Below the pieces are notes generated by a model. It was not told where the DNA came from and searched no databases. It saw only the letters and a list, made by a program, of their open reading frames with translations. A DNA stretch of 54,677 bases from a bacterium (GTDB lineage: Bacteria; Patescibacteriota; Minisyncoccia; UBA6257; GWB1-50-10), in the NCBI GenBank assembly GCA_021824045.1, contig JAKALR010000003.1, positions 1-54,677 on the forward strand, written 5' to 3'. The position numbers and the translations under genes are program-made. Shown in pieces: positions 1 through 54,677 of this stretch (the stretch's first letter is position 1; the number at the start of each line of letters is the position of its first letter).

Positions 1-274
1 AGAACCAATAGACCAGCTTCTTGAAGAACTTTCCGCTCTTCAAGGTCATGCCGGCCCTCTCGAAGTACTCACCCAGTCCCAGATTAGCGAGGAGCTTATC
101 TAACTGAATCATGTCGATGATCCGTTCGACGAGCGTGCCCAACAGGGACGCTACGATAAGCCCGATGATGAAAACGATGAGCGCACCGATAATCGAAGCG
201 ACCGTGCTCACAAATCCAATCCAAATATTTTGGAGCGAAGCCGCGACGACTGAAGTCCAATCTTGAATAAACAT
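1..274 (-). CDS. Partial (3' end off window) MscS-like / conserved TM-helix membrane protein
   Basis: Reverse frame open to window edge: MFIQDWTSVVAASLQNIWIGFVSTVASIIGALIVFIIGLIVASLLGTLVERIIDMIQLDKLLANLGLGEYFERAGMTLKSGKFF...; hydrophobic TM helix followed by the amphipathic segment typical of MscS-like TM-helix proteins. Missing from ORF track because it runs off the edge. Confidence 0.65.
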   Translation of the reverse strand, partial: MFIQDWTSVVAASLQNIWIGFVSTVASIIGALIVFIIGLIVASLLGTLVERIIDMIQLDKLLANLGLGEYFERAGMTLKSGKFFKKLVYWF

Positions 275-351
275 CTCTTATCATCTATTATTTTTAACGA
301 CCTTTATTATTTGGTTCCATTATACCATACGGGGCCAATCTCAAAAAGCGC

Positions 352-1095
352 ATGGAAATAAAAACGAACCTCCACTTCCACACGAAGGACGACCGGGAAG
401 AGGACGGGGAATCGACCACGGAAGTCCACTATGATCTTTTTCAGGGCCTCGATGAGGCCAAAAAATTGGGATTCAACGCCCTCGCGGTCACCTGCCACAA
501 CTTCGTGACCGACGACGAGAGCTATTACAAATACGCCGAAAAACTCGGCATCACCCTGATCCGCGGGATAGAAAAAACCGTAGGGGGGAAACATGTCGTC
601 ATCTTGAATGTCGACAAATCAGCCGAGCATATCAAAACATTTTCCGATCTCCGGGGATACCGCACAAGCCACCCCGAATCGTTCTTTCTCGCTCCTCACC
701 CGTTTTTCGACGGCGGGTATTCGTTAGGGAAAAAACTCAAGACTTACGCCGAGCTCTTCGACGCCATCGAGTATTCGTGGTTCCATTTTAAATTTCTGGA
801 TCTCAACGCCGAGGCGTACTTCTTCGCGAAGGAGCACGGCCTTCCCCTCGTCGCCACGTCCGATACCCACGATCTCGCGAATCTCGGCTTGAGCTACGCG
901 ATCCTCGACGTCCGCGACAATTCCTTTGCAGCGATCGTAGAGGCCCTGAAAACCGGAAAAATCCGGAACGTTTCGCCGGATACCGCGTTCTGGAACAAAA
1001 GGACGTGGAGGATTATACTACAAACTATGGGAGGTTTATTGAAAGGTCGCAAGAAGAATTCATACTATGAAAAAAAACGTAGGAAAATGGGATAA
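352..1095 (+). CDS. PHP-domain metal-dependent phosphoesterase
   Basis: N-terminal NLHFHTKDD and later ATSDTHDLANLG motifs, typical PHP layout. Confidence 0.75.
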   Translation: MEIKTNLHFHTKDDREEDGESTTEVHYDLFQGLDEAKKLGFNALAVTCHNFVTDDESYYKYAEKLGITLIRGIEKTVGGKHVVILNVDKSAEHIKTFSDLRGYRTSHPESFFLAPHPFFDGGYSLGKKLKTYAELFDAIEYSWFHFKFLDLNAEAYFFAKEHGLPLVATSDTHDLANLGLSYAILDVRDNSFAAIVEALKTGKIRNVSPDTAFWNKRTWRIILQTMGGLLKGRKKNSYYEKKRRKMG

Positions 1096-1297
1096 GATCA
1101 TCCGAATTGTCGTCGGCTTGATATTCCTCTATTTCGGATCGATGTCCGCCGGGGCGCTTTCCGTCATCTTTTACATCGTGGCGGTCGTCCTGCTCTTAAC
1201 CGGCCTTTTCGGGACTTGTCCGCTCTATTCGGCGCTCAAGATTAATACCTGCAAGAAATCGGGTTCATCGGGCGAGATGCCGCCGACGCAGCAATAG
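1067..1297 (+). CDS. DUF2892 / YgaP-like small membrane protein
   Basis: MKKNVGKWDKIIRIVVGLIFLYFG...LLTGLFGTCPLYSALKINTCK; characteristic DUF2892 pattern. Confidence 0.8.
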   Translation: MKKNVGKWDKIIRIVVGLIFLYFGSMSAGALSVIFYIVAVVLLLTGLFGTCPLYSALKINTCKKSGSSGEMPPTQQ

Positions 1298-1310
1298 ATT
1301 AGGGCTTAGA

Positions 1311-1350
1311 AAATACCAACACCCCATCACAAAGATGGGGTGTTGTATTT
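1311..1350 (+). terminator. Strong hairpin terminator downstream of DUF2892 gene
   Basis: AAATACcAACACCCCATCacaaaGATGGGGTGTTgTATTT. Confidence 0.75.
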
Positions 1351-1524
1351 GTGGAGGCTAATAGAATTTGTTAGAACCTCTGTCCGGGAGAAGATCAAAA
1401 AAGAAATATCTTCTCCTGACAGTTCATAATCCATAATACAGAGATTTTATTCGCAGGGAAAGATGAGTGAGAATGACGGAAGAGACAAATCGACTCCGCT
1501 CCCCCCTCATGGTATCCTTATGGC

Positions 1525-2025
1525 GTGGAGAAAGAGGAAAATAACTTTGCTTTCATCGACAGCCAGAATGTATACAAAGGCATCCAAAGCCTTAGCTGGA
1601 AGCTGGACTGGGCGAGATTCAGGAAATACCTCAAGGAGAAATACGGCGTTACGACCGCCTACCTCTTCATCGGCTTCATGCCGGAACATAATGACATCTA
1701 TGACGAACTCCAGAAGGCTGGGTTCGTCTTGAAGTTCAAACCGGTCCTCCCGAACAGCGACGGCGGCGTGAAGGGTAATGTGGATGCCGATCTCGTCCTC
1801 CAAGCCATGCTGGATTATGGGAACTACGACAGGGCAGTCATCGTCTCCAGCGACGGCGATTTCTACTCCCTGGTACGGCACCTATACCAGAATGGCAAAC
1901 TGAAACTTGTGATGAGTCCTTATGTGAAAACCTGTTCCACGCTCCTCAAAAAATCCGCCAAGGAAAAGATCGTCTATATGGACAATCTCAAGAAGAAGCT
2001 CGGTAAAAGAAAAAGCACCGCTTAG
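1525..2025 (+). CDS. NYN domain (LabA/DUF88-like, PIN-fold) protein
   Basis: FAFIDSQNVYKGIQ..., KGNVDADLVLQAM, AVIVSSDGDFYSLVRHL motifs. Confidence 0.85.
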   Translation: MEKEENNFAFIDSQNVYKGIQSLSWKLDWARFRKYLKEKYGVTTAYLFIGFMPEHNDIYDELQKAGFVLKFKPVLPNSDGGVKGNVDADLVLQAMLDYGNYDRAVIVSSDGDFYSLVRHLYQNGKLKLVMSPYVKTCSTLLKKSAKEKIVYMDNLKKKLGKRKSTA

Positions 2026-2329
2026 GGACGGAACCCGAAGAGGTGCTCTTTCATGTGGATATTATTATAATACACGCCGCTGCGGCGAAGTCAAGGATGG
2101 TGTGGATAATCGGAATAGATCACATTGCGGGGTTTCTATTAATCAAGCATATCCAGCCTTTTCCTCTTACGGAATACGATCCTACAAACGCTATCCAATC
2201 TCTCAAACTTCTCCAAGGCTCCGTCTCTCGTGAGCTTCTCGCCGAACTCCTGGTCCATAAGCTTGATGAATTTGTCTAGGGTATGATCGGGTATTTGTAT
2301 AAAAAGAGACTATCAGGCCATGATGTATA

Positions 2330-2896
2330 ATGGAAGTGGACAATTACAAAAACTTATCTCATTATTTATCTGTGAACATGAACTGGTTTACGAGTCCGGC
2401 ATCGTGGGGATGGGTTGCCGTCATAGTCGCTGTCGTCGCAGTGATTCTGCAAGCCGTACAAGTGTGGTTACAGAACAAGACTACAAGGGAACAGCTCCGT
2501 GTTAATTTTTATCTCGAACTTAGGAAGCAATTTGATAGCCCTGAATTTCGTCGGGCTCGTGGTTATCTCGCGCAACAGTTTCTAGCGAAGGATTTTCAGG
2601 AAGGTATTATTACAACTCCGACTCATGATGAGATTCAAGAAACCGTCATGAACTTTTTTGAAGACATGGGCACCCTTCTCCGACGTGGCTACCTTGATTC
2701 CGAATTGATAACAGATACTTTTAGTTACTATGGACTTGGTTGGTGGAACGTATGCAAAGAATACATTATCGAAGAGAGAAAAACACATAATAACGACCCA
2801 ACACTCTTTTCTGATTTCGAAAAGCTTGCCACCCTGTGGAAAGATTGGCCAGTAGCTGGTATCAAGGATTTCCTATTTGAGGAACTTCGTGCTTGA
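2330..2896 (+). CDS. DUF4760-like membrane-anchored protein
   Basis: Single TM helix followed by LRVNFYLELRKQFDSPEFRRAR... and FFEDMGTLLRRGYLD, similar to DUF4760 proteins. Confidence 0.55.
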   Translation: MEVDNYKNLSHYLSVNMNWFTSPASWGWVAVIVAVVAVILQAVQVWLQNKTTREQLRVNFYLELRKQFDSPEFRRARGYLAQQFLAKDFQEGIITTPTHDEIQETVMNFFEDMGTLLRRGYLDSELITDTFSYYGLGWWNVCKEYIIEERKTHNNDPTLFSDFEKLATLWKDWPVAGIKDFLFEELRA

Positions 2897-2924
2897 TCCA
2901 CTATTTAATCACGATGTACGAGAA

Positions 2925-3170
2925 TTAGCGCCACATTTCCTCTCGGACCTTACAAGTAAGGCCACCAAAAAGCTCATTGACTGGCACACCCAGGAACACT
3001 GAGAGCCTGATGGCGCTTATAAGGTTTGGCAGCGAGTCACCGCTCTCCCAATGAGATATCCAGTCGGGATCGATACGGAGACGTTCGCCCAACTCTCGCT
3101 GGGTCAGGTCCATCCTTTTCCGATACTTTCTGATGTAATTCGATATATGACGGTATTTTTCATAATCCAT
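2925..3170 (-). CDS. XRE-family HTH transcriptional regulator
   Basis: IRKYRKRMDLTQRELGERLRIDPDWISHWESGDSLPNLISAIRLSVFLGVPVNELF. Confidence 0.85.
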   Translation of the reverse strand: MDYEKYRHISNYIRKYRKRMDLTQRELGERLRIDPDWISHWESGDSLPNLISAIRLSVFLGVPVNELFGGLTCKVREEMWR

Positions 3171-3309
3171 ACCTAAGATGGTACAGATGAGTTATTCACT
3201 TCATAAGGTGGGCAGTTTTGTCGCTTCCGGCAACTTTAGGCCTATGAATCCTGCCTAAAACAGAAAAGCCCATCCTGAGAGATGAGCTTTCCCGTGGAAG
3301 TACACAGGT

Positions 3310-3379
3310 GGACCTGAGGGGAATTGAACCCCTACCTCAGCAATGCGAATGCTGCGTAATGCCGTTTTACTACAGGCCC
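3310..3379 (-). tRNA. tRNA-Ala(CGC)
   Basis: Reverse complement GGGCCTG...CAGCATTCGCATTGCTG...AGGGGTTCAATTCCCCTCAGGTCC; anticodon CGC; G3:U70 identity pair present in acceptor stem. Confidence 0.9.
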
Positions 3380-3392
3380 GAGAAAACTTTTT

Positions 3393-3848
3393 CTATTCTA
3401 CCTTATTTTCCGGATTTTTCCACTCCTCAACGTTGGGAACCGTATTGAGTCTCTCTTTGAAGTATTTCTCGATCATCTCGATGTCTTTCAAATCCTTTTC
3501 TCTTTTGAGCAACTTCTTCCATTTCAAGACCTCAATCAGCCTGACGAAAGGCAATCCTTCTATTATTTCCGAGTCCTCTATCAGTTGTTTTACGTTCCAC
3601 TCCCCCGGCCCCCAATCATTGAATATCTCAACACCATCGTTTGCCAACACCTCATCGCCGTTCTCCACATCTTTCAATTCCCAGCCGGACTCGTTCTTAT
3701 ATTCGTTAAAAACTTCTTCGGTGACGATGAGGTCGATGTCATGACAATCCCTCAAACCTCTCACGGCCATGGGGCCGCTGCCGAATATGGCGTACGAACC
3801 GGCCGGCAGGCCGATGTTCTTCACTTTCTCGAAAAGCTCCCACGACAT
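3393..3848 (-). CDS. Nucleotidyltransferase-fold protein
   Basis: GSYAIFGSGPMAVRGLRDCHDIDLIV (GS..D.D-like NTase motif). Confidence 0.6.
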   Translation of the reverse strand: MSWELFEKVKNIGLPAGSYAIFGSGPMAVRGLRDCHDIDLIVTEEVFNEYKNESGWELKDVENGDEVLANDGVEIFNDWGPGEWNVKQLIEDSEIIEGLPFVRLIEVLKWKKLLKREKDLKDIEMIEKYFKERLNTVPNVEEWKNPENKVE

Positions 3849-3890
3849 AATTTTATTCTACCATACCGATATGGGGTATAATGGCAGTGC

Positions 3891-6800
3891 ATGGAAATAA
3901 AGACCAAAACATTCGAGGAGGCATATCAGCGTCTCAATAAGGAGCAAAAGGAAGCTGTCGACGCGGTGGAGGGTCCGGTCATGGTGATCGCGGGCCCGGG
4001 AACCGGGAAAACGGAGGTTTTGGCCGTCCGGATCGCGAACATCATTTTGAAAACGGGGACTCCCCCGGAAGCGATTCTCGCCCTTACCTTCACCGAATCG
4101 GGTGCTCATTCCATGAAGCTCAGGCTCCGAGAACTCATCGGGCCCGAAGCGTACCGGGTTATCGTTGCAACGTTCCACGGTTTCGCAAATTCGGTCATTC
4201 AAGATTATCCCGAATATTTTCCCGATATCGTCGGCTCCTCCCCCATCGACGAGGCGGAGCAGATTAAGATCCTCCGGAAGATCCTCGATGAAACGCCGTT
4301 CGAATATTTAAAAACAAAAAATAACCCCTACTACTACCTTGAAAAGATTAAGCGCGCCATTGAGGACTTAAAACGCGAAGGCGTTTCACCCGACGACTTC
4401 CGCCGCATCGTGGAAAAAGAAGAAAAGCTATTCGCTTCCCAGGACGACGTCCGGAACGCGGCGGGAAAAGTGAAAACCAAATACTTGGATGATGAACGGC
4501 ATATTGAGAAGAACAAAGAGCTTGCCGCAATCTATGAAGCGTACGAACGCGGACTCCGGAACGGCGGCCATTACGACTACAACGACATGATCATGGAAGT
4601 CGCTGAGGCGCTCGAGAAACGGGAAAATCTCCGTGCGACACTCCAGGAGAAATACCACTACTTCCTCATCGACGAACACCAGGACACCAATAAGGCGCAG
4701 AATAAAATTCTCGAGCTCTTGGCGAGCTTTTACGATAACCCCAACCTCTTCATTGTAGGCGATGCAAAACAGGCCATCTTCCGGTTCCAGGGAGCGTCCA
4801 TCGAGAATTTCTTCCACTTCCGAAAGCTTTACCGCGAGGTGCGGCTCATAAATCTCAAGGACAACTACCGCTCAACCCAGACCATCCTTGACGTCGCCTA
4901 CGCCCTCGCAAAGCACGACGAACCGCTCACGGCCCGTGCGGGGCACACCGAGTCCCCCGTGAAGATCTGCACCTTTGACACGCGCGACCATGAAAACTAT
5001 TTCATTGCCCGAAAAACTGCCGAACTCATCGAGAACGGCGAGCGTCCCGAGGAAATCGCCATCATTTTCCGGGAGAACAAAGACGCTGAACCCATCGCGC
5101 GGATGCTGGAAAACCTGAACGTTCTCTCGAACATCGAGTCGGAGGACGACGTTATGAGCGACCCCGATTTCGAGCGGTTCAAGGCAATCCTTGAATCCAT
5201 TCAAAGCTTCGGCGATGACGCCGCATTCCTGAAAACTCTCTCCGTCGGCTTTGTCGACATTCCCCCGCTTGACGTCTATAAACTTTCCATTGCGGCGGCG
5301 GCCATGAGGCACGAAACCAAAAAAATCCACGCCGCTCTCGATATCGCACGATCGAAAGCGCTTCTCGAAAAAGCCGGCATCGAGCGAAGCGATTTGATCC
5401 TCGACTTCGAACGGAAACTCGCTTTCTGGAAAAGCGCATCGGAAAAGGAGGGTGTCTTGAACGTTTTCTCCGACATCGTCCGCGAATCCGGCTTCCTCGC
5501 GAAGATCCTCCGCGATCCGCAAGGCAACGTGAAACTCGAAAAACTCCACACACTCTTCAATCATCTCCGGACGCTCACGGAAGCGCACCGCGAGTACCGT
5601 CTTGCCGACTTCATGGAATACCTGCGGCTTCTCGAAGAACACAACGTGAAAATCAAGAGTCCGTCCGCGGGCCCCGTCCCCGGAAGAGTACGTCTTATGA
5701 CCGCCCACCGGTCGAAGGGTCTCGAATTCAACGAGGTCTTCATCGTAAATGCCATTGAAGGTAAATGGGGATCGTCCCGGAAACGGCCGGAGCATATCAA
5801 GCTCCCCGCGCGCGTCTTTTCGTTCAATCAAGCCGGAGAACGGGAGGAATCGGAGAAAACCGACGAAGAACTCAATATCTTCTATGTGGCGCTCACGAGG
5901 GCAAAGAAAGAGGTGTACCTCACCTATGCCTCGCTCAAAGATTCCGGCGAACCGACCGAACCAACCCGTTTCATCGCCGAGATCGCGCCGGAGCTTGCGG
6001 AACAGGTCGACACGAAACGGTATAAAGAAGAATTCGAATCGCATCTTGAGATTGCATTCGCGAAGCGGCCGCAAGCCGCTCCCCCGCTCATGGAAAAGGA
6101 ATATTTGAATCGCCTCTTCCGGGAACAGAACTTTTCGGTCACCGCGCTCAACAACTTTCTCGCATGCCCGTGGCAATATTTTTACCGCAATCTCGTTCGC
6201 ATCCCCGAGGCGCCGACGCCGAGTTTGGCGTTCGGGAATGCCGTGCACTATGCCATGAAAAATTTCTTCGAGGCCCTGAAAAGCGGCAAAAAACCAAACA
6301 AGGAATATCTTTTGAAGATGTTCCGCTTCGGCCTTGCTCACCAACCGCTCATGGAAACCGATGAAGAGCGTCTTCTTCAACGCGGCGAACAATCGCTTGC
6401 CGGCTACTACGATGAGTACGAGAGTACCTGGAACCCAAACGTTCTCGTTGAGAAGAGCATCAACGATGTTGAACTCGACGGTATAAAACTCACGGGGAAA
6501 CTCGACAAGGTGGAACTATTGGATATCGGGGGACACGTGAACGTCGTCGATTACAAAACCGGCAAACCGAAATCCGAGAACGAGGTACGAGGTCTCACGA
6601 AATCGAGCGACGGCAACTATTTCCGCCAACTTTCCTTTTATAAACTCCTCCTCGATGAACATGGAGGGGAACGATTCATGATGACGTCCGGCATCATCGA
6701 TTTCGTGGAGCCGACCGAGAGCGGTGCGTACCGGCGGTATGCTTTCGACATATCGGACGGCGACGTCAAAAAGGTTTCTGAAGAGATCAAAGAAACCGCG

Positions 6801-6899
6801 CAGAAGATACTCGATCTTTCTTTCTGGGACGAGTATTGCGGCGACAAGGATTGCGAATACTGCGAGCTTCGCAAGATGTCCCTCTTGAAAACAAATTGA
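3891..6899 (+). CDS. UvrD/PcrA-like superfamily 1 helicase fused to C-terminal PD-(D/E)XK nuclease with Fe-S-type cysteines
   Basis: AGPGTGKTEVLAVR Walker A, LIDEHQDTNKAQ, LTAHRSKGLEF, FYVALTRAKKEVYLTYA; C-terminal CPWQYFYR...VDYKTGKPK...CGDKDCEYC. Confidence 0.92.
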   Translation: MEIKTKTFEEAYQRLNKEQKEAVDAVEGPVMVIAGPGTGKTEVLAVRIANIILKTGTPPEAILALTFTESGAHSMKLRLRELIGPEAYRVIVATFHGFANSVIQDYPEYFPDIVGSSPIDEAEQIKILRKILDETPFEYLKTKNNPYYYLEKIKRAIEDLKREGVSPDDFRRIVEKEEKLFASQDDVRNAAGKVKTKYLDDERHIEKNKELAAIYEAYERGLRNGGHYDYNDMIMEVAEALEKRENLRATLQEKYHYFLIDEHQDTNKAQNKILELLASFYDNPNLFIVGDAKQAIFRFQGASIENFFHFRKLYREVRLINLKDNYRSTQTILDVAYALAKHDEPLTARAGHTESPVKICTFDTRDHENYFIARKTAELIENGERPEEIAIIFRENKDAEPIARMLENLNVLSNIESEDDVMSDPDFERFKAILESIQSFGDDAAFLKTLSVGFVDIPPLDVYKLSIAAAAMRHETKKIHAALDIARSKALLEKAGIERSDLILDFERKLAFWKSASEKEGVLNVFSDIVRESGFLAKILRDPQGNVKLEKLHTLFNHLRTLTEAHREYRLADFMEYLRLLEEHNVKIKSPSAGPVPGRVRLMTAHRSKGLEFNEVFIVNAIEGKWGSSRKRPEHIKLPARVFSFNQAGEREESEKTDEELNIFYVALTRAKKEVYLTYASLKDSGEPTEPTRFIAEIAPELAEQVDTKRYKEEFESHLEIAFAKRPQAAPPLMEKEYLNRLFREQNFSVTALNNFLACPWQYFYRNLVRIPEAPTPSLAFGNAVHYAMKNFFEALKSGKKPNKEYLLKMFRFGLAHQPLMETDEERLLQRGEQSLAGYYDEYESTWNPNVLVEKSINDVELDGIKLTGKLDKVELLDIGGHVNVVDYKTGKPKSENEVRGLTKSSDGNYFRQLSFYKLLLDEHGGERFMMTSGIIDFVEPTESGAYRRYAFDISDGDVKKVSEEIKETAQKILDLSFWDEYCGDKDCEYCELRKMSLLKTN

Positions 6900-6935
6900 C
6901 GCCCGTTCGGAGCTGGTTTATGCTAATAAAACGTT

Positions 6936-7006
6936 CGGGCTGGAGTATGCCGGTAGTACGCACGCTTCGGGTGCGTGTAGACTGGGTTCGATTCCCAGCA
7001 GCCCGA
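6936..7006 (+). tRNA. tRNA-Pro(CGG)
   Basis: CGGGCTG acceptor / CAGCCCG; CACGC-TTCGGGT-GCGTG anticodon arm; CTGGGTTCGATTCCCAG T-arm. Confidence 0.88.
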
Positions 7007-7014
7007 CAAGAGAG

Positions 7015-8559
7015 TTATTTCACGTAGTATTTCTTTTTCATCTCGTCCTCGACGCCGCCTTCGAATTCTTCCTTGGTCTCCCGGGCTTTTTCCGACAAGG
7101 TCTTCAACTCTTTGTCCGAGAGCATGCCGAGGTATTCGACGCGGCTGATGAGTTTGTCTTTGACATTCTTCTTCGGGTCGTCCAAGACCTCTTCGAGGAG
7201 AATCGCGAGGATCCAGCCGATTTTCGGGCCGGGTTTCGCGTTCAAGAGCTTCATCACGTCCGTCCCGTCAACCGCGAGCATCTTGGGCGATATCGGGTCG
7301 CGCTTCACTTTCTCGATCATGAAGAGAAGGTGGCGGAGTTTATACGGGAACGCCTTCGGCACGCCGGAACCGATGCGATCAGCTTCCCGAACTTTCAGAA
7401 GATCATCGACATTCTCCGGTCCCACCCGCGCGAGGAATCGCCGGACGCCCGCTTCCGTCACCTCGCCGACGTTGTAATAGAAAAGGTGGAATCGCACCAA
7501 GTGGCCGATTTTTTCGATCAGTTCCCTGGAGAACTTCAGACGATCCATGATTTTCAAGGCCATCCGGGCGCCCACGACCTCGTGGTTGTAGAACGTGGAA
7601 TCGGGTCCGTCTCCCCGCTTCACCCGCGGCTTCCCGACGTCATGGAGGAGCGAGGCGAGGCGCACCTCGAACGAATAGCCCTTCTCGGCGGTGTAATTCA
7701 GCGCCCGCACGTTATGATCAAAAACAGTATAGATATGGTGCTTGTTCTGACCGCACCCGATTCCCTCCCGGAGTTCCGGGATGATGTACTGCAAAAGCCC
7801 GGCATCTTCGAGGAGGACGATTCCTTCGGCCGCCCGGTCAGCCACAATGATCTTCACGAGCTCATCCCGTATCCGCTCCTTCGATATGCCGTCCAGAAGG
7901 CCTGCCTTTTCCTTGATCGCTTCGAATGTTTTCCGCTCTATCTCGAAACCCAGTTGGACCGCGAACCGCACCGCTCGCATGAGGCGCAACGCGTCTTCGT
8001 CGAAGCGCTTATGCGGATCACCGACGGCGCGGATGATTTTCTTCTTCAGGTCTTTTTGGCCGTCGAAGGGATCGACTAACAACAAATCACCTCCGACTGA
8101 TAACTTATAACTGTTATTAGTTTTAAGTTTTTTGTTGCCAGTTAAGGCCAATGCCAGGGCGTTCACGGTGAAATCGCGCCGCGACAGATCTTCTTCGATG
8201 GTCGAAACGAACCGCACCTCCAACGGATGCCGGAGATCGCCGTACTCGCCGTCCGATCGGAACGTGGTCACCTCGAGAATCTTGACGGCCGGATCCTCCG
8301 AACGGGTCTTCACGCCCACCGTGCCGAAATTGTTTTCGTAGACGTTGTCCGGAAAGATTTTTTGGATCTCTTCCGGCCGGGCGTTCGTCGCGATATCCCA
8401 ATCCTTCGGCGTCGCACCGAGCGCCAAATCCCGCACGCAGCCGCCGACGAGATATGCCTCGTAGCCGGCTTCGGCCAAAGCTTTCACCGCTTCTTTCACT
8501 TCTTTGGGGATTTTCGGGATCATTATGATAATTTTAGCTTCATTTGGCGTTTTTGCCAA
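7015..8559 (-). CDS. cca: CCA tRNA nucleotidyltransferase with HD domain (start may be internal Met)
   Basis: YEAYLVGGCVRDLALGATPKDWDIATNA; RRDFTVNALALALTG; HDVGKPRVK. Confidence 0.92.
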   Translation of the reverse strand: MAKTPNEAKIIIMIPKIPKEVKEAVKALAEAGYEAYLVGGCVRDLALGATPKDWDIATNARPEEIQKIFPDNVYENNFGTVGVKTRSEDPAVKILEVTTFRSDGEYGDLRHPLEVRFVSTIEEDLSRRDFTVNALALALTGNKKLKTNNSYKLSVGGDLLLVDPFDGQKDLKKKIIRAVGDPHKRFDEDALRLMRAVRFAVQLGFEIERKTFEAIKEKAGLLDGISKERIRDELVKIIVADRAAEGIVLLEDAGLLQYIIPELREGIGCGQNKHHIYTVFDHNVRALNYTAEKGYSFEVRLASLLHDVGKPRVKRGDGPDSTFYNHEVVGARMALKIMDRLKFSRELIEKIGHLVRFHLFYYNVGEVTEAGVRRFLARVGPENVDDLLKVREADRIGSGVPKAFPYKLRHLLFMIEKVKRDPISPKMLAVDGTDVMKLLNAKPGPKIGWILAILLEEVLDDPKKNVKDKLISRVEYLGMLSDKELKTLSEKARETKEEFEGGVEDEMKKKYYVK

Positions 8560-8596
8560 AAAACGCGATTCCGAATAGAATCAAGGTAAGGGCATT

Positions 8597-8712
8597 GCCC
8601 CTATAGCTCCCTCCTTCGCTCAAGCATAGCTGAGCTTCGGAAGGGCGAGAAGCTTAAATTCAGCGGTCCCTTGCTCATCCGAAGCTTTGATGTGAAATCA
8701 AAGCGGAGGAGA
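8597..8712 (+). repeat. 116-bp direct repeat unit 1 beginning with tRNA-Arg 5' sequence
   Basis: gcccctatagctccctccttcgctcaagc...; next unit starts exactly 116 bp downstream. Confidence 0.9.
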
Positions 8713-8828
8713 GCCCCTATAGCTCCCTCCTTCGCTCAAGCATAGCTGAGCTTCGGAAGGGCGAGAAGCTTAAATTCAGCGGTCCCTTGCTCATCCGAAG
8801 CTTTGACGTGAAATCAAAGCAAGGCACT
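8713..8828 (+). repeat. 116-bp direct repeat unit 2, abutting functional tRNA-Arg
   Basis: Near-identical to 8597-8712; tRNA-Arg starts at 8829 in the same repeat phase. Confidence 0.9.
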
Positions 8829-8903
8829 GCCCCTATAGCTCAACGGATAGAGCACTGGTCTTCGGAACCAGGGATGTGGGTTCGATTCCTGCTGGGGGCA
8901 CCA
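8829..8903 (+). tRNA. tRNA-Arg(TCG) with encoded CCA
   Basis: GCCCCTATAGCTCAACGGATAGAGCACTGGTCTTCGGAACCAGGGATGTGGGTTCGATTCCTGCTGGGGGCACCA. Confidence 0.93.
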
Positions 8904-9112
8904 CAATCAAGAATTTTTAATCTTTAAACATAGAATAACCGAAAACTTTCAGCAGGAATCGAACGGAAAAGGGGTCGGGAAAACGGGAGTTTTCCCGTGG
9001 TGGAAGTACTGAAACCGCAAGGTGTCAGGGAGCGGAGCGACGTTCGCTTCCTGCTGGGGGTACCACAATTAAGAATTTCCAATTTGAAATTTACATAAGT
9101 GAAAAAAGAAAA

Positions 9113-9140
9113 GAGAGGTTATCCACTAGGGTAACCTCTC
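9113..9140 (-). terminator. Hairpin terminator
   Basis: GAGAGGTTAtccactagggTAACCTCTC followed on minus strand by a T-rich tract. Confidence 0.7.
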
Positions 9141-9728
9141 GTAAAAATTGCCGCGGATTCAAGGGTCAAACGACGAGATATCAAAAGACCCAAGGATTCA
9201 AGTTGGCAAGACTCGAATTTTACTGCGGAACAGCACCGGAGACCGAACCAAAGTACTCGAAGGGATGGTCAACCCAGTATATGCCCAACTCAACCCAGTC
9301 GCCGCTGAAGTCGAAGTTCGAAGCCCCGGAGAAATCGCCATCAGCCCCAGGAGCGAATTTGTCACCCGGGCAATCCATGTCTAGCTCCTCGTAACGAACG
9401 AGGCGTTCGGGATGAATCAGTATTTGACTCCCAGCATGGAATGCGCCGAGACCGAATTCGGGCAGATTCATGACTTCCCATGCCCTGCGAGTCGAACGAC
9501 CAGCATGGCGTTTGCCGAATTGGAACGGGAATATCAGAATATCGCCCTTTTGCTTCTCAGTGATGAGGCTCAAAGCCTGAGCTGTGCGTTCGTGTTCGCG
9601 GAACCGATCCGGAGTGAAATGTCCTTCGTGGTAGTTATGAAACTTCCGCGAGGCGCCGATTTTCTCGAGGACAAGATTCGTCGCTCGGCAATACTTTTCG
9701 GCCGGATCTTTGACTTCCGGGAAAAATC

Positions 9729-10840
9729 GGGTTAAGGGAACTTAAGTGTGTTTTCTCGGAGGAAATTTTTGTGTCGGTTTTGCTCTCGCAAGGTGCGAGA
9801 GGACAATCGACACAAGGATTTTCTTCTGCGAAACGTGGAGCCCGCGGTGCCGCCGCAAGGCCTCAGCGATCGTGGCATTCGGCCAGCCCTCCATGAGATT
9901 GGTCGTGTTCGGGCATCCCGGATGATCGAGGTAGGTGAAGAGGTTCGGGATGGCGCGACGCACGATATTCCGAATGCTCCGGAGCTTCCGGTACTGATAT
10001 CCTCCCGAATCCGTCTTCTTTTTGAAATACCATGCGTATTGTTTCTCCCAGATCTTGAAGAGCAGGATCCATTTTTCTTTTGCCTCGTGCGTCTTCACGG
10101 CTTTCAACCGATACATGAGATTGAGGATATCGTGTCCGGCCTCCTCCCTTGGATTCCGTGAGAGGTACTGGATCGCGAGTTTCACCATGTGGAAATGGCA
10201 CCGCTGGAAAGCGGTGCCTGGCCAGTACCGCGCAAGAAACCGCGCCACGCCTTTCTCCCCGTCGGCCACAACGACCTCGGGCGGTTTGAACCGGATGAGA
10301 AATCCATACCACGTGCCGGAGCATTCGTCCGTCGCAAAATCCCAGAAGAGGTCGTCATGCTCGTCGAGTGATAGGAGGGCGCAGAGCTCGCCGCCATGGA
10401 TGAACTTGGCATCCAGGATGAGTATCGTGGGCCGGTATCCCGATGGCGGCAGGCGCTTCGGATCCCCGCGAAAGAACGGTGCGAACTCCTTTGTGAGCGC
10501 TCGTCGCGAGAGGCCGTACTGTTTCGCGACGGCGTCCTTGCCATCTGGACCCGTGAGCCATGCGACAAGACGGTCGCGGTCATGTCGGAGGCGCGTGTCC
10601 GTGCGGTGAACCGTGCCTGATGTCCCGCACGCCATGCATCGAAACCGCTCCGTCCCGGCCCCCGTCCTCCCGTTCCGCCGCATTTTCCTCCCGCACGTCC
10701 CGCATATTTTGTTGTGCTTTTGCATGAAGTCAGACAACCCGATGTCTGGCTTTTGGTCAAGGCAAACGAAAGAGTTCGATACCATCGAGCTTTTTCGTTT
10801 GCCGACGTCGGAGAAAAACACACTTAAGTTCCCTTAACCC
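9729..10840 (-). mobile_element. Complete IS element, IS256-superfamily (IS1249-like), 1112 bp
   Basis: Terminal inverted repeats GGGTTAAGGGAACTTAAGTGTGTTTT; flanking identical 8-bp TSD GAAAAATC (9721-9728 and 10841-10848); contains MULE/IS256-type transposase with N-terminal zinc ribbon. Confidence 0.93.
9742..10821 (-). CDS. IS256/IS1249-like transposase
   Basis: CGTCGRKMRRNG...FRCMACG zinc-binding head; LILDAKFIHGGELCALLSLDEHDD, VVADGEKGVARFLARYWPGTAFQRCHFHMVK, NTTNLMEGWPNATIAEALRRHRG. Confidence 0.88.
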   Translation of the reverse strand: MFFSDVGKRKSSMVSNSFVCLDQKPDIGLSDFMQKHNKICGTCGRKMRRNGRTGAGTERFRCMACGTSGTVHRTDTRLRHDRDRLVAWLTGPDGKDAVAKQYGLSRRALTKEFAPFFRGDPKRLPPSGYRPTILILDAKFIHGGELCALLSLDEHDDLFWDFATDECSGTWYGFLIRFKPPEVVVADGEKGVARFLARYWPGTAFQRCHFHMVKLAIQYLSRNPREEAGHDILNLMYRLKAVKTHEAKEKWILLFKIWEKQYAWYFKKKTDSGGYQYRKLRSIRNIVRRAIPNLFTYLDHPGCPNTTNLMEGWPNATIAEALRRHRGLHVSQKKILVSIVLSHLARAKPTQKFPPRKHT

Positions 10841-11321
10841 GAAAAATCTGGCGGCCACCGCATCAAGCGAGGGAAATGCTCCCCAACCCTCAGCCCATTC
10901 CGGAAGAGTGAGCGTCGGCAGGACCTTCTCGATGAATTCCGTGGCATAGCCGAGGGAGAGTTGGAAGATATCCGCGAGGATATCAATCTGCTTCTCGATG
11001 GGCTTGAGACCTTTGTACTCTGGAGGATACACGTAGCTGGAATGGACTTCTTCGTTCTTGTACTTTTCAGTGAAACGGTTTTCAGCTATGTGATCACTGA
11101 TGAGATTAGCCAAGCCGGGGGCGTTGTTGACGCGCTGCGCCTCGTCATCGGAGAGGCGAGCTTTGTTGTAAGCATCCTCAACGATGGAGACGAACTTGAG
11201 ACCCTTTGGGTCACGGGTGGTGACAGACGGAGCCAATGAAGTTTTCATCGGAGCCATCTCCTTTCTTTGGTTAGTTGGTGAATATAAAGTTGTTTGAGAA
11301 CATTCCTGAATATATTCAGGA

Positions 11322-12131
11322 ATGTTTAAACAATGCCACAATATGGCTAAAAAGTCAACCCATCCCAAAGCAACTGCCATAGGTGATATAATTGGAGGTA
11401 TGAATAGCAGATACGCTGCATTTAAAAATGATGCCGTGGCTTTGAGACGCAAAGGTTTCAGCTACAACGAAATAAACAAAAAGATCGGCGTGCCGAAAAG
11501 CACATTGAGCTCATGGTTAAAGTCCGTTCCCCTGAAACCCGAGCACAGGAAACGGCTGTATACCAAGCAAGTGCAAATTCTATCAAGGGGCTCCCAATCT
11601 CAGAAGGAAAGGAGACGCAGAGAAATTGATTCAATTGTAGAAGAGGCGATACGTGAGATTGAGTTGCCCCTATCAGGCCAAACATTCAAGCTTTTCGGCG
11701 CAGCCCTGTACTGGGCGGAAGGCAGCAAAACAAAAAGCTTCACGGTGACCAATTCAGATCCCCACCTTGTCGCATTTATGGTTAGCTGGTTCGAAAAAAT
11801 ATTCAATGTGTCGCCGAAAACAATGAAAGCATATCTCAACATATATGCTCAACAAAACGAAAAGCGTATAAAAAGATTTTGGTCGGATATTACCGGCATA
11901 CCAGTGGATAGATTCGGCAAAAGTTACATAAAGCCGTTAAGCACCGGGTACAAGAAAAATAATTTGTACTACGGGACCATAAAAGTCTTCGTCCCCAAAG
12001 GGACAGACATGAAACATCGCCTATTCGGATGGATACAAGCAACTTTACAAAGCACCAATCCCAAAGTAAAATTAGCACAGAAAAAGTGGGTTAGTCTAAC
12101 CAGCATCCAACGCCCACCGGTCAATTTATAA
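11322..12131 (+). CDS. HTH + LAGLIDADG-like domain protein (start probably internal, MNSRYAAF, near 11400)
   Basis: HTH FSYNEINKKIGVPKSTLSSWLKSVPL then LFGAALYWAEGSKTKSFTVTNSDPHLVAFMVSWFEKIF; paralogous to 15714-16466. Confidence 0.6.
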   Translation: MFKQCHNMAKKSTHPKATAIGDIIGGMNSRYAAFKNDAVALRRKGFSYNEINKKIGVPKSTLSSWLKSVPLKPEHRKRLYTKQVQILSRGSQSQKERRRREIDSIVEEAIREIELPLSGQTFKLFGAALYWAEGSKTKSFTVTNSDPHLVAFMVSWFEKIFNVSPKTMKAYLNIYAQQNEKRIKRFWSDITGIPVDRFGKSYIKPLSTGYKKNNLYYGTIKVFVPKGTDMKHRLFGWIQATLQSTNPKVKLAQKKWVSLTSIQRPPVNL

Positions 12132-12204
12132 CCACCCCTAACTCAACTGGTAGAGTAGCGGCCTCTTAAGCCGAATGTTCTGGGTTCGACTCCCAGGGGG
12201 TGGA
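12132..12204 (+). tRNA. tRNA-Lys(CTT)
   Basis: CCACCCCTAACTCAACTGGTAGAGTAGCGGCCTCTTAAGCCGAATGTTCTGGGTTCGACTCCCAGGGGGTGGA; anticodon CTT. Confidence 0.9.
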
Positions 12205-12211
12205 CTACAAA

Positions 12212-12242
12212 CAAAAATACCTGGCAGCGCCAGGTATTTTTG
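12212..12242 (+). terminator. Rho-independent terminator after tRNA-Lys
   Basis: CAAAAATACCTGGCagcGCCAGGTATTTTTG. Confidence 0.85.
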
Positions 12243-12293
12243 TTTGCTATCTGAAACTCGAACCTTGGGTCTTTTTGCGGTATAATATGCGGG

Positions 12294-14414
12294 ATGTTAC
12301 GCCTCGAGGATCCGGTATCCCGGGTGAAATTCGTCGGCACGAGATGGGAATCCAAGCTCAAGAAACTCGGCATTGATTCGGTGCGCGATCTTCTCTTTCA
12401 CTTCCCCGTCCGCTACGAAGATTTTCGGGAAATTTACAAGATAGCGGATTTGATTCCCAAACAGGAAGCGACTATCCGCGGCGTCGTCGAAGAGATCGAC
12501 ACGCGAAGAAGCTGGAAAAGGAATCTTTCCATCACCGAAGCCGTGATCTCCGACGACACGGCTTCCATCCGCGCCGTTTGGTTCAATCAGCCGTACGTCA
12601 AAAACGTCCTCCAGCCCGGAACGATCGCAAATTTCTCCGGCAAAACCTCAGGCAGCGGCGATGTGTACCTTTCGAACCCGACCTATGAAACGATACGGGG
12701 TGAGGACGAGGAAACCAAGCACACCGGGCGCATTGTCCCGGTTTATCCCGAAACGAAAGGACTCACGTCGAAGGGGCTCCGGAATATGGTCGCCGCGGCG
12801 CTCGGTGGCATCGGAACAGTGAAAGATCCCCTGCCTCCCGACATATTGTCCGCCGTCGGCGCGCCGGGGCTCACAAAAAGCCTGCGGGATATTCACTTCC
12901 CCGACGCCGTCGAGGACGCTTTCGCGGCGCGGCGCCGGTTTTCCTTCGAGGACCTCTTCCTGCTCCAGTTGTTCAATCTCAAGCGGAAAATAACCCTCGC
13001 AAAAAGCGAATCGATCGATGTTCCCGTCGATCTGGAATACGTGAAATCCGTCATCGGACGGCTTCCCTTTCTGCTCATGGATTCGCAGAAAAAATCCCTC
13101 TGGGAAATTCTGCAGGACACCGGAAAAAAGATACCCATGAACCGTCTCCTCCAGGGAGACGTCGGGTCGGGGAAAACGGTCGTCGCGGCGATCGCAGCTT
13201 TGAACGCGGCGCGCGCCGGGCGCCAAACGGCGTTTCTCGCCCCGACGTCGCTCCTCGCCTCCCAGCACTACAACACGTTCATTAAATTCTTCGGCGATTT
13301 CGAGGGCGGCGTTGCACTTTTAACGTCCCACGAAAGCGAGGTTTTCTACGGCCACGAGCTCTCGAGTGAGATCGCGAAAGCCAAGCTCGCGAACGAGATT
13401 AAAAAGGACAAGGTGAAGATCGTCGTCGGCACCCACGCGCTGCTCCAGAAATACATCGATTTCCCCGATTTGGCGCTCGTCATCGTCGATGAGCAACACC
13501 GCTTCGGCGTGAAGCAGCGGGCGGAACTCCTCGGGGGCAGGCGCGCGGCCCTGGTCCCCCACTTTCTCTCGATGTCCGCGACGCCGATACCGCGAACGCT
13601 TTCCCTCACGCTCTTCGGCGATCTTGACCTTTCGATTATCAGCGAAGTGCCGAAAAACAGAAAGAAAATAGTGACGAAGGTTATTCCCTCGAAGGAGCGA
13701 AGTGATACGTACCGCTTCATCCGGAACGAGATTAAGCGCGGACGGCAGGCATTCGTCATCTGCCCGCGCATTGATCCTCCGGACGGGGCGGCCGAGCAAA
13801 ACAGCTACCAAGCGGCTCTCCTGTGGCAAGTGAAAGCGGTGAAGGAAGAATACGAAAAGCTTTCCCAAAAGATATTCCCCGATCTCAGGGTCGGCATGCT
13901 CCACGGGAAAATGAAATCAGCCGACAAGGAACAGGTTATGGAGGATTTCATGGAGCGGAAGATAGATCTTGTCGTTTCGACGTCCGTTATCGAGGTTGGC
14001 ATCGACGTCCCGAACGCCACCATCATGATGATCGAGGACGCGGACCGCTTCGGTCTGGCTCAGCTCTATCAGTTCCGGGGCCGCGTCGGCCGCGGAGAAC
14101 ACCAATCCTACTGTTTTCTTTTTACTGAAACGGCTACGCCGCACGCAAACCGGCGGCTCAAGGCGATCGTGGAGGCAAAGAACGGATTCGAACTTGCGGA
14201 ATATGACCTAAAACAGCGGGGGCCCGGCGAATTCCTGGGAGAATCCCAAACCGGCATGCCGGACCTCGCCATGAAGGCGATCCAAAATCCGGAGCTCGTG
14301 AAGAGCACCCGGGAGCTTGCGCTCAAAACCTTAAAAGAAGATCACGCACTCAAAAAATATCCGCTCCTCAAGGAGCGGCTCGGAATCTTCGAACGGATGA
14401 TTCACTGGGAGTAG
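12294..14414 (+). CDS. recG: ATP-dependent DNA helicase RecG
   Basis: LLQGDVGSGKTVVAAIAALNA, VDEQHRFGVKQR, SMSATPIPRTL, GMLHGKMKSADKEQVMEDF, QFRGRVGRGEHQSYC. Confidence 0.95.
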   Translation: MLRLEDPVSRVKFVGTRWESKLKKLGIDSVRDLLFHFPVRYEDFREIYKIADLIPKQEATIRGVVEEIDTRRSWKRNLSITEAVISDDTASIRAVWFNQPYVKNVLQPGTIANFSGKTSGSGDVYLSNPTYETIRGEDEETKHTGRIVPVYPETKGLTSKGLRNMVAAALGGIGTVKDPLPPDILSAVGAPGLTKSLRDIHFPDAVEDAFAARRRFSFEDLFLLQLFNLKRKITLAKSESIDVPVDLEYVKSVIGRLPFLLMDSQKKSLWEILQDTGKKIPMNRLLQGDVGSGKTVVAAIAALNAARAGRQTAFLAPTSLLASQHYNTFIKFFGDFEGGVALLTSHESEVFYGHELSSEIAKAKLANEIKKDKVKIVVGTHALLQKYIDFPDLALVIVDEQHRFGVKQRAELLGGRRAALVPHFLSMSATPIPRTLSLTLFGDLDLSIISEVPKNRKKIVTKVIPSKERSDTYRFIRNEIKRGRQAFVICPRIDPPDGAAEQNSYQAALLWQVKAVKEEYEKLSQKIFPDLRVGMLHGKMKSADKEQVMEDFMERKIDLVVSTSVIEVGIDVPNATIMMIEDADRFGLAQLYQFRGRVGRGEHQSYCFLFTETATPHANRRLKAIVEAKNGFELAEYDLKQRGPGEFLGESQTGMPDLAMKAIQNPELVKSTRELALKTLKEDHALKKYPLLKERLGIFERMIHWE

Positions 14415-14516
14415 AAATTAATTTTCAATTATCAATTTCCATTGAATTTTACAAATTTGAAAATTTTCAAACGTTTGAAAATTGATTGTAAATTGCAAAA
14501 TTGCGAATTGTAAATT

Positions 14517-15647
14517 TCACCTGACTTCCGCCTTGAATTGCCGTTTCGTTTCTTCGATGATTTTATCTTGAATTGGATTGATCTCCTCGTTGGTGAGCGT
14601 CCGTTCATTCGAACGGTACACGATGCGATAGGTGTAGCTCACCTTGCCGGCACCGAATTTGTCGGCGTTTTCATACTTGTCGAGAAGCGAAACTTCTTCC
14701 ACGAGATCGCCGCCCAAATCGCGAATGAGATCGAAATAATCGTTGGGAAAGAAGCTTACGTCAACAACGAAGGAGATGTCCCGGATGATCGAGGGATATT
14801 TACTGACCTCTTTATAGGCGTTGCCGAGTTTTAATTGCTGCTTCACCCGCTGATCTTCCGACCAGAGGAGCCGGATATCGGGAAGCTTCATGCTGATGAT
14901 CGCGAGTCGTTCAAGACCGAAGCCGAACGCCCACGCGTTATATCCCTCAACGCCGAATTTCTTGAATACGCTCTGCTTCGTCATGCCGCCACCCAAAACT
15001 TCGATCCATCTGCCGCCGACTTCGACTTCCACCTGGAGCGATGGATCAGTATACGGGAATGCATCATCCAAAAACCGGTACTTCGCGTCATCCCCGAAGA
15101 GACCCTTCACGATGTCGCTTAGGGCTTTTTTCAAATCTTCAAGCGTCAAAGGTGCCGTTGTGGAAGGCGTCAGATACCACCCGCCGAACTGATGAAACAC
15201 GTTCATGTGGTTGCGGTCGATTTCATCCTTGCGGTACACCTTCCCGTAACAAACAACGCCGAACTTTTCCCCGCGGGCAATTCGGGCCTTCACTTCCGGC
15301 AGCTGCGTATAGTAATACCACATGACGGTGTCATGCGGACGCAAGATGTGGTTGTCGTCAACGTAGTAGGTATCCGACCGGCTCCGCGCGGGATGGTCGA
15401 GAGCGAAATCGAAAAGATCGAAGCTCACGTCGGCCGGGACGATTTCGGGGATCACGATATTATCAAAGCCTTTCAAAACGGGGATCTCACGGGCCTTGGT
15501 CACGAGATCATGGAGCGGGCTGCCGGGAGTGCGTGAAAGATCCGGCATCGCCAAAAATCTTTTCATCCGGAGCGCTTCGGCATCGCCCCGCTTCTCGAGG
15601 ACTTCCCGCAACTTCTTTTCTTCCGATAAATCGATGAGTATTTCCAT
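14517..15647 (-). CDS. Single-chain phenylalanyl-tRNA synthetase: PheS catalytic core plus C-terminal FDX-ACB domain
   Basis: YRKDEIDRNHMNVFHQFGGWYL, EVLGGGMT, NAWAFGFGLERLAIISMKLPDIRLLWSED; C-term YPSIIRDISFVVDVSFFPNDYFDLIRDLGGDLVEEVSLLDKYE...SYTYRIVYRSNERTLTNEEINPIQDKI (FDX-ACB). Confidence 0.9.
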   Translation of the reverse strand: MEILIDLSEEKKLREVLEKRGDAEALRMKRFLAMPDLSRTPGSPLHDLVTKAREIPVLKGFDNIVIPEIVPADVSFDLFDFALDHPARSRSDTYYVDDNHILRPHDTVMWYYYTQLPEVKARIARGEKFGVVCYGKVYRKDEIDRNHMNVFHQFGGWYLTPSTTAPLTLEDLKKALSDIVKGLFGDDAKYRFLDDAFPYTDPSLQVEVEVGGRWIEVLGGGMTKQSVFKKFGVEGYNAWAFGFGLERLAIISMKLPDIRLLWSEDQRVKQQLKLGNAYKEVSKYPSIIRDISFVVDVSFFPNDYFDLIRDLGGDLVEEVSLLDKYENADKFGAGKVSYTYRIVYRSNERTLTNEEINPIQDKIIEETKRQFKAEVR

Positions 15648-15649
15648 AG

Positions 15650-15723
15650 TGGCTGGGGTGAGACTCGAACTCACGACCTCGGCTTTATGAGGGCCACGCT
15701 CTAACCAGCTGAGCTACCCAGCC
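15650..15723 (-). tRNA. tRNA with CAT anticodon (elongator Met or Ile2)
   Basis: Reverse complement GGCTGGGTAGCTCAGCTGGTTAGAGCGTGGCCCTCATAAAGCCGAGGTCGTGAGTTCGAGTCTCACCCCAGCCA. Confidence 0.88.
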
Positions 15724-16466
15724 TCACTAATCCTTTTTATTATCCCATAGTATAAACCCATAATTTTGTACTGTAAATCAGAGCTTTTTTTAACCCTTAT
15801 CGTGAGGGTTCCAAAATGTTCGTTCAGATTTTCATAAACTTTTTTACTTTTTGATTTGATGAATACTGTTTTATTAAATTGATTGACTCTGACTCCTGTT
15901 ACTCTTGACCAATATTTTTTTATAACCTCCGCACGGTTCCGATGGATTTGGTTCACAATAACGTTAAGGATGATATCCTTTTTGTTAATTTGAAAAATCT
16001 TTTCAAGCCAAAGAATAGCAAGTCTTACGATATCCGGGTTTGAGTTAGTAAACTGAAATTGATTTCCACTTTTATTTCCCTCCCCTAAATATAATCCCAA
16101 CCCAATAAAGAAAAGTGACTTATGGGTCACGGGACCGATTGTTTCAATTCCTAATTTTCGATATTTACTGATCTTTTCCTCTTTTATCAATTTATTCTTT
16201 TGAGCGCCTTTTAGTCTACCGACGTAGCCGCCTCTCACCATTTTCTCGTGGAGCTTTTTAATCTGTCGCGAGGTTAATTCAACATCATGGCACCAAATAC
16301 TCACCGAACTTTTGGAGACTTTTAATTTCTCCGCAATATCTTTAATACTTCCTCCCTTTCTTCTCAATCCCCGTGCGGCCAATTTTTTATTTGATTTCGC
16401 CATAGAACCGACAATAACACTATCTGTATCATTATAGCATGGGTTCGATTCACATCCACTTCTCAA
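15714..16466 (-). CDS. HTH + LAGLIDADG-like domain protein (probable start MAKSNKK)
   Basis: SIKDIAEKLKVSKSSVSIWCHDVELT HTH; LFFIGLGLYLGEGNKSGNQFQFTNSNPDIVRLAILWLEKIF; paralog of 11322-12131. Confidence 0.6.
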   Translation of the reverse strand: MRSGCESNPCYNDTDSVIVGSMAKSNKKLAARGLRRKGGSIKDIAEKLKVSKSSVSIWCHDVELTSRQIKKLHEKMVRGGYVGRLKGAQKNKLIKEEKISKYRKLGIETIGPVTHKSLFFIGLGLYLGEGNKSGNQFQFTNSNPDIVRLAILWLEKIFQINKKDIILNVIVNQIHRNRAEVIKKYWSRVTGVRVNQFNKTVFIKSKSKKVYENLNEHFGTLTIRVKKSSDLQYKIMGLYYGIIKRISEAG

Positions 16467-16520
16467 ACATTAAGAGTGGGGACTTCACATTTCTGAAAAA
16501 TCGTGATAATCTGTAGTAAT

Positions 16521-16595
16521 CGCGGGGAGGAGCAGCGGTCGCTCGTCGGGCCCATAACCCGGAGGTCGCCGGTTCGAATCCGGCCCCCGCAACCA
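16521..16595 (+). tRNA. Initiator tRNA-fMet(CAT)
   Basis: CGCGGGG...TCGGG-CCCATAA-CCCGG...CCCCGCAACCA; C1/A72 mismatch and three G:C pairs in anticodon stem. Confidence 0.92.
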
Positions 16596-16683
16596 ACTTG
16601 AAAAACTGCGGATGCAGTTTTTCTGCGTTTTAGACACCCTTATTGCCAACCGGAAAAATTTCCAATACTATATAGGAAGATTT

Positions 16684-16757
16684 GCAGCCGTAGCTCAATT
16701 GGTTAGAGCACTGCCCTGTCACGGCAGGGGTTACCGGTTCGAGTCCGGCCGGCTGCG
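16684..16757 (+). tRNA. tRNA-Asp(GTC)
   Basis: GCAGCCGTAGCTCAATTGGTTAGAGCACTGCCCTGTCACGGCAGGGGTTACCGGTTCGAGTCCGGCCGGCTGC. Confidence 0.93.
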
Positions 16758-16769
16758 CAAAAGACAATC

Positions 16770-17450
16770 ATGAAAGCAGTTATTTTGGCCGCCGGACTCG
16801 GAACCCGGATGCAACCCCTCACCAACGAAATTCCCAAGCCGCTCCTCACAATCGGCGGCATGCCCCTCATACAAAGGATCATTGCTACCTTTCCCGCCGA
16901 GGTTTCCGAGATCATCGTGGTCGTGGGGTACCGGGGAGAGCAGATACAAAACTTCCTCGGAGGCGAATTCCTGGGAAGGAAAATAAACTACGTCTTCCAG
17001 GAAAATCCCGCTTCCGGAACCATGGAAGCCCTGAAACTTTGCCGATCATACTTGGACGGCGAAAAGAGATTCTTCGTGTTTTATTCGGACGACCTCATCG
17101 ACGGAGAAACGCTCAAAAAAATGATGGCGTACGACCTCGCGGCTGCCGTTGCAACCCATCCGGAACCGCAAAAGTTCGGCGTTGTGATCGTCGACGAAAA
17201 TGAGAATATCAAAGAAATCGTGGAAAAACCCGAACATCCGCTTTCCAACATCGTCCTCGCGAACGGGCTTCTCCTCACGAACGATATTTTCACCTATGAA
17301 CCGACAATGGAAAGCGGGAGGGAAAAATATCTTTCCTACGCCCTCTCCCGCATGATCAAGGATCACGACGTCAAAGCGGTCATGGCCCGTGAGTGGATTC
17401 CGATCGGTACGCCGGAGGATCTTGCGAAAGCAGATCAGTTTTTCTCGTAA
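16770..17450 (+). CDS. Sugar nucleotidyltransferase (NTP_transferase family)
   Basis: MKAVILAAGLGTRMQPLTNEIPKPLLTIGGMPLIQRII; FYSDDLIDGETL. Confidence 0.88.
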   Translation: MKAVILAAGLGTRMQPLTNEIPKPLLTIGGMPLIQRIIATFPAEVSEIIVVVGYRGEQIQNFLGGEFLGRKINYVFQENPASGTMEALKLCRSYLDGEKRFFVFYSDDLIDGETLKKMMAYDLAAAVATHPEPQKFGVVIVDENENIKEIVEKPEHPLSNIVLANGLLLTNDIFTYEPTMESGREKYLSYALSRMIKDHDVKAVMAREWIPIGTPEDLAKADQFFS

Positions 17451-18880
17451 AGTTTGCCGAGCGCGAAAAGCCTGTTTTCCTCGAAGCGGTTCCCGATCAG
17501 TTGGAAGCCGACCGGCAACTCTCCCCCGCCGAGGCTGTACTGCTTGATCGGAACGGCAAGCGCCGGAATCCCCGCGAGGTTTGTCTGGGTCGTAAAAATA
17601 TCCGAGAGGTACATGGCCATCGGGTCGGAGATTTTTTCTCCGAACCTGAAGGCCGGCGCCGGCGCGACGGGCGCCATAATGGCATCAACATTCTTGAACG
17701 CTTCATCGAAATCGTTCTTGATCAAGCGCCTCACCTTCTGCGCTTTGGCATAATAGGCATCGTAGTAACCGGCCGAAAGGACGAAGGTTCCGAGGAGGAT
17801 CCGCCGCCGCGGCTCCGGACCGAAACCGGTCCCCCGCGTCGCGAGGTATAAATCGGACAAGCTTTTTGCTTCGTTTCTCATGCCGGCGACGCCTTGGTAG
17901 CGGACGCCGTCGAAGCGCGCCAAATTCGAACTCACTTCCGCGGGCATAATGATGTAATAGCACGAGAGCGCGTACTTGGCGTGAGGCAACTCGATTTCCC
18001 TGAACTCGATGCCGAGTTTTTTGAATTTTTGGACCGCGAACTCGAGTCCTTCCTCGACTTCCCTGCTGAGGCCGGAAACGAAAAATTCTTTCGGGAGACC
18101 GATCTTCAGCCCCCTTGCGTCATCCAAATGTTCTCCCGCTCCATAGACGTGGTTGACGGTCGTCGAATCCAACGCGTCCTTTCCCGCAAAGTGCCGAAAA
18201 AGTATTTCCGCGTCTTCCACGGTTTTGGCCATCGGTCCGATCTGATCGAGGCTGGAGGCCATGGCAATGAGGCCGGAACGCGATACCGCGCCGTAAGTCG
18301 GGCGGAGGCCCACAATGCCGCAGAAAGAAGCGGGAAGGCATATGGAGCCGCTGGTATCGCTTCCGAGGGCCGCCATGGCGAGTCCTGCCGCGACGGCGGC
18401 AGCAGAGCCCCCCGAAGATCCTCCGGGAACCCTCGAAAGATCATAGGGATTTTTTGTTTTCTTGAACGCCGAGTATTCCGTCGAAGATCCCATGGCGAAT
18501 TCGTCCATATTCGCCTTCCCCAAGAGAACAGCGTTAGCGTCCTTCAGTTTCCTGACGACCGTGGCATCGTACGAAGCGACGTAATTTTCAAGCATTTTCG
18601 AAGCGGCCGTGGTCTTCATGCCCTTGACGAGCATGTTGTCCTTCAAGGCCATCGGGACACCGGCGATCTCCGAAATTCCGTCGCCGGAGGCGATTTTCTC
18701 GTCAACGACCGAAGCGGCCGCGAGCGCCTCCTCGCCGAAAATCGAAAGGTATGCTCCAATCTCCCCATCCTTCGCGTCGATGGCTTTCAAAAACTCTCCT
18801 GTCGCCTCTTTGGCGGAAAATTTCTTTTCCGTAAGGCCGCTATGGAATTCTTTTATGGTTAACTCGTTCACGTTCATCAT
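17435..18880 (-). CDS. gatA: Asp/Glu-tRNA amidotransferase subunit A
   Basis: GVPMALKDNMLVKGMKTTAASKML; SRVPGGSSGGSAAAVAAGLAMAALGSDTSGSICLPASFCG; ORF track start trimmed to MMNVNELTIKEF. Confidence 0.95.
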   Translation of the reverse strand: MMNVNELTIKEFHSGLTEKKFSAKEATGEFLKAIDAKDGEIGAYLSIFGEEALAAASVVDEKIASGDGISEIAGVPMALKDNMLVKGMKTTAASKMLENYVASYDATVVRKLKDANAVLLGKANMDEFAMGSSTEYSAFKKTKNPYDLSRVPGGSSGGSAAAVAAGLAMAALGSDTSGSICLPASFCGIVGLRPTYGAVSRSGLIAMASSLDQIGPMAKTVEDAEILFRHFAGKDALDSTTVNHVYGAGEHLDDARGLKIGLPKEFFVSGLSREVEEGLEFAVQKFKKLGIEFREIELPHAKYALSCYYIIMPAEVSSNLARFDGVRYQGVAGMRNEAKSLSDLYLATRGTGFGPEPRRRILLGTFVLSAGYYDAYYAKAQKVRRLIKNDFDEAFKNVDAIMAPVAPAPAFRFGEKISDPMAMYLSDIFTTQTNLAGIPALAVPIKQYSLGGGELPVGFQLIGNRFEENRLFALGKLYEKN

Positions 18881-18881
18881 A

Positions 18882-19178
18882 TCAATCCGCGCTCGCGTCG
18901 AAGACTGCCGGAACCTTGAGGTATCCGTCCTTCGTCTCCGGAAATTCTTTTTTCGCCGCTTCGCCGTCCAAAGCGCCCGTCGTTTCGTCGTTCCTCCAAA
19001 CATTCAGCGACGAAGTGCCGCCGTTCATGGGTTCCACGTCGTCCGTCGGCAGCTCTTTCAGTTCCTCAAAATGGGCCAAAACGCCTCCCAAATCGTGGAG
19101 AAGTTTTTCTTCTTCCCCTTCTTCGATTTTCATTCTCGAGAGATCCGCCAATTTTTCCAAATCCTTCTTCGTCAGCAT
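18882..19178 (-). CDS. gatC: Asp/Glu-tRNA amidotransferase subunit C
   Basis: MLTKKDLEKLADLSRMKIEEGEEEKLLHDLGGVLAHFEELKELPTDDVEPM; directly upstream of gatA. Confidence 0.92.
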   Translation of the reverse strand: MLTKKDLEKLADLSRMKIEEGEEEKLLHDLGGVLAHFEELKELPTDDVEPMNGGTSSLNVWRNDETTGALDGEAAKKEFPETKDGYLKVPAVFDASAD

Positions 19179-19263
19179 AGAAAAATTATAGAGTAACTGG
19201 CAATGAGGAACAAGTATGGTAGATATATCTATTTATATCCGTGAGTATCCGTCAGTATCCGTT

Positions 19264-21390
19264 CTACCCGACCAACTTTTTGAATTCTTCTTCGTTCAGT
19301 ATTCTCATCCCCAACTTCTTTGCTTTCTCAAGCTTCGACCCAGGATTCTCGCCCGCGACGACATATGCGGTCTTGGAAGAGACACTTTCCGAAACGTCTC
19401 CTCCCAACTCCCGTATCTTATCTTTTGCCTCGTCGCGCGACATCGAAGACAGCGTGCCCGTCAGGACGAAGACTTCACCCTGCAGCTTGCGGCTTGCGGT
19501 ATGCAGCTTGGACAGCTCAATTTGGACGCCTGCCTTTTCCAGTTTTTCCAGAAGCTTCAGATTTTTCCCGCCGCGGAACCAATCATAGATGCTCTTCGCG
19601 ACGATCGGCCCGATATCCTGGATGTTTTGCAAATCTTCCACAGATAATTTCTGAAATCTCTTCAGGACGTCTGTTGGTTTTAAAATTGAAAATTGAAAAT
19701 TGAAAATTGCGCCCCCCAGGGCGATAGCCGTCTCTTCGCCGACATGGAGTATCCCCAGGGCATACAGGAATCTCGGCAGGGTTATTTTCTTTTTTTCATC
19801 CACCTCGCGCACGATGTTTTCGGCTGATTTCTCGCCGAATCGGGGAAGAGCTTCGATGTCCCCTTCCTTGAGACTGAAGATGTCGGCGGCATCGGCGATT
19901 AAACCTTCATCCAGGAATTTGTCCAGTATTTTCGGCCCCAATCCTCTGATGTCGAACGCGGCGCGGGAAACGAAATGGTACAGTGATTCCTTGTGCTTGG
20001 CTCCGCAATCCGGATTTGTGCATTTCGAAAGCGCACCGATCTTCACGACACGGCCGCCGTCGACCGGGCAGAAGGCGGGCATTTTGAACGGCTTCTCCCT
20101 GCCGGTCCGCAATTTCTTCAGGACTTCGACCACCTGGGGAATAACGTCCCCCGCGCGGGAAACGATAACCGTATCTCCCACCCGGAGATCGAGCCGATTC
20201 ACTTCATCGTCGTTGTGGAGCGTGGCGTGCGTGATTGTGACGCCGCCGACTTGGACCGGCTCCATGACGGCGACGGGAGTCAAAACGCCCGTCCGGCCGA
20301 CCTGGACCACGATATCCAAAACCTTCGTCGTTGCTTCCTTCGGGGAGAATTTATAGGCCATGGCTCCCCGCGGCGCTTTCCCCGCGACGCCGGCGCGGTC
20401 GAAAATCTCGTTGCTGTTCACCAAGACCACCGTTCCGTCGATCTCGTACGGAATTTCGTTCCTCTTTCTGACCCACGAATCCCTGAATCGGAAGGCCTCC
20501 TCCAGAGAATCCGCTCCCCGGTTATGGGGATTGGTCTTGAAACCGAACGCTTTGAGGAGCAGGTGCTCCTCTTCGTGAAATCGCTGGCCGAGGTCGGTGA
20601 AGAGCGCGTATTGGAACGAGTCGAGCTTCCGCGACGCCGTTATTTTCGGATCGAGCTGGCGGATGGACCCCGCCGCGATGTTCCGGGGATTGGCATACGC
20701 CCGTTCGCCCTTCTCAACTTGCTCCTTGCTTATCCTCTCGAATTCTTTCCGCGTGATGAATGCTTCGCCGCGAACGACTAAGCGCTTAGGGTTCAGGGTG
20801 TAGAGGGCGGGGTCGACACCAAGCTTCCGCAAGTTTTCAGCAACCTCGTTGGGCGGAAGGAGGTTCAGGGGAATGGCCTCGATCGTTTTCAGATTCTGCG
20901 TGACATCTTCGCCCACGAGACCGTTCCCCCGCGTCGATCCTTGGACCAAGACGCCTTGCTCATAGGTGAGTTCGATGGCCAGGCCGTCGATTTTGAGTTC
21001 ACAATAGAGGAGCGGCGGATGAGATTTGCCGTAGGGTTTTTCTCCAAGCGATCGATGAATGGTTTTCAAATCGCCTCCCAGAAAATTTTCCAGTCGCGAA
21101 AGCCACGCGCGCATATCTTCCTCCGAGAAAGAATCGTCGAATGATATCATCGGCCGCTCGTGGGGAACTTTCTTGAACGCCTTGAGAGGCTTCCCTTCCA
21201 CCCGCTGCGTCGGCGAATCGGACGTGACGAACTCGGGGAATCGGTGTTCGAGATCGAACAATTCCTTCTTGAGGGAATCGAGCGCTTCCGGGGATATCAA
21301 TTCCTTGTCCAAGACGTGGTACGCGTACCGGTACCGGTTAATCTCCTTCCTGAGCTTTTCGATTCTCTTTTTTGCCTCATCTCTCGTCAT
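19264..21390 (-). CDS. ligA: NAD-dependent DNA ligase
   Basis: CELKIDGLAIELTYEQGVLVQGSTRGNGLVGEDVTQNLKTI; C-terminal BRCT LTGTLSSMSRDEAKDKIRELGGDVSESVSSKTAYVVAGENPGSKLEKAKKLG. Confidence 0.97.
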   Translation of the reverse strand: MTRDEAKKRIEKLRKEINRYRYAYHVLDKELISPEALDSLKKELFDLEHRFPEFVTSDSPTQRVEGKPLKAFKKVPHERPMISFDDSFSEEDMRAWLSRLENFLGGDLKTIHRSLGEKPYGKSHPPLLYCELKIDGLAIELTYEQGVLVQGSTRGNGLVGEDVTQNLKTIEAIPLNLLPPNEVAENLRKLGVDPALYTLNPKRLVVRGEAFITRKEFERISKEQVEKGERAYANPRNIAAGSIRQLDPKITASRKLDSFQYALFTDLGQRFHEEEHLLLKAFGFKTNPHNRGADSLEEAFRFRDSWVRKRNEIPYEIDGTVVLVNSNEIFDRAGVAGKAPRGAMAYKFSPKEATTKVLDIVVQVGRTGVLTPVAVMEPVQVGGVTITHATLHNDDEVNRLDLRVGDTVIVSRAGDVIPQVVEVLKKLRTGREKPFKMPAFCPVDGGRVVKIGALSKCTNPDCGAKHKESLYHFVSRAAFDIRGLGPKILDKFLDEGLIADAADIFSLKEGDIEALPRFGEKSAENIVREVDEKKKITLPRFLYALGILHVGEETAIALGGAIFNFQFSILKPTDVLKRFQKLSVEDLQNIQDIGPIVAKSIYDWFRGGKNLKLLEKLEKAGVQIELSKLHTASRKLQGEVFVLTGTLSSMSRDEAKDKIRELGGDVSESVSSKTAYVVAGENPGSKLEKAKKLGMRILNEEEFKKLVG

Positions 21391-21400
21391 ATGAAATTTC

Positions 21401-21802
21401 TTACCTCAGGGAAAAATTCGATTCCAAAACCCGTTCCGATTTGCCGGCATACCCGAAACTCTCCGCCTGAAAACTCACCGGAACGCCTCCGCTGCAGGTG
21501 AAATTCAGGGACGACGAAGCGGTGGCGCCGTTCGCGAGATTGGTCGTCGTGGCGCACAGAGAAAACATCGTGCTGCACAAGGTTGCCGGCGTTGTTGTCG
21601 TGAAGTAGCAATAGAGACTGCGCTCGATGCCCGCGTCGGCGGCGAACACGGCCGCACCGGACGAAACGGCATCGGACGATTGCTGCAGCTGGTAATACAT
21701 GAGGAGTCCCGCGATGGCCGTCCCCACGAGGAATAATCCGCCCATCAGGATGGAAACGATGATCATCGCTTGACCTTTTCTTTTTTCGTTAATTGCAGGC
21801 AT
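21401..21802 (-). CDS. T4P-associated hypothetical (PilX-like minor pilin candidate)
   Basis: GQAMIIVSILMGGLFLVGTAIAGLLMYYQLQQSSDAVSSGAAVFAADAGIERSLYC; in pilin operon. Confidence 0.55.
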   Translation of the reverse strand: MPAINEKRKGQAMIIVSILMGGLFLVGTAIAGLLMYYQLQQSSDAVSSGAAVFAADAGIERSLYCYFTTTTPATLCSTMFSLCATTTNLANGATASSSLNFTCSGGVPVSFQAESFGYAGKSERVLESNFSLR

Positions 21803-22451
21803 ATTTTCCCGTTTTTAAATTGACCGGCATGTCTTTCGGCAATACCCGCGAGGAGACCGTCGTTTGAAGGTTGAACGGCTGGATCGTCTGGCTGGTTTGG
21901 TTCGGGGAAGCTTCAGCGAAAATGGTCACCCGCCACGGATTGCAGGGAATACCAGCCGCGTCAGCGCCGTACATAGCCGAATCCCCCAAATTCGCCTGGG
22001 AAACGATGAAGCAGAGATTGGAAACGTTGACGTCCGACGACGTGATGGTCGTCGTCGCCCCGCCCTCGCTCCTCGCTATCCGCCCCGACGAAGACAGGGC
22101 GTAGGTGGTCGTCCCGCTGGGACCGATAAAGGTGACTGACGAATACCCCGCCGGATTCCCCGAAACCGTGTCGGTCGCGCAATCCTTGGCCGCCGAAGAG
22201 AGGGAGGAGTCGTTGAATAAATACCCTCCCCTGATTTCCCTCGCCATCTGTTCCAACGCAATATTCAAATTGCCCTGCATGCCCATCACGGTTATGAGAT
22301 GGTTCTCGTTCTGAATGGATTTGATGAATACGCCGCTCGCGATGGCAACGATGACGACAAAGATCGACATGGAGACCAAAAGCTCCACTAAGGTAAACCC
22401 CTCTTTAAAAATTAAAAATTTAAAATTAAAAATTTTCATCATTGTCTCCAA
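21789..22451 (-). CDS. Type IV prepilin-like protein
   Basis: KEGFTLVELLVSMSIFVVIVAIASGVF class III signal peptide. Confidence 0.82.
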   Translation of the reverse strand: METMMKIFNFKFLIFKEGFTLVELLVSMSIFVVIVAIASGVFIKSIQNENHLITVMGMQGNLNIALEQMAREIRGGYLFNDSSLSSAAKDCATDTVSGNPAGYSSVTFIGPSGTTTYALSSSGRIARSEGGATTTITSSDVNVSNLCFIVSQANLGDSAMYGADAAGIPCNPWRVTIFAEASPNQTSQTIQPFNLQTTVSSRVLPKDMPVNLKTGKYACN

Positions 22452-22948
22452 TTATAAAATTGATCGTCCAGAGAAATCGTCTTGTTTTGACCCGCCTCCG
22501 ACCAAGAAACGGTTGAGGTCACGTCGATTTCATCGGTTCCCACGACGCCGACCGAAAGAATTCTCGAAAAGAGTGTTGTTTCCGTCGCGCCGCTCGATGA
22601 AAAAATCGGATTATCGCCCGTGAAGATTCCCGTCGACGTACTGAAATAGACGGCGCTGCCCCCTCCCTGACTCAAGTTATCGAACGATACCCCGTAATCG
22701 CCGGTGGTTATATTGGAATTCCAGGGGATATTCTGAGCAACATTCTCGTCGATTTGGTTCTTGACGACCTCGACACCCTCGGCCGCGAGATACGTGGCTT
22801 GCAGGTTATGCACCGCTTCTTTGTCTCTGGCGGTCGAATTGTACATGAGTTGGAAAAGCCCCAAGAGCCCCACGACGACGAGACTCGCCGCCACCAGGGA
22901 TTCTATCATCAAGCTGCCTTCTTTGTTTTTGAAAATATCCTTTTCCAT
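22439..22948 (-). CDS. Minor pseudopilin (PilV-like)
   Basis: NKEGSLMIESLVAASLVVVGLLGLFQLMYNS. Confidence 0.7.
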   Translation of the reverse strand: MEKDIFKNKEGSLMIESLVAASLVVVGLLGLFQLMYNSTARDKEAVHNLQATYLAAEGVEVVKNQIDENVAQNIPWNSNITTGDYGVSFDNLSQGGGSAVYFSTSTGIFTGDNPIFSSSGATETTLFSRILSVGVVGTDEIDVTSTVSWSEAGQNKTISLDDQFYNWRQ

Positions 22949-22957
22949 ATTCCGTGA

Positions 22958-23494
22958 TTACGGCGTCGAAACGGAGGAGACGCTTCCGCCGGCGTTAACT
23001 TCGATCCCCGCGGTGACCCCGCTTTTCGTATCCTGAATCACCACCGTCCCGGTGGCATTCGCCGTGAAATACGGCGGAACAAAATAAATATCCTGCGATG
23101 TCGGCGGGATGAACGCGAGCTGGCCGTTTAATTGCAGGGTTTGGATTTGGTAATTATACGGGCTCCCTCCCCACGTGTAATCGGCCATACCGGCGCAACT
23201 ATCGGAACTCGTGCCCACGGCGTAAATGAAATACTCCCCGGTCGACGTGCTGAAATTCACGCCGAAGGCGCAGGTGGTCGTTCCGCCGTATGCGCCGCTC
23301 GTGTATTTATCCAAAGCCAGGGATTTCGCGCGTTCCAGGACTCCCGCGACCTCGGCCCGCCCGGTGTAGAGGACTAAATTGCCGGTCGAGGAATTGCTGT
23401 AAATGATGAACATGGTCGAGAGAATCGCCGTGATGGCGATGACAACAAGCGTCTCGATCAACGTGAAAGCACTCTGATCTTTTGCGTCTTTCAT
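22958..23494 (-). CDS. Type IV prepilin-like protein (GspH/FimT-like)
   Basis: SAFTLIETLVVIAITAILSTMFIIY; start trimmed to MKDAKDQSAFTL. Confidence 0.75.
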   Translation of the reverse strand: MKDAKDQSAFTLIETLVVIAITAILSTMFIIYSNSSTGNLVLYTGRAEVAGVLERAKSLALDKYTSGAYGGTTTCAFGVNFSTSTGEYFIYAVGTSSDSCAGMADYTWGGSPYNYQIQTLQLNGQLAFIPPTSQDIYFVPPYFTANATGTVVIQDTKSGVTAGIEVNAGGSVSSVSTP

Positions 23495-23515
23495 TTCATT
23501 AATGATAACACAAGA

Positions 23516-23548
23516 GACTTCCCGAGCGCCTTCAGTGCTCGGGAAGTC
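23516..23548 (-). terminator. Hairpin terminator overlapping pilD stop
   Basis: GACTTCCCGAGCgccttcagtGCTCGGGAAGTC. Confidence 0.6.
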
Positions 23549-24452
23549 ACATTCCGAACATCTTGAAGTAGCCGTAGATGAGCGCGTTCCCAAAAAGAGC
23601 CGTCGCGAGAACCCCGATGACGAAGAACGGAGCGTAGGGTATTTTATCCTTCATGCCTTTCCGCTGAACGAGCAAGAGGATGCTTCCGAAAAGACCACCG
23701 AGGACAAACGACAGGAATATGGCGAGACCGATATCCGGCCAGCCAAGGGCGATGCCGGACGCGAATGCCAGTTTCACGTCGCCGAACCCGATTCCCTTTC
23801 CCCGGCTAATCAAAACCAAAAGCTCGAAGAATATCCCGCCGGCAAAAGCCCCGATAAAATGGTTCACGAGAACATTTTGGGTCGGCGAGAAAACCATCAT
23901 GTAGTTCTCCAAAAAGGACGTCCGGAAAGGCAGGATGCCGTTGCCGTGGAAAAAGAGCAGGAGCGAAACAATCACGCCGAAAACGATGAGAACGATGTTC
24001 AGTTCGTCGGGGACGACGTAGTACCGGAAATCGATGAGCGCAATAACGAGGAAGGTGAGCGCGATCATGAGCCAGGAGACCACGAGGGCGTAATACCACA
24101 GAGGCATCGCGAATCCCCAGAAAACGATTCCGGAAACGCCATAGAATGCATTGAGGAAGAGCGGAACGCCGGCGAAAAGAATCGCCGTTACGATCTCGGT
24201 AAAGGGATAAAACCACGAGATTTTTTGGCCGCAATGGGAGCACTTTCCCCGTAAAAAGAGGAAACTCAGAACCGGGATTAATTCCCCGGCACTGAGCTCG
24301 TGCAGGCACTTCGGACAATGCGATCGTCCGTTCAGGTTTTTAAAACGAAAGAGCTTGCCGTCGGGTGAGTATCTCAATATCAAAACATTGAAGAAACTGC
24401 CGAACGACAAGCCCAAGATGAAGAGGAGAAGAGAGGGCAACATTATTGGCAA
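23547..24452 (-). CDS. pilD: Prepilin peptidase (A24 family)
   Basis: LSFGSFFNVLILRYSPDGK; CPKCLHELSAGELIPVLSFLFLRGKCSHCGQKISWFYPFTE; GFGDVKLAFASG. Confidence 0.93.
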   Translation of the reverse strand: MPIMLPSLLLFILGLSFGSFFNVLILRYSPDGKLFRFKNLNGRSHCPKCLHELSAGELIPVLSFLFLRGKCSHCGQKISWFYPFTEIVTAILFAGVPLFLNAFYGVSGIVFWGFAMPLWYYALVVSWLMIALTFLVIALIDFRYYVVPDELNIVLIVFGVIVSLLLFFHGNGILPFRTSFLENYMMVFSPTQNVLVNHFIGAFAGGIFFELLVLISRGKGIGFGDVKLAFASGIALGWPDIGLAIFLSFVLGGLFGSILLLVQRKGMKDKIPYAPFFVIGVLATALFGNALIYGYFKMFGM

Positions 24453-24925
24453 ACCGCCGTGGGAGCGGATTTGATCTGGTTATAATCCGGCTCCGTGATG
24501 AGGAAATCGGCATGGCCCGAGCTGTCCACGCAGTAATATTGCGTCACCTGAGTCTGCGTCGTGGGGTCGGTGACCGTCGTATTGAGCTGCGAAAAGGCCA
24601 GGTAGGTCCTCTCGTCGGACGATTTAATGATGTTCAAAGCGCCGCCCTCGCTCGTGATATCGGTTGCCAACTGACTCAGGTTCGGATCGGCGATGGTCTG
24701 CGCGGGCAATTCCTGAAGTCCGGCATACGTCCCGTTGTACATCGTCTCCGCCAACGACCGCACCTGATTCACTTCCTGCATGATGCGCGCGTCCTTCGCC
24801 TTGTTCTTCGCGGGGCCGAGCGCGGTCAAGATGACCGAGGACAAAAGCCCGATGATCGCGACGACCACAAGCATTTCAATCAGCGTGAAACCGCCCTTTG
24901 AATTTTTCATTCCTCGGAATTGCAT
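24443..24925 (-). CDS. Type IV pilin (PilA-like)
   Basis: KGGFTLIEMLVVVAIIGLLSSVILTALGPAKNKAKDARIMQEVNQVRSLAE. Confidence 0.88.
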   Translation of the reverse strand: MQFRGMKNSKGGFTLIEMLVVVAIIGLLSSVILTALGPAKNKAKDARIMQEVNQVRSLAETMYNGTYAGLQELPAQTIADPNLSQLATDITSEGGALNIIKSSDERTYLAFSQLNTTVTDPTTQTQVTQYYCVDSSGHADFLITEPDYNQIKSAPTAVCQ

Positions 24926-24937
24926 TGGTATTTCGAA

Positions 24938-25402
24938 TTACTGACAGCTGTTCCCTGCCGGCTTGGCGCTCATGCTCGCGTTCGTATTGCCGATCGAGTC
25001 GACGCAGTAGAAAACGTTCGTGGTGACCAATTTCGCGTATACCGCGACGGAAGTCGCCGTCGTACCGCTCGTCGGCATGGTTCCGTAATCCGTATCCAAG
25101 CCATTCTGATTGCCTATCTGATTGCTTATGTCTGTGAACGTCGACGAAGCCGCCGATCGCAAACTTCCAACGTCATATGCTCCGGTCACCGGATTATAGT
25201 AGGTTTCCGCCAAAGCTCGTATCTGATTCACGTCGGAGATGATTCTCGTGTCCTTCGCCTTGTTCCGCGACGGTCCCAGGGCGACCAAAACGACCGCCGA
25301 AAGGAGGCCAATCATGGCGATCACGACGAGCATTTCGATCAGCGTGAAGCCCTCTTTTTTGTTCATTTTCATTGTATTTATTTGCATAATTTTTTCGACC
25401 AT
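24938..25402 (-). CDS. Type IV pilin (PilA-like), paralog of preceding
   Basis: KEGFTLIEMLVVIAMIGLLSAVVLVALGPSRNKAKDTRIISDVNQIRALAE. Confidence 0.88.
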   Translation of the reverse strand: MVEKIMQINTMKMNKKEGFTLIEMLVVIAMIGLLSAVVLVALGPSRNKAKDTRIISDVNQIRALAETYYNPVTGAYDVGSLRSAASSTFTDISNQIGNQNGLDTDYGTMPTSGTTATSVAVYAKLVTTNVFYCVDSIGNTNASMSAKPAGNSCQ

Positions 25403-25575
25403 TTTTTTATTTATTATATTATATCACACTGGATGGCAAAAAATCCTAAATTCCAAATCTTAAATCCTAAATAAATCCCAATGCTCCAAATTCAAGGTTC
25501 AAAACACGTTTTGGTCATTATGATTTCGAATTTTGGTATTATTTAGGATTTGGTGCTTAGGGTTTAGGGCTTCTG

Positions 25576-26781
25576 TCAGAATGCCTGCGACATATTGTAG
25601 ATCGGGAGCAGGATTGAGGCGAAAAGGAACGCGATAATAACGCCGATCACGACCATGAGGATCGGCTGAATCAGCGAAACCAAGTTCTCAACCGTATTTT
25701 CCACTTCCCGGGAGTAGAAATCGTTGACCTTCCCCAGGAGTTCTTCCAGGCGGCCGGTCGATTCCCCGACGGCAACGAGCTGCGACACGAGCGGGGGGAA
25801 TTCCGGCATGGATCCCAGAGCCTGGGACAGGAGTTTTCCTTTCCGTATTTGTTCCGCCGCACTGTGGAGCAGTTCTTCATAGATTGAATTCCCGATGACG
25901 CGGGAGGAAATTTCCACAGCCTGCGGGATGGTGAGTCCGCCCTTAATCAAGACTCGCGCCGATTCGGCGAACCGCGATATGTAAAGCTTTTGCAGTAACT
26001 TCCCCACGATCGGGGTTTTGAGAGCGATGGTGTCCAGGACAACCTTCCCCTCATTGGTCTGGAAGTAATCAGCCAAAACGAGGACGACGGCGACCAGAAC
26101 GATAACTACTGTCCACCACCACGTCATCATGAAGTTGCTCACCGAGAGGAGAATCTGGGTCGTGATCGGGAGCGCTACGTGGGATTGCTCGAGAATCGGC
26201 GTAATCTGCGGGAAGACCATGGTGACCATGATGATGACAACGACGAAGAAGAGGACGATGATGAATGCCGGATAGGTCAAGGCATTCTTGATCTGCGAAA
26301 CGAGCCCCGACTGTTTTTCCTGGTAATCCGCCAAGAAATCGAGGACTTCGCTGAGGCGGCCGGTCACCTCGGCGGATTTCACCATATTCACGTAGAATTC
26401 CGAGAATATGCCCGGGTGCCTCCCCAGAGCCTGGGAGAGGGAAAATCCGGCGTCGATATCCGAGGCGATTTCATAGACCGCTTCTTTCAAAACGGTATTC
26501 GTCGTTTGCTTGTAGAGACTCACCAAGCTGTCCGAGAGCGGCACTTGGGAAGCGAGGAGTGTCGCGAATTGCCTCGTGAAAATCATGAGGTCCTGGACTT
26601 TGACCCGCTTGAAGATCTCCAAAATCCTGGCCGACCAGGTGTTCTCCACGATCGGTTCCAAACTCAAGACAAAGAGCCCGTGACTCAATAAAATGGCGAG
26701 AGCCGCTTCCTTCGACGCGGCATCAACGTTTCCCACCTGCAATTCTCCTTCTTTAGTTCTCGCTTTGTAATTGAACTTCAT
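25576..26781 (-). CDS. pilC: Type IV pilus inner-membrane platform protein
   Basis: MKFNYKARTKEGELQVGNVDA...; GMPEFPPLVSQLVAVGESTGRLEELLGKVNDFYSREVENTVENLVSLIQPILMVVIG. Confidence 0.93.
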   Translation of the reverse strand: MKFNYKARTKEGELQVGNVDAASKEAALAILLSHGLFVLSLEPIVENTWSARILEIFKRVKVQDLMIFTRQFATLLASQVPLSDSLVSLYKQTTNTVLKEAVYEIASDIDAGFSLSQALGRHPGIFSEFYVNMVKSAEVTGRLSEVLDFLADYQEKQSGLVSQIKNALTYPAFIIVLFFVVVIIMVTMVFPQITPILEQSHVALPITTQILLSVSNFMMTWWWTVVIVLVAVVLVLADYFQTNEGKVVLDTIALKTPIVGKLLQKLYISRFAESARVLIKGGLTIPQAVEISSRVIGNSIYEELLHSAAEQIRKGKLLSQALGSMPEFPPLVSQLVAVGESTGRLEELLGKVNDFYSREVENTVENLVSLIQPILMVVIGVIIAFLFASILLPIYNMSQAF

Positions 26782-26835
26782 TACCTTAATTATACCCTAT
26801 AAGACTTATCAGTCCTATCGGTCTTATCAGTCCTA

Positions 26836-27927
26836 TTAAGTCCTCTCGAGGAGGATCCGGAGTTCCGCCGGGTTCAAGGAATAAGACTCGGCCTGTTCGA
26901 GTGAAACTTCTTTTTTCTTAATGAGGCTGACGAGCGAGCGATTCAAAGATATCATGCCCTCCTGGACGCTCGTTTCAATCACGAGATCGATCTGGTAGAT
27001 CTTCCGCTCGCGGATCAGGTTCCTGATGGCCGGATTCACAATCATGATTTCCATCGACGGCGTTCTCCCGCCGCCGACCTTCGGGATCAACCGTTCCGAA
27101 ACGATGGCGACCAAAGTTGAGGCGAGCTGCGAAACGATTTGGCCCTGCTGGTTCGGCGGGAAGCTGTCGATGATGCGATCGATGGTCTGCGACGCGGAAT
27201 TCGTGTGGAGTGTCGAGAAGACGAGGTGTCCGGTCTCGGCGGCGGTCATGGCCGTCGCGATCGTCTCGGCGTCGCGCATTTCCCCGATCATGATGACATC
27301 GGGGTCCTGCCGGAGGACCGCCCGGAGCGCGGAGTTGAACGAAATGGTATCGGCGCCGACTTCACGCTGCGAGATGATGCAGCGATCCTGCGAGAAGATG
27401 TATTCGATCGGGTCCTCGATGGTGATGATGTGGTCGTTCCGCTTGTGGTTCACCTCGTCCAAGAGCGCGGCGAGTGTGGTTGATTTCCCGTGGCCGGCGG
27501 GGCCCACGACCAAAATGAAGCCCTGGTTCAGTTTGGTGAAATCGTGGAGCATCGGCGGTAAATTCAATTCTTCGATGGTCTTGATTTGCGCCGGTATCAA
27601 GCGAAGCGCCGCCGCGACGAATCCGCGCTGGAAATACGCGTTTACCCGGAACCGCGCCTTGTCTTCGTAGTTATAGGAAAAATCCAGCTGTTTCCGGTCT
27701 AAAAAAGAGATTTTTTGGTCTTCCGTCAAGAGCGCGAAGACCAATCCTTCGGCATCCTCTTTCGTCAAAATCGGCTCTTCGGCGATCGGGATCAAAACGC
27801 TGTCGACCCTGACTGTCGGCCGCCGACCGACCGCGATATGAAGATCCGAAGCGTTCTGCTTCGCCGTCGTCACGAGCAGACTGTTCAATTTCTGTTTATA
27901 ATCCATTGCCATTGGTTCATTATACAC
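26836..27927 (-). CDS. pilT: Type IV pilus retraction ATPase
   Basis: LVVGPAGHGKSTTLAALLDEVNHKRNDHIITIEDPIEYIF; MIGEMRDAETIATAMTAAETGHLVFSTLHTNSASQTIDRIIDSFP. Confidence 0.93.
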   Translation of the reverse strand: MYNEPMAMDYKQKLNSLLVTTAKQNASDLHIAVGRRPTVRVDSVLIPIAEEPILTKEDAEGLVFALLTEDQKISFLDRKQLDFSYNYEDKARFRVNAYFQRGFVAAALRLIPAQIKTIEELNLPPMLHDFTKLNQGFILVVGPAGHGKSTTLAALLDEVNHKRNDHIITIEDPIEYIFSQDRCIISQREVGADTISFNSALRAVLRQDPDVIMIGEMRDAETIATAMTAAETGHLVFSTLHTNSASQTIDRIIDSFPPNQQGQIVSQLASTLVAIVSERLIPKVGGGRTPSMEIMIVNPAIRNLIRERKIYQIDLVIETSVQEGMISLNRSLVSLIKKKEVSLEQAESYSLNPAELRILLERT

Positions 27928-27943
27928 TATATTCCCCCCGAAC

Positions 27944-29677
27944 CTATTCTTCGGTTTCCCGGATCACCTCTTCGAGAGAAACTTCGCCCTGGAGCGCTTT
28001 CAAAATTCCGTCCTGCCGCATGAAGACCATCCCCTGCGTCTTGGCCTCGGCGATGAGCGCGTTCTCCGTGAAGCCGCGGCTGATGATATCCGAAAGATTC
28101 TTCGTCATCTTGAATATTTCGAAGATGGCAACCCGGCCGGATATTCCCTTGCCGTGGCATATCTCGCACTGGGGATCCGGTTCGGCGTGCCATGACGTGT
28201 ACGGCTTTTTGAATTTCAATTCCGCCTTCATGCTCTCCGGAAGATTGCCGAGTTCTTCGTCGATGATTTTCTCGAGCGGCCCTGAAACCGGCTTTTCTTT
28301 CTTGCATTGGGGGCAGAGGCGGCCGATGAGGCGCTGGGCGAGCATTAAATTCAGCGATGACGCGAGGAGGAAGCCGGGCACGCCGAGATCGGCGAGCCGC
28401 GGCACAACGCCCACCGCATTGTTCGTGTGGAGCGTCGAGAGCATCAAGTGCCCCGTCAAAGCCGCGTTCACGGCGAGGTTTGCCGTTTCGGAATCCCGTA
28501 TTTCGCCGACCATGATGATATCCGGGTCCTGCCGGAGAATCTGGCGCAAGCCCGAGGAAAAGTCATACCCGATTTCGGGTTTCACCTGCGATTGGTTCAC
28601 GCCATCCATGAAGTACTCAACCGGATCTTCCAGGGTCACGATGTTCACTTTCTCCGAGTTGATCGTCTGCATGATTGCGTAGAGCGTGGTTGATTTTCCG
28701 GATCCGGTGGGGCCGGTGATGAGAATCATGCCGTAGGGCGCATCGATCGCCTGCTCGAGAATTTTGAAATTGTAATCGCTGAGGCCGAGCTCGGGGAGAC
28801 CCTTGAGGCCGGTCGTGGGATCGAGGACGCGGAGCACCACTTTCTCTCCCGAAGGAGTCGGGAATGTCGCGACCCGGAAATCGATATCGCGCCCCGAGAT
28901 GACGGCGCGGAACCTGCCGTCCTGCGGAATCCTCGTTTCATCAAGCTTCAGGCGGGACAAAACCTTGACCCGCGAGATCACGGGCTGGCTCAAGGCGATC
29001 GGCATCGAACTCACCTCGTTCAAATCGCCATCGATTCGAAAGCGGACTCGCAGGCGCAATCGTTCGGGTTCGATGTGGATGTCGGAAGCTTTTTGCTCCA
29101 CCGCTTCCCTCAAGGTGGAGGCGACGATCTTGATGATCGGCGCGTCTTCGCCCGCTCCCCGCTCCTCTTCAAGAGAAACCAAAAGCGAGTCGGCCTGTTT
29201 CACGTTGCCGATTTCTTCAACGGCCGATTGGACTTCGCTCTTATAGGGTGAATATTTCCTCCACACGGCGGCGATGTCCGACGGCGTCACGAGATACACG
29301 CCGAGGCTGATTCGTTCCTGTTTCGCGATGAATTTCAACGCTTCCTGCGCCTGCAAATTATCCGGACGGAGCATACCGACAATCAGCATATCGCCGTTCC
29401 TCGTGACGGGTATTACCTGATAGGTCTTCGAGGTTTCTTTGGGGATAAGGGCGATGAGCGCACTCGTCACGGCGGCGGGGTCAACTTTTTTATAGGGAAC
29501 GCCCAGGAGTTCACTCTTCACTTTCGCCACAGCGACTTCGTCGGCCAGTCTCCCCTGGTAGATCATTTCTTCCGCCGGCTGCCCCCGGAGACCCGCGTCT
29601 CGAAGCACCCGCTTCCCGACGGCATCGGTCACGATGTTCTTCTCCACTAATTTTTGAATAAGTTCCTGATCGGTCAT
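27944..29677 (-). CDS. pilB: Type IV pilus assembly ATPase
   Basis: LITGPTGSGKSTTLYAIMQTINSEKVNIVTLEDPVEYFMDGVNQSQVKPEIGYDFSSGLRQILRQDPDIIMVGEIRDSETANLAVNAALTGHLMLSTLHTNNA; C-x2-C pairs. Confidence 0.95.
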   Translation of the reverse strand: MTDQELIQKLVEKNIVTDAVGKRVLRDAGLRGQPAEEMIYQGRLADEVAVAKVKSELLGVPYKKVDPAAVTSALIALIPKETSKTYQVIPVTRNGDMLIVGMLRPDNLQAQEALKFIAKQERISLGVYLVTPSDIAAVWRKYSPYKSEVQSAVEEIGNVKQADSLLVSLEEERGAGEDAPIIKIVASTLREAVEQKASDIHIEPERLRLRVRFRIDGDLNEVSSMPIALSQPVISRVKVLSRLKLDETRIPQDGRFRAVISGRDIDFRVATFPTPSGEKVVLRVLDPTTGLKGLPELGLSDYNFKILEQAIDAPYGMILITGPTGSGKSTTLYAIMQTINSEKVNIVTLEDPVEYFMDGVNQSQVKPEIGYDFSSGLRQILRQDPDIIMVGEIRDSETANLAVNAALTGHLMLSTLHTNNAVGVVPRLADLGVPGFLLASSLNLMLAQRLIGRLCPQCKKEKPVSGPLEKIIDEELGNLPESMKAELKFKKPYTSWHAEPDPQCEICHGKGISGRVAIFEIFKMTKNLSDIISRGFTENALIAEAKTQGMVFMRQDGILKALQGEVSLEEVIRETEE

Positions 29678-29782
29678 GAATTACAAAAAGAAACACTTAG
29701 AGATACCGTGGAAATAGAGAGAGATAAATCGTGATTGTCGTATCTCCATTTATCTCCGTAATATATCCGCGCATATCCGTTC

Positions 29783-30073
29783 CTAAAATGGCGTGAACGG
29801 ATTAGTCCTCCCCGGCGTCGGTATCGTGAGCGATGAACCGTAGTTCGTCGTGAAATACTTCTGGAGCGAATTCACGACTGGCGTCGGGTCGACTTGAACC
29901 TGGGAAAGAGTCTTGATGTTGTTCAAGTTCCCCGGCAAGACGACATCGATGAGCTGCGGCTTGTTGAATAAGATGAAATACGCGACCGCGAAGACGAGTG
30001 CGACAAAAACCACGATCGCGACGACATTGATCCAATTGACCGGCTTCTTGTCTTGTTCAACCATGATTGCCAT
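29783..30073 (-). CDS. PilP-like single-TM T4P component
   Basis: TM segment and C-terminal GRTNPFTPF; lies between pilO-like and pilB. Confidence 0.45.
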   Translation of the reverse strand: MAIMVEQDKKPVNWINVVAIVVFVALVFAVAYFILFNKPQLIDVVLPGNLNNIKTLSQVQVDPTPVVNSLQKYFTTNYGSSLTIPTPGRTNPFTPF

Positions 30074-30077
30074 AGGA

Positions 30078-30665
30078 TTAGCTTTGTTGATAGAACGTAT
30101 TGACCGTCATTTGCAATGAATACAACTGACCGGGGCTCGACGGCGCCGTTCCCTGAGAAATATTAACCGGCTTGAAATCGAACGAAGTAACATTGATGAC
30201 CCGCGCGTTCGATTCCACAGATGTCAAAAATTGCTTCACGGCATCATAGGTCCCCACGACGCCCAAATTGACCGTGATCGTTCCCATCCCCTTCGCGAGG
30301 GGTTGATTGGAGTTCGCGAAGGCGTTCGCGACTTTGATATCGAGGGATTGGACGCTCGCCTGCGAGTTTTGGGAGATGGTATACCACTGATTCAAGGCGT
30401 CGGTGACGCCCGGCCCGATCGGCATGGCGAGAGAAAGCGTTTGCTGGAGCGCTCCGGCGTTCTGGAACTGGCCGATGAGTTTCGAAACCTGGGATACCGC
30501 GTTTTTCTGGTTTTGATATGCGTTCGTCTTCGAAGCGACCACGGACTGCAATTCGCTCGAGCTCCCGATTTCCGGCTGGATCAAACTCGTATAAACGATA
30601 ATCGTCGCAATCAGGAAGAAGATCGAGAACAGGATGCTTAATGCTCTTTTGGTTGACGGTTTCAT
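30078..30665 (-). CDS. PilO-like T4P assembly protein
   Basis: N-terminal TM, coiled region, and MGTITVNLGVVGTYDAVKQFLTSVESNARVINVTSFDFK. Confidence 0.65.
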   Translation of the reverse strand: MKPSTKRALSILFSIFFLIATIIVYTSLIQPEIGSSSELQSVVASKTNAYQNQKNAVSQVSKLIGQFQNAGALQQTLSLAMPIGPGVTDALNQWYTISQNSQASVQSLDIKVANAFANSNQPLAKGMGTITVNLGVVGTYDAVKQFLTSVESNARVINVTSFDFKPVNISQGTAPSSPGQLYSLQMTVNTFYQQS

Positions 30666-30666
30666 A

Positions 30667-31239
30667 TTATACGGGTTTCGCGAGATAGCTTTGGTTGAAC
30701 GTCAGGGTGATGGTGAACGACGTATTGCCGCTGGGATTGAATTGCATGCTCGAAAGAACCGCGCTCGCGAGTTCCGGCGCCTGCTCGAATTGGGAAATTT
30801 GCTCAGCGAGAACTTGGAGCGACGCGGCCTGGCCGGTCAATTCGAGAACGCCCGTGTAGCCGGTGAATTTCGCCTCCGAATAGAATACCTGCGGGAGCGT
30901 ATTCTTCTCGAGGAACGGGAAAATGTTACCGGTGAAGAGATGGCTTCCCAGAATGCTCTTCAGGTTGATGATTTGGGAGTAAATGTTGATGAATTGCTGC
31001 TGGTCCTGCTGACTGATGGAACTCGAGAGCTGCGATAAATTTTGATCGAGCGCATTAGATCGCGATTGCAGGTAATTCTCATAGCCGACGCTGAGCCCGA
31101 AATAAACTAAGAGCGAAAACGCGAAGAGCAGCACGGAAAAAACGAATAAGCGCCACGGCGTCCCGATTGAAACGGGTGAATTTAAGAACGCCTCATTGAG
31201 GCTCGTGGCTGGTTGCTGTTGATTTTGCTGCGGATCCAT
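30667..31239 (-). CDS. PilN-like T4P assembly protein
   Basis: N-terminal TM then coiled coil; position between pilM and pilO. Confidence 0.55.
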   Translation of the reverse strand: MDPQQNQQQPATSLNEAFLNSPVSIGTPWRLFVFSVLLFAFSLLVYFGLSVGYENYLQSRSNALDQNLSQLSSSISQQDQQQFINIYSQIINLKSILGSHLFTGNIFPFLEKNTLPQVFYSEAKFTGYTGVLELTGQAASLQVLAEQISQFEQAPELASAVLSSMQFNPSGNTSFTITLTFNQSYLAKPV

Positions 31240-31381
31240 ACCAGGTAGTAGAAATTCGATTTTTCTTGATTTCGAATCTTATACTATAATGTTAGCATTT
31301 TTCACACTCACGACTTTGCGGTATAAATTCCAGGCTGGGGAAACTCGAGAAATCTTATCGAATTTTCACTACCTGGCATTT

Positions 31382-32485
31382 CTATTCGAAATATCTCTCG
31401 GCCAAACCGATTGCCGTCGGAAATTCATTGTTCAACTGGCGGAGAACGGGTTCCAAGCTCAAATTATACGAAACTTTCCTGAAGACGTTCGGCTTCGTTC
31501 CCCGAAGGCCGGTCTGCTTCGTAAAATATTTCTCGATGCCGATGAGGTTCGCGCCACCACCCACGAGCATGATTTTTTTCGCTTCCCCGCCGTACCGTCG
31601 TTGATACACCTCTTTCACATGGTTTACTTCTTGTATTATAACATCCAGGAACGGAATAGTTAATGTTGATAACTCCGACTCCGGCCCTTCGGAGGATAAT
31701 CCCCGCCGCCGCTTCAATTCCTCGGCGCGCATCGTCGTGATGCCGAGGCTCCGCGCGACCGATTGGGTCAGATGAATCCCGCTGTAATCCGTGCCGCCGA
31801 CGTATTCCAGACGCCCGCGGGAAGCGACGAAGATTTCCGTTTCCTCCGCTCCGATATCGACGATGATCGTTTCATCCTCGCCCGCATCAATCAGGCTCCG
31901 CGTCATCGCCAATCCATTGAACTCGAGCGACACGAGCCGAAGCCCCGCCTCCCGGAAGATGTTTTTATACTTTTGAATGAGCTTTTTTGAGATGCCGACG
32001 ACGAAGATGTGTTGAAATTTTTGCCGGGCATCGGTTCCGAATTCGTCGATCTTCAACCAATCGATCAGGGCTTCCGAGACGGGCATCGGGATGTACTGCG
32101 GCGCCTGAAACAGAACCGCCTTGGCCGTCTCTTCGCGGGACATGAGGGGCATATCAATCACCGTGGCGAACGAGGCAAACGAAGGGATCGACGCGATCGC
32201 GAGATTGGTTTTCGGTTTCACTTCCCACACGAGCGTTTTCAACATATTCGCCGTTTCCCTTTCTTCGATCGGCAGGGAACTCGTTTGGATGGCCTTGTTG
32301 GGGTGGTTCAAGTAATCCTTGGTTTCCAGAATCCCGTAATTCGCGAGATTCAATTTGCCGCCGGTCTCGCTGATTTCCGCGAGCTTGATCGAGGCGGTTC
32401 CGATATCGACGCCGAGGATCGCTCTCCCCTTGAAAAAATTGAGGACGTCGGTGAAAAAATCGGAGACGACGTTCGTGATCTTCAT
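31382..32485 (-). CDS. pilM: Type IV pilus assembly protein PilM
   Basis: AILGVDIGTASIKLAEIS; DETIIVDIGAEETEIFVASRGRLEYVGGTDYSGIHLTQSVARSLG; IMLVGGGANLIGIEKYF. Confidence 0.9.
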   Translation of the reverse strand: MKITNVVSDFFTDVLNFFKGRAILGVDIGTASIKLAEISETGGKLNLANYGILETKDYLNHPNKAIQTSSLPIEERETANMLKTLVWEVKPKTNLAIASIPSFASFATVIDMPLMSREETAKAVLFQAPQYIPMPVSEALIDWLKIDEFGTDARQKFQHIFVVGISKKLIQKYKNIFREAGLRLVSLEFNGLAMTRSLIDAGEDETIIVDIGAEETEIFVASRGRLEYVGGTDYSGIHLTQSVARSLGITTMRAEELKRRRGLSSEGPESELSTLTIPFLDVIIQEVNHVKEVYQRRYGGEAKKIMLVGGGANLIGIEKYFTKQTGLRGTKPNVFRKVSYNLSLEPVLRQLNNEFPTAIGLAERYFE

Positions 32486-32596
32486 CCCGTTAGAAACAAA
32501 ACGCCTTTTTCATAAGCGGCTGCCTATGATGCGCGGTTAATTCGACTTTGTCGGCGATTATCCTTTTCATAAGTTTATGGTTTCTCACGGGATTCA

Positions 32597-33373
32597 TTGT
32601 CTTATAATAATACCATCATGGGGGAATTTGGTGAACTCGTGAATCTCATCGCGGATGCGGTCTTCCCGCCGCTTTGCCTTTCGTGCGAGAACATTCTCGG
32701 AGAGAACGAGAAGGTTCTCGCGATCTGCGGCGAATGCCTCGGTCGATTCGAAATCGGGAACGGTTTTTTCTGCCCGATCTGCCGACGAAGGTTGCCGGAA
32801 CCGAACGTGACGTGCCACAATAACGCGCGGTTTGTGCTGGCTTCGCCACTCTCCTTCGAGAACCGGGCAGTCCAGAAAATCATCCACCTCCTGAAATATC
32901 GGCACATCACGAAAGCGGCGACACCTCTCGCCTTTTTCACGGTATTTTACCTGACCACAATCTCGAGCATGAGGAGTGCCGGCCCGGAGGATTTCGTCAT
33001 GCTCCCGGTCCCGCTCCACAGATCAAAAGAACGGAGGCGGGGGTTCAATCAGGCGCTCCTCATCGCGCGGGAGATTCAGCGGCTCGCGGGAATGCTCGAC
33101 CGGGAGAAGAGGCTCCCCTCTTTCACGATCGAATCCGACGTCCTCGCGAGGGTGAAAAAGACCGCGTCGCAAACCAAGCAGAAAAACCGCGACGAGCGGA
33201 GAAGAAACGTGGAAAACGCCTTTGTTCTTACGGACAAAGCGAAAATAGAACGGAAGAACATCATGGTGGTCGATGACGTTTTCACATCCGGTGCCACCAT
33301 GGGAGAAATCGCGAAACTGCTCAAGGCAAACGGCGCGGTGAAAATCATCGCCCTGACTGCCGCGAGGACCTAA
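32597..33373 (+). CDS. comF: ComF family phosphoribosyltransferase
   Basis: PPLCLSCENI zinc ribbon; LPVPLHRSKERRRGFNQALLIAREI; IMVVDDVFTSGATMGEIAKLLKANGA. Confidence 0.9.
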   Translation: MSYNNTIMGEFGELVNLIADAVFPPLCLSCENILGENEKVLAICGECLGRFEIGNGFFCPICRRRLPEPNVTCHNNARFVLASPLSFENRAVQKIIHLLKYRHITKAATPLAFFTVFYLTTISSMRSAGPEDFVMLPVPLHRSKERRRGFNQALLIAREIQRLAGMLDREKRLPSFTIESDVLARVKKTASQTKQKNRDERRRNVENAFVLTDKAKIERKNIMVVDDVFTSGATMGEIAKLLKANGAVKIIALTAART

Positions 33374-34827
33374 TTTTCCTGGAATATCTTCGAGGAGCGC
33401 CCTACGTTCGCGCAATCAGAATTCTTCAAACACTGGCCGCTGCTTCCCCAGCCGGTTTGCGTCGTCGAGGTCGCGATGCAAACATTGTTGTCAATGCAAA
33501 GCCCCGTCGATTCTTGAGTCGTCATGTCGGGAGTCGCCGTCCGCGCGCCGGCATAGTTGGACCAGCCATTGCTGCCAGTGCCACCGGTGCAGTACGAACC
33601 GCCGTGGGGGCCGCCCTGGTAGCACAGTTCAACCCGGTACGCATACACGGTCCCCGGTGCGAGATTCGTATCGGTGTAGGAAGGCGCGGCGGTCAGCTTC
33701 GTTGACGTTCCGGCATTCGTGAAGTAATCATTGATGGCCACTGGGCCGCCGGTCGATTGCGCTTCAGCCGTGCCATTCATCATGTCGGCAATGCGGTTGA
33801 ACGCGCTCCCCACGGACGAAAAGATCGATCGGAGTGCATTGGAAACGGCGACAAACACATTGCTACCGCCGTAGGATACCGGACTTGCGATATTCCCCGC
33901 CACGATCGGATCGGTGCAAACGGAATCCGGCGCGCCAAGGCCGTCGGAGCGCAGCCAATCGATGCCGATGAACGAGCAATTTTGGATGCCGTAGTAATAA
34001 GAAAGACCCGGAGCGAACGGCCCCTTGTCGGTTAAGGAAATTTGCTCGCTCGTCGGACCGGCAGACGGGGTAAGATAGTTCGTTGATGTTCCACTGAATA
34101 CCGTCGTCCACACCGATGGGTCGTTCCACGTGCTTGTCGAAGGTGTTATCCCGGCAGATGTCGTAGTGGATGATTTCAAAATCGTATAGAACGGTGTGTT
34201 TCCGGTTTGCACCGTGAAATCAACATCGATCCCCTGGGAAGGGTTCTTCAGGACGTCGGGCGCCGTCGGCAGTGCCGGCGTCACCTGGATGCGCTGAATT
34301 TCGAAGTACCTCGAGGGATCAGTTGAAGTTGAATTGTCTTTCCAGTTCAAGAAGAGGGCGGTTTGTCCCCTTGAATAGACATTGAGGTTCGACGGCGTCT
34401 GGTTCGCGATAGAAAGCGTCGCGGCGCAAGCGTTCGTCGAAGACGAGGTGTTGTCATTGTACTTCGTCGTCAGCGTGTAGCAATAGGTCGTGTTCGCGCT
34501 GAGGCCGGTTTGCTGGAACGAGGTGACGGTTTTTTGGGAGACCAGCGTCGTTGCCGGCAGGGGCGAGGTTTGATTCAGCGTAAAGACGGGGCTCCGGGCC
34601 GACGTTCCGTACCAGGTTACCGACATGGTGTCGACGCTCGGCGCGAGGTAGAGCACATAGGGAGTTTCATTGCCGCTCGAAGCGCTGAGCGTTGTTGTTG
34701 TGGCGATATTCGAATCGCAGTACGTCGCCGTACACGAACCGGCGGCGCGCGCGCTCGAAACGGCAAAACCGCCCGCGAGAGCCAGGAGGCCGGATAGAAC
34801 AATTAAAGAAAATTTCCTCCCTGTCAT
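33370..34827 (-). CDS. Secreted fibronectin type III-like domain protein
   Basis: Signal peptide MTGRKFSLIVLSGLLALAGGFAVSSARAAG; TGLSANTTYCYTLTTKYNDN, DTNLAPGTVYAYRVELCY Fn3 strands. Confidence 0.65.
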   Translation of the reverse strand: MTGRKFSLIVLSGLLALAGGFAVSSARAAGSCTATYCDSNIATTTTLSASSGNETPYVLYLAPSVDTMSVTWYGTSARSPVFTLNQTSPLPATTLVSQKTVTSFQQTGLSANTTYCYTLTTKYNDNTSSSTNACAATLSIANQTPSNLNVYSRGQTALFLNWKDNSTSTDPSRYFEIQRIQVTPALPTAPDVLKNPSQGIDVDFTVQTGNTPFYTILKSSTTTSAGITPSTSTWNDPSVWTTVFSGTSTNYLTPSAGPTSEQISLTDKGPFAPGLSYYYGIQNCSFIGIDWLRSDGLGAPDSVCTDPIVAGNIASPVSYGGSNVFVAVSNALRSIFSSVGSAFNRIADMMNGTAEAQSTGGPVAINDYFTNAGTSTKLTAAPSYTDTNLAPGTVYAYRVELCYQGGPHGGSYCTGGTGSNGWSNYAGARTATPDMTTQESTGLCIDNNVCIATSTTQTGWGSSGQCLKNSDCANVGRSSKIFQEN

Positions 34828-34879
34828 CTTTATTATTATAGCAAATCAAGGCTTAATTATTATTGTTCAAAAACAAAAA

Positions 34880-34914
34880 ACGCCATCATGTACCACAAAG
34901 GGTAATGATGGCGT
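34880..34914 (-). terminator. Terminator of rSAM-1 operon
   Basis: ACGCCATCATtaccctttgtggtacATGATGGCGT followed by TTTTTTG on minus strand. Confidence 0.8.
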
Positions 34915-34925
34915 ACGTTCGTGTT

Positions 34926-36002
34926 TTAGTTGCGATCAGATTTTAATTCGTCCAATCTGGCAGTAATGTACCGAAATGTCTCCTGGTAGGCGTGGCAGAA
35001 TGGTATATTGCCGTCATATCGCCCAGAAAACCAGAAAGCTTCCGAGCGGCAACCTCCTCTGCAAATCGGCAAGAATTCACAATTACCACAATTGGCTTTT
35101 ATGTGCTCGTCACGCATTTCCCGTAGTTTTTTAACCGAGCTATTGTTGAGTATTCTAAGAAGTGGCTCATGAAAAATATTGCCGAGCACAAATTCATTCA
35201 GGGCCAATGAGCCGCAGGGCACTACTTTCCCGCTTTGGGTGATAGTTATCATCCTTTTAAGACAGACTTCTGAGAATGAGCACAGTGTCGGTCTTGAACC
35301 GAGTAGTGACCGCAGGATGTTATCGAGTGGTTGAATTGAGGAAAAATTGTTCTCGGTATACATCCATAGATTAAACACATCTCTGTAGAGATCAAATATT
35401 TCTTCATCGCTCGGCAGGAGAGGTTTGGTCGCCAGTGGAACAGATTTTAATGGCAAGAGAGAAAAAGAATCGACGCCAATTTCCTTGAATAAATCGAAGA
35501 TTTCATGACTACGTCTGACATTGAGTTTGCTTATCACGCAGAGCGTTCTCAGCGGCAATCCATGCTGTTTGATAAGTTCGCATATGCCAAGCATTCTTTC
35601 CGGTTTGACACCCCGGTGGATCTCGCAAATTTCCAATGGGGCATCGAAACTCAAGCCAAGGTGGAAATCATTCTCTTTGAGGAAATCGAGCCAGCGATCG
35701 TCAAGAAGCGTGCCATTGGTTTGTATAGTGTTCCTAAACACAATGCCGCGTTTCTCTTTCTCCTTCTTCTCTGCGTCTAAAATCTTACTAAAGAATTCCA
35801 TGCCAACACTTAAGGGTTCGCCACCGAACCAACAAAAATCTACATTATCGAAGCCGAGAGAGCAATTCTGAATAAGTGTTCCCAGGTTTTTCGCATCAAA
35901 TCTACTTTTTTTATCCTGAGATGTGGCTGCGTGGCAATAGCTGCAATGTAAGTTACATGCAGAGGTTGTCATGGCTATGACTGTTGCCGATCTTTGTGGC
36001 AT
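34926..36002 (-). CDS. Radical SAM/SPASM peptide-modifying enzyme (rSAM-1)
   Basis: TTSACNLHCSYCHAA (CxxxCxxC); CWFGGEPL; SPASM-type cysteines C...VVPCGSLAL...CGNCEFLPICRGGCRSEAF...C. Confidence 0.88.
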   Translation of the reverse strand: MPQRSATVIAMTTSACNLHCSYCHAATSQDKKSRFDAKNLGTLIQNCSLGFDNVDFCWFGGEPLSVGMEFFSKILDAEKKEKEKRGIVFRNTIQTNGTLLDDRWLDFLKENDFHLGLSFDAPLEICEIHRGVKPERMLGICELIKQHGLPLRTLCVISKLNVRRSHEIFDLFKEIGVDSFSLLPLKSVPLATKPLLPSDEEIFDLYRDVFNLWMYTENNFSSIQPLDNILRSLLGSRPTLCSFSEVCLKRMITITQSGKVVPCGSLALNEFVLGNIFHEPLLRILNNSSVKKLREMRDEHIKANCGNCEFLPICRGGCRSEAFWFSGRYDGNIPFCHAYQETFRYITARLDELKSDRN

Positions 36003-36014
36003 TTCCTCACCCCC

Positions 36015-36215
36015 CTACGTATCAACGTAATATTCATGAGATGGAGACTCAATATAATACTGATGGAAATCAGTGTTGGCGCATCCGCTCTTTCCTTCAA
36101 TGACGCTCTTGATGATGCGTTTCACTGGGAGCGACACGTCGGATAATTTTTCCTCGGATATCTTACTTGCATCCAAGGTTACATTATCAGTAGCATCAAA
36201 CAACTCTTTCCTCAT
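36015..36215 (-). CDS. Candidate RiPP precursor peptide 1 (66 aa)
   Basis: MRKELFDATDNVTLDASKISEEKLSDVSLPVKRIIKSVIEGKSGCANTDFHQYYIESPSHEYYVDT; 12 nt upstream of rSAM-1; SD AGGAGAAG; C-terminal duplicated H[QE]YY[IV][ED][ST] motif. Confidence 0.6.
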   Translation of the reverse strand: MRKELFDATDNVTLDASKISEEKLSDVSLPVKRIIKSVIEGKSGCANTDFHQYYIESPSHEYYVDT

Positions 36216-36325
36216 GTCACACTTCTCCTTTTGGGATTTTTCTTCGTTACGGTTTTTTCAGAGAATCTGGACATTCCAAATTGTCCAAGGATCTGGTATT
36301 ATTATAACATAAACTAGACACTCGT

Positions 36326-37363
36326 GTGAAGATTATTTTAAAACTGAGCAAAACGGCCAATTTCTTCTTTTTCGTCAGTAATCTGTCGGAATGGCACTTT
36401 TCCTGCCGAAAAACATACAACGAGGCGTGGCTTAAAAAAACCGGGCCGCTCAAAGCCGAAGAAAAAAAAGTATTGTTATTATTCAAGAAAATAATGAAGC
36501 GGCGCGGATTTTCCCGAGACAAAGATTGGCAAAGTGAATATCTCGGCAAATATTTCTATCTGTTTCCAAAAGAGAGCGTTTGGAGGGAACTTAAAAAAAC
36601 TGCAAGCGAAAAGGAAATACAGCAGTTGAAAATGATCTTTGACGTCGTGCGTCCCCGGTTTGAAAAGATATGGAAATCGTATGATCCCGGGAAGAGAGTA
36701 TCTATCATCGAAAGATATATACACAGCAGGCTCTATACAAAACTTCTGGATGATTTGGGGATGGTTTTCGGAGGAAAAAAGAGTATGCTTGAGAAACTCA
36801 ACGTCGTCATTATCGTTTCCCCTCTCGGCAAAGAGACGACAGCGGCCGGCGGAGCAAACACGGGCCCAAGCAGCATAACCCTCGAACTTCCCAGCCTGAG
36901 ACCAAAGACTTGGCAACTGGACTTTTCCGCGATGATTCTCGCCCATGAAATAGCCCACAGTCTCTTTGAAAGACGCGGTGGTGCCGAACTTATTTCAAAA
37001 TCCATCACGAGATTGAGATTACCAAAAACAATCAAAAATCTTCCCGAAGGATTCAGCACCATGCAGTTGATCAACGAAGCCCTTACGGGAAGTTTCGTGC
37101 CACTCGGTTACTTTGGTCAAAAGTATACCCAATTCAGATTAGCCCCGCTTTTGTTAAACGATTTAAACAAGGGTCTCATTGGTTATCAAAAACTGTCATG
37201 CGGAGAGAAGATAAACTATTACAATGAATTGGAATATTATCTCATCCCCAGCTTGTATTCTCTCGCAATCATCTATGGGAGGAATAAAAAATCAATCGAC
37301 CGGAATTTCGTTCTTGAGGTAGCGAAAACTATAAAAACCTCTCTGCGCTACCGTTCACCGTAG
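36326..37363 (+). CDS. Putative zinc metalloprotease-like protein (HExxH), GTG start, divergent from rSAM-1 module
   Basis: DFSAMILAHEIAHSLFERRGG (HEIAH) with downstream INEALTGSF. Confidence 0.55.
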   Translation: MKIILKLSKTANFFFFVSNLSEWHFSCRKTYNEAWLKKTGPLKAEEKKVLLLFKKIMKRRGFSRDKDWQSEYLGKYFYLFPKESVWRELKKTASEKEIQQLKMIFDVVRPRFEKIWKSYDPGKRVSIIERYIHSRLYTKLLDDLGMVFGGKKSMLEKLNVVIIVSPLGKETTAAGGANTGPSSITLELPSLRPKTWQLDFSAMILAHEIAHSLFERRGGAELISKSITRLRLPKTIKNLPEGFSTMQLINEALTGSFVPLGYFGQKYTQFRLAPLLLNDLNKGLIGYQKLSCGEKINYYNELEYYLIPSLYSLAIIYGRNKKSIDRNFVLEVAKTIKTSLRYRSP

Positions 37364-37396
37364 CGCCTCACTTTCTCCCATATGGGAAAAAGTGAA
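37332..37396. repeat. 65-bp exact dispersed repeat, copy 1 (two palindromes)
   Basis: taaaaacctctctgcgctaccgttcaccgtagcgcctcactttctcccatatgggaaaaagtgaa; identical to 39810-39874. Confidence 0.92.
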
Positions 37397-37455
37397 ATCC
37401 ACTGCACGGTGAAACCATTTGCCGAAACGGCGGTCGTTGTCACACCGGTCGGCCT
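37397..37455 (-). pseudogene. Relic fragment of Fn3 surface-protein gene
   Basis: Reverse frame RPTGVTTTAVSANGFTVQW matches WPTGVTTTAVSANSFTVQW in CDS 47607-49787. Confidence 0.85.
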
Positions 37456-37517
37456 GTTTGTTAAAGTTTTCGCATGCTCCCAATAAGCGGCAACGGAGCG
37501 TGATACACTTATTACAT

Positions 37518-38192
37518 ATGGAGTTGATTCTTATCCGACACGGCGAAACCAAAGAGGGCAAAAAGGGGATTTTATTGGGACAACTTCCGGGTACATTGAC
37601 GGCCAAGGGGCGCAGGTTTGCCGACGAAGTCGGTCGCGTGATCGCCGGATTTTCATATCGCTCCCCGCTTATTATCGCAAGTGATTTAGAACGATCAAAA
37701 GAAACCGCGCGCGCCATTGCGCGGATTACGCACGCGCCTTTAAAATGTGATAGATTGCTCCGGGAACGGAACGGAGGCATCGACGAGGGGAAAAAAGAAA
37801 GTCAAATAAATTGGAAAGAATATGAAAGGAGGCCACTCGCCTATCGCCGGCACGAAGGGGGAGAAAGTTTTGCTGATGTTAAGAAGCGAGCGAGCGCATT
37901 TCTGGAAAAAATACAAAAGGAAAAGCATTCACCGATCATTATTGTTTCCCATCAAGCGCTTATTTCCACGCTGCTCTCAGAACTTTTTGGTTGGAGCTAT
38001 CCAAAAGCCCTTAAGTTTGATCTTAAAAACAAGTTGGTCATTGTGAATACAAAAAAACGGGAGTGGACGAAATCACACTCCCGTTTAAGGATTGTTCTAG
38101 TTGATATGAGAGTATCATTGCTCGGTTATTATCGTGTGCAGCTTATGAGCAATAATATCACGAATCATGGCACATCGATCGACAGGAAATGA
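37518..38192 (+). CDS. Histidine phosphatase family protein
   Basis: MELILIRHGETKEGKKGILLGQLPGTLTAKG (RHGE); IIVSHQALISTLLSELFG. Confidence 0.85.
   Translation: MELILIRHGETKEGKKGILLGQLPGTLTAKGRRFADEVGRVIAGFSYRSPLIIASDLERSKETARAIARITHAPLKCDRLLRERNGGIDEGKKESQINWKEYERRPLAYRRHEGGESFADVKKRASAFLEKIQKEKHSPIIIVSHQALISTLLSELFGWSYPKALKFDLKNKLVIVNTKKREWTKSHSRLRIVLVDMRVSLLGYYRVQLMSNNITNHGTSIDRK
38058..38084. terminator. Bidirectional hairpin between phosphatase and rSAM-2 genes
   Basis: ACGGGAGTGgacgaaatcaCACTCCCGT, A-run left and T-run right. Confidence 0.65.
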
Positions 38193-39368
38193 GCTAAACC
38201 AGTCACCGTTCTTGGAATAAACACATCCGCCCCGACAATGCCATTTTGCAAAACATGTCGCACAGCCGGGCATGTTCAAAACGTGGAACTGACGAACTGA
38301 TTCAACTGATTCATCGCGAATCGTGACGCCCCGATCGGTCACCATGCCGATTTCGAACGATTTGGCAAATGCGCTTTTGTCATTGAAAGAAATGGTGCAC
38401 GCAGAGATGGTACCGTCCGGTGACACCGAATAGTTGGGAATTGGCACAGAACATGGAAATGGCGACACCGAATGAATATCAGTACCCGTCAGATTGATAT
38501 CCATACCTTTTGCGCGGTAATCTTTCCACAATTCGAAGTATGCTTTTCCAAGCGCGGCATAATCAACAGTAGATTTGCCTCCAAGGGCTCGACCGAGATT
38601 TTCTTTAAGGCTGAGAAAGATATGTTTCACACCATATGTATACATCTCATCGACAATCTCCCGAAGATGTCCACTGTTCGACTCAGAAACTACCACGAGT
38701 ACGCTCATTGGAACGTTGTTCTCGAGAAGAAAACCAATGTTTCCCCACACGCGTCTTGCAATCTGCGCGTTGCCACCATATCTGAGGTTTTTGTCTCCGA
38801 AACCATCCCAGGAAACTTGCACTTCCTTCATGTCACCAATAATTCTGGTAAATTTCTTGCGACTAAAAAGGCCGTTCGTGAGAAGACGAGGTATTAACTC
38901 AGTTTTTGCTCCCAATCTACTTCTAGCATATGCGATCGTCTTTTCTATGAATGGTGTGCGTAACGTTGGTTCTCCGCCTGAATAGACTATTTCTAGAAAC
39001 TTGGCGCCGGTTTCTTCGGCGAATTTACAAAAACCGTCGATCGCGTTCTTTGCAATTACCTCCGGCATGTCTGTCACAGGACCGCTATCGGCCCGCACAC
39101 TGCAATAACGACATTCTAAATTACAACCAGTCGTTATGTTGAGACGAAGACGAATCTTTTCTTTGTCGAACACAAACCCCTTATTGCGGATAAAGTCGGG
39201 AACGTTTTTCATGTCCGATGCTTCCTTTAGCCATTCTTCATCGACATCTTCTAGTGTAATTATACCGTCATAGACGGTAAAAAATCTGGTCAGAGGAGCA
39301 TAAAAGAGCGTCTGACCATCGAGGTGGATTGCGTACACCTCTTCTCTTAGTAACCTTTCGTCCAACAT
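38115..39368 (-). CDS. Radical SAM/SPASM peptide-modifying enzyme (rSAM-2)
   Basis: LNITTGCNLECRYCSVRAD; YSGGEPTLR; SPASM CSVPIPNYSVSPDGTISACTISF...CATCFAKWHCRGGCVYS; N-terminal peptide-binding-like segment HLDGQTLFYAPLTRFFTVYDG. Confidence 0.88.
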   Translation of the reverse strand: MLDERLLREEVYAIHLDGQTLFYAPLTRFFTVYDGIITLEDVDEEWLKEASDMKNVPDFIRNKGFVFDKEKIRLRLNITTGCNLECRYCSVRADSGPVTDMPEVIAKNAIDGFCKFAEETGAKFLEIVYSGGEPTLRTPFIEKTIAYARSRLGAKTELIPRLLTNGLFSRKKFTRIIGDMKEVQVSWDGFGDKNLRYGGNAQIARRVWGNIGFLLENNVPMSVLVVVSESNSGHLREIVDEMYTYGVKHIFLSLKENLGRALGGKSTVDYAALGKAYFELWKDYRAKGMDINLTGTDIHSVSPFPCSVPIPNYSVSPDGTISACTISFNDKSAFAKSFEIGMVTDRGVTIRDESVESVRQFHVLNMPGCATCFAKWHCRGGCVYSKNGDWFSSFPVDRCAMIRDIIAHKLHTIITEQ

Positions 39369-39415
39369 TGTAGTCTCCTTTCTACTCCCTGATCTTATTT
39401 TTCAGATAAAATGCA

Positions 39416-39444
39416 GGGGGTTAGAATCAGAAATTCCAACCCCC
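39416..39444 (-). promoter_or_regulatory. Intercistronic hairpin between precursor 2 and rSAM-2
   Basis: GGGGGTTgGAATttctgATTCtAACCCCC on minus strand. Confidence 0.7.
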
Positions 39445-39450
39445 AACAGG

Positions 39451-39567
39451 CTACTTCGACAGGATGCGTGTATTTGAACAGCAACCGAATGTCGAAGCGC
39501 GATTTCCGTCGGAAATCTTGCCCGAGACAACTTTTTTGGGCTTTTTTACAACAGCAATCTTTTTCAT
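39451..39567 (-). CDS. Candidate RiPP precursor peptide 2 (38 aa, Cys-Cys)
   Basis: MKKIAVVKKPKKVVSGKISDGNRASTFGCCSNTRILSK; good SD (GGGAGGAAG); own promoter; directly upstream of rSAM-2; below ORF-track size cutoff. Confidence 0.68.
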   Translation of the reverse strand: MKKIAVVKKPKKVVSGKISDGNRASTFGCCSNTRILSK

Positions 39568-39698
39568 TGCCTCTTCCTCCCTTCTTACCTAATATTCCCG
39601 CACTCCAATTGGCTGAAATCCACCCTGGATTTCATTTAACTTTATTGAACCAAAAGCGCGTGAAAATATGTAGGGTTTTTTGTTTAAAGACTGATATT

Positions 39699-39726
39699 AA
39701 TATAATATCATTGATCATCTTGTCAA
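39699..39726 (-). promoter_or_regulatory. Sigma70-type promoter for precursor 2 / rSAM-2
   Basis: TTGACA-16 bp-TATATT on minus strand. Confidence 0.6.
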
Positions 39727-39809
39727 GGGCCTCGGATTGAACCGGGGATCTAGCGGCGATCAGTATTTTGCTGATATCACTTGGGACATATGAGAGAAGT
39801 GGGTATCAT

Positions 39810-39874
39810 TAAAAACCTCTCTGCGCTACCGTTCACCGTAGCGCCTCACTTTCTCCCATATGGGAAAAAGTGAA
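39810..39874. repeat. 65-bp exact dispersed repeat, copy 2
   Basis: Identical to 37332-37396. Confidence 0.92.
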
Positions 39875-39875
39875 G

Positions 39876-39983
39876 CAACTGGTTCAAAACATACGATCGC
39901 ACAAAGTGTACCAATAGCAAGGATAGGCGAAGAAGCAGTGCTACAAAATATGCGATCGTTGAATTTGTAGCACAGGAGGGCGG
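39876..39983. repeat. Dispersed repeat A with 36-nt palindrome (39938-39973)
   Basis: caactggttcaaaacatacgatcgcacaaagtgtaccaatagcaagg...GTGCTACAAAatatgcgatcgttgaaTTTGTAGCAC; related copies at 42850-42974 and 45715-45753. Confidence 0.88.
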
Positions 39984-39996
39984 CCGGAAAATAAAG

Positions 39997-40030
39997 AACA
40001 CCGTCAGCACATTGAGCGCTGGCGGTGTTT
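39997..40030 (-). terminator. Terminator of T9SS-type protein gene 1
   Basis: AACACCGCCAGCgctcaatgtGCTGACGGTGTT then TCTTTATTTT; duplicated at 45764-45797. Confidence 0.82.
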
Positions 40031-40064
40031 ACATACACTCTTCAGACATTGAAGAAGGTCCTTT

Positions 40065-41633
40065 CTACTTAAGGAGATTCATCTTCTTCGTCTGGACGAA
40101 GTTGCCGGCCTGGAGACGGTAGAAATAGACACCTGAAGCTAAGCTTGATCCGTTGAATTGGACCGAATAGCTTCCGGGGCTCTTTTCTCCGTCAACCAAC
40201 GTCGCAACTTTTTGTCCAAGAACGTTGAAAATGGTCAGGTTAACGATAGTTCTTTTTTGGACCGAGAATTGAATGGTCGTTGTCGGGTTGAAGGGATTCG
40301 GATAGTTCTGGAGCAATGTGAAAGTTGCCGGGCCGTGTGAAGGCTCATCGACGCCGGTCACGATCTTGAAGGACCATGACGCGGAGTCCGATGCTCCTGA
40401 AGCATCGCTCACGACAACGGAAACCGTTGTCGCCGACGAGATCTCCCTGAAGGTATATATCAGGGAATCGCAACCGGCAGAAACAACGTTGCCGTTCACT
40501 TTCCAGGTATAGGAAAGTGAATCGCCGTTCGGGTCCGTTGCCGCAACCGAGAAGGTCATCGGCACGTTGACTCCAACAGAGTCCATCGAGGATGGCATTT
40601 GGGATGCGATCTGAGGAGGCGAAACGACACTGAGCGTCAGGATATAAATGGAACCATTGATGTTTGCCAAGAGATGCGTGCTGTCGAGCTGCATCATGGC
40701 GCCTATCTGGTAACCTTTGAATCCGAAAACGCTCCATGTCGCACCGTTGTCGGTCGAGCGGAACAAGCCGTCGCTCACGATGTTGTTGCCATCACCCACG
40801 AACAATCCGAGATTGCTCGAAGCGAGAATGCTGGGATAACTAACGCCTACCGGAGTAGTTGGCACGGGAACTTTTTGCCAGGTTTTGCCGTCGTCGGTGG
40901 ATTTATAGACTCCTGCATCTTTCGTCGCCGCGAAGACTGTGCCATCTGATGCTTCTTCGAAATTCTCAACGCAATCCAGATCAGCACCATCTCCCGTCGG
41001 CAAACCGCTCGCTATGTTCCATGTGAAACCGTTATCGGTTGATCGGTAAACACCGTACCACTGAGGACTTATTCCCCCAACCCCCATTAGAACCGTGCCC
41101 TTGCTTGTGGTAAACAAACTCGCTGCAGTATTCCAATGGAAAGGAGAATTATCGGTAATAGAACTCCAGGTTTGGCCGTCATCAATGGATCGATAGAGAG
41201 AATCTTGTCCACCGCTGATGATTGATCTATTGGGTGCTACCGTGAAATAACGTCCAGCTTTCGTTGCGATGGTTTCCCATGCGCTTCCTCCATCTATCGA
41301 CCTTCCAAACACACTCCCCAATCCTGTCGCAAGTAGTGTTCCCGAGTCGGTAACTCCCAAAGCAAGAGTGATACCGCCGCTGAACTTAAGGTTCAGAGTC
41401 TGCCACGTTTTCCCGCTATCCGAGGAACGAATGAGATTGTTGGTGCTCGTCTGTCCCACGATATACTCACCGCTTCTCACGAAACGATAAATATAGGAAA
41501 AGTTACTGACATTCATGGTGTCAACCGGGAATACGCGGATCTGATCTGTGATCATCAGCCCCCTGGTCCCTTGTCCGAGAACAATCGCTGCAATGCTCAA
41601 AAGGAGCATTGCGATCATCATCAAACGTTTCAC
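40065..41633 (-). CDS. Secreted BNR/sortilin-like beta-propeller protein with Ig-like domain and C-terminal T9SS type A sorting domain
   Basis: Signal peptide; repeated YRSTDNGFTWN / FRSTDNGATWS motifs; C-term LLQNYPNPFNPTTTIQFSVQ...VLGQKVATLVDGEKSPGSYSVQFNGSSLASGVYFYRLQAGNFVQTKKMNLLK. Confidence 0.88.
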   Translation of the reverse strand: MKRLMMIAMLLLSIAAIVLGQGTRGLMITDQIRVFPVDTMNVSNFSYIYRFVRSGEYIVGQTSTNNLIRSSDSGKTWQTLNLKFSGGITLALGVTDSGTLLATGLGSVFGRSIDGGSAWETIATKAGRYFTVAPNRSIISGGQDSLYRSIDDGQTWSSITDNSPFHWNTAASLFTTSKGTVLMGVGGISPQWYGVYRSTDNGFTWNIASGLPTGDGADLDCVENFEEASDGTVFAATKDAGVYKSTDDGKTWQKVPVPTTPVGVSYPSILASSNLGLFVGDGNNIVSDGLFRSTDNGATWSVFGFKGYQIGAMMQLDSTHLLANINGSIYILTLSVVSPPQIASQMPSSMDSVGVNVPMTFSVAATDPNGDSLSYTWKVNGNVVSAGCDSLIYTFREISSATTVSVVVSDASGASDSASWSFKIVTGVDEPSHGPATFTLLQNYPNPFNPTTTIQFSVQKRTIVNLTIFNVLGQKVATLVDGEKSPGSYSVQFNGSSLASGVYFYRLQAGNFVQTKKMNLLK

Positions 41634-41782
41634 TTTCTTAACGCTCCTTTCGAGTTTTTATCGGTGAAACAACCGTTATGAACTTTATTTACAATCTAAG
41701 GGAAGATTCCTTAGTCTGGTTATATTATACCACAAACAACGAAAAAAGGCAAAAATATTGATTTCCCTTTATTAATGCGGAT

Positions 41783-42378
41783 TTATTGGAGCAATCCCCT
41801 AATGAAGATATTGTACGTCGTCGAGGCATTTAGACCACTAATTCCGAGGGTTTGGGTCCCTGTTGCACTCAAAGCGCTCTGGAGATTCGAGGGGATGGGA
41901 TAGGATTGATAGCAACTGGGATTATTGGCCGGATTCGGCGTACTCGACGGACAAATATTAAAGTTTGGATCCTGTGCACTAAAAAGGTAGATCCCCATCT
42001 GCTTATACGACTGCGGGTTGGTCCATTGCACGGTGAAACCGTTGGAAGTGACGCTCGCGGAAGGGATCGTGACATTCGTCGGCCACTGGTTGCCGCCGGT
42101 CACGTTTGCCGTCGTGACGCAGTAGCTCGAACCGCACCAGGACATTTGTCCCAGGACGTTCACCGGCGTTGTGGGGGTTTGTCCCCCGAAGTTGCCAGTC
42201 GAGGGGTTGTAGGAGATGTCGCTCAAATCGACGAGTCCGTTCCAAGAGCTATTGCTTCCGTCGCCGAATGAAAGGAATTTAGCCTCGCCGGAAAGTTTCC
42301 CCGTCGACGAATCTATCTTGGGGGCTTGGCCCGACGGCACATCGGAAGGATTGAACGACAGCCAGCCATAGCCGCCCT
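41783..42378 (-). pseudogene. 5'-truncated C-terminal part of Fn3 surface-protein gene
   Basis: GGYGWLSFNPSDVPSGQAPK...SYNPSTGNFGGQTPTTPVNVLGQMSWCGSSYCVTTANVTGGNQWPT matches internal part of 47607-49787; no signal peptide; truncated at the hicA stop. Confidence 0.75.
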
Positions 42379-42568
42379 ATTTCTTCAATTTTTGTATACC
42401 CAAATCTTGGCAGATTTTCTCTGCTAAGAAATTATTAATCTCCTGATGGCGCGGTACCGTCGAAACCCTTCTGGTTTCGGGATTAAAAAAGACGCTGTGT
42501 CTAGCGCCCTCGCGTACAAAAACGCAACCTTGTTTCATGATGTGGTTTATAAGATCGCGTCTCTTCAT
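42377..42568 (-). CDS. hicA: HicA-family toxin
   Basis: MKRRDLINHIMKQGCVFVREGARHSVFFNPETRRVSTVPRHQEINNFLAEKICQDLGI. Confidence 0.88.
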   Translation of the reverse strand: MKRRDLINHIMKQGCVFVREGARHSVFFNPETRRVSTVPRHQEINNFLAEKICQDLGIQKLKK

Positions 42569-42780
42569 AAAGACACGAAAATCGGTTCTCTTAAGATTTT
42601 GGAGTCGGAGCTCTTAACCAAAAACTTGCCCGTTTCCAGAACAAGCACCAGAGCTTCCTTGAGGTTTTCTTTGGCTTCTTTTAGCGTGCGGCCCTGAGTA
42701 TTAACGCCGGGAATTTCTTCTATCCATGCGGAGTACCATTTTCCAGTTTTTTTATAAACGGCTGTAAATTGTCGGCTCAT
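42565..42780 (-). CDS. hicB: HicB-family antitoxin
   Basis: FTAVYKKTGKWYSAWIEEIPGVNTQGRTLKEAKENLKEALVLVLE; overlaps hicA by 4 nt. Confidence 0.85.
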   Translation of the reverse strand: MSRQFTAVYKKTGKWYSAWIEEIPGVNTQGRTLKEAKENLKEALVLVLETGKFLVKSSDSKILREPIFVSL

Positions 42781-42849
42781 AATACTTCAATAGTATCATA
42801 GATTTATTTAAAAACAAGCGTATATTCGAACACTTGCCGGATTTTGGAA

Positions 42850-42974
42850 CAACTGGTTCAAAACATACGATCGCACAAAGTGTACCAATAGCAAGGGTGG
42901 GCAAAGAGGCAGCGCTACAAAAGAAGCAGTGCTACAAAATATGCGATCGTTGAATTTGTAGCACAGGAGGGCGG
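42850..42974. repeat. Dispersed repeat copy C with 36-nt palindrome (42929-42964)
   Basis: caactggttcaaaacatacgatcgcacaaagtgtaccaatagcaagg...gtgctacaaaatatgcgatcgttgaatttgtagcacaggagggcgg. Confidence 0.88.
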
Positions 42975-43185
42975 TTCAAAAGAAAGAAGGCTGACATATG
43001 CAGAGCATAGTCATCCTTCGAAAATCCGATTCCTAAAGAGGAATCCGAACCTTCTTTTTTGCAATCAATGAAGTATTGGCACAAAAAAAGACGATCGCAC
43101 CAAGCGTACCAATGAGACACTCGGAAAACAAAGAACCATAGGTTGATATTATTATAATACAAGTCGGGAACCAAAAACGCCTCCA

Positions 43186-43905
43186 TTAAATTGATTTTGC
43201 GCAAATAAAGTATATCCTGTCGGAGACTTCTGACGCGCGGTCACCGTTCCCATCAATGACGTCAACCCCTTTAAACATTTTCTTAAGGGATCTCTCAATC
43301 TCTATGATAGGGAATGAACATTCTTTTATATTCTCGGAACTTACCACCTCCCCACCGTTTATGCCGCCCTTCATAACCTTAATGTCCCAGTTATAAATCT
43401 CCATTTCTTTTATCACACTTATCACCACTCTCCCATCGTTGAGTATTCTTATTATTGGATTCGATTGAGTTAATTTTTCTAACTTCTGCCGCGTATTAAT
43501 ATCAAAGATAAAAATACCCCCACCATTTAAATGGCGATAAGCACGAGAAAATGCATGCTCCCAATTTTCATAATTCAGTAGGTGGTTCATGGTATCGAAT
43601 ATACACAAAACGACATCATATCTCCCGGAGAGAGAAAAATTTGATATATCCTGATGAGATAAGTGAGCATTGGGGACTTTCTGTCGCGCAATTGAAAGCA
43701 TTTCCTCCGATGTGTCAATGCCAACAACAGAGTATCCGAGATCAGAGAAATATTCTAAAAACATTCCTGTTCCGCACCCTAATTCTAAGATGGTTTTTGC
43801 TTGTGGATTGTATTTCTTAATTAATTCTTCGATAAACTTTTCTCCATTTTTCCTATCCCCCATCGCGGAATCATAAAATTTAGCAAAAGCCCCGTAGTTA
43901 GTCAT
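43186..43905 (-). CDS. Class I SAM-dependent methyltransferase
   Basis: TILELGCGTGMFLEYFSDLGYSVVGIDTSEEMLSIARQKVPNA; YDVVLCIFDTMNHLL. Confidence 0.9.
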   Translation of the reverse strand: MTNYGAFAKFYDSAMGDRKNGEKFIEELIKKYNPQAKTILELGCGTGMFLEYFSDLGYSVVGIDTSEEMLSIARQKVPNAHLSHQDISNFSLSGRYDVVLCIFDTMNHLLNYENWEHAFSRAYRHLNGGGIFIFDINTRQKLEKLTQSNPIIRILNDGRVVISVIKEMEIYNWDIKVMKGGINGGEVVSSENIKECSFPIIEIERSLKKMFKGVDVIDGNGDRASEVSDRIYFICAKSI

Positions 43906-43946
43906 ATCCCTATTTTACACTCTCGCAAAAGAATTGAGAAACAAAA

Positions 43947-43971
43947 GAGCTCATCGATATAAGATGAGCTC
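43947..43971 (-). terminator. Hairpin downstream of rSAM-3
   Basis: GAGCTCATCgatataaGATGAGCTC. Confidence 0.6.
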
Positions 43972-43988
43972 AGTGCTACCAAAAATAT

Positions 43989-45368
43989 TCAGAGAGCAAA
44001 GCCATACTCCCTGAGAAGAGGGGCAACCTTTCTCTTAAAGAAAGAGACCGCCAAGCAGGCATAGTCGTCTTTCGCGTTGTAAAAATCACCGTGGAGAAAA
44101 TAAGCATTTGCCCGACATCCCGTGCCACAGAGTTCTCGCAGTTTGCATCCTCTGCAACCAGCAACATCGCCGATCTTCACCGTTTTTACCTCGCGCATTT
44201 TGTCGGAGTACCAAATATTCCAAATTGATGATTGTTTAATATTACCAATCGGCAATTCAGAACAGTAGGCACAGGAAACGACATCACCGTTCGGTTTCAC
44301 GCAACATTCGGACCTACGACCCTCATAATCACAAACGAAATCGTTATCCGTAAGTTTCTGGAAACCTTGTTCAAAGAGCTGTTCCCTGAACAAATATTCA
44401 ATTTGCAAGTGAAACGGCATGCCGTTCGCCAAATGTCGCCGCAAAAGGACTAAACAGCGCTCGGCAATAATACCCCATTCTACGTTGAATGTTGCGCGGT
44501 AATTCTTGAACTCCGGCGTCATCTTGGGAAAACCAAGTCTCCAACTGCTCACACTCATCCTTTTCACCAGATCATACATTGCATCAAGATGATCAATATT
44601 CTCCATGTTCACCACGGTGTTCACGACTACACTGATCCCTTTTGAGGTTAATAGCATAATGTTCCGCACTATGCGCTCGAGCACTTTCCTGGAATCCTTA
44701 CTGGAGAAACCCCGAAAGGAAAAGTCCACGCCGGGGATCGAATCAAGGCTGACAAAAAGCGAGAACTGACTGCGCAACTCCTGGACCGCCTGGATGAACC
44801 TGCCGTTTATCAACAGACCGTTCGAGAATATCGCAGAAATTCTCATCTTTCTCTCCTCGATGGCTGATAGCACATCGGCAAGCCGGGACATCATCAACGG
44901 CTCGCCGCCACTGATCCCGATGTTATTTACCTGCATGCCCTGCAAATCATCAAGAAGGCGAATAATCTCGTCGAAGCTCAACTCTTCGCCGCTCTTGACA
45001 TATTCAGCTTGATAGCAGTGAACGCATTTCATATCGCACTTACCGCTCGCTTCTAGATGGACTGCCTCAAGTCTTCTGTCCGGCACTTGATTTCTCCCGA
45101 GAACTCTTGGCGCGGATGCATTAGTAAATTCTACAGCTGAGATATTTTTCAGTTGATCAATGAATTGTAATACATCAACCCTCGAGGTTTTGGCGTATTG
45201 TTTGAGTATCTGTTCCACAGTGTTCGTGCCGTCAAGTGACTGGAGGAATTCAACCTGGTCGGCAGTCAACTCATAGGTAGTACCATTCCGCAAACAATAA
45301 AGAGTGCTCATTGATGTGGAATGCTTCAGTGTGAAATCGCCCGCTAACGAAACATATTGATTGGGCAT
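43989..45368 (-). CDS. Radical SAM/SPASM peptide-modifying enzyme with PqqD/RRE-like N-terminus (rSAM-3)
   Basis: N-term LYCLRNGTTYELTADQVEFLQSLDGTNTVEQILKQY; EASGKCDMKCVHCYQAEY; GISGGEPLM; SPASM CCVKPNGDVVSCAYCSELPIGNI...CRGCKLRELCGTGCRANAYF; start trimmed to MPNQYV after SD GAGGAGG. Confidence 0.9.
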   Translation of the reverse strand: MPNQYVSLAGDFTLKHSTSMSTLYCLRNGTTYELTADQVEFLQSLDGTNTVEQILKQYAKTSRVDVLQFIDQLKNISAVEFTNASAPRVLGRNQVPDRRLEAVHLEASGKCDMKCVHCYQAEYVKSGEELSFDEIIRLLDDLQGMQVNNIGISGGEPLMMSRLADVLSAIEERKMRISAIFSNGLLINGRFIQAVQELRSQFSLFVSLDSIPGVDFSFRGFSSKDSRKVLERIVRNIMLLTSKGISVVVNTVVNMENIDHLDAMYDLVKRMSVSSWRLGFPKMTPEFKNYRATFNVEWGIIAERCLVLLRRHLANGMPFHLQIEYLFREQLFEQGFQKLTDNDFVCDYEGRRSECCVKPNGDVVSCAYCSELPIGNIKQSSIWNIWYSDKMREVKTVKIGDVAGCRGCKLRELCGTGCRANAYFLHGDFYNAKDDYACLAVSFFKRKVAPLLREYGFAL

Positions 45369-45420
45369 ACGAGCCTCCTCTTTTTTAAAAGTACTTAACG
45401 TACAAAAACTATAGAATAAT

Positions 45421-45450
45421 GGGTGGAATGCTTTTGAGAACACTCCACCC
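45421..45450 (-). promoter_or_regulatory. Intercistronic hairpin between precursor 3 and rSAM-3
   Basis: GGGTGGAGTGttctcaaaagCATTCCACCC on minus strand. Confidence 0.65.
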
Positions 45451-45469
45451 CCGCTGGAGCCGAGTGAAA

Positions 45470-45589
45470 CTACGAACCCGGCGCACTGGCGTTCAGGGCC
45501 TGCGTCAGTCTTACCTGAAGCACCCTCTTTTTGAGTAAAGAGTTTTTCAGGACCTTCTGACCGGCCCCTTTTACCAGGGGCTTTTTCAT
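45470..45589 (-). CDS. Candidate RiPP precursor peptide 3 (39 aa)
   Basis: MKKPLVKGAGQKVLKNSLLKKRVLQVRLTQALNASAPGS; directly upstream of rSAM-3; -10 TATAAT at 45665-45670 (minus); below ORF-track cutoff. Confidence 0.6.
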   Translation of the reverse strand: MKKPLVKGAGQKVLKNSLLKKRVLQVRLTQALNASAPGS

Positions 45590-45714
45590 AACAGCCTCTC
45601 TACAGTTTTTGTTAAGCAAGTAACTTCACAGAAAAGCCTGCAAATACCAATTACCTGCCCTATGATTATAATAACACAAAAATAAACCATTCGTAATAAA
45701 AACGCCGCCTCGCT

Positions 45715-45836
45715 ATATGCGATCGTTGAATTTGTAGCACAGGAGGGCGGCCGAAAAATAAAGAACACCGTCAGCACATTGAGCGCTGGCGGTGTTTACA
45801 TACACTCTTCCATTGAAGAAGATCTCCTATTTAAGT
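45715..45836. repeat. Dispersed repeat copy B, shared with 3' region of T9SS-type gene 1
   Basis: atatgcgatcgttgaatttgtagcacaggagggcggccg...aagaacaccgtcagcacattgagcgctggcggtgtttacatacactcttc matches 39948-40052. Confidence 0.88.
45764..45797 (-). terminator. Terminator of T9SS-type protein gene 2
   Basis: Same hairpin sequence as 39997-40030. Confidence 0.8.
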
Positions 45837-47473
45837 AATTCCATCTTCTTGATCTGGGAGAAGGTTCCAGCTTGGAGACGGTAGAAATAGACGCCGCTGG
45901 AGAGATTCGATCCATTGAATTGGACCGAGTAGCTTCCGGGGTTCTTTTCTCCGTTTACCAAAACTTGAACTTCTTGCCCCAAAATATTGAAGATAGACAA
46001 GTGAACGAAAATGGGTTTTGAGACCGAGAATTCGATCGTGGTGGTCGGGTTGAAAGGATTCGGGTAGTTCTGGAGCAATGTGAAAGTCGCCGGGCCGTGA
46101 GAGGGCTCATCGACGCCGGTCACGATCTTGAAGGACCATGACGCGGAGTCTGATGCTCCCGATGCATCACTCACGACGACGGAAACCGTTGTCGCCGACG
46201 AGAGTTCCCTGAAGGTATATATCAGGGAATCGCAACCGGCAGAAACAACGTTGCCATTCACTTTCCAGGTATAGGAAAGTGAATCACCGTTGGGGCTGCT
46301 TGCCGCAACCGAGAAGGTCATCGGCACGTTGACTCCAACGGAGTCCATTGAAGATGGCATCTGGGATGCTATTTCCGGCGGGTTGGATGGGGTATACGAA
46401 ACGATGTATATACCGGATCCTGTACCCGCAAGGATTCTACCGCCACCGTAAGGATAGAGACAGTATCCATTGGTATTCGCGAGACCAACAAACTGCCACG
46501 TTTTACCGGAGTCTGCTGAATAATAGAGGCCTGCATCTCCGCTTATTCCCGCGCCAATATCATTGTGGTATATCGCCCACACTTTTCCATTGGCCGCGAG
46601 AACCGCAGAGGCATACTTCGGCATCGGAGTCGACCCATTGACCTGAATCCAGCTTTGACCGTCGTCATTGGAGCGGAAGATTCCCTCTCCATCAGTCGCG
46701 GCGTAGACAACGCCAGTCGAAGAATCACACGACAACCCCCAGATGTTGTATCCGTTGGCTGCCATGTTTCCATTCGAGTCCAGTGTGCCATCACCGATGT
46801 TGCCGATCTGACCAATGAGACCACTGTCGGCCTCCATCCAAGTGCCGCTATCACCATTGTCAGTGGAACGGTAAATTCCCGAAGTCCATCCTTGAGGATC
46901 ACCATTGCCAGTACCAGCGATAATTGTTCCTCTCGGCGTGAAAGTAATAGCACGAAAACCACCAATTGGAGGATTAAGTACATTGAGCCAGTCCGAACCG
47001 TTATCGATTGAACGATAAACAGATCCCCCAAAACCAGTTGCCACGAACATATTACTATCCTTTATGCTTATCGCTAAAGGACCGGTAGAGTTGAGGCCCT
47101 GCACAGAATTCCAAGAATTGCCGTTATCAGTGGAATTGAAAAGGTCACCTCCTGTTCCCAAGAACAATGTTCCATTTGAATTTGCCTCAATGGCATATGC
47201 GGATGCAAATGGCATATTGGCGCCCTTGAGACCATTCATTAAATGAACCCAGGTGCTTCCTCCATCAGAAGAGCGATAGAGGTAATCAGTTCCGGTACCA
47301 GCGAAAATATTTCCACTTCTATCAACAAAGAGGGAGGCGACGGCAGCGTTGATTTTTCCACCATCGAGGATATTTTTCATTTGGAATTTTGTGGTAACGT
47401 TCGTCTGACTCCAAACCGCTATTGGCCAGATGCTCGCGAGGAGCACCAAAGCAAAAAGAATGATTCGCTTCAC
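45827..47473 (-). CDS. Secreted BNR/sortilin-like beta-propeller protein with T9SS type A sorting domain, paralog of 40065-41633
   Basis: Signal peptide MKRIILFALVLLASIWPIAVWSQ; YRSSDGGSTWVHL, YRSTDNGDSGTW; NYPNPFNPTTTIEFSVSKPIFVHLSIFNILGQEVQVLVNGEKNPGSYSVQFNGSNLSSGVYFYRLQAGTFSQIKKMELLK. Confidence 0.88.
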   Translation of the reverse strand: MKRIILFALVLLASIWPIAVWSQTNVTTKFQMKNILDGGKINAAVASLFVDRSGNIFAGTGTDYLYRSSDGGSTWVHLMNGLKGANMPFASAYAIEANSNGTLFLGTGGDLFNSTDNGNSWNSVQGLNSTGPLAISIKDSNMFVATGFGGSVYRSIDNGSDWLNVLNPPIGGFRAITFTPRGTIIAGTGNGDPQGWTSGIYRSTDNGDSGTWMEADSGLIGQIGNIGDGTLDSNGNMAANGYNIWGLSCDSSTGVVYAATDGEGIFRSNDDGQSWIQVNGSTPMPKYASAVLAANGKVWAIYHNDIGAGISGDAGLYYSADSGKTWQFVGLANTNGYCLYPYGGGRILAGTGSGIYIVSYTPSNPPEIASQMPSSMDSVGVNVPMTFSVAASSPNGDSLSYTWKVNGNVVSAGCDSLIYTFRELSSATTVSVVVSDASGASDSASWSFKIVTGVDEPSHGPATFTLLQNYPNPFNPTTTIEFSVSKPIFVHLSIFNILGQEVQVLVNGEKNPGSYSVQFNGSNLSSGVYFYRLQAGTFSQIKKMELLK

Positions 47474-47606
47474 TTTCTTAACGCTCCTTTCTGAGCTTTC
47501 TGTTAAGCAATCAGTTATTGAGAAATGACAAGCAAGGATTTATTTAACTTCATCCTTGGCTGTTAAGTATTATACCACAAATCGCTGAAAAATGGAAGGG
47601 GTAGAT

Positions 47607-49787
47607 TTACTTCAAAAATGCTCGTATTTTCACGTAGTATGTTGTATTGGGACTCAAATTATTTATTGTTTGTGAATATGTAGTATTTGATGAAGTTGCA
47701 TCCAATTTCGGTATTATAAACCATCCCCTCACTGGATTACTCGACGTGGCATACAACACCTGCGCACCACCGGCGTAGCTCTGTGGGTTGTACCATTGCA
47801 CGGTGAAACTATTTGCCGAAACGGCGGTCGTTGTTACGCCGGTTGGCCACTGGTTGCCGCCAGTCACGTTTGCCGTCGTGACGCAGTAGCTCGATCCGCA
47901 CCAAGACATTTGTCCCAGGACGTTCACCGGCGTTGTGGGAGTCTTGCTCCCGAAGTTGCCGGTCGAGGGGTTGTAGGAGATGCCGCTCAAATCAACCCAG
48001 CCGTCCCAGGAACTGTTGCCGCCGTTGAAAGCGGGGAACCGGGCGTAGCCGGAGAGTTGATTTTTCGCCGGATTCAACTTCGGAGCGCAATTCGGAGCTC
48101 CCGTTGGGCAGCCGTTGAAGTCACTGGTGTTGAACGACAGCCAGCCGTAGCCATTCCCGCTCCACGCGTACCCGGAAAGGTTATTGTTCGAATCTATGTA
48201 CACGCCATACTGATTCGAGTCGGTCGGCGAGGTATTCGAACTGAATTTCACCCAGCCGATGCCCTGGTAGGTTGCTCCGCCCGTTTTCGCGTTGAAATAT
48301 TGTCCAAGACCCCAGACAGCCGAGATCCCATAGCCATCAACTTCGTAATAGTACGGCATGATGTTGCTCAGATTACTGTCGGTGAAGGTATGCGTGCTGC
48401 CGGGATTCAAATTAAAGGAATCTATTTGAGTTTTCCCGCTGCATCCGAAAGCGGAACTGTATCCGGAGCACCGATAGATGGTTCCCTTCCATACATCATT
48501 CGGGTTGACCACGGAGATCGTAACGCTGTTCGCCGAAGCGCTCCCGGTGACCGAGAAGGGCACCGACGGAGTTCCATAGAAACTCGACGATCCCATCTTT
48601 TGGAAATAGCCGTTGGTTATCGTCCCATTGACATTGGCCCAGGCATACCCCGAAAGCGATTCTTTCAGATTCAAGTTGATGGAACCCGATGTCACGGGAC
48701 CGGTGATATTCCCGCTCCCGTCCTTGAAGGCAACGCTGTAAACATGAGTTGCGCTGAGCGGCGCCGTAGTGTCGTAGTACGACGTCGCCGTAGAACGCCC
48801 GAGAGACACGGTGTATATCTGTGTTCCGTCCCGGTATACAACGTAGGTCCCCGACGAAGCATTTTTGACCGTCGGCCAGGAAAGATACACCGTCCCCTGA
48901 TTCGCGGTCGTCGAGGCATAGACCACATTAGCGGTCATGGAGGATCCGCTGAAACTCGGTAGAGGCGGCACCACTTTCGTGAAATTCGCCGTGAGAGCGC
49001 CCGATGCGGTACTCCCCGTATCATTGATAATCTTGCACGTTGCGTTGGTCACCGGGTAGCAAGAATCCAGAGCGATGCCCGTACCGCTCCAGCTGGAAAA
49101 CGTGTAGCCGGATGCGGGAGTAGCAGTGAGAGTGATATTTTGCGGAGGCGTAAATTTCAAATTGGTGCTGCACTGCGTCGATCCCTCGCCGCAGTCTATG
49201 GCAGTTACCCCGGCGCTACTGTTTACCGTCGTGATCATGCCGGCATTATTATTGGCGCTTCCATTAGCGGCTAACTGAACGGTCAAATTATTCGATGGCG
49301 GCGGCGACGGCGGCTGATAAGCTTGGGTGAAATCAGCCGATACGGCCGCGTTATAGACGTCATCCACGATCCAGGTCAACGAGCATGCGCTCGTATTCGG
49401 CGTTCCGCTGCACGCGCCGCCCCAGCTTGAAAATTGGTATCCACTTGCGGGCGTTGCCGTCAAAGTAACCGTGATATTGCCGCTGCCGACTCCCCCGCTG
49501 CATCTCGTGCCGGTCGTGCCGCAGTTTATGATTACCGTTCCGCTCTGGGTTTTACCAACCACCGAACCAGCGACCGTCCCGCTGCCGCCGTTCAATGTTA
49601 TCGTAACCGACAACTGCCGCGTCGGTTGCGGAGGCGGCGGAGGCGTCCCGCCTCCCCCCCCCGTTCCTCCGCCATCCGGGGGCAATGGCGCTACCGCGGA
49701 CACGCCATGCGACATCATAACGGACCCTACGCCGATGGCCGCGATCGCGATGAAAAAGATGAAAAATTTTTTATTCGACAATTTCAT
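47607..49787 (-). CDS. Large secreted surface protein with bacterial repeat (InlB-B-like) and Fn3-like domains
   Basis: Signal peptide; repeated LTATPASGYQFSSWGGACSGTPNTSACSLT / LTATPASGYTFSSWSGTG; INNLSPNTTYYVKIRAFLK C-terminus. Confidence 0.72.
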   Translation of the reverse strand: MKLSNKKFFIFFIAIAAIGVGSVMMSHGVSAVAPLPPDGGGTGGGGGTPPPPPQPTRQLSVTITLNGGSGTVAGSVVGKTQSGTVIINCGTTGTRCSGGVGSGNITVTLTATPASGYQFSSWGGACSGTPNTSACSLTWIVDDVYNAAVSADFTQAYQPPSPPPSNNLTVQLAANGSANNNAGMITTVNSSAGVTAIDCGEGSTQCSTNLKFTPPQNITLTATPASGYTFSSWSGTGIALDSCYPVTNATCKIINDTGSTASGALTANFTKVVPPLPSFSGSSMTANVVYASTTANQGTVYLSWPTVKNASSGTYVVYRDGTQIYTVSLGRSTATSYYDTTAPLSATHVYSVAFKDGSGNITGPVTSGSINLNLKESLSGYAWANVNGTITNGYFQKMGSSSFYGTPSVPFSVTGSASANSVTISVVNPNDVWKGTIYRCSGYSSAFGCSGKTQIDSFNLNPGSTHTFTDSNLSNIMPYYYEVDGYGISAVWGLGQYFNAKTGGATYQGIGWVKFSSNTSPTDSNQYGVYIDSNNNLSGYAWSGNGYGWLSFNTSDFNGCPTGAPNCAPKLNPAKNQLSGYARFPAFNGGNSSWDGWVDLSGISYNPSTGNFGSKTPTTPVNVLGQMSWCGSSYCVTTANVTGGNQWPTGVTTTAVSANSFTVQWYNPQSYAGGAQVLYATSSNPVRGWFIIPKLDATSSNTTYSQTINNLSPNTTYYVKIRAFLK

Positions 49788-51091
49788 TATGGTTTAGCAC
49801 AGTAAATGGTTCCAAACGGTATCGTTACTGAGTTGCTGGGGTTTCTCGTTGTTACATTTTCCTTCACTCCTACCAAGAGATAACCATTGGGGCAGGTTAC
49901 AGCATTAACACAGGTGCCACCCTGAGATTGAGGACAACTGGTAACACTCTTTTTAATTACATTACTCCACTGCTGATTTTTCAGTTCAAGCTGGCCGACG
50001 TTTAACGTTGCTGTGTTGTATGACGGATCATTGGGGTTTACGTCGCATTGATAGAATTCCAATAAATCGCCGTTGTACGACTGCGCATTGACCGACGGAC
50101 AGGAGGACCCGGATCCGGTATACAACCATTTCCTCAAGAGAATAATATTGCCCTTGGTATTTGAGTTACATAAATTGTTGTCGATGATAGTCTGCGGCGG
50201 TAACCCGGATAAACATTGGTTGTTGTTACTGGTATCGGTATAACATTTACCTCCGTGTTGCTGGCAATACTGAGATGTATAATCCTTTATATTCGGTAGC
50301 CCACTCACCGACGGCCAGTTCCCAATGCTCAACCGATCGTACCCCGGTCCCGGCACGCCTCCCCGATTGCGGTCGCTGATCAGCACCGTCCCGTCCGATC
50401 CGTTAATATCAAAAGAGTTGATCCAGGCGATAGACCCGTCATTGCTGATGGTGCCGTTGCCGAAATAGAGATCGGAGGGACTGAAACTGATCCGCATGGG
50501 TTGATAGTCGGGCAACTGCGAGATCAAATTATCCGGCATCCACGAATTCGCGGATGAATCATAGTGAGCACCGACCGTTATGGAACTTGTGGTACCTATG
50601 GCATCCAAGACCATCGGCATGGAAGATGGTGTATTATTACCCAATAATAATTCACCTACCGTTCCCGTCTGCTGTAACGGCGCCGTCCCGATGCCGATAT
50701 TGAGCGGTGTCGAGGAAAAGGGACTGGTGCCGGACGCTTCCGACCATGCGGCGAGAGGACTCAAATCGTTGCCGGGCGTGCTTAACGCCAGTGTCGTGCC
50801 GACCCAAGGGACGTCGAATAGACCCAAGGCCCCGTTCACGTATCCGCTGTTACTAAAAAGGATTGCCGGGGAGGAAACGGAGAACGTGATAGTTCCTGAA
50901 TTCACATCGACCGACAATGACCCACTCTTCGCTTGAGAAAAAGGCCCTGCGCTGATCGGTTCCGTGGAGCCAATGTCACTCGGCGGAGCGGCGATTGGTT
51001 CGCTGTAGGCAATGGCCTTCAAAGAAACAAGCACGCTGACCCCCAGGCCGGAAATTATTATGATGAAACTTATTATCTTATTTTTTTGCAT
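49787..51091 (-). CDS. Secreted hypothetical protein, tandem paralog family member A
   Basis: N-terminal TM/signal MQKNKIISFIIIISGLGVSVLVSLKAIA; SLSVDVNSGTITFSVSSPAILFSNSGYVNGALG; C-term CPNGYLLVGVKENV...IPFGTIYCAKP; stop overlaps next start (TAATG). Confidence 0.6.
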   Translation of the reverse strand: MQKNKIISFIIIISGLGVSVLVSLKAIAYSEPIAAPPSDIGSTEPISAGPFSQAKSGSLSVDVNSGTITFSVSSPAILFSNSGYVNGALGLFDVPWVGTTLALSTPGNDLSPLAAWSEASGTSPFSSTPLNIGIGTAPLQQTGTVGELLLGNNTPSSMPMVLDAIGTTSSITVGAHYDSSANSWMPDNLISQLPDYQPMRISFSPSDLYFGNGTISNDGSIAWINSFDINGSDGTVLISDRNRGGVPGPGYDRLSIGNWPSVSGLPNIKDYTSQYCQQHGGKCYTDTSNNNQCLSGLPPQTIIDNNLCNSNTKGNIILLRKWLYTGSGSSCPSVNAQSYNGDLLEFYQCDVNPNDPSYNTATLNVGQLELKNQQWSNVIKKSVTSCPQSQGGTCVNAVTCPNGYLLVGVKENVTTRNPSNSVTIPFGTIYCAKP

Positions 51092-51114
51092 AATCATAGT
51101 GTCCGCTGATTGTC

Positions 51115-52515
51115 TTAAAACGGCTGCCACAATTTTTCGCACTGGATTATGGGGACAACTCCGTTCGCGGTTTTATTCGTATCTCCGACGACATTAGCAA
51201 AGAAGCCCTTGGGGCATGTTGCCCAACTGTTCGGATAATATCCGCTCGTCGGCGTCGGATCGGTATCTTGTGGCATAAGGTAATGAAGATTGCTGCCCGT
51301 AGGAGTCGTACCTGTAAAGACCTCTTGCTTCAAGCGGCTACAACCATTCGCTTGAGCTAAGGAGCTTGTTGCCGGCCAAAAGATAAGATTAGCGCTCGCG
51401 GGACTCTGGCCGCACTGCACGGCAACACTCTGCAGTTGACTCTTCCAATCAGTGGTCGGTGTCGAAGCCCACCATCCGCTCCACATTGGATTCATTACGT
51501 TAATGTCATTTGCTCTCACGAGGGTTCTCCCGCCCGCCTGCACTTCCTGATATACATACCATTCATACGTACCATCTGGATTATTCAGATAGCCATACTG
51601 TCCTACATTATAGGTATTGGAGGATCCTATATACGTTGATATTTCAGCAGAATAAGTCTGACCCGGGAAGATCTTAAAAAATTCGTCGGGCTTATTGAGA
51701 TCCAAAAATATCGCCCCTGCTGGTTTGGTAGTTTGGAAACCAACATCGTGAAAAGCGAATGTCGCTTCACCCGTCGGCGCGCCGATTGTTACATTCGTGC
51801 TACTTGCAAAAGGTATCTTGATGCCGTACCGGAACCGATTTTTCAAAGCAACTTGGGGATCGTTCACATTCGGTTTCGGCCCTGCCACCGCGATGCCCAA
51901 TCCGTTGCCGAGAGATCCTCCGAAGAGAATCCCAAAAGAGGATGCGTTCGGATTGAACTCATTCCAATCCCAGTTGATAATAGTTCGATCCGGTGTCGAA
52001 GTGGCGTACGCATTGAAGAGAATGCCGTTCTCGGTGCCGCTCGGATTCTGATAGAAAGAAGCGTTCGGCGTCGAGGCAGCGCAATTTATCATAATGCCGG
52101 AATTAACGCATCGATCCGGATTCGGCATGAGTCCCCGAATACTCAAGGTGCTGGAGCCGATAGGCATGTTGTTCACCGCAGGATTTGTTTCAATAACCAG
52201 ATCGTTCGGCGAATAGAGACCCGTTGTTGTCGCAAACCAGGAAAGCAAGTTGGCATTCCCCCCCGAACTTGAAAGAATACCGAAGATCCCGTTGGAAAAT
52301 TGCAACATCGCATTCGATCCGGCGGTATTCCACTGCAACGCTTCGCCGGTTACCGAGTTTCCCACCGAGAAATTCAGCGATGAAGAAGCAAAATTCAAGG
52401 GACCGCTTTTGATCTGATCGACTAAGGAAGTGTCCAGCGGCACTTCAACTGCCAGGGCAGTGAGGGTTCCCGCCGCAAGAGCGGCTATTACGACGGGCAG
52501 AAGATATTTTTTCAT
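51115..52515 (-). CDS. Secreted hypothetical protein, tandem paralog family member B
   Basis: MKKYLLPVVIAALAAGTLTALAVEVPLDTSLVDQIKSGPLNFASSSLNFSVG...; C-term CPKGFFANVVGDTNKTANGVVPIIQCEKLWQPF. Confidence 0.6.
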   Translation of the reverse strand: MKKYLLPVVIAALAAGTLTALAVEVPLDTSLVDQIKSGPLNFASSSLNFSVGNSVTGEALQWNTAGSNAMLQFSNGIFGILSSSGGNANLLSWFATTTGLYSPNDLVIETNPAVNNMPIGSSTLSIRGLMPNPDRCVNSGIMINCAASTPNASFYQNPSGTENGILFNAYATSTPDRTIINWDWNEFNPNASSFGILFGGSLGNGLGIAVAGPKPNVNDPQVALKNRFRYGIKIPFASSTNVTIGAPTGEATFAFHDVGFQTTKPAGAIFLDLNKPDEFFKIFPGQTYSAEISTYIGSSNTYNVGQYGYLNNPDGTYEWYVYQEVQAGGRTLVRANDINVMNPMWSGWWASTPTTDWKSQLQSVAVQCGQSPASANLIFWPATSSLAQANGCSRLKQEVFTGTTPTGSNLHYLMPQDTDPTPTSGYYPNSWATCPKGFFANVVGDTNKTANGVVPIIQCEKLWQPF

Positions 52516-52526
52516 GATTGGAAGCA

Positions 52527-53654
52527 TTAGAAGGATTGGAATATTTGAGTACAGTGGATACTCGGGAGTGTATTCGCCTGAAATTTGATAGCATCGATGT
52601 AGTATCCATTCGGACAAATAATCGGCAGTCGCCCCCCGCCAACCAAATCCGTCCCTATGGTATTAGCAGGAGTTATACTACTGTCAACGCTCTTAACGAA
52701 GTTGGTGATATCCGTATTGCCGCTGGGACTCTGCAAAATAATCCCATCTCCACTGTTATTCCACACCACTAAGTCCGAGGATAATGATGCATTCGCATCC
52801 ATCGAGGGGTTCTCAGCGATTTGACCAACCGTTATGTTCGCGAAACTCGGCTTTCCCATCGATCCTTTCAATATATCCACATTGCCATTCGCGTACACCC
52901 GCACAAAAGCGCCGGATGAAAAATTGCCATATCCTCCGCCGCCCAGGAGTGTGGACCCATCAGTCACGTCGCTCGCCAGATCAATAAAGCCGTTGACGTG
53001 ATTCACGAAGATGCCGGAAAACGACACAATGTTCCCATTCGGCAACGTACCGCTCGGCGCGTTGTACTGGCCAAGCAACGAGCTTGTGGAAAAATACCCA
53101 CCCGACAAGATAACCGGCCCCATGCCACTGTAATTCTGGGTTCCCAGGGGATTGGTATACATATTCAGCCCGCCGCTTCTGTCCGCGTTTAATACCGAAA
53201 AGTCGGGAACCATGAAATTTCCGCTCTCAAGATCGGCGATGGAACCCTGATTCGAAGCACCAGCAATAACCGACTCCGTAGAAAGAAACGTTCCGCTGGA
53301 TGATTGCCAATTGTAGCCGAGAACCGACGAATAACCGCCGCCGGTAACTCGAATACCTTGCGAGTTAACATCGTAAACCATGGAACTCGTAACATTACCA
53401 TTGCTGTCGATCCACTGGATGCCGGCAGGCGACAATTGCAACCGCAGTGGCTGAGACGCGCCGCCTATCATGAGACTGCCCGCCGCCGTTTGCGACGACG
53501 TGCCAGTATCAAGCGGCGGGTAAAACATTCCTAACGGCGGCTGAGTATTCGGAGCCGCATATTGGGCACTCACCGAAGAGTATCCCTCAAATCCTAAGAC
53601 CACGAAGAGCACGAGGGCGAGATGAAAAAGCGGATTGGAGAAAAGTTTCTTCAT
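52527..53654 (-). CDS. Secreted hypothetical protein, tandem paralog family member C
   Basis: MKKLFSNPLFHLALVLFVVLGFEGYSSVSAQ...QTAAGSLMIGGASQPLRLQLSPAGIQWID; C-term CPNGYYIDAIKFQANTLPSIHCTQIFQSF. Confidence 0.6.
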   Translation of the reverse strand: MKKLFSNPLFHLALVLFVVLGFEGYSSVSAQYAAPNTQPPLGMFYPPLDTGTSSQTAAGSLMIGGASQPLRLQLSPAGIQWIDSNGNVTSSMVYDVNSQGIRVTGGGYSSVLGYNWQSSSGTFLSTESVIAGASNQGSIADLESGNFMVPDFSVLNADRSGGLNMYTNPLGTQNYSGMGPVILSGGYFSTSSLLGQYNAPSGTLPNGNIVSFSGIFVNHVNGFIDLASDVTDGSTLLGGGGYGNFSSGAFVRVYANGNVDILKGSMGKPSFANITVGQIAENPSMDANASLSSDLVVWNNSGDGIILQSPSGNTDITNFVKSVDSSITPANTIGTDLVGGGRLPIICPNGYYIDAIKFQANTLPSIHCTQIFQSF

Positions 53655-53716
53655 GCGAACTTCTTTTAAAGCATTATAGCACATTTGCGCCACGAGAAAT
53701 ATGGTATAATGAGCAC

Positions 53717-54229
53717 ATGGAAATAATGACTCCAAAAAACAAAAAAGTTCTCACAATCCTCAGCCTCATCCTTCTCGTCGTCGTGATATTCATCGTTGGT
53801 TTCTGGGCTGGAAACCAAATCGGCATGCGAACGGGAACCGCGGAAGGGGTTCAGACAGCCGAAGCGCAATACAAACCGCTCTTGAACGTTGCATTTCCGG
53901 AACCGCCGGCCGTGCTTACGCAAACCAGGGCAAAAATAACTGGCATTGAGGGAAGTACTTTCACCATCTCAATGGATGATCCAAATGACTACCTCCCCCA
54001 TCTTGATGGCTCCCCTAAGAAGCAAATTACGAAAACGGTTGTCATTAATCCCGGTACGCAAATCATAAAGTTAGACTACTCGAAAATGGATAAATCGGGA
54101 ATGCCTCTTCAGTCTCCCCTTGCCATATCGGACTTGAAAACGGGCGACATAGTAACGGTCACCACAAATTCGAATATCAGGACCGACAATACGTTCGTTG
54201 CGAATCAAATCACTCTTGCGGTATACTAG
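53717..54229 (+). CDS. Membrane-anchored hypothetical protein
   Basis: N-terminal [28 protein letters not shown], extracytoplasmic OB-like region [13 protein letters not shown]...LKTGDIVTV. Confidence 0.6.
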
Positions 54230-54234
54230 CTTCC

Positions 54235-54677
54235 ATGAATCTTATTCCGACGGTAATTGAAAAATCGTCTTTCGGCGAACGGGCGTACGATATCTACTCG
54301 CGCCTTCTCATGGAGCGGATCATTTTTCTCGGCGGTCCGATCATGGACGACGTTGCGAACAGCGTGATCGCCCAGCTTCTCTTTTTAGATCACGAGGACC
54401 AGAAGAAAGACATTAAATTGTATTTGAATACGCCGGGCGGATCCGTCACGGCGGGCCTCGCGATCTACGACACGATGCAGCATGTCAAGTCCCCGGTCTC
54501 GACAATCTGCGTCGGCATGGCGGCTTCGATGGGCGCGGTGCTCTTGGGCGCCGGGCAAAAAGGCAAACGGTTCGCCCTTCCCAATTCCGAGATTCTCCTC
54601 CACCAGGTGATGGGCGGCGCGGAGGGCCAGGCAATCGAAATAGAAATCACGGCGCGGCAGATCGTGAAGATGAAGGA
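54235..54677 (+). CDS. clpP: ATP-dependent Clp protease proteolytic subunit (partial, runs off window)
   Basis: [132 protein letters not shown]. Confidence 0.96.

Follow-up and report, generated by a model that had tools for sequence, protein, structure and literature searches.

The question raised by this locus is whether three radical SAM/SPASM (rSAM/SPASM) genes, lying within 11 kb of a small Patescibacteria genome and each preceded by a very short open reading frame, encode RiPP systems, and whether these are one system or several. The window (the whole stretch of DNA analysed, 54,677 nucleotides long) belongs to a genome of 612 kb which is 97.7% complete. In a whole-genome search, Radical_SAM genes were limited to the three rSAM/SPASM genes of these modules, with no further one found in the 612 kb. 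The original prediction, made from sequence alone, of three minus-strand rSAM/SPASM genes, each with a short upstream peptide (66, 38 and 39 aa) carrying its own Shine-Dalgarno site, held with all coordinates confirmed. The features considered are the following:

34926..36002, minus strand: rSAM1, radical SAM/SPASM enzyme, anSME/DynA/GrrM-like, with CxxxCxxC, a 7-Cys SPASM and a homolog in genome G394
36015..36215, minus strand: precursor peptide 1, 66 aa, with a homolog ahead of the homologous rSAM in G394
36301..36330, minus strand: promoter-like site upstream of peptide 1, 11/12 matches, from a consensus scan only
36326..37363, plus strand: putative metallopeptidase with HExxH, oriented divergently from module 1; its family is uncharacterised and linked to rSAM RiPP modules
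38115..39368, minus strand: rSAM2, radical SAM/SPASM enzyme extended at its N-terminus and weakly resembling PapB, from identity to a G597 enzyme, the PapB model and a 7-Cys SPASM
39416..39444, minus strand: GC-rich hairpin of 13 pairs followed by T-rich DNA, attenuator-like, between peptide 2 and rSAM2
39451..39567, minus strand: precursor peptide 2, 38 aa (...SGKISDGNRASTFGCCSNTRILSK), with a G597 homolog ahead of the homologous rSAM
39699..39726, minus strand: promoter-like site TTGACA-16-TATATT (11/12) upstream of peptide 2, from a consensus scan only
43186..43905, minus strand: class I SAM methyltransferase of module 3, with gene order kept in relatives
43989..45368, minus strand: rSAM3, radical SAM/SPASM enzyme with a predicted N-terminal RRE-like domain (residues 1 to ~85), from homologs, a fold match and a 7-Cys SPASM
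45421..45450, minus strand: hairpin of 12 pairs followed by T-rich DNA, attenuator-like, between peptide 3 and rSAM3
45470..45589, minus strand: precursor peptide 3, 39 aa (...NSLLKKRVLQVRLTQALNASAPGS), with RLTQALN invariant in four genomes

The modules are very likely three distinct, previously undescribed RiPP systems; their products, expression and mass shifts are not known. All three satisfy one general criterion for a RiPP, namely that a short encoded precursor is linked to the enzyme that would modify it and that the two are conserved together. The enzyme genes all lie on the minus strand with an ATG start and a Shine-Dalgarno site, and each protein contains the CxxxCxxC motif and a complete 7-Cys SPASM pattern, while the gaps between peptide and enzyme are 12 nt (module 1), 82 nt (module 2) and 101 nt (module 3). 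For every upstream ORF, one or more other genomes have a homolog directly ahead of a homologous enzyme, and since the alignment of each ORF with such a counterpart gives a z of 7.3 to 14.3, with the score matched in 0/4000 shuffles, these ORFs are more than chance occurrences. Within the blocks that peptides 2 and 3 conserve, most residues are kept while synonymous changes have reached or approached saturation; purifying selection acts on these blocks. The pairing of peptide and enzyme, its conservation, the domains and the partner proteins are what is shown.

The RiPP reading of the original prediction is supported, and its main interpretation is well backed. None of the outcomes named in advance as refuting it was borne out: rSAM homologs lacking upstream peptides (all three modules keep the linkage), absence of purifying selection (which is seen in the conserved parts of peptides 2 and 3), and rSAMs matching non-peptide families (their best or near-best scores are against peptide-maturase families, or they carry an RRE-like domain). 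That these are three modification systems also held, each module having its own relatives in different genomes; a single cassette duplicated three times was rejected because peptides and enzymes have separate relatives. The window peptides had no matches in NCBIfam or Pfam, and ten peptides from relatives had none in NCBIfam and a single weak sub-cut-off match in Pfam. The enzymes score far under every curated family cut-off, and their chemistry is for this reason extrapolated. In the first phylum and family searches, the rSAM homologs shared merely ~21-32% identity over long stretches. The relatives that proved informative were those of G394, G597, G139, G214 and L126, and beyond the window modules 1 and 2 each have just one close pair of homologs.

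The leader of peptide 1 contains VSLPV, and its core carries H-x-Y-Y-x-(E/D)-(S/T) twice, as HQYYIES and HEYYVDT, two copies being found in 0/20000 shuffles of the peptide. The G394 counterpart (L116:6326-6517; z 9.9, 0/4000 shuffles) has the same doubled motif, as HDHWSDE and HDHYRDS, and a doubled core HxYYx(D/E) is common to the module and this recurrence, in which the enzyme is 48% identical to rSAM1. rSAM1 has no N-terminal domain, its closest solved structures are anSME, and its best NCBIfam score is 203.7 bits against a cut-off of 349 (top model TIGR03942); its scores for cyclophane families are likewise under the cut-offs (GrrM/OscB 125 vs 310, AmcB 120 vs 425, YhhB 81 vs 445). Related enzymes form aromatic crosslinks from i to i+2, including Tyr-x-Asp by YxdB (PMC11002830). 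The triceptide core criterion, aromatic-x-(N/D/R/S/A), is met by YVD in the second repeat, and the homolog shows WSD and YRD; the first repeat has YIE, with Glu outside the residue list of PMC11002830. We lean, by a narrow margin, towards module 1 making triceptide-like cyclophanes, the crosslink chemistry being inferred. As in triceptide systems (XncB, OscB, MscB, YxdB, HaaB, YhhB; PMC11002830), a short precursor accompanies a SPASM rSAM, the Y-x-E/D repeats (W-x-D and Y-x-D in the homolog) have the i to i+2 spacing of YxdB and OscB, and rSAM1 scores in the GrrM/OscB, AmcB and YhhB models. Unlike them, rSAM1 stays below all curated cut-offs, its precursor matches no known family, and the module has an uncharacterised HExxH partner and a Patescibacteria host.

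The HExxH family has 23 members in the loci, with HExxH present in 23/23 and H207, E208 and H211 as the only invariant columns. When loci were retrieved via this family alone, without using rSAM, 16/30 had an rSAM gene at most 1.5 kb away, and the family accompanies enzymes of the module-1 type as well as some others. Neither Pfam nor the PDB yielded a relative of the protein; its single-sequence structure model was poor (pLDDT 42) and was kept out of the fold search. It is likely to remove the leader of peptide 1, its peptidase activity being inferred only.

In module 2, the G597 counterpart of the peptide is also of 38 aa (MKRARRRKCAPRRIKSGKINDKGRASTFGSCKNTRVVV, L231:5825-5941; z 14.3) and lies ahead of a homologous rSAM, 52% identical to rSAM2 over 2-416, with a comparable hairpin at the equivalent place. 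The two peptides share SGKI-D--RASTFG-C-NTR, in which an invariant Cys stands two residues ahead of an invariant Asn. This arrangement recalls ranthipeptides, and of their maturases (PapB, CteB/SCIFF), PapB is the NCBIfam model on which rSAM2 scores highest, and CteB (5wgg) is its top match in the PDB. However, rSAM2 is far under the maturase cut-offs (PapB 80.5 bits vs 340, SCIFF 62.6 vs 425), and the precursor is different, with a single invariant Cys and no repeated Cys-acid motif. Formation of a Cys thioether is a possibility with only a weak pointer behind it, the invariant Cys and Asn being merely compatible with this inferred chemistry.

Three further genomes (L108, L126, L264) also carry module 3, RLTQALN being invariant in all four and each time ahead of a homologous rSAM; rSAM3 is 42-46% identical to the two homologs aligned over full length, and hairpins occur at the matching place in L108 and L126. 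In both G139 (L108:9212-9889, 35% over 140 aa) and G214 (L264:2947-3657), the gene after the rSAM3 homolog encodes a methyltransferase; the L126 contig ends too early to show whether one follows. As the order peptide-rSAM-methyltransferase holds in 3/3 genomes with enough flank, the methyltransferase at 43186-43905 belongs to module 3; a terminator-like hairpin between it and rSAM3 counts against the overall reading. The proposal of the HExxH protease and the methyltransferase as maturation partners was in this way supported and refined, the latter going to module 3 and the former to module-1-type and some other enzymes. The N-terminal domain of rSAM3 is predicted by modelling to fold like a RiPP recognition element, the best PDB matches being leader-bound RREs (TbiB1, TM 0.64-0.68); this is a fold-level match without binding data. 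The likeness to RRE-containing SPASM enzymes and PqqE/PqqD extends to the RREs of TbiB1, PqqD, TigE and CteB, to the order RRE-like domain, rSAM, SPASM, and to a methyltransferase in the locus. The differences are that the conserved block has neither Cys nor aromatic residue, and that precursor and enzyme match no curated family (top model NirJ2, 105.6 vs a cut-off of 500). Because the block lacks such residues the modification is unclear, and module 3 points to neither a triceptide-like cyclophane nor a Cys thioether; no firm guess at its chemistry is offered. The label "ranthipeptide/sactipeptide/cyclophane-type" originally given was hence too broad, with module 1 triceptide-like, module 2 weakly Cys thioether and module 3 neither.

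What is inferred is each chemical step proposed here, the sequence in which the steps occur and the role of the systems in the cell's biology. In each module the short precursor gene would be transcribed ahead of its enzyme, and where a hairpin terminator intervenes, as in modules 2 and 3, its leakiness would probably yield more precursor than enzyme. The rSAM/SPASM enzyme would bind the conserved leader, rSAM3 via its RRE-like domain, and generate a 5'-deoxyadenosyl radical leading to modification of side chains in the C-terminal core. In module 1 this would give one aromatic-x-acid crosslink per repeat (Y-x-E, Y-x-D), after which the HExxH protein would probably cut off the leader; in module 2 modification would centre on the conserved STFG-x-C-x-N block, possibly as a Cys-Asn thioether; in module 3 radical modification near RLTQALN would be followed by methylation.

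Among the alternatives, the one surviving best, itself unlikely, is that at least one module is a cofactor or redox-carrier system like PQQ or mycofactocin, whose peptide is trimmed to a small molecule and is not a secreted signal or antimicrobial. The invariant RLTQALN and PqqD-like domain of module 3 are as expected if conserved residues become the product, and no exporter is seen in the window. Against it, no partner oxidoreductase is seen next to module 3, the sporadic distribution (3/311 genomes of the phylum) better fits an accessory trait, and the cores of modules 1 and 2 are of other types. Very unlikely is the possibility that the short ORFs are regulatory leader peptides attenuating rSAM transcription via a terminator hairpin, with the enzymes acting elsewhere. 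It is favoured by the terminator-like hairpins between ORF and enzyme in modules 2 and 3, found at the same place in homologs. However, the 12-nt gap of peptide 1 is too short for such a hairpin and its core is doubled and aromatic, many relatives have the peptide downstream of the enzyme, where attenuation is impossible, conservation covers the peptide sequences and not hairpins alone, and rSAM3 has an RRE-like domain, the known job of RREs being to bind precursor leaders. That the peptides are chance ORFs, with rSAM1 an anaerobic sulfatase-maturating enzyme and rSAM3 a tetrapyrrole enzyme of the NirJ/AhbC type, is suggested by the top models (TIGR03942, NirJ2) and the anSME structures nearest rSAM1, but is all but excluded by scores far under the cut-offs (203.7 vs 349 and 105.6 vs 500), the RRE-like domain of rSAM3 and the conserved peptides, and the sulfatase role of rSAM1 was rejected because a PF00884 search of the source genome gave no match, the same search being positive in 10/14 control genomes.

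Beyond this genome, the RiPP reading meets a wider pattern. In loci chosen around rSAM genes, small peptide ORFs lie beside 31/59 Patescibacteria rSAM genes compared with 35/353 controls (Fisher p = 5e-13); related Patescibacteria enzymes have many neighbouring peptides whose cores contain Y-x-D or W-x-N or are rich in Cys, and both peptide-rSAM pairs and the new peptidase-like partner recur across the order. RiPPs previously reported in CPR bacteria are linear azol(in)e peptides (PMC7298704) and graspetides (PMC8939145); these are likewise RiPP clusters in small-genome Patescibacteria, but use YcaO or ATP-grasp enzymes instead of radical SAM/SPASM ones, and no report of rSAM/SPASM RiPPs in CPR genomes was found in the literature searched. 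A bolder reading, which taken as a whole we would not quite back, is that Patescibacteria may harbour rSAM/SPASM RiPPs in large and so far undescribed variety, with new maturase families and a new HExxH metallopeptidase family for trimming; that the precursor families would include Y-x-D, W-x-N, WDKGHWANRK, CSELNCSTYCSDH, RASTFGxCxNTR and RLTQALN; and that at least module 3 would represent radical modification beyond known RiPP chemistry, with products for contact or competition with host and rival cells. Patescibacteria are thought to lack most biosynthesis, many are attached to other cells, and their effects on those cells are poorly known; here, a genome of 612 kb has all its radical SAM genes in peptide modules. 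With short precursors and small enzymes, the products are directly testable in E. coli without culturing the organism.

As for the region, the "island" of 11 kb failed as one gene cluster: the stretch is a region that contains a tandem duplication of ~5.76 kb, with genes of no relation to the modules (for T9SS-tail proteins, HicAB and a histidine phosphatase) lying between them. The search for partners turned up neither a dedicated exporter nor an immunity gene, a point against the RiPP reading; the original prediction noted that no ABC exporter is visible in the window. Scanning viral contigs with each of the three rSAMs gave no matches. A search for SprA (T9SS machinery) was of no information value, its controls giving no match. 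The two best minus-strand promoter-like sites of the 11.3-kb region are those upstream of peptides 1 and 2, the total of such sites in this consensus scan not being above that of shuffled sequence. The GC content is mostly 37-54% in the region and ~42-46% over the modules, compared with ~50-60% in the flanks.

The window makes up the entire contig C29 of a 611,871-bp genome (97.7% complete) whose relatives are Patescibacteria (CPR). The positions originally predicted for three radical SAM/SPASM genes and three short upstream ORFs all held on checking, as did the claim that these are three distinct systems and not one duplicated cassette. The features are as follows:

34926-36002, minus strand, module 1 enzyme (rSAM1)
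36015-36215, minus strand, peptide 1
36326-37363, plus strand, HExxH protein
38115-39368, minus strand, module 2 enzyme (rSAM2)
39451-39567, minus strand, peptide 2
39800-42400 versus 45560-48200, tandem duplication of about 5.76-kb period (identity 87% in a block of 666 bp and 90% in one of 180 bp, with additional shorter blocks)
40065-41633 and 45827-47473, BNR-repeat proteins, each carrying a T9SS type-A sorting tail at its C terminus
42377-42780, toxin-antitoxin pair resembling HicA/HicB, with a duplicated unit on either side
43989-45368, minus strand, module 3 enzyme (rSAM3)
45470-45589, minus strand, peptide 3

A search of the genome for Radical_SAM genes returned none besides these three, each of which carries CxxxCxxC and the full 7-Cys SPASM pattern. 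Their nearest NCBIfam models are anSME, DynA and GrrM for rSAM1, PapB for rSAM2, and NirJ2 and ScmE for rSAM3, all scoring far under the curated cut-offs, and the window peptides matched no curated family tested. The RiPPs (ribosomally made, enzyme-modified peptides) so far reported from CPR are YcaO-type (PMC7298704) and graspetides (PMC8939145), from which these modules differ by their radical SAM/SPASM enzymes. No report of radical SAM RiPPs in CPR was found in the open-access literature searched; subscription journals were mostly outside its scope, and this absence is not proof. For radical SAM/SPASM RiPPs, the precursor families, the partner family and the host group are all likely to be new. 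This is inferred from sequence, and any statement on the modules' chemistry, on proteolysis, or on export and function is predictive only.

For module 1, another genus of the same family (genome G394) encodes an enzyme 48% identical to rSAM1, with a 63-aa ORF ahead of it. The two peptides have VS(L/T)PV in common in the leader, and in each core the motif H-x-(H/Y)-(Y/W)-x-(D/E)-(S/T/E) occurs twice, namely HQYYIES and HEYYVDT in peptide 1, HDHWSDE and HDHYRDS in G394. Their alignment gives a z of 9.9, its score being reached by 0 of 4000 shuffles; when peptide 1 was shuffled 20000 times, no shuffle had two motif copies, a descriptive figure only, since the motif was first read off these same peptides. 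The repeats contain Y-x-E and Y-x-D in peptide 1, and W-x-D and Y-x-D in G394, which fit the i to i+2 crosslinks that related SPASM enzymes make in triceptides (3-residue cyclophane RiPPs), the Tyr-x-Asp link of YxdB among them (PMC11002830). However, rSAM1 falls below every cyclophane-maturase cut-off, so module 1 is not filed as a triceptide member; by analogy, we lean slightly towards a triceptide-like mechanism, the chemistry being inferred.

The closest counterpart of module 2 is in another family of the same order (G597), where an enzyme 52% identical to rSAM2 across residues 2-416 follows an ORF that has a strong Shine-Dalgarno site and encodes 38 aa (MKRARRRKCAPRRIKSGKINDKGRASTFGSCKNTRVVV). 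This peptide aligns with peptide 2 (MKKIAVVKKPKKVVSGKISDGNRASTFGCCSNTRILSK) at a z of 14.3. Between them, pN/pS is 0.41 in a 22-codon conserved block and near 1 across the whole peptide, which therefore indicates selection on that block. Invariant in both are one Cys and, two residues later, one Asn. A Cys-Asn thioether, for which there is precedent (PMC11002830), may be present in the product, but this is inferred and the chemistry of the module is untested. Also on this 8-kb G597 contig is a graspetide-like pair, in which a 62-aa peptide accompanies an ATP-grasp-like gene (L231:7094-8309).

Homologs of rSAM3 were found in genomes G139 and G214 and on a 2.4-kb contig (L126) binned as a nanoarchaeon, a label that is possibly wrong; full-length alignment with two of them gave 42% and 46% identity. 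Ahead of each homolog is a short ORF with an invariant RLTQALN, synonymous sites being near saturation among these peptides. A SAM methyltransferase comes after the enzyme in the window, G139 and G214, while the L126 contig stops too early to show it. The N-terminal 95 residues of rSAM3 were modelled with a pLDDT of 82, and the top PDB matches are RiPP recognition elements (RREs), several of them bound to leader peptides (TbiB1, a lasso B1, PbtF, PqqD, and the radical SAM enzymes TigE and CteB). Because the best E-value is 1.0e-3 and TM about 0.64-0.70, the likeness is at the level of fold; the Pfam PqqD match is sub-threshold. The model thus predicts that rSAM3 probably has an N-terminal RRE-type fold like TigE, CteB and PqqD, leader binding being inferred.

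The HExxH protein belongs to a family of 23 members in the fetched loci, all with HExxH. The H, E and H of the motif are the only invariant columns in a 15-member alignment, with a Glu about 50 residues further on also conserved as judged by eye; no Pfam family or PDB relative was found. When the order was searched with no query but this family, 42 of the 245 genomes proved to have it. Among the 30 loci returned, 16 (the window included) have a radical SAM gene no more than 1.5 kb away, and a further 4 have a SPASM-like piece, which supports the original suggestion that this protein could mature the products. It is a conserved partner of the modules, most likely a leader peptidase, an activity that is inferred. 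Elsewhere its place is taken by transglutaminase-like proteins or a GVxHSxDP family.

In relatives, small ORFs (Shine-Dalgarno site required, same strand, at most 150 nt away) are found near 31 of 59 radical SAM genes, while for other genes the figure is 35 of 353 (Fisher p = 5e-13); the loci were chosen around radical SAM genes and the controls drawn from those same loci. Many have striking cores (WDKGHWANRK, DWENxxDW, YGDxYxD, CSELNCSTYCSDH). Cys-rich short peptides also lie directly 3' of radical SAM/SPASM genes (L092:4384-4563, L088:8706-8828, L096:7122-7280, L117:9783-9932), and these look like further precursor families. Another locus (L106, G351:C7:86500-106000) has about 10 radical SAM genes within 18 kb together with small His/Ser-repeat-rich proteins (HSSHSSHGS).

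Where a peptide is 5' of the enzyme with a gap of at least 60 nt, a strong hairpin usually lies in between (the shuffles preserved base composition alone). Since hairpins follow the ORFs of modules 2 and 3, these ORFs could instead be regulatory leaders. This is unlikely: rSAM3 carries an RRE-like domain, relatives have peptides 3' of the enzyme, and the peptides are conserved at residue level. The precursor reading is thus preferred. A single gene cluster across the modules was rejected because the region also contains a histidine phosphatase, the HicAB-like pair, the two T9SS-tail proteins and the tandem duplication, which involves one T9SS-tail gene and the 3' end of a surface-protein gene. 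A role for rSAM1 as sulfatase maturase is ruled out, as the genome has no sulfatase.

The T9SS type-A tail occurs in 27 of the 43 genomes of the family. In the relatives G420, G389 and G419 (L086, L087, L088, L089), radical SAM genes have a T9SS-tail gene, or a fragment of one, a few kb away at most, which suggests shared insertion hot spots.
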